37,144 bases of DNA from Colwelliaceae bacterium. Lineage in GTDB: Bacteria > Pseudomonadota > Gammaproteobacteria > Enterobacterales > Alteromonadaceae. Below the pieces are notes generated by a model, which saw nothing but the letters and a program-made list of their open reading frames with translations, did not search any database and had not been told where the DNA came from. The stretch lies in contig JAGSHH010000009.1 in the NCBI GenBank assembly GCA_023954655.1, forward strand, positions 1 to 37,144. Direction: 5' to 3'. The position numbers were made by a program, and so were the translations under genes. Of the stretch, positions 1 through 37,144 are shown piece by piece (positions within the stretch are counted from its first letter, which is position 1; every line of letters begins with the position of its first letter).

Positions 1-2046
1 ATGCTCGCAATGATCGATACCGCACAATCGGTATTTGGTTCGTGGTCAAAAACGCCAGTTTCAGAACGTGCAGCGTTATTATTTCGTGTTGCCGATATTC
101 TGGAACAACATACTGATGAGCTAATTGCCTTATGTATTAAAGAAGCCGGCAAAGTTACTCAAGACGGGATTGATGAAGTAAGAGAAGCGGTCGACTTTTG
201 TCGTTACTATGCCCAAAAAGCCATAGAACTTGAGTCCGATGAACGTTTGGAACCTCGCGGTGTAGTCTTATGTATTAGCCCTTGGAATTTTCCATTAGCA
301 ATATTTTTAGGACAAGTTGCAGCTGCAATTTCAACTGGAAATACAGTATTAGCAAAACCAGCTGAACAAACCAGTTTGATTGCTTTACGTACCATTGAAT
401 TAATGAAAACTGTTGGCTTGCCTGATGGCGTTGTACAAGCCGTAATAGCTAGAGGAAGTCAGGTAGGAAGTATTATTATTCCTGATGAACGTATTCAAAC
501 AGTAATGTTTACAGGATCTACTGCGACTGGCACTTTAATTTCACAAACCTTAGCAGAAAGGGGTGGCGATCAAGTACCACTTATTGCTGAGACCGGCGGT
601 CAAAACTGTATGATTGTGGATTCTACCGCTTTGCCTGAACAAGTAGTTGATGATGTGATTTCTTCAGGCTTTCAGTCAGCAGGTCAACGCTGTTCGGCGC
701 TTAGAGTGTTGTTTTTACAAGAAGATATTGCCGAGAATGTTATTACTATGCTCAAAGGAGCATTAGCTGAATTACATGTAGGGAATCCTGCAAAATTAAG
801 TACTGATGTTGGCCCTGTTATTGATCAAAAAGCGCTAGAAGCACTTAATGCCCACAGTGATTATATGCAAACAAATGGTCAACTTCTTTATCAATGTGAA
901 ATATCTGAAGAAGTGGCAGGTAACGAACATTTCTTTTTTGCTCCCAGGCTTTATGAAATCAAAGATATCAACATTCTAAAACAGGAAGTATTTGGTCCAT
1001 GTGTACATATTGTACGCTTTAAAGGTAAAGACATAGAAAGTGTAATAGATAAAATTAATGGTACTGGCTTTGGTTTAACTATGGGTATTCATACACGTAT
1101 TGAACAACGTGCTTTTGATTTAGCCAAGCTATCACGAGCAGGTAATATTTATATTAATCGTAATATGATTGGCGCAATCGTTGGCGTTCAGCCTTTTGGT
1201 GGCCGTGGCCTTTCGGGTACTGGACCAAAAGCAGGTGGCCCAAATTATTTATCACGTTTAGTAAAGGAAAAATCAACGCCTAATGCCGAGCAATTTAATT
1301 TATTAACCGCACAACTTGACGCCTTAGATGGTGATGAAGAATCTGTAAATGAAGCAAATTCATATATGGATAAAGCAAATACCGCCGAGAAAAATTGGCG
1401 TTTAACCGAGTTAAATACCCGCATTTCTTGTGTTCGTCAATTATTAGCAAAAATTGCTCATGTGGGAATTGTTGATGATTTAGCTGAAGATTTAGATCGC
1501 ACTTTAACTGCAGCAAGATCACAGTTAATTAACATTGAAAAACGACTAAAGAAACCAACTTTGTTACCGGGGCCAACGGGTGAGTCTAATATTCTTTATT
1601 TAGAAAACCGCGGAAATATTATTTGTTTTGCTGATAAAAACGTTACATTTCACTTTTGGGTGTTGTCGATTGTCACAGCTTTAGCTACGGGTAATACGGT
1701 GATCACAGTTGTTTCAGATTTATTTTATGATGAAGCACTCGCCTTTAGAGATAAATTCATAGCTACTGGCGAAGATAAAAATGTTTTTCAAGTTGCCCGA
1801 CTTTGTCACTTAACAACAATGTTAGCTCATCCTGCATTATCTGGCATCGTTGTCGATAGTACTTGTGATCGCAAACATTTTTTCAGTGAAAAGTTAGCAG
1901 AACGTCAAGGTGCAATATTGCCGGTGATAAGTTCTGAATACTTTGATAATTTAATACAGCGCTTAGTAACAGAAAAGACAGTAAGTATCGACACTACCGC
2001 TTCTGGTGGTAATACATCTTTGATGACATTGGTTGAAGAAGATTAA
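1..2046 (+). CDS. putA: Bifunctional proline dehydrogenase / P5C dehydrogenase PutA, C-terminal part (5' cut by window)
   Basis: This is the aldehyde-dehydrogenase half of PutA, which oxidises glutamate semialdehyde (from P5C) to glutamate with NAD. Seen here: the 'SPWNFPLAIF' substrate/NAD region near visible residue 93, the 'ETGGQN' glutamate at visible residue 197 and the nucleophile in 'GQRCSA' at Cys231, then 'PFGGRGLSGTGPKAGG' near 400. After about residue 430 comes a roughly 250-residue tail that resembles the C-terminal domain of long PutA proteins. The ATG at base 1 is almost certainly internal: the proline dehydrogenase domain, and in some lineages an N-terminal DNA-binding domain, should lie to the left. 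A stand-alone P5C dehydrogenase is the alternative, but the C-terminal extension argues for PutA. It ends just before a terminator shared with the convergent kinase gene. Confidence 0.9.
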   Translation: MLAMIDTAQSVFGSWSKTPVSERAALLFRVADILEQHTDELIALCIKEAGKVTQDGIDEVREAVDFCRYYAQKAIELESDERLEPRGVVLCISPWNFPLAIFLGQVAAAISTGNTVLAKPAEQTSLIALRTIELMKTVGLPDGVVQAVIARGSQVGSIIIPDERIQTVMFTGSTATGTLISQTLAERGGDQVPLIAETGGQNCMIVDSTALPEQVVDDVISSGFQSAGQRCSALRVLFLQEDIAENVITMLKGALAELHVGNPAKLSTDVGPVIDQKALEALNAHSDYMQTNGQLLYQCEISEEVAGNEHFFFAPRLYEIKDINILKQEVFGPCVHIVRFKGKDIESVIDKINGTGFGLTMGIHTRIEQRAFDLAKLSRAGNIYINRNMIGAIVGVQPFGGRGLSGTGPKAGGPNYLSRLVKEKSTPNAEQFNLLTAQLDALDGDEESVNEANSYMDKANTAEKNWRLTELNTRISCVRQLLAKIAHVGIVDDLAEDLDRTLTAARSQLINIEKRLKKPTLLPGPTGESNILYLENRGNIICFADKNVTFHFWVLSIVTALATGNTVITVVSDLFYDEALAFRDKFIATGEDKNVFQVARLCHLTTMLAHPALSGIVVDSTCDRKHFFSEKLAERQGAILPVISSEYFDNLIQRLVTEKTVSIDTTASGGNTSLMTLVEED

Positions 2047-2080
2047 TCACAGGTTAATTGATTAGTTTTCTTATGAACAT

Positions 2081-2112
2081 AAAAAAGCTCTTCGATATGA
2101 AGAGCTTTTTTT
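2081..2112. terminator. Bidirectional intrinsic terminator, putA / histidine kinase
   Basis: A 13-bp stem (AAAAAAGCTCTTC paired with GAAGAGCTTTTTT) surrounds a 5-base loop GATAT. A-runs and T-runs flank the GC core on both sides, so it can work in either direction. It lies 35 bp after the putA stop and 32 bp from the stop of the convergent kinase gene. Confidence 0.9.
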
Positions 2113-2143
2113 AGTTTTATCGTTCTATATAACCTGAACTAGG

Positions 2144-3508
2144 TTATTTAGGTAATGACAAAGTCACATTTACACCTGAATTTTCTTTAGCATTTTCTAT
2201 TTCTATCAAACCATTGTGATTAAACATTATTTGTCTGCATAGTGCTAAACCTATACCACTACCATGATTTTTAGTTGTATAAAAAGGGACAAAAATATTA
2301 TCTAAATTGGCTATTCCAGTGCCATAATCACGAATAATAATATGCTGCCAACTTCCTTCTTTTTGACAAATAATATTAATTGTTTTTTCTTGATTCAAAT
2401 TCATTGCTTCTACAGCATTTTTAAATAGATTGATCAGTATTTGCTCAAATTGATTTTTATCTGCTTCAATAATGACGTCCTTATCAAATAAGCAATTTAT
2501 TTGACATGTGGGATAGAGAGTCGCGAGAGTATTGACCATCGATGTTAAAGCAAAAGGTATTTTATTTGGTTTAGGCAAATGAGAAAGTTGACTGTAGCTT
2601 GAAATAAACTGGCTTAAAGAATCTGCTCTTTCATTAATTATACTGGTTCCTTCCAGAAGTGACTCTTTAGGTAACTCTTTATGGTTTTGTTGTAACTTTT
2701 TTTGCATCGACTGACTAATAGAAATAATTGGGGTTAATGAGTTATTCATTTCATGACTTAATACTCTAAGCAAGCTTTGCCAGGCATTACGCTCTTTCTC
2801 CATTAACAAACGTTCAGCGTTTGTCAGAATATAAAGTTGATGTTTCTTTCCTTCACTTAAAAATGATTCTTTAAATAAAAAATGTTCTCCTTTAATTTTA
2901 CCTTGATTTAGTTCACCTCGTTCAAATTCAATAATACCTGTATTAGCGTTAACAATTGCTGTTCCTACCGATAAAGTTGATAATTTAATACCAGATAAAT
3001 TATCTACATCTCCTAAAATAAGTTTATTGGCAGATGCATTTGCCATAACGATATAACCTTGTTCATCAGTCGCGATTACCATTGCATCCATCTGCTCCAT
3101 AATACGCTCTAATAACAGTTTAGATTCTTTAGCTTCAATTTTATGTTTTGATAATGTGCTCGCTAAGTTATTAATTAAATCAAGTAATTCTTGAAACGCC
3201 TGGTTGGTTTGTAATCGTCCTCTTAAGGTGTAATCACCATCAATCATCGATTCAATTAAGTTAGACAGCGTACGAATTTGATATTCAGAGTCTTGTTTAC
3301 TTGCTACAACAACGTATGTACATAACAGAAATAAAACAATAAGAATAAAAGCAATTAAATAGCCTGATATTTGGGCTAAAAAGAGGGCAATAGCAGTAAT
3401 CAGAAAGCAAGGAATACAAACCAATAATACTAACCTTTGTTGATTGCCTCCACGATGAGATTTTGATTTAACAAATAACAACTGCCAAAATGATTTAATC
3501 CAATTCAT
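2144..3508 (-). CDS. Membrane sensor histidine kinase, NtrY-like
   Basis: A 454-residue sensor kinase that should phosphorylate the response regulator encoded just upstream. Two adjacent membrane segments (about 25-45 and 48-68) leave almost no periplasmic loop, so the stimulus is probably sensed in the membrane or cytoplasm. A HAMP-like linker (about 70-120) and a PAS domain (about 130-230) follow. The phospho-acceptor is His252 in 'SHEMNNS'. The ATPase domain has N-box Asn360/Asn364 in 'INLFKNAVEA', 'DYGTGI' at 394-399 and 'GSGIGLALC' at 416-424. The ATG overlaps the regulator's end by 14 bp, so the two are translationally coupled. The ligand is unknown; the linked efflux genes suggest envelope stress or a toxic compound, which is an inference. 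Confidence 0.9.
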   Translation of the reverse strand: MNWIKSFWQLLFVKSKSHRGGNQQRLVLLVCIPCFLITAIALFLAQISGYLIAFILIVLFLLCTYVVVASKQDSEYQIRTLSNLIESMIDGDYTLRGRLQTNQAFQELLDLINNLASTLSKHKIEAKESKLLLERIMEQMDAMVIATDEQGYIVMANASANKLILGDVDNLSGIKLSTLSVGTAIVNANTGIIEFERGELNQGKIKGEHFLFKESFLSEGKKHQLYILTNAERLLMEKERNAWQSLLRVLSHEMNNSLTPIISISQSMQKKLQQNHKELPKESLLEGTSIINERADSLSQFISSYSQLSHLPKPNKIPFALTSMVNTLATLYPTCQINCLFDKDVIIEADKNQFEQILINLFKNAVEAMNLNQEKTINIICQKEGSWQHIIIRDYGTGIANLDNIFVPFYTTKNHGSGIGLALCRQIMFNHNGLIEIENAKENSGVNVTLSLPK

Positions 3509-4868
3509 ACTTGCTCAACCGTCTGTAATAACCACTACGACTCAAACCTAAAGACTTAGCTGTTTCTGTAGCATTACCTCGAAAAAACTTTAACCGTTGA
3601 GCCAAGGCTTTTTTCTCTATTTGTTCCATGCTTAATGTTGGGTCATCTAAAGATTCTATATTATTGGTTGTCACAGTCAGCATTAAATCTTCAGCATCGA
3701 TACTTTCTTTCTTACATGTAAATAATACACGTTCCATTAAATGACTTAATTCTCTGATATTACCCGGCCAGCTATATTGCTGTAATGACGTGATAGCTTG
3801 TGGTGACAATTTAGGACAAACACGATGATATTTAGCGCTAAAAGAATGAAGAAAATGCTCTGCTAAAGCAGGGATATCCTCTGCCCTTTCAGCTAAAGAT
3901 GGAACATGTAATTGAATAGTATTTAATCGATAATAAAGGTCTTGTCTAAAGGTATTGTTGGTAATATCAGTTAATAAATCACTATTGGTCGCTGAGATAA
4001 TTCGCACATCTGCATGTAATGATTTACTGCTACCAACGGCTTCAAATTTTCTCTCTTCTAATACACGTAATAATTTAGCTTGTTGAGCAAGTGGAATATT
4101 GGCTACTTCATCTAAAAATAAGGTTCCTTGATCAGCCATTTCAAAACGACCTATACGATTTTCTTTAGCATCAGTAAACGCCCCTTTGACATGACCAAAC
4201 ATTTCACTCTCAAAAAGTGATTCAGGTATAGCGCCCATGTTTACGGGTACAAATGAATTTTTAGACCTAAGAGATACACGATGTACATAGGATGCAAGCA
4301 TGCTTTTTCCAGTACCATTGTCACCTGTGAGTAAAATACTCATATCACTTTTAGCTAAATCATCTAACGTTGATAATAAATTTTGCATCGTAGGGGATTG
4401 GGCAATAATACCTGTTCTATTCTCTGGATGAGATTGGGCTGTTAATAGCTTATTTTGTTGACTAAGTCGTTGAGCTTTTTTATTTGAGTTTGCTAATGCC
4501 AATTGAATATCAATTGCATTGAGTAAACGTTCATTCTTCCACGGCTTTTGAATAAAATCTTTTGCGCCTGCTTGCATTGCTTCAACAGCAATATCAATAG
4601 TAGCCCAACCAGTCATCATGATAATTGGTATGTTTAAATCAAGTGATGTTATCGCCTCAACTAACTTCACCCCTTCAGCACCTGACGTTGTATCTTGTTG
4701 AAAATTCATATCCAACAAAATCAAATCAACACTTTGAGTTTTTAAATTTTCCAATGCAGCTTGTGGCGTTGTAACAGCTAAAATATCAAAACCTTCATCG
4801 GCTAACATATACTTTAAACTCGCAATGATATTTATATCATCGTCGGCAATAAGAATTTTTTTATTCAC
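3495..4868 (-). CDS. Sigma-54-dependent response regulator, NtrC family
   Basis: A 457-residue enhancer-binding protein. The receiver domain (about 4-120) has acidic residues Asp10/Asp11, phospho-acceptor Asp53, Thr86 and Lys108. The AAA+ domain has Walker A 'TGDNGTGKS' (181-189), the sigma-54 contact loop as 'GAFTDA' (229-234) and Walker B 'FLDEV' (251-255). A Fis-type helix-turn-helix closes the protein ('GNATETAKSLGLSRSGYYRRL'-like region). The start is GTG at 4868, placed directly before 'NKKILIADDD'; no strong ribosome site is visible. The gene follows the transporter genes after a terminator hairpin and overlaps the kinase gene. A sigma-54-like promoter before the adaptor gene is the obvious target. 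The family is clear; the regulon is inferred. Confidence 0.93.
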   Translation of the reverse strand: MNKKILIADDDINIIASLKYMLADEGFDILAVTTPQAALENLKTQSVDLILLDMNFQQDTTSGAEGVKLVEAITSLDLNIPIIMMTGWATIDIAVEAMQAGAKDFIQKPWKNERLLNAIDIQLALANSNKKAQRLSQQNKLLTAQSHPENRTGIIAQSPTMQNLLSTLDDLAKSDMSILLTGDNGTGKSMLASYVHRVSLRSKNSFVPVNMGAIPESLFESEMFGHVKGAFTDAKENRIGRFEMADQGTLFLDEVANIPLAQQAKLLRVLEERKFEAVGSSKSLHADVRIISATNSDLLTDITNNTFRQDLYYRLNTIQLHVPSLAERAEDIPALAEHFLHSFSAKYHRVCPKLSPQAITSLQQYSWPGNIRELSHLMERVLFTCKKESIDAEDLMLTVTTNNIESLDDPTLSMEQIEKKALAQRLKFFRGNATETAKSLGLSRSGYYRRLSKYELD

Positions 4869-4943
4869 AGGCGCTTAAATTTCCATAGTTATATCTTCAC
4901 TTTAAATAATAAATAGCAAAGGAACAAGATTTAGATAAATTAT

Positions 4944-4973
4944 AAAAAGCAGATAAATCTGTCATTTATCTGC
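4944..4973 (-). terminator. Intrinsic terminator between transporter and two-component genes
   Basis: On the minus strand a 10-bp stem (GCAGATAAAT / ATTTATCTGC, loop of 5) is followed at once by TTTTTATAATTT. It should end or dampen transcription from the adaptor-ATPase-permease genes before the regulator gene, 75 bp further on. The regulator and kinase then need read-through or their own weak promoter in 4869-4943. Confidence 0.85.
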
Positions 4974-5003
4974 AAAAATATAATCAACAAAAGTTACTTA
5001 CCC

Positions 5004-7433
5004 TTATTCATAACGCAAGGCAATGCTAGGCTCCATTTTAACAGCACGTCTTGTAGGTAAATATGTTGCAAACATCACCACTATAGATAAGCCTATAGTC
5101 ACAACAACTGCTTGCATAGAATAAATATATATTGGGAACATTCCTTCAGTAAATTTATGGAAACTAAATGCGAGTAGATAAAATAAAGCCATGGAAAGCC
5201 CAAGGCCTATTAACAACTGTTTTGCACCTTGTTTCAAAAACATCTTAATAATACTTTTATCAGAAGCACCTACCGCTCTTCTTATACCAACTTCATGAGT
5301 TCGCTGCGCCACTGAGTTTGCTGTTAAGCCATATATACCAACCATAGCGAGCAATAGAGCAAAAAAACCTGTACCAAAAGTAATATTCGACATTAAACGC
5401 ATAGAGTCTCGCATCATATTACGGTTTTTTGTGGCAAGTTGTACGGAGTAAATCATCTCAATTGAACGGTCAGTTTCAAAAATCGCCCGATAAAAAATTT
5501 CTTCGGCATTTTCTGTATTAGGCAAAACACGATAATAAACCGCTTGAAAGCTACTAATAAATTGTAGACCTGATAAATACACTTCGTCGACACTATCTAA
5601 CTTGCCAAACAGCGTAGATGAATTTAATCGATCACTTACTATTCCAACAACAAAAACCTTTTCATTTTTATCTTCAATGTTTATTTCAAAGCTTTTTTCT
5701 AAAGGAGACTCTCCAGGCCAAAATCGTTTAGCCATTGACTGGCTGATCAGTGCAGTTTTACGGTTTCCAAGTTTATCTAGATGATTTAATTGTCTTCCTG
5801 CAATCAAATGAACCCCCACTGTTTCTGTATCTCCGATAACCATTAAAGCATCTGCGGTTGGCTTACTTTCTTCTGATTCATAGTCTTCACCTTCCATAGA
5901 CAGGACCGAACCAGGATTCCAGTTATAAGCAATAACTCCAGTAACCTGAGGATGTTGCTGAATTTTTTCATTCAGTAATTGAAATACAGCTAGCTGTTGT
6001 TCTGGCTCAGGGTATTTATTAACAGGGATATCCAGTCTTGCGGTCATAACATCTTGATAATCATCACCCATATCCATATTGATGAATTTATGAGCAATAA
6101 AAGCCGAAATAGAACCGATTAACATTAAAACAGCAACTAAAAATACTTGTGTGGTTACTAATATTCGAGAAAATCGTCCTGATTTTTTACTTTGCGCCCC
6201 TCGTGTTCCATCTCTTAAAGTCATATTGATATCTTGGTTTGCAGAACGCCAAGCAGGCAAAAAGGTTGATAATAGAATAGTCACAAATGTAAAAACAACG
6301 GCCATTAATAATGTTGCGCTATCCATACCATAATGCCACCAAAATGCTCCACCATCAGGTAACCAAGAATGAATCACTAATTCAGTATAATCGAGTACTG
6401 CTGCGACTAATAACACTGAAAGCAAAGACCCAAGGCAAGTAATAATTATCCCTTCCCACATGAGTTGACTGACAAGCCGATTAGTATTCGCTCCTAACGC
6501 AGCTCTAATCGCTGTTTCCTTTTGACGCTCAATGGTACGAGCAAACAATAAATTACCAACATTGATACATGCAAGTAACAAAATTGACCACGAAATAGTC
6601 ATTAAAAATGCAAACGCTATATTGCCATCATTACCCGTTTGAGCCATTTGAAATGTCATCAATTGCACGGTTTTATTCAGTTCAGGTAAATCATATAATT
6701 TCACATTTCGTTGATATATTTGATTAATTGCTTGACCTAACTCTTTCTCCGCCTCTTCTAACTCAACACCAGACTTTAATCTTGCGTAGGCATAATATGC
6801 ATCGCTGATCTTAGGGTTATCATTAAACTCACTATTATTCAGAGGTAGCCATAATTGAGAAGAATGTGGAAAGCGATATGCCTCTGGCATCACTCCAATA
6901 ATTTCGGTAATTTCACCATCAAGTAACATGGTTTTTTCTAATATGTCACTTGCTCCATTATGCTCTGCTTGCCATATTTCATAACTAATTACGGCAACAG
7001 GTGTTGCTCCTTCAATCAAATCATCAGCTTGTATTACTCTACCTAATACCGGTAAAACACGGCTAAATTCGAAAAAGCCATTACGAATAAAACTACCTGA
7101 GTAATTCTTTCCTGAATCTCCAACAGAAACTCGGATAGTAGAATTTTCATATATTCCAAATTCTTCAAAGCTATTTATATTCGTTTTTACGTTTTCATAT
7201 TCATAACCAGTAATATGTCGAAATTTTTCATTATGATAAACAGTAACCGATTTTGCAGTATCGCCCTCTGGTATAGGTAGAGGTTTATAAATAGTTGAAT
7301 ACAAAAAGGAAAAAGTAAATAGGCTTATGGATAGACCACCAATGAGCACACCTATTGTCATCGCTGAAAATTTCGGCGACTTAAATAATAAACGTAGAGC
7401 ATATTTAATATCTATTAACATCGACATAATCAT
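5004..7433 (-). CDS. ABC transporter permease with two MacB-core/FtsX units
   Basis: An 809-residue inner-membrane permease made of two similar halves. Each half has one membrane helix (about 21-47 and 426-450), a periplasmic MacB-core domain (about 55-230 and 450-640) and a C-terminal FtsX block of three helices (about 277-395 and 690-805). Short motifs such as 'ERQKETAIRAALGA' and 'QRTHEVGIRRAVGA' mark the two FtsX blocks. This is the duplicated 'FtsX-like permease' type, about twice the length of LolC/E, so one chain may replace a dimer. The ATG overlaps the ATPase stop as TAATG, so synthesis is coupled. With the adaptor and ATPase it forms a tripartite, MacAB-like pump. An efflux or lipoprotein-handling role is likely; the substrate cannot be told. 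Confidence 0.9.
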   Translation of the reverse strand: MIMSMLIDIKYALRLLFKSPKFSAMTIGVLIGGLSISLFTFSFLYSTIYKPLPIPEGDTAKSVTVYHNEKFRHITGYEYENVKTNINSFEEFGIYENSTIRVSVGDSGKNYSGSFIRNGFFEFSRVLPVLGRVIQADDLIEGATPVAVISYEIWQAEHNGASDILEKTMLLDGEITEIIGVMPEAYRFPHSSQLWLPLNNSEFNDNPKISDAYYAYARLKSGVELEEAEKELGQAINQIYQRNVKLYDLPELNKTVQLMTFQMAQTGNDGNIAFAFLMTISWSILLLACINVGNLLFARTIERQKETAIRAALGANTNRLVSQLMWEGIIITCLGSLLSVLLVAAVLDYTELVIHSWLPDGGAFWWHYGMDSATLLMAVVFTFVTILLSTFLPAWRSANQDINMTLRDGTRGAQSKKSGRFSRILVTTQVFLVAVLMLIGSISAFIAHKFINMDMGDDYQDVMTARLDIPVNKYPEPEQQLAVFQLLNEKIQQHPQVTGVIAYNWNPGSVLSMEGEDYESEESKPTADALMVIGDTETVGVHLIAGRQLNHLDKLGNRKTALISQSMAKRFWPGESPLEKSFEINIEDKNEKVFVVGIVSDRLNSSTLFGKLDSVDEVYLSGLQFISSFQAVYYRVLPNTENAEEIFYRAIFETDRSIEMIYSVQLATKNRNMMRDSMRLMSNITFGTGFFALLLAMVGIYGLTANSVAQRTHEVGIRRAVGASDKSIIKMFLKQGAKQLLIGLGLSMALFYLLAFSFHKFTEGMFPIYIYSMQAVVVTIGLSIVVMFATYLPTRRAVKMEPSIALRYE

Positions 7434-8164
7434 TACCCCACTGCCAATTCGGCTGGTTTCTTACTATCAGTGAGATTTGTATTAATTTGATCCTTTATTA
7501 ACTGACCATCGAACATCTCAAGACAACGACTCGCTCTTTTAGCTGATGCTGGGTCGTGTGTTACCATACAAATAGTTGCGCCACCTTGGTGAAGTTTATC
7601 AAATAACTGTAAAACAGCTTCAGCGTTTTGGGAGTCTAAATTACCTGTTGGTTCATCAGCAAGAATGATACTTGGGTCATTTACTAGCGCACGTGCGACT
7701 GCAACTCGTTGTTGTTGACCACCAGAGAGTTGAGACGGAAAATGGTTTTTTCGATGACTCATTTCTACTTTAGCCAATACTTCATTCACTTTACTTTCGA
7801 TCTGTGTTTTAGATTTTTTAGACTGGTATGTCAGCGGTAACATAACATTTTCAAATACGGTTAAATCTGAAATCAAATTAAATGATTGAAAGACAAAACC
7901 AATTTTTTCACACCGAATGTTAGCTCTTTGATCACGAGTAAGTGAAGACACATCACTATCGGCTAAATGGTAATAGCCATTACTTGGAGCATCTAATAAA
8001 CCTAATAAAGACAATAATGTTGATTTTCCACAACCTGATTGACCACTTAACGCAATATATTCCCCTTTATTTATCACAAGGTTTATATCATTAAGCGCGC
8101 GCGTTTCAATTTCTTCAGTTAAAAATGTTTTACTAATGTTTGTTAACGTAATAAGTGCTGTCAT
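7433..8164 (-). CDS. ABC transporter ATP-binding protein, MacB/LolD type
   Basis: A 243-residue nucleotide-binding subunit that drives the neighbouring permease. Walker A is 'GQSGCGKS' (41-48), the Q-loop is Gln93, the signature is 'LSGGQQQR' (146-153), Walker B is 'IILAD' with catalytic Glu171 in 'DEPTGNLD', and the switch His203 lies in 'VTHD'. The 'EPTGNLD' form and length are typical of the LolD/MacB/FtsE branch. An ATG with upstream GGAT is 66 bp after the adaptor stop; a hairpin lies in that gap. The stop is shared with the permease start as TAATG. Confidence 0.93.
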   Translation of the reverse strand: MTALITLTNISKTFLTEEIETRALNDINLVINKGEYIALSGQSGCGKSTLLSLLGLLDAPSNGYYHLADSDVSSLTRDQRANIRCEKIGFVFQSFNLISDLTVFENVMLPLTYQSKKSKTQIESKVNEVLAKVEMSHRKNHFPSQLSGGQQQRVAVARALVNDPSIILADEPTGNLDSQNAEAVLQLFDKLHQGGATICMVTHDPASAKRASRCLEMFDGQLIKDQINTNLTDSKKPAELAVG

Positions 8165-8210
8165 AATTTTTATCCATTAAATGTAGCTTTTCTGTTTTAT
8201 ATCGTTTATT

Positions 8211-8233
8211 TAAAATGCCAATTCGGGCATTTA
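8211..8233 (-). promoter_or_regulatory. Intercistronic hairpin after the adaptor stop codon
   Basis: On the minus strand TAAATGCC, a 6-base loop CGAATT and GGCATTTTA form a short stem that begins at the adaptor stop codon. There is no proper T-run, so it looks like a processing or mRNA-stability element, or a leaky terminator that lowers ATPase/permease levels relative to the adaptor. Function is inferred only. Confidence 0.4.
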
Positions 8234-9487
8234 ATTAATCATAATTTGTTGATGCTCTTGCCATTCAGTTGAATCAGAAATAATGATTTCATCTCCCAAC
8301 GCCAACCCCGACAATATTTGAATCTTATTCACTGAACTTTGACCTAGATTTACCGATTGCTTACTAGCAAAACCTTTATCATTACTTAATTTATAAAGGT
8401 TCACTTGAGTATGACTTGGTGCATAAACAGGGCGTTTTACATACAAAGCGTCGGAGATATTACTAATTTCTATTAATCCATCAACGGTTAAATCAGGGCG
8501 GGCTTCACTAGGTAAAACACCTGTAAGCTCAACATCAATTAATACCATGCCGCTTTTTACTGCCGGATCAATACGTATAATTTTGCCGGTGATTTCACTT
8601 CGACGGGTATCAATAGTGACAAATTGACCAAGAGCAATTTCTCTTGCTCTTACTTCTTGAACTTGTAACTCAGCAAACAAAGTATTCTGATCGGCAATAA
8701 GCGCAACACTGTCCCCTACTTGAGTCCGTTCACCTAATTCAAGTGATACTTCCTGAACAACACCATCTGTAAAAGCTTTAACTTGCAGTGATGAAACTTG
8801 CTCTAAAACTCGTTGATAATTATTTTCAACCAACCCTATTCGCGCATTTTGAGCGGTTTTTGTTGCGGCCATATTCACTTTCATTTTTTCTGTCTTTTGC
8901 TGCTGAGCCTGCCAGAATTGCATTTGTTGCTTAACTGCTAATTGGCTTTTTTGATAATCAAGCGCTGAAACTGTCGCATTGCCTTGTTTCATCAATAGAG
9001 TTTCTGCATCAAGCTTTAACTTTGCTGATTGATAGCTATATTCAGCAGAAAGCACTGAGTTTTTCAAATCGACCATTTGAGACTCAAGCGCAACAAAAGC
9101 GGCATGACTCTCAGCTTTATTTGCTTCTAGCTCCCAACGTGCCGTTTCTAATTCACGATGTAGTTCAGGATTTGATAATGTGACAAGAACATCACCCGCA
9201 TTAACTTTTGCTCCTGCTTTAACAAAAACTTGCTCAACTCTCCCTGCTACTTGAGATGAGGCCCAACGAATGTTCAATGGTTTTAATAAACCAGAAGCTC
9301 GCACATTTACTTTAAAATTTCCTTGCATAACTTTAGCTGTTACTACTGCATTTCGATCAAGAAAATACGAAGCGTTACCTAAAGAATTTTTAAAAAAATA
9401 AATAGCGATTAATAATAAGAAAAGAGGAAAAACATACCAATATTTCTTCCAAAGAGGTTTTGGCGTTATCGCCCTTTGCACATCCAT
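8231..9487 (-). CDS. Periplasmic adaptor (HlyD/MacA-like membrane fusion protein) of an ABC efflux system
   Basis: This protein should link the inner-membrane permease to an outer-membrane channel. It has one N-terminal membrane anchor (about 18-34), a lipoyl/barrel-sandwich half ('GRVEQVFVKAGAKVNAGDVL', about 83-102), a long glutamine-rich coiled-coil hairpin (about 108-235), the second lipoyl half ('TDGVVQEVSLELGE'), then beta-barrel and membrane-proximal domains. I place the start at ATG 9487 (418 residues). The open frame runs up to a TTG at 9499 and another ATG at 9493; GAAG sits at a suitable distance before 9487. It is the first gene of the transporter set and lies just downstream of a sigma-54-like promoter. 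No outer-membrane TolC-like gene is nearby, so a shared TolC is likely. Confidence 0.88.
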   Translation of the reverse strand: MDVQRAITPKPLWKKYWYVFPLFLLLIAIYFFKNSLGNASYFLDRNAVVTAKVMQGNFKVNVRASGLLKPLNIRWASSQVAGRVEQVFVKAGAKVNAGDVLVTLSNPELHRELETARWELEANKAESHAAFVALESQMVDLKNSVLSAEYSYQSAKLKLDAETLLMKQGNATVSALDYQKSQLAVKQQMQFWQAQQQKTEKMKVNMAATKTAQNARIGLVENNYQRVLEQVSSLQVKAFTDGVVQEVSLELGERTQVGDSVALIADQNTLFAELQVQEVRAREIALGQFVTIDTRRSEITGKIIRIDPAVKSGMVLIDVELTGVLPSEARPDLTVDGLIEISNISDALYVKRPVYAPSHTQVNLYKLSNDKGFASKQSVNLGQSSVNKIQILSGLALGDEIIISDSTEWQEHQQIMIN

Positions 9488-9524
9488 AATCATCTTCAAA
9501 TAAATTGTTCAATGATTAAGTAAA

Positions 9525-9540
9525 TACAAGTTCTACGCCA
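9525..9540 (-). promoter_or_regulatory. Sigma-54 (-24/-12) promoter candidate for the efflux genes
   Basis: Read on the minus strand the site is TGGCGTA-GAAC-TTGTA, against the consensus TGGCACG-N4-TTGCW. The -24 GG and the -12 TTG are present at the exact spacing; the final C of the -12 GC is T. The expected start near 9513 would leave about 26 nt before the adaptor ATG. The linked NtrC-type regulator is what such a promoter requires. Confidence 0.65.
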
Positions 9541-9611
9541 CATTCAAAATCAACATAAGCGATTGATAATTAATAACTTAACTATATAGACTTTAAACAC
9601 CAAGAAATATA

Positions 9612-9662
9612 TGTATCAATTTCGACACACTAAACAATATATTGGGTCGCAATAGTGATACA
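9612..9662. promoter_or_regulatory. Candidate enhancer sites for the NtrC-type regulator
   Basis: TGTATCA occurs at 9612-9618 on the plus strand and again inverted at 9656-9662; each is followed after 4-6 bases by CGAC. The first forms TGT-N3-AATT-N3-ACA (9612-9627). They lie about 75-135 bp upstream of the -24/-12 element, the usual range for enhancer sites. Two copies only, so this is tentative. Confidence 0.35.
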
Positions 9663-9688
9663 CCAAAGCATTTATACTCAGTTAGTTT

Positions 9689-11416
9689 TTAAAAATCTGC
9701 GTCAATTTGAAATTGCAGGGAAGTTTGTGTGACAGGATGTTGAAATGCTATATATTCTGCATGCAGATGCAATCGTGTATTTTTATTACCATACAAGTCA
9801 TCACCCAAAATAGGCATATTAAGCCCATCAATATGTGCACAATGAACACGTAATTGATGAGTACGACCCGTCTTAGGGTAAAGATATACTTTAGTTAATT
9901 TCTTTTTTGAATTAATAACAGGTTGAGGGTCAAATTTTTTATAAGTCGTGAACGCTTTTTTACCTTGCTTGTAACAAACTAACTGTCTGGGTCTATCATT
10001 TAAATCGACGGTTAAAGGTAATTCAATAATGCCTGTATCTGTCGATAATTCCCCTTCAATAATGGCTACATACCTTTTTTCAATCGTTCGATTAATAAAT
10101 TGTTGTTGTAGTTTCTTATGGGCTCTTGAGTTCAATGCAACAATTAATAAGCCTGAAGTAGCCATGTCTAAGCGGTGAACAATTATCGGACCGCTAGCAT
10201 GAGGAAACATTGATTTAATTCGGGTAGATACTGAATCTTCAATAGATTTACCTGGTACTGATAAAAAATTAGCCGGTTTATTAACAACAACAATGTCATT
10301 ATCTTGAAAAACAATAGGTAATACCCTTCCTTCAGCAGGATTCTCTAATAGAGGGTTTTCATCTATATCAATACCATCAAGCATATGAGCTAAGATTGGC
10401 TGGCATTTCCCCTGACAAGCTGGATAAAAGTTTTTATGTTGCCGAATTTCTGACTTTGGTGCTTTCCCCCACCAAAATTCAGCCATAGCAATTGGCGTAT
10501 AGTTATTTTCAAAAGCATACTGTATTAGTTTAGGTGCAGCACAGTCACCTGCACCAGCTGGTGGTTTTTGTAAAATAGTATCTTTAAAAAGTTCAAGTAA
10601 GCTTTTTTCTTCACCACTTTGATTAAGAAATTTATATTGCTGAAAGAGTTTTTTTTGTAAGTTATTTGATAATTTTTTTCGTTGTTTTTTTAACGCATTT
10701 ATTTCATCAAGTAATAAATTAAGCGCCTCTTCTATATCGTCAATTCGGGACTGCCAAAATGTTTTTATTTCTAACAATTTATTTTTATCTTCAACACTTT
10801 CTCGACTCATCTGAATGCTATGTAGTTTAAACTCATCAGCACCAAGAGTATTTTCATTAAATTGCTGTTCAGCAATGAAACGTTTTTCTTTTCTTATTTT
10901 TCGGTTATCGACTATCCTCTCTCGATGAGTTTGCAATTCACACTCAAATTGAGCATTCATTTGTTCTAACTGACGCGTTAATTCATTTATTTTAGGGTTT
11001 TGTTCAAGGTTATCTATTTCTCGATTAATATTATTAATCACCACTTGTTTTTCTAGAAATAAACTATCTTTTTTCAACATATCAAATACTGGCGGGACGA
11101 AATTTGTTAAAAAGTTTGCATCTTCCAACTTTCCAGAAAATGCAGATAAATAACCTACCTCACCTTGCTCACTTTTAACTACCAAAACACCAAACATTTT
11201 TCCTGTAGTAGATTCAGTTTTTATATTCTCCTCTAAAGAAAGTCCAAAGCTATGTTGTAACTGATCTTGGTTGGTTAAAAAGTGTTGTAACTCTTTTGTT
11301 GCTAATATGCATAATGGGTGAGGTTGATAATAAAAAGGAAACGTGAATCGCTCAGGTAAATCATAACCTTCAATTGACTCTTTATAAGGAGTAAAGCAAC
11401 GTTTTTGAACTGTCAT
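9689..11416 (-). CDS. RluA-family pseudouridine synthase with long N-terminal coiled-coil region
   Basis: Isomerises uridine to pseudouridine in structured RNA. The C-terminal third is the catalytic domain: 'VVNKPANFLSVPGK' and the active-site Asp in 'HRLDMATSG' (Asp417 counted from ATG 11416), then 'KTGRTHQLRVH'. It is far longer (about 575 residues) than classic RluA (about 220). The N-terminal part holds a charged helical stretch at about 120-265 that looks like a coiled coil, then a Cys-containing stretch 'YPACQGKC'. Long forms of this kind occur in vibrios and relatives and are usually annotated as RluA-like; the target base is not readable from sequence. The open frame reaches TTG 11434, but ATG 11416 is the better start. 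It follows rnpB on the same strand after a terminator. Confidence 0.88.
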   Translation of the reverse strand: MTVQKRCFTPYKESIEGYDLPERFTFPFYYQPHPLCILATKELQHFLTNQDQLQHSFGLSLEENIKTESTTGKMFGVLVVKSEQGEVGYLSAFSGKLEDANFLTNFVPPVFDMLKKDSLFLEKQVVINNINREIDNLEQNPKINELTRQLEQMNAQFECELQTHRERIVDNRKIRKEKRFIAEQQFNENTLGADEFKLHSIQMSRESVEDKNKLLEIKTFWQSRIDDIEEALNLLLDEINALKKQRKKLSNNLQKKLFQQYKFLNQSGEEKSLLELFKDTILQKPPAGAGDCAAPKLIQYAFENNYTPIAMAEFWWGKAPKSEIRQHKNFYPACQGKCQPILAHMLDGIDIDENPLLENPAEGRVLPIVFQDNDIVVVNKPANFLSVPGKSIEDSVSTRIKSMFPHASGPIIVHRLDMATSGLLIVALNSRAHKKLQQQFINRTIEKRYVAIIEGELSTDTGIIELPLTVDLNDRPRQLVCYKQGKKAFTTYKKFDPQPVINSKKKLTKVYLYPKTGRTHQLRVHCAHIDGLNMPILGDDLYGNKNTRLHLHAEYIAFQHPVTQTSLQFQIDADF

Positions 11417-11501
11417 GAATGATGTCTGTAGCAAGTATGAATAAATTAATTCAGTATTATATTGGATAATATGACATTTATGAAAATTAATACTGTAAAG
11501 T

Positions 11502-11527
11502 CAAAACCCCCGCATTTCTGCGAGGGC
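11502..11527 (-). terminator. Intrinsic terminator of rnpB
   Basis: On the minus strand an 8-bp stem CCCTCGCA / TGCGGGGG (one G-U pair) closes a GAAA tetraloop and is followed by TTTT. It lies about 15 nt after the 3' end of the RNase P RNA. Confidence 0.9.
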
Positions 11528-11540
11528 TTTTAAAATTAGT

Positions 11541-11934
11541 GAGTTGACCGTATAAGCCGGGTTTTGTAGTTCTTTCGAAAAAGAGTGACAATCATTCGTC
11601 TAGGCCTTAAATCGCTCTAAGGCTCAAGCAACCTACCCGGTTTCCGCGCGAGCCACGCGTTGAAACCCTATTTGGTCTTGCTCCGGGTGGAGTTTACCCT
11701 GCAATTACTGTTACCAGTAATCCGGTGCGCTCTTACCGCACCCTTTCAGCCTTACCTGTTCTTCCGAAGAAGTCATCGGCGGTCTTCTCTCTGCTGCACT
11801 TGTCGTCGGCTTGCGCCGCCCAGGCGTTACCTGGCACCCTGCTCATTGGAGCCCGGACTTTCCTCCCCCTCACCTGTCTATTAAGAACCGAAATTCAAAA
11901 TACAACGATAAAGCAGCGATTGTCTGGTCAACTC
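11541..11934 (-). ncRNA. rnpB: RNase P RNA, bacterial class A
   Basis: The catalytic RNA that matures tRNA 5' ends. Read on the minus strand, the 5' end GAGTTGACCAGACA pairs with the 3' end GGTCAACTC as a perfect 9-bp P1 helix. Conserved class A blocks are present: 'GAGGGGGAGGAAAGTCCGGG' with 'CTCC' after it, 'CAGGGTGCCAGGTAACGCC', 'AAGGCTGAAAGGGTGCGGTA', 'GAGCGCACCGG' and 'GGTAAACTCCACCCGGAGCA', 'AAATAGG'. Length near 394 nt is close to the E. coli RNA. Open frames on the plus strand across this interval are spurious. Confidence 0.97.
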
Positions 11935-11941
11935 GCCGCGC

Positions 11942-11947
11942 ATTCTA
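11942..11947 (-). promoter_or_regulatory. -10 element of the rnpB promoter
   Basis: TAGAAT on the minus strand lies 7 nt before the first base of the RNase P RNA. The bases between are GCGCGGC, a GC-rich discriminator of the kind found at growth-rate-controlled stable-RNA promoters. The -35 region is weak (TTAGCT with an 18-bp spacer). Confidence 0.65.
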
Positions 11948-11984
11948 CCCTAAGAGTTCCCTCACAGCTAATAAATAATTATAT

Positions 11985-12656
11985 TTAGGGTTTTGTTTCT
12001 TTTATCAGACGAATGAGTTCTTGCGTTAAAGGTTCAACGAGTGCTTTATGTCGCTTATGTAAATAGTGATAAACAGGTACTTTATCAATCACGACTTCTT
12101 CAAATTGATATTCTTGATGGCGCTGTAAAATATTTTCTGTTATTAAGTTTGGCATTAAAACCAAATCAACACGCCCAGCATGGAGTAATTTAAACGCTTG
12201 TTCTGCTGATGTAACGAGCGTCACATCATCAATATTATTTTTTTCCAACTGCTCTGTAACATAAATTAACCCTCTCATTGTTGCTATTCGATAATCAGTC
12301 AAGGATTGCCAATTACTTAACTGCCTAATATTAACTTTTGAATATAGAATCAATTCTACATTTAGAATTTCAACAGGAATTCTTACATATTGAGGTAATA
12401 ATTGACTAGCCATTGCAATTCTAACGAGTTCAGCATCAACCCATGTATTTTTCTGAGCTTCTATAAATGCTCTTTTGGCAGGAAAAAAGGCAAACGATAC
12501 ATCAACATTCAAATTTTTATATGCAGAATTAATTAACGTAATAAGAGGTTTAAAATGTTGAGCTTCATTAGGGGCAACGATTTTCAAACTTTGTTTTTCT
12601 TGAGACGATACAGTTAAACTGATAATGAGCAACAAAAGACATATTTTTCTCGACAT
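11985..12656 (-). CDS. Secreted periplasmic solute-binding-like protein (SBP family 3 fold)
   Basis: A 223-residue protein with a Sec signal peptide (hydrophobic 5-17, likely cleavage after 'VSSQ' or nearby). The mature part looks like the transporter-type family 3 binding fold: 'LKIVAPNEAQHFKPLITLIN' at the front, an RAF-type segment ('FFPAKRAFIEAQ') and 'TMRGLIYVTEQLEKNN' then 'LLHAGRVDLVLMPN' further on. In marine gammaproteobacteria such single-gene proteins with no permease nearby are common and their ligands are mostly unknown. It is downstream of rsmI on the same strand, 106 bp away, and upstream of the rnpB promoter. No catalytic domain is attached. Confidence 0.75.
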   Translation of the reverse strand: MSRKICLLLLIISLTVSSQEKQSLKIVAPNEAQHFKPLITLINSAYKNLNVDVSFAFFPAKRAFIEAQKNTWVDAELVRIAMASQLLPQYVRIPVEILNVELILYSKVNIRQLSNWQSLTDYRIATMRGLIYVTEQLEKNNIDDVTLVTSAEQAFKLLHAGRVDLVLMPNLITENILQRHQEYQFEEVVIDKVPVYHYLHKRHKALVEPLTQELIRLIKETKP

Positions 12657-12762
12657 TGGTTACCCTTTATTTTCATCCTTAAAAAAACAGTTAACACTTC
12701 AACGATAGTTAATACTTACATTAAGCTTTGCACAACAAGGTGTGTATTTCCAATTTCTGACA

Positions 12763-13611
12763 TTATTTATATGACAGCGATAAATCATAAAGTTCTTTTT
12801 TATTCACTTGGTATATTTCAGCAGCTATACCACAGGCTTTTTTAGGAGGAAGTTCTTTTAAAAGTAGTTTTAATGTTGATTCAACTTCTGCCGTAATAAC
12901 ACTGTCTTTTTTCGGCGCTCCACTAATCATTAACACCATTTCACCTTTTAATTGATTTGGATCTTTCGATAACCAATCAAGCATATTTTGAGCATTATCT
13001 GAGTATATTGTTTCAAAGGTTTTTGTTAATTCACGTGCTATAACAATATCTCTTTCACCACCTAACACTTCTACGATATCAGTCACTGTATCAATTGCAC
13101 GCCTAGGAGCATCATAAAAAACCATTGTTCTTGTTTCATGAGCAATAGACGATAAGACCCCTTTTCTCGCCCCTGATTTTGAAGGTAAAAATCCTTCAAA
13201 AGAAAAACGATCTGTCGGTAATCCTGCAACAGATAAAGCAGATATTGCAGCGCATGCTCCTGGAATGGGAGAAACTTGTAAGCCAAGTTCTCGACAATAT
13301 CGTACTAGATGGAAACCTGGATCACTGATCAGTGGTGTGCCAGCATCCGAAACCAAAGCAATGTTTTTTCCTTCTTGTAATAAACTGGCTACATACTCTT
13401 GCTTTTGCCTTTCATTATGATCGTGTAAAGACAATGTTTTATTTGAAATTGAAAAAGCAGAGAGTAACTTTTTAGTATGACGAGTATCTTCACAAGCAAT
13501 CACATCTACTTTGGATAATACATCTAGAGCTCGCTGGCTAATATCTGCTAAGTTACCAATTGGTGTAGCTACGATATATAAGGTACCTAAAGTTTCTGCT
13601 TTATCTGTCAT
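12763..13611 (-). CDS. rsmI: 16S rRNA (cytidine1402-2'-O)-methyltransferase
   Basis: Methylates the 2'-OH of C1402 in the decoding centre of 16S rRNA using S-adenosylmethionine. The family hallmarks are clear: 'LYIVATPIGNLADI' near the N-terminus, 'CEDTRHTKKLL', 'VSDAGTPLISDPG' and 'FEGFLP'. I place the start at ATG 13611, giving a 282-residue protein like the E. coli enzyme; the open frame extends 8 codons to a TTG at 13635. It is divergent from lpoA, exactly as in E. coli (yraL / yraM), and shares a short promoter region with it. Confidence 0.96.
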   Translation of the reverse strand: MTDKAETLGTLYIVATPIGNLADISQRALDVLSKVDVIACEDTRHTKKLLSAFSISNKTLSLHDHNERQKQEYVASLLQEGKNIALVSDAGTPLISDPGFHLVRYCRELGLQVSPIPGACAAISALSVAGLPTDRFSFEGFLPSKSGARKGVLSSIAHETRTMVFYDAPRRAIDTVTDIVEVLGGERDIVIARELTKTFETIYSDNAQNMLDWLSKDPNQLKGEMVLMISGAPKKDSVITAEVESTLKLLLKELPPKKACGIAAEIYQVNKKELYDLSLSYK

Positions 13612-13626
13612 TTTTCTATACTTGTG

Positions 13627-13656
13627 TTGAGCCAATCGATGATGGCGTTTATTATA
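13627..13656. promoter_or_regulatory. Overlapping divergent promoters of rsmI and lpoA
   Basis: For lpoA, TTGAGC (13627-13632), a 17-bp spacer and TATTAT (13650-13655). On the minus strand TATAAT (13656-13651) overlaps the same bases and can serve rsmI, with no good -35. The two -10 boxes cannot be occupied at once. Confidence 0.55.
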
Positions 13657-13686
13657 CAGTAACTATATTAATTACGGGCTTTCTTT

Positions 13687-15540
13687 GTGAACAAAAATAA
13701 AATGACACAACATTCAACTTCACTGATGTTCTCGTTAATAATATCCGTTGTGTTGTTCAGTTGCTCAACCAATAAAGTCGCCGTCAGAAAAGAAAAAACG
13801 ACACAAAATATTATTGAAGTAAATACCGATAATACTATCACCGCTCAACAGTATTTATCTCAAGCAAAAAATGCTTCTTCAAATGAATCAATAGCATTAT
13901 TAATATCAGCAAGCCAAAAGCTCATAGAAGAGCACCAACTTGCAAAGTCATTATGGTTAGCTGAACAAACACTGCCTCTAGTACTCAATGACCTTCAGAA
14001 AAAACACTTATTGTTAATCAAAGCTGAAAGTTTATTCTTGTCTGAAAATATTGAGTTAGCGTTAACTGCCTTGCAAGCAATTGAAGGTATAGAGTCTTTA
14101 TCCAAAATTCATCAATTAAAATATTACCAACTTATTGCCTTAGTGCAATCTAACCGAGGATTAAATTTAGCCGCAGCAAATGCAAATTTACGTGTATTTT
14201 CGTTAAAAAACACCTCCTCGATTGATGAAACAAAAACTCAATGGCTCGAACTGAACAACTTATCTCAATGGGAAATTGATCAGCTTGCTAGCATGAATCC
14301 ACCTAATTTTTTAGGTTGGCAACAACTCTTAAATTTTGCTCATCGATTTGGTTATGATGTCACAAGCTTTAGACGTTATTTAACACAATGGCAAAGACAG
14401 TTCCCTCAACACCCTGGTAATTATCTAATTCCTGAATTACTTAGTGATAAATTAAACCTAGCTAATGTCCAACAAAATATAGCCGTAATTCTACCATTAA
14501 CCGGTAGTCAAAAAGCCGCAGGTGAATCCGCCCAACAAGGAATTTTATCTGCTTACAATAACGATGAAAGCAAAAAGTTACATTTTATCGACTCTAACAA
14601 TGTTGATATGGCCACTCTCAATGAACAATTTTCCCAATTACAGATTAATTATGTTATTGGGCCTTTATTAAAATCAAAGGTCGACGAATATTTAGCTCAA
14701 CAAGAACTAATGCAACCTACTTTATTGTTTAACACACCTATTAAAGAAACTTTACAAGAGCAACATATCGTTTTATCAATGAACCCAGCTGATGAAGCTA
14801 TTCAAGCAGCAACTACATTGAGCAGAAAAAGCTATAAACACCCTATAATCTTTAGTCAAAAAGATGGAGTTAGTAAACGCATAGCTGAAACGTTTTCCAA
14901 TCAATGGCATAAAATCACCGGAAATATACCTGAAACGATATATGTAAATGGCGGTGCTAAAATGCAAAGCGAGCTAAAAGATAGTCTCGATGTTTCTTCA
15001 AGCCAATCTAGAATTAATAATATTGATAAACGCATCAGACAAAAAATAAAAACTGAAGCACGAAATAGACGAGATCTCGATATGATCTATGTAGTAGGCT
15101 CTCCTAATGAAACTCGCTTATTAAAACCTTATATTGATGTAAATATCAGCCCTTTTGCTCGTAAAATCCCTATTTTTGCAAGTTCGCGTAGCCATAGTGA
15201 TAATGCTGACAAAAGTGATAGTCGTGATCTTACTGGCTTGCAGTTTACCGAAATGCCTTGGCTTTTATCTAGTAAACAACAAAATCAATCACTCAAGAAG
15301 CTCAACGAAACTATCTGGCCTAATAGAAGTGACAGTCTTCAACGTATTTTTGCCATGGGCTACGATAGCCTATCATTAATAGAAAAGTTTCAAATGTTTA
15401 AACAATATCCATACATCAGACATTATGGTCAAACCGGTATTTTAAAACTAAAAGATAACACTGTATTAACCAGAAGTTTATTATGGGGTAATTACCAAAA
15501 GGATAAGGTACAAGAAATTGTTATGGAACAACAAAAATAA
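13687..15540 (+). CDS. lpoA: Outer-membrane lipoprotein LpoA, penicillin-binding protein activator
   Basis: LpoA reaches from the outer membrane through peptidoglycan and activates the transpeptidase of PBP1A. The N-terminus is a lipoprotein signal with lipid-acceptor Cys26 in 'LFSCS'. The next part (about 45-245) is helical and TPR-like, and about 260-610 has a periplasmic-binding fold ('IAVILPLTGSQKAAGESAQQ'), the two-domain plan of LpoA (617 residues). The start is taken as GTG 13687; ATG 13702 is an alternative and would leave a shorter signal peptide. The gene overlaps yraN by 23 bp and heads the conserved lpoA-yraN-diaA-dolP run. PBP1B is also in this window, but PBP1A is not. Confidence 0.95.
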   Translation: MNKNKMTQHSTSLMFSLIISVVLFSCSTNKVAVRKEKTTQNIIEVNTDNTITAQQYLSQAKNASSNESIALLISASQKLIEEHQLAKSLWLAEQTLPLVLNDLQKKHLLLIKAESLFLSENIELALTALQAIEGIESLSKIHQLKYYQLIALVQSNRGLNLAAANANLRVFSLKNTSSIDETKTQWLELNNLSQWEIDQLASMNPPNFLGWQQLLNFAHRFGYDVTSFRRYLTQWQRQFPQHPGNYLIPELLSDKLNLANVQQNIAVILPLTGSQKAAGESAQQGILSAYNNDESKKLHFIDSNNVDMATLNEQFSQLQINYVIGPLLKSKVDEYLAQQELMQPTLLFNTPIKETLQEQHIVLSMNPADEAIQAATTLSRKSYKHPIIFSQKDGVSKRIAETFSNQWHKITGNIPETIYVNGGAKMQSELKDSLDVSSSQSRINNIDKRIRQKIKTEARNRRDLDMIYVVGSPNETRLLKPYIDVNISPFARKIPIFASSRSHSDNADKSDSRDLTGLQFTEMPWLLSSKQQNQSLKKLNETIWPNRSDSLQRIFAMGYDSLSLIEKFQMFKQYPYIRHYGQTGILKLKDNTVLTRSLLWGNYQKDKVQEIVMEQQK

Positions 15541-15910
15541 CCCAAATAGAACAACGACCAAAGAAATTGGTAATAGTTGGGAATTATATGCTGAACGTTA
15601 TTTAGTAAAAAATGGCTTAGTTTTAATAAGCAAAAATTTTCACTGTCGCTTAGGCGAAATTGATTTAATTATGAAAGATGGTGAATCTTTTGTTTTTATC
15701 GAAGTGAAATACCGAAAAAACAATCAGTTTGGTGGAGCGATATCGGCCGTTACATCTAATAAACAAAAAAAAATTATAAAAACAGCAACATTTTTTCTGC
15801 AACAACAAAGATTAAATGAATATAATACCGCATGTCGGTTTGACGTCGTCGCGATTGAAGGCGACAAAAATCAACCAAAAATACACTGGCTAAAAAATGC
15901 TTTTAGCTAA
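15518..15910 (+). CDS. yraN: YraN family protein (UPF0102), restriction-endonuclease-like fold
   Basis: A 130-residue protein of the UPF0102/YraN family, predicted to have a nuclease-like fold. The conserved 'GEIDLIMKD' and 'FIEVKYRK' motifs supply the acidic and lysine residues of an Asp-(Glu-x-Lys)-type site. The biochemical role in the cell is not settled. The start is TTG 15518, read inside the end of lpoA; AAGG ends 9 nt before it and no ATG occurs until the middle of the domain. The 23-bp overlap implies coupling to lpoA. Confidence 0.93.
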   Translation: MLWNNKNNPNRTTTKEIGNSWELYAERYLVKNGLVLISKNFHCRLGEIDLIMKDGESFVFIEVKYRKNNQFGGAISAVTSNKQKKIIKTATFFLQQQRLNEYNTACRFDVVAIEGDKNQPKIHWLKNAFS

Positions 15911-15940
15911 TGGCTATAATACAGTTAAATTACAAGCTAA

Positions 15941-16549
<609 letters not shown>

Positions 16550-16554
16550 TATTT

Positions 16555-17127
16555 ATGAAATTGAAACAGTTTATATTTATCGCAACTACCGCAGCAATAT
16601 TGCAAGGTTGCGTTGCCGCTGCTGTAGTTGGTGTAGTAGGCGGAGCTTCTGTTGTAAATGACAATAGAAGTATTGGTAATCAAGTAGACGATCAAAAAAT
16701 AGAATTAGTCGCCCACAATAATTTAGCCAAAATAGAAGGGCTTTCTGACAATACAAATTTACAAGTAGTAAGTTTGAATGGAAAGGTACTTGTCGTTGGT
16801 CAATCACCAAATAGCTATTTAAAAGATTTAGCGATAAAAACCATTAATCAAGTCGATGGCATTGAGCATATTTATGATCAAATTCGTATTGGAAATACTG
16901 TCTCAATAACCACTAAAAGTAATGATATATGGTTAACGTCGAAAGTTAAAACAGCATTATTTAGTAGTGATAATTTAGATGCTACAAATATCAAAGTTGT
17001 TACTGAAAATGGCGAAGTATTTTTAATGGGCTTAGTAAAAAGCAGTGAAGCAAATGCTGCTGTTGAAGTGGCTAGAAATGTTAGCGGTGTCAATAGAGTA
17101 TTCAAAATGTTTGAATATCTTGATTAA
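16555..17127 (+). CDS. dolP: Outer-membrane lipoprotein DolP, two BON domains
   Basis: Dual-BON lipoprotein (formerly YraP) that supports outer-membrane integrity and BamA function at division sites. The lipobox 'LQGC' puts the acceptor at Cys19, followed by a Gly/Ala/Val-rich tether. Two BON domains span about 45-112 and 120-190; the second carries the 'VKTALF' and 'GEVFLMGLV' pattern typical of the fold. Length 190 residues equals E. coli DolP. The ATG lies 6 bp after diaA, so it is in the same operon, and a strong terminator follows. Confidence 0.95.
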   Translation: MKLKQFIFIATTAAILQGCVAAAVVGVVGGASVVNDNRSIGNQVDDQKIELVAHNNLAKIEGLSDNTNLQVVSLNGKVLVVGQSPNSYLKDLAIKTINQVDGIEHIYDQIRIGNTVSITTKSNDIWLTSKVKTALFSSDNLDATNIKVVTENGEVFLMGLVKSSEANAAVEVARNVSGVNRVFKMFEYLD

Positions 17128-17160
17128 TTAAAAGTATTAATTTCACAAAAAACAATCAAA

Positions 17161-17187
17161 AATTCACCAAGTACACCTTGGTGAATT
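17161..17187. terminator. Bidirectional terminator, dolP / sspB
   Basis: An 11-bp perfect stem AATTCACCAAG / CTTGGTGAATT closes a 5-base loop. A-rich sequence (AAAAAACAATCAAA) precedes it, so the minus-strand transcript ends in a T-run; the plus side has only scattered T. It sits between two convergent genes. Confidence 0.8.
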
Positions 17188-17193
17188 AATTCA

Positions 17194-17643
17194 TTACTTT
17201 ATTACTTTTAAGCTAGCTCGACCTTTTGACTGACTCTTAGGCTTCGTCATTGCTTTATCATCAGACTTTATCGTTGATAAAACAGTTGGACTCCCTTCTT
17301 CAGGAATATCTTCAACTTCTGGATGTTCAATAGCTAATGATGTGCCTGCACCATTTTCTTTCGCATAAATTGCAGAAATAGCGCCATAGGGGATCACCAA
17401 GGTTTCAAGTTTTCCGCCAAATCTAGCACTAAAGTCAATTTGCTCACCTGCCATAGAGATAGCGCCTATTGCAGATGACGATATATTCAAAGTAATTTGA
17501 CCGTCATTAACATAGGCCATAGGCACTAATACCCCGTATACATTTACATCTACGGTAATATAAGGGGTTAATTGATTATCAGAAATCCAATCATAAAAAG
17601 CCCTAACGATATAGGGCTTTGTAGATATCATTGACTCAGACAT
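17194..17643 (-). CDS. sspB: ClpXP protease specificity-enhancing factor SspB
   Basis: Adaptor that delivers ssrA-tagged, stalled proteins to ClpXP. The N-terminal substrate-binding domain is recognisable from 'RAFYDWISDNQLTPYI' through 'GGKLETLVIPYGAISAIYAK'. A flexible acidic linker follows, and the extreme C-terminus 'GRASLKVIK' matches the ClpX-docking tail of E. coli SspB. The ATG at 17643 lies 5 nt after the sspA stop; the frame could run one codon further to a TTG. The sspA-sspB pair is a standard operon. Confidence 0.96.
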   Translation of the reverse strand: MSESMISTKPYIVRAFYDWISDNQLTPYITVDVNVYGVLVPMAYVNDGQITLNISSSAIGAISMAGEQIDFSARFGGKLETLVIPYGAISAIYAKENGAGTSLAIEHPEVEDIPEEGSPTVLSTIKSDDKAMTKPKSQSKGRASLKVIK

Positions 17644-17648
17644 CAAAT

Positions 17649-18290
17649 TTAAACCGGATTACCAAAGCGTAATTCACGCTCAGCTTCGGTTAATGATGCT
17701 TGAAAAGATTCACGTTCAAATAATCTAAGCATATAAGTTTTAAGTTCTTTCGAACCTTGTCCTTCTAGCTCAATACCGAATACAGGTAAACGCCATAATA
17801 GCGGAGCTAAATAACAATCAACTAAACTAAACTCTTCACTCATAAAGTAAGGCGCTTCATTTAAAATTGGCGCAACACTTAATAAGCTCTCTTTTAATTC
17901 TTGACGAGCTTTATCAGCCTTTTCAGCAGGACCATTTAAAATGATCTTAGCTAAACTATACCAGTCTTGCTCTACACGGTGCATCATTAAACGACTACGA
18001 CCACGAGAAACAGGATAAACAGGCATCAATGGTGGATGAGGAAAACGCTCATCTAAATACTCAATAATTATTGACGCTTCATATAAAGCTAATTCACGAT
18101 CAATTAATGTTGGTACTGTTCCATAAGGATTTAAATCTAATAAATCCTCTGGCAAATTCGCCATATCAACCAAGTGAATGTCTACACCAACGCCTTTCTC
18201 CGCCAACACTATGCGTGTTTGGTGGCTATACATATCATCTGCATGTGAATATAAATTCATCACTGAGCGTTTGTTTGCAGCTACGGCCAT
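17649..18290 (-). CDS. sspA: Stringent starvation protein A
   Basis: RNA-polymerase-associated protein with a glutathione-transferase fold that in E. coli modulates transcription under starvation and acid stress. Seen: 'MNLYSHADDMYSHQTRIVLAEKG' region at the start (shown here in part), 'LNPYGTVPTLIDREL' and 'ASIIIEYLDERFPHPPLMP', all typical of SspA. Length 213. ATG 18290 has a perfect GGAGG 5 nt upstream. It follows petC by 81 bp, with a hairpin-rich gap and a possible own promoter, and is closely followed by sspB. Confidence 0.96.
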   Translation of the reverse strand: MAVAANKRSVMNLYSHADDMYSHQTRIVLAEKGVGVDIHLVDMANLPEDLLDLNPYGTVPTLIDRELALYEASIIIEYLDERFPHPPLMPVYPVSRGRSRLMMHRVEQDWYSLAKIILNGPAEKADKARQELKESLLSVAPILNEAPYFMSEEFSLVDCYLAPLLWRLPVFGIELEGQGSKELKTYMLRLFERESFQASLTEAERELRFGNPV

Positions 18291-18326
18291 TTTGCCTCCA
18301 AAATTCTACTATTAAAAACTAACAAT

Positions 18327-18377
18327 GGGGGCAAATGCCCCCAAAAAAATTATACGACACTAGATGTAATACTAGTG
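18327..18377 (-). promoter_or_regulatory. petC-sspA gap: two hairpins and a -10-like box
   Basis: On the minus strand CACTAG / CTAGTG (18377-18358, loop of 8) contains the petC stop codon. Next come TATAAT (18354-18349) and a T-run. Last is GGGGGC-ATTT-GCCCCC (18342-18327). The first hairpin plus T-run could partly end petC transcription; the TATAAT could start a separate sspA transcript whose 5' end carries the GC hairpin. Both roles are inferred. Confidence 0.45.
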
Positions 18378-19070
18378 CACATCTCTCCAATATTCTTTTT
18401 TCAATAAATAAGAAAGAATAAGTAAGATAAATAAGAAACCAATAACCCAGTAACCTAAAGCTTCACGTTCAAGCTTATTTGGTTCAGCGGTATATTCAAG
18501 GAAGTTAACAAGATCACGTACAAATGTGTCATATTCCTCTTCTGTCATAGTACCACCAGTAGCTGGTGATAATACGCCATGTTCATCCATGGTTCTTATA
18601 CCTTGAAGGTCTTGCAATACATGTGGCATACCAACATCTTTAAAGACCTGATTATTAACACCGAATGGGCGTCCACTATCTACGTAAAAAGTACGTAAAT
18701 AAGTGTAAATATAATCAGGACTTCTAAAGCGAGCTTCTAAAGTTAAATCAGGTGGAGCAGAACCAAACCATTTTGCCGCATCTTTTGCAGGCATAGTATT
18801 AGTAATGTGATCACCTGCTTTTTCACCCGTAGGCATCCAATTCGCTATCCCTTCTTTTTCGTCGATACCTAAATCAGCAAAAGTACGGTTATAACGTTGA
18901 TATTGCAATTGATGACAACCTAAACAGTAATTTATGTAAGACTCAAAACCACGCTTAAGTGATTCTTTATCAGATAAATCATTATTGGCTTTATCTAAGT
19001 TTGCACTTGGTCCAGCAGCTAAAGTCATCAAAGGAACTAAAGCTAAAATTGTTATAAGTAACTTTTTCAT
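18372..19070 (-). CDS. petC: Ubiquinol-cytochrome c reductase, cytochrome c1 subunit
   Basis: The c-type haem subunit of the cytochrome bc1 complex, passing electrons from the Rieske protein to periplasmic cytochrome c. A cleavable Sec signal ends near 'TLAAG' (about 18-20). The haem site is Cys49-x-x-Cys52-His53 ('CLGCH'); Met148 in 'VGMPHVL' is the probable sixth ligand. A C-terminal anchor spans about 207-224. It is short (232 residues), as in other beta/gammaproteobacterial c1 proteins. The ATG overlaps the cytochrome b stop as TAATG. Confidence 0.96.
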   Translation of the reverse strand: MKKLLITILALVPLMTLAAGPSANLDKANNDLSDKESLKRGFESYINYCLGCHQLQYQRYNRTFADLGIDEKEGIANWMPTGEKAGDHITNTMPAKDAAKWFGSAPPDLTLEARFRSPDYIYTYLRTFYVDSGRPFGVNNQVFKDVGMPHVLQDLQGIRTMDEHGVLSPATGGTMTEEEYDTFVRDLVNFLEYTAEPNKLEREALGYWVIGFLFILLILSYLLKKEYWRDVH

Positions 19071-20332
19071 TATCCTGAAACCCTCTCTGGTACTGGTTTA
19101 GTTTTTTCATTCTTACTATAAAACCACATAGCAATAAAGAAACCGAAATAACCAAATGTTGCAAGTCGACCAATCCAATTAAGTAAATCGGTTCCCGGCA
19201 TCGTACCTAAAATACCTAAAACAATAAAACAAATAGCAAATTGTGTAAGGTTAAAAAAGTGAATTTTACTACGATAACGAATAGATTTAACCGTCGCTCG
19301 ATCAAACCAAGGTAATGCAAACAATACCCCTATCGCAGCAAACATAGTGATCATACCAAGCAACTTATCAGGTACAACACGTAATATCGTGAAAAATGGT
19401 CCAAAATACCATACTGGCACTATATGCTCTGGCGTTTTTAGATTATTAGCAGGCTCAAAGTTTGGCGCCTCAATAAAGTAGCCACCACCTTCAGGAGCAA
19501 AAAACATTACCCAACAGAATAAAATTAAGAAAATTACAACAGCTACTAAATCTTTTACCGTGTAATAAGGATGGAACGGTATCGCATCAACAATATCGTA
19601 TTTATCAGTGTATTGTTTATGGAATTTGAATTTACTTAATTCTTCAGGTTTAACGCTGCCTTTTTTCTTCTTAATATCAGTCCCTTCTGGGTTATTTGAA
19701 CCCACTTCATGAAGTGCTAAAATATGTAAGAAAACAAGAATAACTAGTACCAAAGGTAAAGCAATTACATGTAAAGCGAAGAAACGGTTTAATGTGGCTC
19801 CAGAGATAACATAGTCACCTTTGATCCAAATAGTTAACTCTTCACCTATAAAAGGAATAGCTCCAAAGAGCGAGATAATTACCTGTGCTCCCCAGTAACT
19901 CATATTACCCCAAGGCAATAAATACCCCATGAAGGCTTCAGCCATCAGTACGAGGAAGATAAACATACCAAATATCCACAATAATTCACGTGGTTTTTGG
20001 TAAGAGCCGTACATCATGCCGCGGAACATATGCAAATATACAACAATGAAAAATGCCGATGCACCAGTAGAATGCATATAACGAAGTAACCAACCATAAT
20101 CGACATCACGCATGATATATTCGATTGAAGCAAACGCACCTTCACCAGAAGGCTCATAATTCATGGTTAACCAAATACCGGTAACGATTTGGTTAACTAA
20201 TACAACTGACGCTAAAATACCAAAAACATACCAAAAATTAAAATTCTTTGGTGCTGGGTACTGTACAGCATGCTTATTCATAGCATCCATAAATGGTAAG
20301 CGCTTTTCAATCCAAGCCATAAAGTTTTCCAT
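19070..20332 (-). CDS. petB: Ubiquinol-cytochrome c reductase, cytochrome b subunit
   Basis: The membrane core of complex III holding both quinone sites and two b haems. Haem-ligand histidines are His87, His101, His188 and His203. At least eight membrane segments are visible, with the Qo-site ef-loop motif at 306-309 reading Pro-Val-Trp-Tyr where mitochondria and alphaproteobacteria have Pro-Glu-Trp-Tyr. I recall the Val form as a normal variant in beta/gammaproteobacteria. Length 420 is ordinary. TAATG overlaps join it to the Rieske gene before it and to cytochrome c1 after it. Confidence 0.97.
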   Translation of the reverse strand: MENFMAWIEKRLPFMDAMNKHAVQYPAPKNFNFWYVFGILASVVLVNQIVTGIWLTMNYEPSGEGAFASIEYIMRDVDYGWLLRYMHSTGASAFFIVVYLHMFRGMMYGSYQKPRELLWIFGMFIFLVLMAEAFMGYLLPWGNMSYWGAQVIISLFGAIPFIGEELTIWIKGDYVISGATLNRFFALHVIALPLVLVILVFLHILALHEVGSNNPEGTDIKKKKGSVKPEELSKFKFHKQYTDKYDIVDAIPFHPYYTVKDLVAVVIFLILFCWVMFFAPEGGGYFIEAPNFEPANNLKTPEHIVPVWYFGPFFTILRVVPDKLLGMITMFAAIGVLFALPWFDRATVKSIRYRSKIHFFNLTQFAICFIVLGILGTMPGTDLLNWIGRLATFGYFGFFIAMWFYSKNEKTKPVPERVSG

Positions 20333-20922
20333 TATGCTTCTCCCGGACTTATACCAATCAGCAATGTGCCATCAGTAGGAAATGAATGCTCTGGAACAAC
20401 TAGATTAGTTGGAGCCGGAACACCTTGAAAAACACGACCGGCCATATCAAACTTAGAACCGTGACATGGGCAGTAAAAACCATCTTTTTGCCCTTCTACA
20501 TGTTGTTCAAAGTCACCTTTGTGATACGTAGGGGCACAACCTAAATGAGTACAAACTCCTAGAGCAACCATAATTTCAGGCTTAATTGAACGATATGCAT
20601 TAGTTGCATATTCAGGTTGCTGAGGCTCTTCTGACTTAGGGTCCCTTAGCTGACTATCAAGGCTAGCTAAGTTTTTAACCGTTTCATCTGTTCGACGAAC
20701 AATATAAACAGGTTTACTACGCCATTCGGCACGTATTAATTGACCTTCTTCTAACTTACTAATATTGACTTCAACTGGAGCACCTGCGGCTTTAGCACGA
20801 GCACTTGGGTTCCAGGATCCAATGAAAGGTACAGCGACACCAACGACACCAACACCACCCACTACCGAAGTAGCTGCAGTTAAAAAGCGTCGACGGCCGT
20901 TATTCACGGGCGTATTACTCAT
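20332..20922 (-). CDS. petA: Ubiquinol-cytochrome c reductase, Rieske iron-sulfur subunit
   Basis: Carries the high-potential [2Fe-2S] cluster that takes the first electron from ubiquinol. The N-terminus has a twin-arginine-type signal ('NNGRRRFLTAA') that stays as the membrane anchor (about 17-35). Cluster ligands are Cys124 and His126 in 'CTHLGC', and Cys151 and His154 in 'CPCHGS'; Cys129 and Cys153 can form the stabilising disulfide. Length 196. ATG 20922 has GGAG about 8 nt upstream. It is the first gene of the petA-petB-petC set and has a -10 box 47 bp upstream. Confidence 0.97.
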   Translation of the reverse strand: MSNTPVNNGRRRFLTAATSVVGGVGVVGVAVPFIGSWNPSARAKAAGAPVEVNISKLEEGQLIRAEWRSKPVYIVRRTDETVKNLASLDSQLRDPKSEEPQQPEYATNAYRSIKPEIMVALGVCTHLGCAPTYHKGDFEQHVEGQKDGFYCPCHGSKFDMAGRVFQGVPAPTNLVVPEHSFPTDGTLLIGISPGEA

Positions 20923-20968
20923 CCAACATCTCCAATTATTATTCTATTTAAACAAGATTGATTTTTAG

Positions 20969-20974
20969 ATTATA
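20969..20974 (-). promoter_or_regulatory. -10 element upstream of petA
   Basis: TATAAT on the minus strand, 47 bp before the petA ATG. No convincing -35 is visible at 16-18 bp. The 310-bp gap 20923-21232 otherwise holds the mrcB terminator at 21054-21087 and a small GC hairpin at 21166-21178; I see no gene in it. Confidence 0.5.
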
Positions 20975-21053
20975 AAACCAGCGAAAAATACTCACTGCTT
21001 ATTTTTTGTTCAAATAAAGCTAACGATAAAAAAATTTTTATGATCATAAAGAA

Positions 21054-21087
21054 AACCCCCTTTTTTTACAAGGTAAATAAGGGGGTT
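21054..21087 (-). terminator. Intrinsic terminator downstream of mrcB
   Basis: A 9-bp stem AACCCCCTT / AAGGGGGTT with an inner 5-bp stem (TTTAC / GTAAA). On the minus strand the stem is followed by TTTTCTTT. It lies about 145 bp after the mrcB stop and before the petA promoter, so it separates the two units. Confidence 0.75.
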
Positions 21088-21232
21088 ATAGTGTTCAAAA
21101 GAGGAAATATTTCAAATTATTTCACAATAGCAGAAGATCTAGCCTCGATTTAATTGATTACGATTAACCCTCGGGGTTTTATTGAATTAAATTAGAAAAA
21201 TATTTATAAGTTTCACTTAAAAAGTATAAAAA

Positions 21233-23560
21233 CTAATCACCAAAAAGTTTTTCAAACCAAGAACGCTTTTTATTTAACTTTTTAGATTTTTCACTGCATG
21301 AAAAACTGAGTGTTAATCCTTCTTTAATTGCAGGATAAATGCTGGAATTAGGACAGTCTATGCCTAACGCAGAACCTGTCTTATTTTCAAAGCTGACAAG
21401 TTCAATACCATTTGGAGTCGAGTTACTTTTACTTATCGTACCAATGCGCCCCATAAAATTGGCAAATAAAGTTAAGGCTCCACTACTTCCGGTAAAGTCA
21501 GTCGCTTTATTATCGTCTCGACCTAACCATGTTGTTACCATATGTTTAGCATCATAGCCAACAAACCAACTATCACGTTGATCATTAGTTGTTCCTGTTT
21601 TTCCTGCGACTATTTTGTCTTTTAAACGCCACACCAACGACTTTGCAGTACCCTGCTTTGCAACTTGAGTGAGTGCATAATCAGTTAAGTAACTCGCTTG
21701 TTCAGAAAAAAGTGGAAGTTCTTCAACTAGATGTTGATGTAATGTTTCACCCTGCGCAGAAATAATAGACTCAACAGTATGGCTTTCAACAGAATAACCT
21801 TGGTTGGCTATAGGTAAATAAAACTGATTAACTTGGTATGGCGACATATTTATTGAGCCCAACAATAATGAAGGACGAAGAGTAATGTCCCCGTTATAAC
21901 CTAAAAGGTGAATTAGCTCTGCAATATTATCTAAGCCTAGCTCCATTCCTATATTTATCGTCGGGATATTTAACGATCTTACTAAGCTTGTGTATAAAGA
22001 TACTTGACCTCGATATTCCCCATCATAATTTTTAGGGCGCCAAATTTCGCCATCATTTAAATCAAAACTAATCGCTTTATCTTCTAATAAAGTTCCTAGT
22101 TGATATTGTTGAAAACGTTCTAGCGCAGCAAGGTAAATAGCAGGTTTAATTAATGAGCCAATTGGTCTTTTGGCTTTTAACGCACGGTTAAATCCAGCAA
22201 AGCCACTTTTTTTATCTCCAACCAATGCCTTTATTTCACCCGTAGCAATCTCAGTGACAATCATTGCCGCCTGAAGAGAGTGTTCATTCTTTTTAGCTAA
22301 TTTTTCAAGTTGCTGCATCACCGTTTGTTCAAGCGCTTTTTGATGTGATATTGAAAAGCTCGTAAAGACTCGAATTCCTGACTCTTGAACTTCTGGATGG
22401 AGAAGAGAAGATAATTCTTTTTTAACCAGTTGCATATAACTAGGAAACTTTTCTCTCGATTGACCTAATCGACGTGACTTCCTAATATCTAATGGAGATT
22501 CAACAGCATATAAATACTCCGATTTAGTTAAATATTCTTCCTTAAACATTAATTTAAGTACTAAATTTCGTCTTTGTTTAGTACGTTCTGTATAGCGCCA
22601 AGGATCGTAATAACTAGGTCCCTTAATCACACCAATGAGTGTGGCCATTTGTGCATCGCTAAGTTGAGCAATATTCTCACCAAAATAAAACTCTGCCGCT
22701 AAACCAAAACCATAGATACCATTTGCAAAATGTTGTCCCAAATAAACTTCATTAATATAGGCTTCGAGTAATTGATCCTTACTGTATCTATATTCTAACA
22801 ATAACGACATTATCGCCTCATTGACTTTACGCCAAAGGGTTTTGTCTCGTGTTAAATACATATTTTTTACAAGTTGCTGCGTTAAAGTGCTGCCACCTTG
22901 AACCGTTCTTCCTGCACGAATATTTTTATAAAGCGCACGTATTATGCCGAGAGGAGAAATACCTGAGTGAAAATAAAAATCTCTATCTTCAACCAATAAT
23001 AAGGTATCAAGTAACTTTTCAGGGACAGATTGTAGAGGCACTAAAACGCGGTCTTCTTTGCTTTCAGGAACTATTCTTCCCATCGCATAGGGTTCAAGTT
23101 CAACAAAATCAGCTCTTTGGTTATCAATATAAAGTCGAGTAACTTTATCCCCTGAAGAAAGCTTTTTGATATCAATAGAAATAATTTCTGACTCTTCGAG
23201 TCCAGCCCCAAAGTCAAATGCGCGGCGATAAATAATAATTCTTTTTTTAGATAGAGCGAATTGGCCAGGGATAGCAACTTTAGTTACACGTTGATACCCC
23301 ATTAATTTTAGACTATTACTTATATGTTCGAGGTTAATATCACTACCAACTTGATATTGTTCAACTTTTCCATAAACTTGCACGGGCACTTGCCAGCGTT
23401 GTCCTTCAAATTTTTCTACTACTTTGGCATCAAGGTAAAGTGTATAAAAAGCTAATAAAATAAAACCAATAAAAGATAACTTCACAAAGAAGAGTAAGAA
23501 CCTCTTAACTTTAGATGGGCTTTTATTATCTTCGACTGGCGTTTCTTTATTATCTACCAC
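21233..23560 (-). CDS. mrcB: Penicillin-binding protein 1B (bifunctional glycosyltransferase/transpeptidase)
   Basis: Class A PBP that polymerises and cross-links peptidoglycan. From the chosen start: short cytoplasmic tail, one membrane anchor (about 20-44), UB2H-like region (about 58-145), GT51 domain with catalytic Glu191 in 'VEDRDFYFH' and 'GGSTLTQQ', then the transpeptidase with Ser469-x-x-Lys472 ('GSLIKP'), Ser529-Leu-Asn531 and 'KTGT' at 654-657. I choose GTG 23560: AGAGG lies 5 nt before it and begins right after the upstream gene's stop. The open frame runs to ATG 23596, but that would overlap the upstream gene by 26 bp without a good ribosome site. The UB2H region implies an LpoB-type activator, not seen here. 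Confidence 0.95.
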   Translation of the reverse strand: MVDNKETPVEDNKSPSKVKRFLLFFVKLSFIGFILLAFYTLYLDAKVVEKFEGQRWQVPVQVYGKVEQYQVGSDINLEHISNSLKLMGYQRVTKVAIPGQFALSKKRIIIYRRAFDFGAGLEESEIISIDIKKLSSGDKVTRLYIDNQRADFVELEPYAMGRIVPESKEDRVLVPLQSVPEKLLDTLLLVEDRDFYFHSGISPLGIIRALYKNIRAGRTVQGGSTLTQQLVKNMYLTRDKTLWRKVNEAIMSLLLEYRYSKDQLLEAYINEVYLGQHFANGIYGFGLAAEFYFGENIAQLSDAQMATLIGVIKGPSYYDPWRYTERTKQRRNLVLKLMFKEEYLTKSEYLYAVESPLDIRKSRRLGQSREKFPSYMQLVKKELSSLLHPEVQESGIRVFTSFSISHQKALEQTVMQQLEKLAKKNEHSLQAAMIVTEIATGEIKALVGDKKSGFAGFNRALKAKRPIGSLIKPAIYLAALERFQQYQLGTLLEDKAISFDLNDGEIWRPKNYDGEYRGQVSLYTSLVRSLNIPTINIGMELGLDNIAELIHLLGYNGDITLRPSLLLGSINMSPYQVNQFYLPIANQGYSVESHTVESIISAQGETLHQHLVEELPLFSEQASYLTDYALTQVAKQGTAKSLVWRLKDKIVAGKTGTTNDQRDSWFVGYDAKHMVTTWLGRDDNKATDFTGSSGALTLFANFMGRIGTISKSNSTPNGIELVSFENKTGSALGIDCPNSSIYPAIKEGLTLSFSCSEKSKKLNKKRSWFEKLFGD

Positions 23561-23570
23561 AAATACCTCT

Positions 23571-24638
23571 TTAGTCTTTATCTGGCGATGTCTCATCAGA
23601 CACTTTTACATTACTGGACTTAAGACGTTCTCTAAATTGTGATTTTGCTAATTTTTGCATATCTTCAACTTGATCACTCTCATCAACTATTTCACGACCT
23701 AATAATGTTTCAATAGCATCTTCTAAAGTCACTATTCCTGCAGTTTGACCAAATTGATCTTCCACCAAAAAGATATGTTCGTGTCGCTTAATAAATAAAT
23801 CTAAAAGTAGCAATACAGGTAAATTTTCAGATACACGATGGATTGGCAACATTATAGTTTGCAAAGTTTGCTCGCCATTTCCTTGTAGCTTTAATTGAAA
23901 TAACTGTGCTTTAAGAACAACGCCGACAATATTATCTACGGTTTTATCAAATACGGGGATACGGGTAAAATTCGCTGTTTTTTCTGCCTCTAATGCATCA
24001 CTAATCGATGTCCCTTTTTCTAATGCATGAACAACACTCCGAGGTGTAAGAATGTTTTCTACCTTCATTTCTCTAAGGGTTAGAATGTTTTCTACCAATT
24101 GATTTTCTTGATGGTAAAGCGAGCCGTCTTTATGCCCTAAAGCTGCAAATGCTTTTATTTCATCGCGGCTAACCACATCAGTTTTGCCATTATTAAATAA
24201 GCGTGTAATTAAGCTTGAAAACCAAACTAGTGGGTAAACAACTTTCACTAAAAAACTAATCGTATACGCAGAAGGGATGGCTAGTTTTCGCCAAAATTTA
24301 GCGCCGATAGTTTTTGGTATAATGTCAGAAACATATAAAATCGCCAATGTTAATAAAAAAGCAATAAGTGTTTCTTTTTCTTCACCAAATACACGTATCG
24401 CTTGGGCACCAACTCCTGCAGCCCCCATAGTATGGGCGAAGGTATTTAGAATCAAAATACTAGAAATAGACTTATCAATATTACCTTTAACGGTTTTGAG
24501 TACTTTGCCACCCAATGGCTTTTGTTTTTGAATTTTTTCGATGAAACTTGGTGTAACGGATAGTAATACCGCCTCTAAGATTGAACATAAGAATGAAACA
24601 CCGATGGCAATCGATAAATAGGTGATAAGTAATGTCAT
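23571..24638 (-). CDS. CNNM/CBS-domain membrane protein (CorB-like, DUF21)
   Basis: A 355-residue inner-membrane protein of the CNNM (DUF21) family, implicated in Mg2+/Co2+ transport. The membrane domain (about 1-145) has the family's small-residue motifs such as 'EAVLLSVTPSF' and 'SDIIPKTIGA'. A CBS pair follows (about 190-245 and 255-320; 'ILTPRSVV', 'GIVTLEDAIE'). The C-terminal CorC_HlyC domain present in longer CorB/CorC members is missing; the protein ends in a charged tail. It sits between hrpB (45 bp upstream) and mrcB (10 bp downstream), so the three are probably one operon. Transport of a divalent ion is likely, but direction and ion are not clear. Confidence 0.85.
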   Translation of the reverse strand: MTLLITYLSIAIGVSFLCSILEAVLLSVTPSFIEKIQKQKPLGGKVLKTVKGNIDKSISSILILNTFAHTMGAAGVGAQAIRVFGEEKETLIAFLLTLAILYVSDIIPKTIGAKFWRKLAIPSAYTISFLVKVVYPLVWFSSLITRLFNNGKTDVVSRDEIKAFAALGHKDGSLYHQENQLVENILTLREMKVENILTPRSVVHALEKGTSISDALEAEKTANFTRIPVFDKTVDNIVGVVLKAQLFQLKLQGNGEQTLQTIMLPIHRVSENLPVLLLLDLFIKRHEHIFLVEDQFGQTAGIVTLEDAIETLLGREIVDESDQVEDMQKLAKSQFRERLKSSNVKVSDETSPDKD

Positions 24639-24683
24639 AAATTTAATAGATCAAACAAGCAAAGAAATCTATTGTAAACCACG

Positions 24684-27197
24684 TTACTTTGCTTTGATAT
24701 GCCTTTTAGTTTTGTTTGTAGCTTGTGCATTTGCAGGGTCGTCTGGCCAATAATGTTTAGGGTATTGTGACTTCATATCTTTTTGTACGTCTTTGTAACT
24801 TCCTTGCCAGAATCCAGCAAGGTCTGAAGTCACTTGAATTGGCCTTTTTGCAGGTGATAATAATTCAACCGTTAAGTTGATTTGAGTGTTACCAAAACCC
24901 ACCGTTGGACTTGATTTCATGCCATATACTTCCTGCATGTGTAACGAAACAATAGGTGATTGTTCAAGACTATATCGAATAGCACACTTTCTCCCTGTTG
25001 GTCCTGTATAGAAACATGGAGCTAACTCATTTAACAATTGCCGCTGTTGATAATCGAGCATAGATAAAAGCATTTCAGAAACATTAAGTTTTGATAATTG
25101 AGCTTTTGAAGTAATATTCGAAGTATAAGGCTGCAGCCAAATAGAAGCATTTGAAATAAGTGACTGCTCACTTACGTCTGGAAGGTCGCTTTCAGTTTGA
25201 GTCAAGTTAATCCATTGCCAACGTAATAGTAAATTTTGATCATCCTTTTGTAGATTTAAATATGTCAGGCCAAATTTCTCTAGCTGCATTTTCCATATCA
25301 AATAAACTTTTTCATTGTCAAAAAGTGATTTTTCTAGCTTTTCATCAACAACAATTGCACCTATTTTCTTTTGTCTCGATGCTTTAATACGACCTGATTT
25401 TTCATTGTAATTTAAAATATCTTCTGTTGAGGTTTTGACCAAACCCCATTCAAGTAATTGATCAATATTAATAACCGCCGCTAATCTTACTTGAAGTTGT
25501 TGTTTGAATTGCGTTAAATGAGCAGCAACTAAATACTGTTCATTTAATAAAGCATCTTGCTCGTCTATGGTTACCCCTTTACCGTAACTTGCTAGATATT
25601 CACCGTTATTGGTTCGCCTTTTCAATAATCGTTCGGGGTAAGCTAAATAAACCAATACACCAATGTTATCTAAAGGTAGGTTAGGGAGTGGTTTACACTT
25701 TACTTTTACCGCTAATTTATTCGCTTGAGCTAAAATTTGGCGATGTTTATAATTTTTACTGTTGGATAAAAGTAAACGGATTCTCTGACTTATTTCACTA
25801 TTTCCACGAGCTTGCTCAAGTGGAAGTATATCTCGTTCTTCAAGTAATGCTGCCAATAAACACGCTAGATAAGTTAAACCTTTATTTTGATGCTGCTGCT
25901 CTAATGCTTTTGCTTGAATAATCATATGTGCAAACCGCGCATGACAAGGTAGTTTGACGACTTGTTCACCGTGTGAGGTAAGTTTTCTTTTTTCATCAAC
26001 CACATTAATATTAATTAACGTTTGCCACGCATTGTTTTCTATTACGTCATTAGGTAAATCTAATAAAGGAATATCAGAGAGTTGACTAACCTGCCAGCGG
26101 GCAGCCTCAATAACTACAGGTAAAATATCCGCTTGATGAATTGCTAATCCGCTTTGTAACGCTCTACGTTGAAATTCTTCTTCGTTATATAAACGAATAC
26201 AATGCCCTGCTGATAACCTACCTGCTCGCCCCATTCTTTGAATCGCAGAAGATTTTGCAATATTTCTTTGAACAAGCTTGTTCGTTAACGTGCTTTCATC
26301 ATAAATAGCTACTTTTTCTAGCCCTGAATCAATAACGATATTAATCCCTTCAATTGTTAAACTCGTTTCAGCAATATTGGTTGCTAATACTATTTTCTTA
26401 CGGTTATGACTAGGTTGAATTGCTTGTTGTTGCTCAGCAAGACTAAGATCACCATAAAGAGGACAGATTAATAACTGCTCGTTTTCAAGTTCAGATAAAG
26501 CAGAAGCAAGATTACGGATGTCACCACTGCTAGGCAGAAAAACTAAAATTGACCCTTGATGCGCTTGCAATGTCTGTTTTATTACCGAAGCGGTTTGATC
26601 TCGCCACGTTCGAATGTTTTTAATGGGTATATAATCAACAGTAACTGGAAAGCTTCTACCCGTTGTTTGCATAACGAATGCATCAGGTAATGCTTTATTC
26701 AATTCATCACTTGCCAATGTTGCAGACATTAACAATAACGTTAAGTCTTCACGTAAACTTTGTTGAATATCTCGCGCTAAACCAAATGCTAAATCCGCCT
26801 GAAGTGAGCGTTCGTGAAACTCATCAAAAATGATTAAAGATGTATCAGCTAATTCAGGATCTTCCTGCATTAACTGCACCAAAATCCCTTCAGTAATCAC
26901 TTCTAAACGGGTATTTTTAGAAACTTTACTTTCGTTGCGCAAACGATAACCGACACTTTGCCCAACCGTTTCACCTATTTGAGAGGCTAAATAAATAGCA
27001 ATATTTTTTGCTGCAACACGTCTTGGCTGTAATAAATAAATTTTACCGGTAATTTTTGAGCTGTTTTCCAACAACCATAATGGCAAACGGGTAGACTTGC
27101 CTGCTCCTGGTTCAGCAGAAAGAATCAAGGTTACATGTTGGTGTAACGCTTTAATAAAATCAGTTTTTATTTGATCAATAGGTAATGATTCAAGCAT
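24684..27197 (-). CDS. hrpB: ATP-dependent RNA helicase HrpB
   Basis: DEAH-box helicase of the HrpB family, whose role in the cell is poorly known. Seen from ATG 27197: Walker A 'AEPGAGKST' (28-36), Walker B 'DEFH' (125-128), 'SATL', 'QRMGRAGR', and the family-specific C-terminal block ending 'GRYPKHVWPDDPAN'-like (here 'SQYPKHYWPDDPANAQ'). Length 837 is close to E. coli HrpB. The frame can be read from TTG 27209, but ATG 27197 fits the family N-terminus. As in E. coli it lies upstream of mrcB, here with a CNNM gene between. Confidence 0.94.
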   Translation of the reverse strand: MLESLPIDQIKTDFIKALHQHVTLILSAEPGAGKSTRLPLWLLENSSKITGKIYLLQPRRVAAKNIAIYLASQIGETVGQSVGYRLRNESKVSKNTRLEVITEGILVQLMQEDPELADTSLIIFDEFHERSLQADLAFGLARDIQQSLREDLTLLLMSATLASDELNKALPDAFVMQTTGRSFPVTVDYIPIKNIRTWRDQTASVIKQTLQAHQGSILVFLPSSGDIRNLASALSELENEQLLICPLYGDLSLAEQQQAIQPSHNRKKIVLATNIAETSLTIEGINIVIDSGLEKVAIYDESTLTNKLVQRNIAKSSAIQRMGRAGRLSAGHCIRLYNEEEFQRRALQSGLAIHQADILPVVIEAARWQVSQLSDIPLLDLPNDVIENNAWQTLININVVDEKRKLTSHGEQVVKLPCHARFAHMIIQAKALEQQHQNKGLTYLACLLAALLEERDILPLEQARGNSEISQRIRLLLSNSKNYKHRQILAQANKLAVKVKCKPLPNLPLDNIGVLVYLAYPERLLKRRTNNGEYLASYGKGVTIDEQDALLNEQYLVAAHLTQFKQQLQVRLAAVINIDQLLEWGLVKTSTEDILNYNEKSGRIKASRQKKIGAIVVDEKLEKSLFDNEKVYLIWKMQLEKFGLTYLNLQKDDQNLLLRWQWINLTQTESDLPDVSEQSLISNASIWLQPYTSNITSKAQLSKLNVSEMLLSMLDYQQRQLLNELAPCFYTGPTGRKCAIRYSLEQSPIVSLHMQEVYGMKSSPTVGFGNTQINLTVELLSPAKRPIQVTSDLAGFWQGSYKDVQKDMKSQYPKHYWPDDPANAQATNKTKRHIKAK

Positions 27198-27233
27198 TAT
27201 AAAATTCAATAAGCAGCCAGTGAGGTATATTCT

Positions 27234-27249
27234 AGAAAATACATTTTCT
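27234..27249. repeat. Perfect inverted repeat upstream of hrpB
   Basis: AGAAAAT-AC-ATTTTCT has two 7-bp arms round a 2-bp centre. It lies 37 bp upstream of the hrpB ATG, where a regulator could block or aid its promoter, and 197 bp from the divergent lipoprotein gene. The matching protein is unknown. Confidence 0.35.
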
Positions 27250-27367
27250 TCAATCTATATATATCTATATCAAAAAATACATAGAACATTCAGAACATCA
27301 ATTTACCCATTCTAATACTAACAAAATTGTAGATCCAACTAACAACATTCCTTTAAGTCACAATAAC

Positions 27368-27409
27368 GTCATATGTGTGCAAAAAATTTGTCATAAAGTG
27401 CCCATAAAG
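27368..27409 (+). promoter_or_regulatory. Pho-box-like 11-bp phased repeats before the lipoprotein gene
   Basis: GTCAT at 27368 and 27390 and CCCAT at 27401 are spaced by exactly 22 and 11 bp; the last two units read TTGTCATAAAG and TGCCCATAAAG. PhoB binds tandem 11-bp units built on CTGTCAT-N4. A -10-like AATAAT (27418-27423) follows 12 bp after the last unit, as at Pho promoters. The last unit matches poorly, so this is a candidate. Confidence 0.45.
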
Positions 27410-27446
27410 TAGTGCTGAATAATTCTACTAACACTATGGCAATACA

Positions 27447-29249
27447 ATGAAAAATTTAAAAAAAATATCATTAGCAAGTTTATTACTTGCATCTTTAACT
27501 GCTTGTAACGGGGGCGATGGCAAAAATGGCATTGATGGTTCTACTGGTGCTCAAGGGCAACAAGGATCACAAGGTAACGTTGGTGAAAATGGTAAAGATG
27601 CGATACCAACATTAACAACAACATTAATTGCACGCTCTGTACTTAATGTTGAATCACCTGAAGGTGCAGCAGAAATAGTTCAATATCAAGAATCTACAGG
27701 TTGGATTTACGCCATTAATAGTTCTGGCGATGCAGCAACCGTCGATATTTTAAACTTAAACGAAGCAGATCCTTCAGCATTAATAGCAGACAGTGAAGGT
27801 ACTATAACAAATACAAACATGCCTTCAGTAATGCAAATTAATTTGTCTGAGCATACTTCAGGGGATGCCAACAGTATCAGCATATCAAATACGTTGAATA
27901 TATTAGCTGTTGCAATGGCAGCTGATGATGTTAACGAGAAAGGTTTTATCGCTTTTTATGATATTTCTGGTTCAACGCCAACTTTTATTAAAAATGTTGA
28001 AGTAGGCTATTTACCAGATATGGTCGCTTTTTCTAAAGATGGTGCAAAAGTCGTGGTTGCTAATGAAGGTGAACCAAGTGGTGACTACACGATTGATCCT
28101 GAAGGCAGTATTTCCATCATAAATGTAACTTCTGGTGTTATTTCTGATACTTCAATATCTCTCGGCTTTGAATCTTTGAACGATAAAAAATCAGAATTAA
28201 TGGCACAAGGCGTGATGTTTCCTAACCCAACTGGACGAACGATTAATGATCAATTAATCAACACTACAGTGGCTATGGATTTAGAACCAGAATACGTGGC
28301 AATTTCTGCTGATAATCAAACCGCTTTTGTTTCAATTCAAGAAAATAATGCTTTAGCAATTGTTGATTTAACAACAGACACATTAGTTGATGTAAAGGGA
28401 TTAGGTTTTAAAGACTGGTCTTCACTAAACATTGATGCTTCAGACAAAGACGGCGGTGTAAACTTTCGTCAATATCAAAACTTATTTGGCATGTACCAAC
28501 CAGACACTATCGCAACATTTTCTTGGAACAATGCAGACTTTATTGTTAGCGCCAACGAATGGGATGGTAGAGAATATTTCTTTGATGTTGCTTCAGAAAG
28601 CGAATGTACGACAAAAGGCGGTTTAGATTATGATGAAGACGATGGTTGTCTTTCTTATACCGACGAAAGCCGTGTAGAAGACCTTAACTTAGATCCAATA
28701 GCCTTTTCAGGTGTAAATAATGATGATTTTGATATTGGTCGTTTAAAAGTTTCTATTGAAAAAGGCGATATTGATGGTGACGGCGATTATGATCAACTTT
28801 ATACCTATGGCGCGCGTTCATTTTCAATATGGGATCAAAACGGTAATTTGGTTTTTGATTCGGCAGATGAAGTTGGAAAAATTACTTCGGCTATTCACGG
28901 TGAATCATTTAACAATGACGAAGATGAAAATAATGGCGATACGCGTTCAGATGCAAAAGGTGCAGAGCCAGAAGCGCTTACATTAGGCAAAATTGGTGAC
29001 AGAACGTATGCATTTGTTGGCTTAGAAAGAATGGCAGGTATTATGATTTATGATATTACCAACCCTTTCAATGCTTTTTTCGTTGATTACTTTATTAACC
29101 GTGGTACCACTGAAGATGCCGAAATTACAGGCGATTTAGCGCCTGAAGGAATGACATTTATTCCAGCAACTGATACATCAGAAGCAATGCTAATTATTGG
29201 CAATGAAATTTCAGGTTCGGTAACTGTTTGGCAAATAGCTCAACAATAA
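27447..29249 (+). CDS. Choice-of-anchor I type beta-propeller lipoprotein with collagen-like tether
   Basis: A 600-residue lipoprotein: signal with lipid acceptor Cys20 ('LTAC'), then nine Gly-x-y triplets (25-51), then a large extracytoplasmic domain. The body resembles the 'choice-of-anchor I' family, often loosely annotated as alkaline phosphatase: 'LPDMVAFSKDGAKVVVANEG' with the 'GEPSGDY' that follows, 'LEPEYVAISADNQTAFVSIQ', and 'LAPEGMTFIP' near the end. An EF-hand-like calcium loop 'DIDGDGDYD' lies near residue 435. No metal-dependent phosphatase catalytic motif is evident. A Pho-box-like site upstream hints at phosphate-starvation control. A strong terminator follows. The family call is solid; the activity is unknown. 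Confidence 0.82.
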   Translation: MKNLKKISLASLLLASLTACNGGDGKNGIDGSTGAQGQQGSQGNVGENGKDAIPTLTTTLIARSVLNVESPEGAAEIVQYQESTGWIYAINSSGDAATVDILNLNEADPSALIADSEGTITNTNMPSVMQINLSEHTSGDANSISISNTLNILAVAMAADDVNEKGFIAFYDISGSTPTFIKNVEVGYLPDMVAFSKDGAKVVVANEGEPSGDYTIDPEGSISIINVTSGVISDTSISLGFESLNDKKSELMAQGVMFPNPTGRTINDQLINTTVAMDLEPEYVAISADNQTAFVSIQENNALAIVDLTTDTLVDVKGLGFKDWSSLNIDASDKDGGVNFRQYQNLFGMYQPDTIATFSWNNADFIVSANEWDGREYFFDVASESECTTKGGLDYDEDDGCLSYTDESRVEDLNLDPIAFSGVNNDDFDIGRLKVSIEKGDIDGDGDYDQLYTYGARSFSIWDQNGNLVFDSADEVGKITSAIHGESFNNDEDENNGDTRSDAKGAEPEALTLGKIGDRTYAFVGLERMAGIMIYDITNPFNAFFVDYFINRGTTEDAEITGDLAPEGMTFIPATDTSEAMLIIGNEISGSVTVWQIAQQ

Positions 29250-29271
29250 TATCTAATATTTTTAGATATAT

Positions 29272-29298
29272 AAAAGGCTCCAACAATGGGGCCTTTTT
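29272..29298 (+). terminator. Intrinsic terminator of the lipoprotein gene
   Basis: AAAAGGCTCC, a short loop and GGGGCCTTTTT form a stem with one G-U pair and a T-run on the plus strand, 22 bp after the stop codon. Confidence 0.9.
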
Positions 29299-29374
29299 AC
29301 TTTCTTTATCAACAAAATAGCTAACCCTTTGATTTTAACTATAATCAATTTAATGGCTTTTAAAGGTACAGAAA

Positions 29375-29854
29375 ATGAAAAAAACAAATATTGTTGAATT
29401 TAGATTCCTAGCCGAACCTACTGATGTAAATTTCGGCGGAAAAGTCCATGGCGGAATGGTAATGAAATGGATAGATCAAGCTTCCTACGCCTGTGCTGCT
29501 CAATGGAGTAAACGCTATAGCGTGACAATATCTGCCAATGGTATTCGTTTTATTCGCCCTATTCTAGTTGGACAAATGATCACGGTAACAGCTCGCATTG
29601 TCCATACAGGAAAAACAAGTATGCACATCTATGTAGTTGTTCGTGCTGGTTACCCTAAAGAAGATAATACTATAGTTACCAACCGCTGTTTTATTACTTT
29701 CCTCGCGACTGATGAAACAGGCTTTCCTGTAAAAGTTGAACCATATACACCGGAAACCGAAGAAGATAAACTGCTTGAAGAAGTCGCCATAGAAGCCAAA
29801 CAATTCGCTAAAACATTAGATAATGATTTTGAGAAAAAACTCGGTTGGAAATAA
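29375..29854 (+). CDS. Acyl-CoA thioesterase, hotdog fold
   Basis: A 159-residue enzyme that should hydrolyse acyl-CoA to free acid and CoA in the cytoplasm. The active-site region is 'GGKVHGGMVMKWIDQASYAC': His25-Gly-Gly and Asp34 match the YciA/BACH-type hotdog thioesterases, which act as trimers of dimers. The C-terminal tail beyond 120 is acidic and helical. ATG 29375 has AAAGGT 7 nt upstream, and TATAAT lies at 29340-29345. YciA itself or a broader acyl-CoA thioesterase cannot be told apart from sequence alone. A palindromic element begins 5 bp after the stop. Confidence 0.9.
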   Translation: MKKTNIVEFRFLAEPTDVNFGGKVHGGMVMKWIDQASYACAAQWSKRYSVTISANGIRFIRPILVGQMITVTARIVHTGKTSMHIYVVVRAGYPKEDNTIVTNRCFITFLATDETGFPVKVEPYTPETEEDKLLEEVAIEAKQFAKTLDNDFEKKLGWK

Positions 29855-29858
29855 CTTT

Positions 29859-30043
29859 TACCAATTTGATTAAATGTCTTCCCAACTCATAGCTATGTTT
29901 ATGTTCAATAACAAGGCAATTTAAAAGGCTTATTATGCTGCGTTATTGATTTTGACAAGGGAATGACCAATCTCTTCAATCAATGCCTTGCCTCTAAGCC
30001 TTTTAATTCTCGCTGAATGGGGAAGCACTTAATCAACTTGGTA
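29859..30043. mobile_element. MITE-like palindromic element, non-coding
   Basis: About 185 bp fills the gap between two genes. Its ends form an imperfect 26-bp inverted repeat (29859-29884 against 30018-30043, 21 of 26 positions match, both starting TACCAA). An inner inverted repeat, AATTTAAAAGGCTTA (29918-29932) and TAAGCCTTTTAATT (29995-30008), makes a second stem. It holds no open frame of note. The pattern is that of a small non-autonomous element or a REP/ERIC-like repeat. No target-site duplication is certain. Confidence 0.6.
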
Positions 30044-30051
30044 TTAAACAA

Positions 30052-30597
30052 ATGAATCGATTATTTTTTGCTCTGGATATTCAAAAACAAGACAAAAAAG
30101 CTATTGTTCAATGGAGTAAACAACAACTAGGAACTATTCTTCAAAACAGTAAACCCGTCACAGAAAATAACTTACATATTACGTTAGCTTTTTTAGGTAA
30201 TGTGAGTATTGAGCAACAATTATTTTTCATTCAACTTTGTAATAACAAATTCTTACCGAGTAATTCAGCTTCAAATACAATATTTAAGCTATCCCTTAAT
30301 CAAATAGCTCTTTTTAAAAAGCCTAAAGTCCTTTATTTAGGTTTTAATCAGTTCCCTATCTATTTATTAGATTTGGCAGAATTATTGAGCAAACAAGCTA
30401 AAGAAAAAGAGATATTTCAAGAGGCTAGACCATATTGCCCTCATGTCTCTATCGCACGAAAGGTTAATGAACTAATAACAAATAGAAAAGTAAATATTGC
30501 CATAGATATTAAAAGTTTTAGCTTATACCGTTCTGAATCAACAGCGAGTGGGGTTATTTACACACCAATAAATACTTGGTCATTAGTACAAAAATAA
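30052..30597 (+). CDS. thpR: RNA 2',3'-cyclic phosphodiesterase (2'-5' RNA ligase family)
   Basis: A 2H phosphoesterase of 181 residues. The two catalytic HxT/S motifs are His42-Ile-Thr44 in 'NLHITLAFLGN' and His131-Val-Ser133 in 'CPHVSIARK'. The family opens 2',3'-cyclic phosphates on RNA and can join tRNA halves with a 2'-5' bond in vitro; its cellular role is unclear. The ATG is only 9 bp after the right end of the palindromic element and has no good ribosome site (sequence TTAAACAA before it), so the element may have replaced the native leader. Confidence 0.93.
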   Translation: MNRLFFALDIQKQDKKAIVQWSKQQLGTILQNSKPVTENNLHITLAFLGNVSIEQQLFFIQLCNNKFLPSNSASNTIFKLSLNQIALFKKPKVLYLGFNQFPIYLLDLAELLSKQAKEKEIFQEARPYCPHVSIARKVNELITNRKVNIAIDIKSFSLYRSESTASGVIYTPINTWSLVQK

Positions 30598-30626
30598 CTT
30601 ATTGTTTTATATGGATTTAAATATTT

Positions 30627-30646
30627 GCATATTTGTTAAAATATGC
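30627..30646. repeat. Perfect inverted repeat between thpR and the next gene
   Basis: GCATATTT-GTTA-AAATATGC has 8-bp arms and a 4-base loop. It starts 30 bp after the thpR stop and ends 58 bp before the next ATG. No T-run follows on either strand, so an operator is a little more likely than a terminator. Confidence 0.4.
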
Positions 30647-30703
30647 TTACTTGGCAAACATTAAAAAACTTGTTATCAATATATCCCCTTAAATTTAACG
30701 AGA

Positions 30704-31123
30704 ATGAGCATGCAATTAGCCGAACATGGAAAGTACACCATTAAACCTCACGGTAATATTTTGGTTGTAGATGCCCATGGACCATTTAACGATGTAACCG
30801 CTGCCGATTATGTTCAAGAAATGTATGATGCTTGTGAAAAATTTTCTGATAAGGCCTGGGGCTTATTAGTCACTTTTTATGGCAATAGTGTTTTCACACC
30901 TGAAGCCGAAAAAGCATTAGTAGAAGTGACTCGTTACCGAATGAAAAGAGGTATGATTGCCAACGCAAGCGTGATCATGGAGAGCAGCTCTGCTGATATT
31001 CAACAAATGCAATTACGACGAATTTATCAAGCTTGTAACCTCACCTTCCATGTTTTTAGTGATGTTGGAAGTGCTCGGAATTGGTTAGAAAGCTTTGTAT
31101 TAGAACAATCCAAAGCAATGTAA
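30704..31123 (+). CDS. Uncharacterised small cytoplasmic protein, STAS-like in outline
   Basis: A 139-residue protein without signal or membrane segments. The alternating beta/alpha pattern ('GNILVVDAHGPFND' first, then a helix, 'KAWGLLVTFYG', a helix, 'NASVIMESSS', and a C-terminal helix after 'FHVFSDVGSARNWLE') is like small STAS or SpoIIAA-type domains, but I do not recognise a named family with certainty. Two ATGs are possible: 30704 and 30710; GAGA lies 6 nt before the second, which is the better spaced. A terminator follows and a 20-bp palindrome precedes it. The function is unknown. Confidence 0.75.
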   Translation: MSMQLAEHGKYTIKPHGNILVVDAHGPFNDVTAADYVQEMYDACEKFSDKAWGLLVTFYGNSVFTPEAEKALVEVTRYRMKRGMIANASVIMESSSADIQQMQLRRIYQACNLTFHVFSDVGSARNWLESFVLEQSKAM

Positions 31124-31160
31124 CCCCTAAGAGAAAAATTATTGTATTAATTTGATTTTC

Positions 31161-31190
31161 AAAAAAAACGACCTTCATAGTCGCTTTTTT
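31161..31190. terminator. Bidirectional terminator, small unknown gene / pepB
   Basis: An A-run and CGAC pair across a 7-base loop with GTCG, one bulged C and a T-run. It lies between convergent genes and has T-runs on both strands. Confidence 0.8.
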
Positions 31191-31216
31191 AATTAAATCA
31201 CTTTATTTTTAATTTC

Positions 31217-32512
31217 TTACTTAGCTAGTAATAAGTTTGCAATAGTTGCAATACCTAACCCCGTTGCTCCTGCTGCCCAATAACCATCACCACTGCCATT
31301 GTAAGCTGCAGATAAATCAAAGTGTAACCAGCCTTTCCCTTCATTTGGTACAAAGCGTGATAAAAAGCCAGCCGCATTACTTGCGCCACCGGCTCCACCA
31401 CCTTTTTGAGTTCGACTATTAGCGGTATCAGCAAATGCTGAAGGACATTTATCTTGATGCCAAACCTCTAAAGGTAATTGCCATAACGGCTCATTCACAT
31501 TATCTGCCGTGTGCTTAGCTTTATTCGCTAAATCTTGGTCAAGTGAGAATAATGCGGTGTAATCTCCGCCTGTCGCCATTACTGAAGCTCCTGTTAAAGT
31601 CGCAGCGTCAATGATCATCTCAGGCTCACTTTCTGCAGCTAATAACAAACCATCTGCAAGTACAATACGTCCTTCTGCATCTGTATTAGCCACTTCACAA
31701 GACACACCGTTTTTATAAGTTAAGATATCACTTAGTTTATAGGCATGGCTTGATATCATGTTTTCTGCACAGCATAAAATGAGTTTTACACGTTGATTTA
31801 AACCCTGACGTATTGCCAAAGCTAACGCCCCCGCAACAACAGCAGCTCCACCCATATCTGATTTCATATCAAACATGCCTGCATTTGATTTAATACTATA
31901 GCCACCACTGTCAAAAGTAATTCCTTTACCAACAAGGCACGTTGAAACAGGAGTGTCAGTCTTTTTAGAAGGGTTATAATCCAGCTCTAACAAACAAGGC
32001 GGATGAGCACTGCCTTTTCCGACATTATATATCCCTACCCAGCCTTGCTTTTCTAATTCATCACCGCTAATAATTTTTGCCGAAACGTAAGCCGGAGACT
32101 GAGCCGTTATATAATCAACTGCTGCCTTTGCTAAACTTTCAGGAGGTAATTCTGAAGGTGTATGATTTGTTATATCTCGTGCCCAAGCAAAAACCGCTAA
32201 CTTGTCATTCAATGCATTTACGTTTGATTCATCACCAAAAAACTCCACAGCAGTTAACTTATCAACACAAGTAAACCCTAGCGCAAAAGCCCATTGATAA
32301 TCATCATTCCATAGTTCACCAACTAGCTTTGCGTTTTTAACTCCCATTTTTTCAATGCTACGTGCAGCTTGTTGAATTTTTTTGAGTGGGTACTGCGTAT
32401 CGAGTGGGATATATATATAAAGGTTGTTTTCACTAATTTGAACTAATTTTTCTTTCTGCCAATCATTAAGCTCTGAATGATTAACAAGTGTTATTTGACT
32501 AACAGATTCCAT
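31217..32512 (-). CDS. pepB: Aminopeptidase B (M17 family)
   Basis: A cytoplasmic metallo-aminopeptidase that trims peptides, related to leucyl aminopeptidase but with a shorter N-terminal domain. Active-site residues are Lys196 in 'GKGITFDSGG', Asp201, Lys208, Asp219 in 'KSDMGG', and Asp278/Glu280/Arg282 in 'NTDAEGR'. The form 'KGITFDSGGYSIK' and the whole length of 431 residues match E. coli PepB. ATG 32512 has AGG 6 nt upstream. It is convergent with the small gene to the left and divergent from the serine hydrolase to the right. Confidence 0.95.
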   Translation of the reverse strand: MESVSQITLVNHSELNDWQKEKLVQISENNLYIYIPLDTQYPLKKIQQAARSIEKMGVKNAKLVGELWNDDYQWAFALGFTCVDKLTAVEFFGDESNVNALNDKLAVFAWARDITNHTPSELPPESLAKAAVDYITAQSPAYVSAKIISGDELEKQGWVGIYNVGKGSAHPPCLLELDYNPSKKTDTPVSTCLVGKGITFDSGGYSIKSNAGMFDMKSDMGGAAVVAGALALAIRQGLNQRVKLILCCAENMISSHAYKLSDILTYKNGVSCEVANTDAEGRIVLADGLLLAAESEPEMIIDAATLTGASVMATGGDYTALFSLDQDLANKAKHTADNVNEPLWQLPLEVWHQDKCPSAFADTANSRTQKGGGAGGASNAAGFLSRFVPNEGKGWLHFDLSAAYNGSGDGYWAAGATGLGIATIANLLLAK

Positions 32513-32658
32513 GGATAACCTATATTTTATAATAATTTTAATTACTCATAGTTTACACCAGCTAGTTAAAAACAGAACCTAACACAATCAAATATTTCAT
32601 TGATATCTTTAATAGAAACTAATCACTGACAGTAAATTCAAAATATTTTTCTTTCATG

Positions 32659-32688
32659 GGCAACCGCTTCTTTAGATCATCCGTCTAA
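32659..32688 (+). promoter_or_regulatory. ECF-type promoter of the serine hydrolase gene
   Basis: GGCAACC (32659-32665), a 16-bp spacer and CGTCTAA (32682-32688). The 'AAC' -35 core and 'CGTC' -10 core are the form used by ECF sigma factors. Both elements and the spacing are the same as at 34448-34477 before the ECF operon. The leader to the ATG at 32804 is about 110 nt. The rest of gap 32513-32803 holds only AT-rich sequence and the pepB promoter region. Confidence 0.75.
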
Positions 32689-32803
32689 GCTCTTTAAATT
32701 CAGTCAAATAATGGCCATGAGCAAAAAGAATGAACAAGGTTAGGTTTATCAGCCAGCGATCATTTTCTATGGAACTCAGGCAAAGCAAATTAAAGGAAAA
32801 ACA

Positions 32804-34291
32804 ATGAAACAAATATCCCTTAGAGAAAATTTAACTTATTTACTCTCCACTTTATTATTGATTGCTAGCTTTTCAAGCATCGCAAGTACAAACAATCAAA
32901 ATGTATATTCCAAAGCGTCAAATGAAGTGTTGATTAAAAAGACGGATGAAATCATTAAGCTGTATACAGATCCCGATTGGTTTTCTGGAAGTGTGGTGAT
33001 TTTTAAAGACAATAAAGTTATCTACGATAAGAGCTTTGGTTTAGCTGATATAGAAAAAAAAGTTAAAAATACATCGTCTACAAGAACAAGAATTGGTTCT
33101 ATTAACAAACACTTTACTGCAGCTCTAATCATGCAGAAAGTTCAATCTGGACAATTATCATTGGACGATAAGCTGGAAAAATTCCAACTTGGCTTCCCAA
33201 AAAATGTTGCTAATAAAATTACCGTACGTCATCTGTTGAAGCATACCTCGGGTTTTGCAGACATATTTAATCGTGAATATTACGAAACGTACCGTTCATT
33301 AAAGACTATCAATGACAAACTTCCCTTATTACGAAATAAGTCGCTTATTTCTGAGCCGGGCAAAGAGTTTAACTATTCAAACTATGGTTATATTGTTTTA
33401 GGGGCGATTTTAGAAAAAATTGAACAGAAAAGCTTTCAAGCAATTATTACTGACAACATTTTGAATATTATTAAAGCAGACAATACCGTATATGATTTGA
33501 CTGAGAACATCGACAATAAGGCAAAAAGTTATCACTTTTCCCCATTAGGCGAAAAAATTGATCGAACAAGTAGATTAGAAAACTTAACACCTGATGGCGG
33601 TATGTACTCCACTCCTTATGATTTGGCACTATTTTATTCAAAACTTTTTTATAGTAACCAGTTACTTAACGATCAATCAAAAGCAATGATGAAAAATCAT
33701 TATAAAGAAACAATTAAGCCATGGGCAGAGTTTTTAGGCAGCGATAAAACCAAAATAATATCTTATGGCGGAGGCCCTGGTGTGAGTGCAGCTGTAGAGG
33801 TATTAATAAAAGATAAATTCATGGTGATTGCCCTAGCTAATACAGATGGCGTAGTTGCAGAGCGTATCACGCAAAGAGTGACTGAAGTTTATCAAGGTAA
33901 AGAATATAAAAAAGTGATATTACCATTAGGAATTTTTGCAAAATCACTGTTAGATAAAAAAGGCAGTGCTTACTTCATAGAGAATGCAAAGCATGAGTTT
34001 TATCAAGCGGGATATAATGACTTTAAATCAAGATCATTAAAATTTACGGCAAGACCATTGAACAAATTAGGCTTCTCTTTAATTAATAATAATCAAATTG
34101 ATAAGGCTATTAGTGTCTTTATTGTTAATACAAAACTATTCCCAACAGAGCCCAATACCTTTGATAGCTTAGCTTTAGCCTATGAAAAAATAGGAGATAA
34201 AACAAAAGCGTTAACTAATTATAAGCAAGCACTGTTATTAGATTCAAATTTTGAGTCAGCTAAAGAAGCATTATTGCGATTAAGCCAATAG
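32804..34291 (+). CDS. Secreted serine hydrolase (class C beta-lactamase-like) with TPR C-terminus
   Basis: A 495-residue protein with a Sec signal (1-28, 'SSIAS' at its end). The beta-lactamase/D-Ala-D-Ala carboxypeptidase-like domain (about 45-365) has Ser99-Ile-Asn-Lys102 (SxxK), Tyr191-Ser-Asn193 (YxN) and 'GGGPG' at 322-326 in place of the KTG/HxG box. Two or more TPR units follow (about 405-490; 'NTFDSLALAYEKIGDKTKAL'). AAGGA is 6 nt before ATG 32804. Similar fusions in marine bacteria are annotated simply as serine hydrolase; esterase, peptidase or peptide-cleaving activity are all possible. Its promoter matches that of the adjacent ECF operon, so it is likely a target of that sigma factor. 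Confidence 0.85.
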   Translation: MKQISLRENLTYLLSTLLLIASFSSIASTNNQNVYSKASNEVLIKKTDEIIKLYTDPDWFSGSVVIFKDNKVIYDKSFGLADIEKKVKNTSSTRTRIGSINKHFTAALIMQKVQSGQLSLDDKLEKFQLGFPKNVANKITVRHLLKHTSGFADIFNREYYETYRSLKTINDKLPLLRNKSLISEPGKEFNYSNYGYIVLGAILEKIEQKSFQAIITDNILNIIKADNTVYDLTENIDNKAKSYHFSPLGEKIDRTSRLENLTPDGGMYSTPYDLALFYSKLFYSNQLLNDQSKAMMKNHYKETIKPWAEFLGSDKTKIISYGGGPGVSAAVEVLIKDKFMVIALANTDGVVAERITQRVTEVYQGKEYKKVILPLGIFAKSLLDKKGSAYFIENAKHEFYQAGYNDFKSRSLKFTARPLNKLGFSLINNNQIDKAISVFIVNTKLFPTEPNTFDSLALAYEKIGDKTKALTNYKQALLLDSNFESAKEALLRLSQ

Positions 34292-34447
34292 GCTTTATAA
34301 CTAACTTATGTGCTACAAATAGCAAGTAATCAAACTATTTATGGCACAACACGTTTTCAAATATGCAGTATTTAACTCAATATAAAAATTAATTGAATGT
34401 GCCAATTATTACATTAGGTAATTGGATGAAAGATTTTCACTTTGTTA

Positions 34448-34477
34448 GGCAACCGCTTTATCAACTAGCCCGTCTAA
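34448..34477 (+). promoter_or_regulatory. ECF-type promoter of the sigma-factor operon (autoregulation)
   Basis: GGCAACC (34448-34454), a 16-bp spacer and CGTCTAA (34471-34477); GGCAACCGCTT and CCGTCTAA are shared with the site at 32659. The predicted leader to ATG 34514 is about 30 nt. In gap 34292-34513 a 7-bp inverted repeat CCAATTA / TAATTGG (34402-34425) also lies just upstream of it and may be an operator. Confidence 0.75.
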
Positions 34478-34513
34478 CCTATTTTAAAGTAAATAAAAAA
34501 CAGGATTATTAAC

Positions 34514-34939
34514 ATGAACACAGTATGGATTTGTCTAATTTCACTCATCGCTTTCTGGCTTGCACTAAGAAGTATTAACACTCACTTAAAGCAACAGAAG
34601 CTGATTAAAGTTAGAGAGATGCTACATACAGAGCGAGTAAAGAGTCTAGAAACAGATGCTGAGCCTATAGATATTAACTTTGAGATGGAAGCCATGGAAC
34701 AAATGATGAGTCAATCAGTTACTACTTCTACAACTTTTATGAGGATCTGGCATCAAGTGAGCTTTAGATTGGGTATATTTTTTATTGCACTAAGTGCTGT
34801 GGGGTCGACCTTTTTATTGATAGCAATGTTGTCAGAGGTTGAGCTCAGGCATGGCGCGATTCCTATGGCATTGGCTCCTTTATTTATTGGTATTCCTCTG
34901 CTTGTGACTAACTTTCTCAGTAATAAGTACTTGAAATAA
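34514..34939 (+). CDS. Three-helix membrane protein, possible regulator (anti-sigma candidate) of the ECF factor
   Basis: A 141-residue protein I cannot assign to a named family. Membrane helices are predicted at about 4-19, 86-107 and 116-134; the middle part (22-80) is charged and acidic ('DAEPIDINFEMEAMEQMM'). AGGA is about 8 nt before the ATG. The ECF sigma gene starts 2 bp after its stop, so the two are made together. Many anti-sigma factors are small membrane proteins, but most are encoded after the sigma gene and have one helix, so the role is only inferred. The transcript starts at the ECF-type promoter. Confidence 0.7.
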   Translation: MNTVWICLISLIAFWLALRSINTHLKQQKLIKVREMLHTERVKSLETDAEPIDINFEMEAMEQMMSQSVTTSTTFMRIWHQVSFRLGIFFIALSAVGSTFLLIAMLSEVELRHGAIPMALAPLFIGIPLLVTNFLSNKYLK

Positions 34940-34941
34940 GT

Positions 34942-35511
34942 ATGTCTGAGGAAGTCGAACAGGACACTTGTAACCAGTTAGTCGATGAGTTTCTTAAGTC
35001 AGGAGATCATCACACTTTCTCTCAGCTACTTAAGTGTCATCAGTCATCGATAAAGAGCATTGTTATAGCTACGCTTGGTGTGCATTTTCGAAGTGAAGCT
35101 GATGATGCTTGCCAAGAAGTCTATATTAAGCTCTATGAGAGATCTAAAAGCTATATAGGGAAAAGTAAATTTACCACTTGGTTGTATCGGTTAGTAAAAA
35201 ATACAGCAATTGATTATCAACGTAAGCATGCGCGTCATCTTGCAACACAAGCCTATGAAGACGAGGAAATGATAGACTGGCAAACACCTAATGAAATAAT
35301 TAGTGAACCAGTTAACCAGTCAATTAATGAATTTGTAGAACAACTGCCACTTCAATATCGAACGATAGTTTACATGCATTACTGGCAAGGAATGACAACA
35401 ATGGAAGTTTCGAAGCATTTGTTAATTTCACAAGGTACAGTAAAGGGTTATTTGCATAGGATCAGAAAACAAATTTCCATTATTATTAATGATAATAATA
35501 TAAGAGAATAA
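34942..35511 (+). CDS. ECF-family RNA polymerase sigma factor
   Basis: A 189-residue sigma-70-family protein with region 2 (about 25-98; 'DDACQEVYIKLYE' and 'FTTWLYRLVKNTAIDYQRK') and region 4 (about 126-178; 'LPLQYRTIVYMHYWQGMTTM' with 'GTVKGYLHRIRKQ' as the recognition helix). Region 3 is absent, which defines ECF factors. It should bind core polymerase and read the GGCAACC/CGTCTAA promoters at 32659 and 34448. The ATG is 2 bp after the membrane-protein gene and 5 bp separates its stop from the next ATG. Which ECF group it belongs to needs a full alignment. Confidence 0.92.
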   Translation: MSEEVEQDTCNQLVDEFLKSGDHHTFSQLLKCHQSSIKSIVIATLGVHFRSEADDACQEVYIKLYERSKSYIGKSKFTTWLYRLVKNTAIDYQRKHARHLATQAYEDEEMIDWQTPNEIISEPVNQSINEFVEQLPLQYRTIVYMHYWQGMTTMEVSKHLLISQGTVKGYLHRIRKQISIIINDNNIRE

Positions 35512-35516
35512 TAAAT

Positions 35517-35978
35517 ATGAAGTACATTTTAATCATCGTGATATTACTCACAACTATAATTTCGGCAAAATCAGCAATGGCTTCAAACTGTGATTCACAG
35601 TGTCAATTGTCTCAAATTAACGCATATTTTTCAGCTCTAGATAGAGTTAGCCAAAAAGGTTCAAGTATTGAAGATATCGATTCATTGTTGTCATTAACTC
35701 ACGATAATGTCCAATACGTTCATGTAGAGTATGAAGCCAACTTTACTAAAGCGTCTTGGCGTAAGGCTTTTATACGTAATTTGAAACGTGGTGCATATCA
35801 AAATAGCAATAAAAATGAAATGCGTGTTCTCAATAGTATTTTTGGTAAAAACCATACCGCCATAGAATATTCTCATGGTGTAATTCAAGCTGACGGCACT
35901 TGGCAGAAAACGGAACCATTGCTGGTTGTGTTTGGTTTTACTAACGGAAAAATATCGCTAATTAAAGAGTTATGGTAA
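35517..35978 (+). CDS. Secreted NTF2-like (SnoaL-type) protein
   Basis: A 153-residue protein with a Sec signal (hydrophobic 3-17, cleavage near 'SAMAS'), then 'CDSQC' at 25-29, and an alpha/beta body whose ordering ('INAYFSALDRVSQ', 'LLSLTHDNVQYVHVEY', 'VFGFTNGKISLIKELW') is the NTF2/SnoaL cone fold. Such small secreted proteins bind or convert small molecules, but nothing here tells which. AGAGA lies about 10 nt before the ATG, and the gene is 5 bp after the sigma-factor stop, so it is the third gene of the ECF operon. It faces the cassette array tail-to-tail. Confidence 0.8.
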   Translation: MKYILIIVILLTTIISAKSAMASNCDSQCQLSQINAYFSALDRVSQKGSSIEDIDSLLSLTHDNVQYVHVEYEANFTKASWRKAFIRNLKRGAYQNSNKNEMRVLNSIFGKNHTAIEYSHGVIQADGTWQKTEPLLVVFGFTNGKISLIKELW

Positions 35979-36039
35979 AAGTTTTTAACAAGTCGATAAC
36001 CTACGTGGAACCTAATAAGTTCTATATATCAACTGAGAA

Positions 36040-36143
36040 ACATAACGCCTATTTAAGGGGCTTTTATGAGTTTGCTAAAATGTGAAACGAAGTAAAACTT
36101 AGCAAACCCTTAAAAGTCCCGTTACTGTAATGGCTTGTTAGGT
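36040..36143 (-). other. attC recombination site, distal cassette
   Basis: On the minus strand the site begins ACCTAACAAGCCATTACAG and ends TAGGCGTTATGT, with inner arms around the core TTTCACATTTTAGC. It is 104 bp long. The last box GTTATGT is less canonical than GTTRRRY; its outer six bases come from the host side, as expected for the last cassette in an array. The CDS of this cassette ends inside it. Confidence 0.85.
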
Positions 36144-36452
36144 ACAACTTGCCATTAACTGTTTTTGTAACTCAGTATTTTCACAACCAATTATATTTAA
36201 TCCAATAACCTTATTTTTAACTGAATAAGTTACCATAACTGTATATTCTTGATTACCCGTTGGAAATGAGTCCTCAATTTCGTCAGCACTGTAACCAACA
36301 AACTCAATGTTAAATGCTGAATTATCTGATGCAAAAGAGCTACAAGATATTATTACACAAGCTTCTAATTGTTTAGCAAAAGCCTTTTCACCTTCATCAA
36401 TAAGTGAACCTTTAACTTCATTGAATAATTCTGTTAACGTTTCCTTAAACAC
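36138..36452 (-). CDS. Integron cassette protein of unknown function
   Basis: A 104-residue protein I do not recognise. I start it at GTG 36452, with GGAG 6 nt upstream and 16 bp after the upstream attC; the open frame continues back to 36530 but that part is attC sequence. The protein is mostly soluble, with an N-terminal amphipathic helix, 'ACVIISCSSF' strand, an acidic stretch ('ADEIEDSFPTG') and a final strand with 'YTVMVTYSVKNKVIGLNIIG'. Four cysteines are present. The TAA stop is supplied by the attC box (ACC-TAA). It is the last cassette of the array. Confidence 0.7.
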   Translation of the reverse strand: MFKETLTELFNEVKGSLIDEGEKAFAKQLEACVIISCSSFASDNSAFNIEFVGYSADEIEDSFPTGNQEYTVMVTYSVKNKVIGLNIIGCENTELQKQLMASCT

Positions 36453-36467
36453 CAATATCTCCGTTGT

Positions 36468-36565
36468 ACCTAACGCCCTAATAATGGGCAAAAAATTGTT
36501 TGCTAAAATGTTGAGGAACGAAAACAGCAAACTGTTTTTTGTCCTTATTTATTAGCTTGTTAGGT
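36468..36565 (-). other. attC recombination site, second cassette
   Basis: On the minus strand it runs from ACCTAACAAGC to GGGCGTTAGGT, 98 bp. The GTTAGGT box at 36474-36468 fits GTTRRRY exactly. Inner arms GTTTGCTG and AGCAAAC pair across the central stretch with CAACATTTT, so the bottom-strand hairpin needed by the integrase can form. Confidence 0.88.
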
Positions 36566-37018
36566 AGCATTACCATCCGAACTAATCTTTTTTATTAACT
36601 TGATTTGTGGAGTGCTCTGACAAATTACTTCTAAGCACTCATCATCCGTTATTAATAAATGTGACCACTCATCTGAGTTACCCATAAAAAAAGTTAAGGG
36701 GCTTTCTTTGTGCCAGCCGTGATTTTTAACTTTAAATGTATTTTTTGTAGGGTGATTTGAACTCCAAATCTCTGTTAACCCATGTTCATCGAGGCAACGG
36801 TAACCATTAACTTGCTCATAAGATATTTCGTATAGAGATTCTGTATCTTCGTGAAACACTCTGGCAATTAAATCATTATTTTTATGGCTTTCATTTCCCG
36901 TAATTTTGTATGTTTTACCATCCGATTTTTCAAGTATCCACTCCTTGGTTCCCCAAGAAAGATCGACTAGCCAAACCTTACCAGCTTCAAACAGTGTGGA
37001 CCAAGTGCCAAATTCCAT
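36560..37018 (-). CDS. Integron cassette protein of unknown function
   Basis: A 152-residue protein I do not recognise. It is beta-rich and tryptophan-rich ('GTWSTLF', 'VDLSWGTKEWIL', 'EIWSSNHP', 'GNSDEWSHL'), with no signal peptide or membrane segment, and ends in 'KKISSDGNAT'. ATG 37018 is 6 nt after the upstream attC box; the AGGT of that box is at ribosome-site distance. The TAA stop is the ACC-TAA of its own attC. It lacks known toxin, antitoxin or acetyltransferase motifs. As an immunity-like or lipocalin-like protein it would fit in outline, but this is guesswork. Confidence 0.75.
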   Translation of the reverse strand: MEFGTWSTLFEAGKVWLVDLSWGTKEWILEKSDGKTYKITGNESHKNNDLIARVFHEDTESLYEISYEQVNGYRCLDEHGLTEIWSSNHPTKNTFKVKNHGWHKESPLTFFMGNSDEWSHLLITDDECLEVICQSTPQIKLIKKISSDGNAT

Positions 37019-37024
37019 CTTGCT

Positions 37025-37125
37025 ACCTAACGCCCCATTAAGAGGCTTTTAATTGTTGGTTAAAATGTGAAGCGAAGCGGAACCTAACCAACTGTTAAAA
37101 GTCCTGCTTGAATGGCTTGTTAGAG
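37025..37125 (-). other. attC recombination site of the preceding cassette
   Basis: On the minus strand it starts CTCTAACAAGCCATTCAAGC and ends GGGGCGTTAGGT, 101 bp, the pattern of marine gammaproteobacterial integrons. The central part contains TTCCGCTTCGCTTCACATTT between arms GTTGGTTA and TAACCAAC. The gene it belongs to lies beyond the window; 37126-37144 is only its tail. Confidence 0.88.
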
Positions 37126-37144
37126 CTATTTAGCACGCCAATAG

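Follow-up and report, generated by a model that had tools for sequence, protein, structure and literature searches.

A probable self-contained, autoregulated ECF sigma factor module with paired promoters and a serine hydrolase output in a Colwelliaceae bacterium

The window analysed here, a stretch of 37,144 nucleotides from a Colwelliaceae genome (assembly GCA_023954655.1, contig JAGSHH010000009.1), encodes a serine hydrolase followed by a membrane protein, an ECF sigma factor and an NTF2-like protein, with a predicted promoter of the same type ahead of each of the first two genes:

32659-32688, forward strand: P1, predicted ECF-type promoter before the hydrolase gene (-35 box GGCAACC, N16, -10 box CGTCTAA; exact match)
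32804-34291, forward strand: S12/beta-lactamase-fold serine hydrolase, 495 aa, probably exported (Pfam PF00144), with a C-terminal TPR-like stretch
34448-34477, forward strand: P2, predicted ECF-type promoter before the membrane-protein gene (boxes and spacing identical to P1; exact match)
34514-34939, forward strand: membrane protein, 141 aa, candidate anti-sigma factor with three TM segments predicted by homology; suggested remote DUF6249 relative
34942-35511, forward strand: ECF sigma-70 factor, 189 aa (Pfam Sigma70_r2 and Sigma70_r4_2, TIGR02937)
35517-35978, forward strand: NTF2/SnoaL-fold protein, 153 aa, probably exported (AlphaFold and Foldseek)

The first-pass annotation of this DNA had placed GGCAACC-N16-CGTCTAA at both promoter positions, and both occurrences are exact. 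Direct reading also bears out the longer conserved blocks it had described, GGCAACCGCTT (11 bases) and CCGTCTAA (8 bases), which are equally spaced in P1 and P2. The -10 box lies 115 nt from the hydrolase ATG in P1 and 36 nt from the membrane-protein ATG in P2. The types and coordinates it gave for the hydrolase gene (32804-34291) and the sigma operon (34514-35978) agree with the open reading frames, with Pfam and, for the NTF2-like fold, with a structure match.

The sigma gene begins 2 nt past the end of the membrane-protein gene. Its product matches Sigma70_r2 (E 4e-13) and Sigma70_r4_2 (E 3e-13), both over the cut-off, as well as TIGR02937 (94.4 bits vs a cut-off of 42.9); like ECF (group IV) sigma-70 factors, it has regions 2 and 4 and little besides. 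The hydrolase matches the Beta-lactamase family PF00144 (E 5e-48) and TPR_2 (E 4e-6), and its relatives in the PDB are S12 peptidases and PBP-like enzymes. The S12/class C beta-lactamase fold is marked by the motif set SxxK, YxN and H/K-x-G. The first two are present (S99-K102 and Y191-N193, the latter as YSN), while in the third, SYGG, a tyrosine replaces His/Lys in all four of the modules described below; in the alignment, the paralogue at locus L009 has SHGG. The hydrolase is probably exported because it has an N-terminal signal-like stretch on direct reading, and to that extent the earlier proposal that the locus makes secreted proteins stands; it does not extend to the other conserved product of the sigma operon, which is a membrane protein.

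Within the window, a scan allowing up to three mismatches gave three motif matches vs 1.49 expected from shuffles. As 15 of 100 shuffles reach three, the relaxed count is by itself unremarkable; it is the two exact matches that are notable. A scan of the whole assembly (3,002,014 bases, 80.6% complete) for GGCAACC-N15-17-CGTCTAA, proposed in the first-pass annotation, returned P1 and P2 with no unrelated match, and the reversed-pattern control returned none. Relaxing the N16 form to two mismatches gave six matches, P1 and P2 included, vs 12 in the control, and hence no indication of additional sites in the assembly.

A search for the sigma factor among 395 genomes of the family recovered a gene of at least 77% identity in four of them, the window genome included; the next-best match reaches only 32% identity (both among the best eight or fewer candidates per genome). 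When all candidates were scored in 98 genomes, two were found at E <= 1e-20. In the three other genomes the order hydrolase, membrane protein, sigma is kept, and both promoters are there with all 14 bases unchanged, so that the neighbourhood comparison suggested earlier reveals one gene order and one promoter pair common to all four modules, with eight of eight sites exact. The boxes are 100% identical in pairwise comparisons of the four modules, in contrast to the spacers (59-65%) and the 40-nt flanks (45-57%), and the P1 box is kept despite a distance to the hydrolase ATG that ranges from 34 to 226 nt. The modules share no flanks within the 12-15 kb compared around them. In a phylogenetic tree, the four sigma factors form one clade (support 100/100) set off by a long branch; the tree was rooted arbitrarily, and its 26 further ECFs were picked by similarity to the module sigma. 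These comparisons, which comprise four modules from related genomes, support a conserved module made up of a three-gene core (hydrolase, membrane protein and sigma) and a promoter pair linked to this sigma factor.

Across the same 395 genomes the motif occurs 31 times, namely eight times in the four modules (two each) and 23 times elsewhere. The latter matches, of which 21 lie within ORFs and two are intergenic, are spread over 21 of the 391 genomes that have no close sigma orthologue, and the 2.3-3.0 kb loci around them contain no match to the sigma factor, the membrane protein or the hydrolase; they look like chance occurrences. We also sought a broader regulon in the four module genomes with a 17-base form of the motif. 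This yielded eight exact matches, none with one mismatch, one with two and 23 with three, so that the 24 non-module matches stand against 48 in the reversed control, and a broader regulon was rejected on this count; 21 of the 22 for which loci were available lie within ORFs. The strong direct regulon of the sigma factor is thus predicted to consist probably of just two units, those behind P1 and P2; since the scans require a near-exact motif, weaker targets would escape them, and the window genome that they cover is 80.6% complete.

The NTF2-like gene, which the first-pass annotation had counted as part of the system, was rejected as a member of this core. It starts 5 nt past the sigma gene, with which it is probably co-transcribed in the window. 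Its product has a SnoaL_2 match below the Pfam cut-off (E 0.04), and its predicted structure (pLDDT 91) finds ketosteroid-isomerase/SnoaL/NTF2-like folds in the PDB (best Foldseek E 2.6e-7). The gene is missing behind sigma in the three other modules, and the 12 loci of its relatives that we examined (L097-L108, with some 1.5 kb to either side) contain no ECF gene. On this genomic distribution, it is a local addition behind the sigma gene, outside the conserved module, with one proviso: three of these 12 loci (L098, L105 and L106) have a match to the hydrolase profile no more than about 1.5 kb away.

The conserved parts point to a self-contained, autoregulated ECF module, and for its promoter and autoregulation core we regard this reading as quite probable. 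The sigma factor would direct RNA polymerase to P1 and P2. From P2, which precedes the sigma operon and is exact in all four modules, the sigma gene would be transcribed along with the membrane-protein gene, closing a positive loop, while P1 would drive the probably exported hydrolase as the conserved output of the module.

In the full form of this reading the membrane protein is the putative antagonist of the sigma factor, a part that we rate separately. Its gene lies 1-2 nt ahead of sigma in all four modules, and the copies in the other three are 75-78% identical to that of the window. The AlphaFold model has low confidence (pLDDT 71, pTM 0.44). The protein is not a DUF6249 member proper: it scores 14.3 bits (E 0.04) against PF19762, vs a cut-off of 33, and a genome search for DUF6249 at E <= 0.001 gave no match in the window genome. 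Profile-profile comparison (hhalign) with 12 DUF6249-type proteins nevertheless gave an E of 4e-6 and a probability of 87, over 48 columns only, which together with the TM layout predicted for three orthologues suggests a remote relationship to DUF6249. Every one of the 18 DUF6249 matches over the cut-off is encoded directly ahead of an ECF gene. It is conceivable, though on balance we doubt it, that the DUF6249-like three-TM protein is a membrane anti-sigma factor of a new type and that DUF6249 proteins are dedicated ECF regulators in general. The protein would then hold the sigma factor at the membrane through the stretch of about 60 residues between TM1 and TM2 until some envelope signal frees it; and the module, lacking a further two-TM partner, would be a portable unit of sigma factor, antagonist, only output gene and both promoters.

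A reading that comes rather closer to an even chance keeps the core and dispenses with a protein antagonist: transcription of its own gene would be the sole control on the sigma factor, and the membrane protein would have another role. The literature describes ECFs that lack an anti-sigma factor (PMC8999054). We detected no recognised anti-sigma domain with Pfam or NCBIfam in the membrane protein, the NTF2-like protein or the hydrolase (for the last, among 25 of 52 NCBIfam matches), and the small two-TM protein (70-122 aa) that follows sigma in 15 of 15 DUF6249-ECF loci of the family is absent directly after sigma in all four modules. Six of those 15 small proteins were scanned against Pfam, and assignment to a known family was rejected, as only DUF5056 appeared, weakly, in two and below the cut-off. 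However, the invariable position of the membrane-protein gene immediately before sigma, and its conservation, are as expected for a dedicated partner.

The core itself has fewer competitors. P1 and P2 could be genuine ECF promoters that a different ECF sigma factor in the cell uses, alone or together with the linked one, whose gene would then merely be a target. Such sharing exists, in that most tested targets of Streptomyces coelicolor sigmaE are only partially sigmaE-dependent (PMC6767563), and the window genome has two further sigma (ECF-like) matches at E <= 1e-12 among its best eight or fewer candidates. Yet 364 of the 391 genomes without the close orthologue also have another sigma match at this threshold (again among the best eight or fewer candidates per genome) and show the motif only at background level, whereas it is exact at the module in all four genomes with this sigma; we consider this alternative improbable. 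Still less credible is that the repeated blocks are a DNA-binding regulator site or a duplicated leader element: a dimeric regulator might also bind two blocks at fixed spacing, but within a site neither block repeats the other in direct or inverted orientation, the blocks match ECF -35 and -10 boxes in sequence and spacing (PMC6767563), and they adjoin the ECF gene in all four modules. Chance resemblance, which does produce the motif elsewhere in the family, can be practically dismissed given 14 bases kept at eight of eight orthologous positions amid diverged flanks. The earlier proposal of matching ECF-type promoters, one for the sigma operon and one for the hydrolase, is hence upheld, and P1 and P2 are very probably promoters of the linked sigma factor.

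Should the core alone hold, this would be a neat but unexceptional case of an autoregulated ECF system. As all of the predicted direct regulon lies within the module, the sigma factor, its promoter specificity, the output and the putative antagonist can be tested on a single fragment of about 3 kb in E. coli, and the DUF6249-ECF linkage suggests a function that can be tested for a family with none assigned.

Judged by titles and abstracts, searches of the open-licence PMC literature brought up no description of this gene set; for DUF6249 they yielded only a paper on plant kinases, and for DUF5056 nothing. The module resembles the DUF6249-ECF-two-TM units of the same family, for example the paralogous unit at L009 (895-3968), in having a three-TM-type protein directly before the ECF gene. 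Unlike the module, these units have the two-TM protein after sigma, and their sigmas fall in another clade of the tree, which gives no support to a sister relationship with the module sigma. Nor do they appear to have a common promoter, as no AAC-N16-19-CGT[CA] element occurs upstream of DUF6249 at 13 loci (the 15 without L079 and L080). A hydrolase profile, which included the L009/L089 hydrolase, found matches upstream at five of the 15 loci (L077, L078 weakly, L081, L086 and L089) and downstream at two (L083 and L085). The closest likeness in promoter sequence is with sigmaE of Streptomyces coelicolor, whose sites GGCAACC-N16-CGTCTT (hrdD) and GGCAACC-N16-CGTCTA (sco2807) have the same boxes and spacer length as P1 and P2, although this system is actinobacterial, with a large regulon and another gene set (PMC6767563). 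In organization, the module recalls SigAb-AabA-AabB of Acinetobacter baumannii, a lineage-specific ECF with an autoregulated operon and three ChIP-supported direct promoters (PMC12153292). There, in contrast, sigAb is followed by its two anti-sigma genes, relA and an sRNA are the remaining direct targets, and the promoter reads GTCAAC/CGTT with a 17-bp spacer (PMC12153292). As a likeness of features and not a statement of common descent, both kinds of promoter carry AAC at -35 and CGT at -10, have a run of T in the spacer and are preceded by an A/T-rich stretch, and both systems have a lineage-specific ECF, an autoregulated operon and a very small direct regulon (PMC12153292).

The first-pass annotation had placed two matching ECF-type promoters in this region, and a motif search of the window found GGCAACC-N16-CGTCTAA twice, without mismatch, at the positions claimed, with the blocks GGCAACCGCTT and CCGTCTAA common to both, as it had them. 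ECF promoters typically display an AAC in the -35 box and a CGTC in the -10 box at a comparable spacing. The genome scan that it had suggested, for GGCAACC-N15-17-CGTCTAA, returned these two matches only (3,002,014 bases, 80.6% complete). The features concerned are, in window coordinates:

32659-32688: P1, motif copy 1, upstream of the 495-aa serine hydrolase gene
32711-32743: ATG-TAG reading frame of 10 codons in the P1 leader, by direct reading
32804-34291: serine hydrolase gene
34448-34477: P2, motif copy 2, upstream of a three-gene run (141-aa membrane protein, 189-aa ECF sigma, 153-aa NTF2-like protein)
34514-34939: membrane-protein gene
34942-35511: ECF sigma gene
36039-36144, 36467-36566 and 37024-37126: three attC-like repeats (TAACGCC ... 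GCTTGTTAG) with inner inverted arms
36138-36530 and 36560-37018, minus strand: two small ORFs flanked by these repeats

P1, P2 and the hydrolase, membrane-protein and sigma genes are here termed the module; the attC-like repeats just downstream, with the two ORFs that they flank, look like an integron cassette array.

A protein search of 395 family genomes (at most eight candidates scored per genome) found the sigma factor at 77% identity or more in four, the window genome among them, the best match thereafter being at 32%. A collection of named genomes (described as covering 84,980 species, possibly without the window genome), scanned with two short peptide patterns as seeds, yielded four loci: Colwellia sp. 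ALOHA_DT_126, Litorilituus lipolyticus RZ04 (a member of Colwelliaceae), Colwellia sp. 12G3 and one Bryobacterales, the last at 31%. In the neighbourhood comparison that had likewise been proposed, the order hydrolase, membrane protein, sigma is kept in all three other module genomes (G049, G193 and G245, equated with the first three of these organisms), and both P1 and P2 retain all 14 box bases there. Compared in pairs, the sites are 100% identical across the boxes, 59-65% across the spacers and 45-57% over 40 flanking bases on each side; outside the boxes, all eight sites have a TT near the start of the spacer, a C ahead of CGTC and, slightly downstream, a TT.AA. Comparison among relatives gives good support to the promoter pair and the predicted autoregulation; an antagonist of the sigma factor and an inducing signal are putative.

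The exact motif, with spacers of 15-17, occurs 31 times in 25 of 395 family genomes, apparently the set used for the sigma search. Each of the four module genomes contributes its two sites, eight matches in all, and the remaining 23 matches are spread over 21 of the other 391 genomes. Of these 23 matches, 21 lie within ORFs of at least 100 aa and two are intergenic, three (G205, G348, G419) repeat one coding site almost exactly, and none has a sigma, membrane-protein or hydrolase profile match in its locus. A 17-base form of the motif gave eight exact matches in the four module genomes; allowing mismatches added one match with two and 23 with three but none with a single mismatch, the reversed control giving 48 in all. 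Within the reach of a near-exact search, then, nothing points to another strong target.

BLASTN among the four loci matched little except the module. L038 and L039, two of the compared loci, share a single block that begins in the -10 half of P1 and ends at the sigma stop; the match of the window to L038, 32794 to 35501, begins just upstream of the hydrolase start codon and ends close to the sigma stop. Between L009 (the G049 locus) and L038 the P1 region forms a separate 79-nt block; in L009 the distance from P1 to the hydrolase gene is greater by about 190 bases (4272-4475), with the promoter boxes unchanged. One more match, of 32 nt, falls in aminotransferase genes. Among ORFs of at least 90 aa in the 12-15 kb compared per locus, only module genes and paralogues are common, except for two aminotransferases at 37%. 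Because the loci share little but the module, it is, as judged from these alignments, an accessory unit with flanks unshared within the compared 12-15 kb.

The NTF2-like gene had been assigned to the sigma operon. In the window it does lie directly behind sigma, beginning 5 nt past it, but nothing similar follows sigma in the three other modules; the gene is probably a local addition, and its product is a real, probably exported NTF2-fold protein. Related genes turned up in 27 of 196 genomes; the window genome is among these, and so is G049, which has one at another place. At 12 loci of such relatives (L097-L108) a sigma profile found no ECF gene, and three have a hydrolase-profile match within about 1.5 kb (L105, L106 and, weakly, L098), so that a loose link to beta-lactamase-type hydrolases may exist.

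The hydrolase has SxxK and YSN motifs, and its PDB sequence relatives, obtained with a profile that also included the L009 paralogue, are of the S12 type (PBP-like proteins, DD-carboxypeptidases, ClbP and LACTB). Among the best 25 of 52 matches no NCBIfam model, resistance enzymes included, reached its cut-off. The third motif is SYGG in all four modules as against SHGG in the L009 paralogue.

The membrane protein scores under the cut-off for DUF6249 (PF19762), and a genome search with that family misses it; still, its alignment to 12 DUF6249-type proteins covers 48 columns at E 4e-6, and the three-TM layout of those proteins recurs in its orthologues. DUF6249 itself is present in 16 of 59 family genomes, where 14 of the 18 matches exceed the cut-off; among 229 class genomes, searched at E 1e-7, three have it, and all four matches there exceed the cut-off. 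An ECF gene is next downstream on the same strand in all 18 matches over cut-off and also at L086, a match under it, giving 19 of 22 with weak ones counted (L073-L086, L089, L092-L095); for L079 and L080 the order is taken from coordinates, as the start picked automatically for sigma overlaps with the DUF6249 stretch. The weak matches L087, L088 and L090, which lie within reading frames 571 to 1072 aa long, are without such a gene. The linkage hints at a possible role for this uncharacterised family.

At L009, a paralogous unit (895-3968) comprising a 568-aa TPR serine hydrolase, DUF6249, ECF and a two-TM protein directly adjoins the module, divergently and with its own hydrolase.

A tree of 45 sigma sequences has three groups: the four from the modules, on a long branch (100/100), the 15 linked to DUF6249 (100/97) and 26 others (96/75). 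The module sigmas are thus isolated on this phylogeny, and the likeness of the module's layout to that of the DUF6249 units may be old or convergent. The DUF6249 units further differ from the module in a small ORF after sigma, which is absent from all four modules: it is of 70-122 aa with two predicted TM segments in 15 family loci, three of them (L076, L078, L080) without the N-terminal part, and of 114-137 aa in four class loci. Farther afield, the S. coelicolor sigmaE regulon table gives GGCAACC-N16-CGTCTT before hrdD and GGCAACC-N16-CGTCTA before sco2807 (PMC6767563). For an ECF factor that is specific to one lineage and has very few direct targets, the nearest studied parallel found is SigAb of Acinetobacter (PMC12153292).
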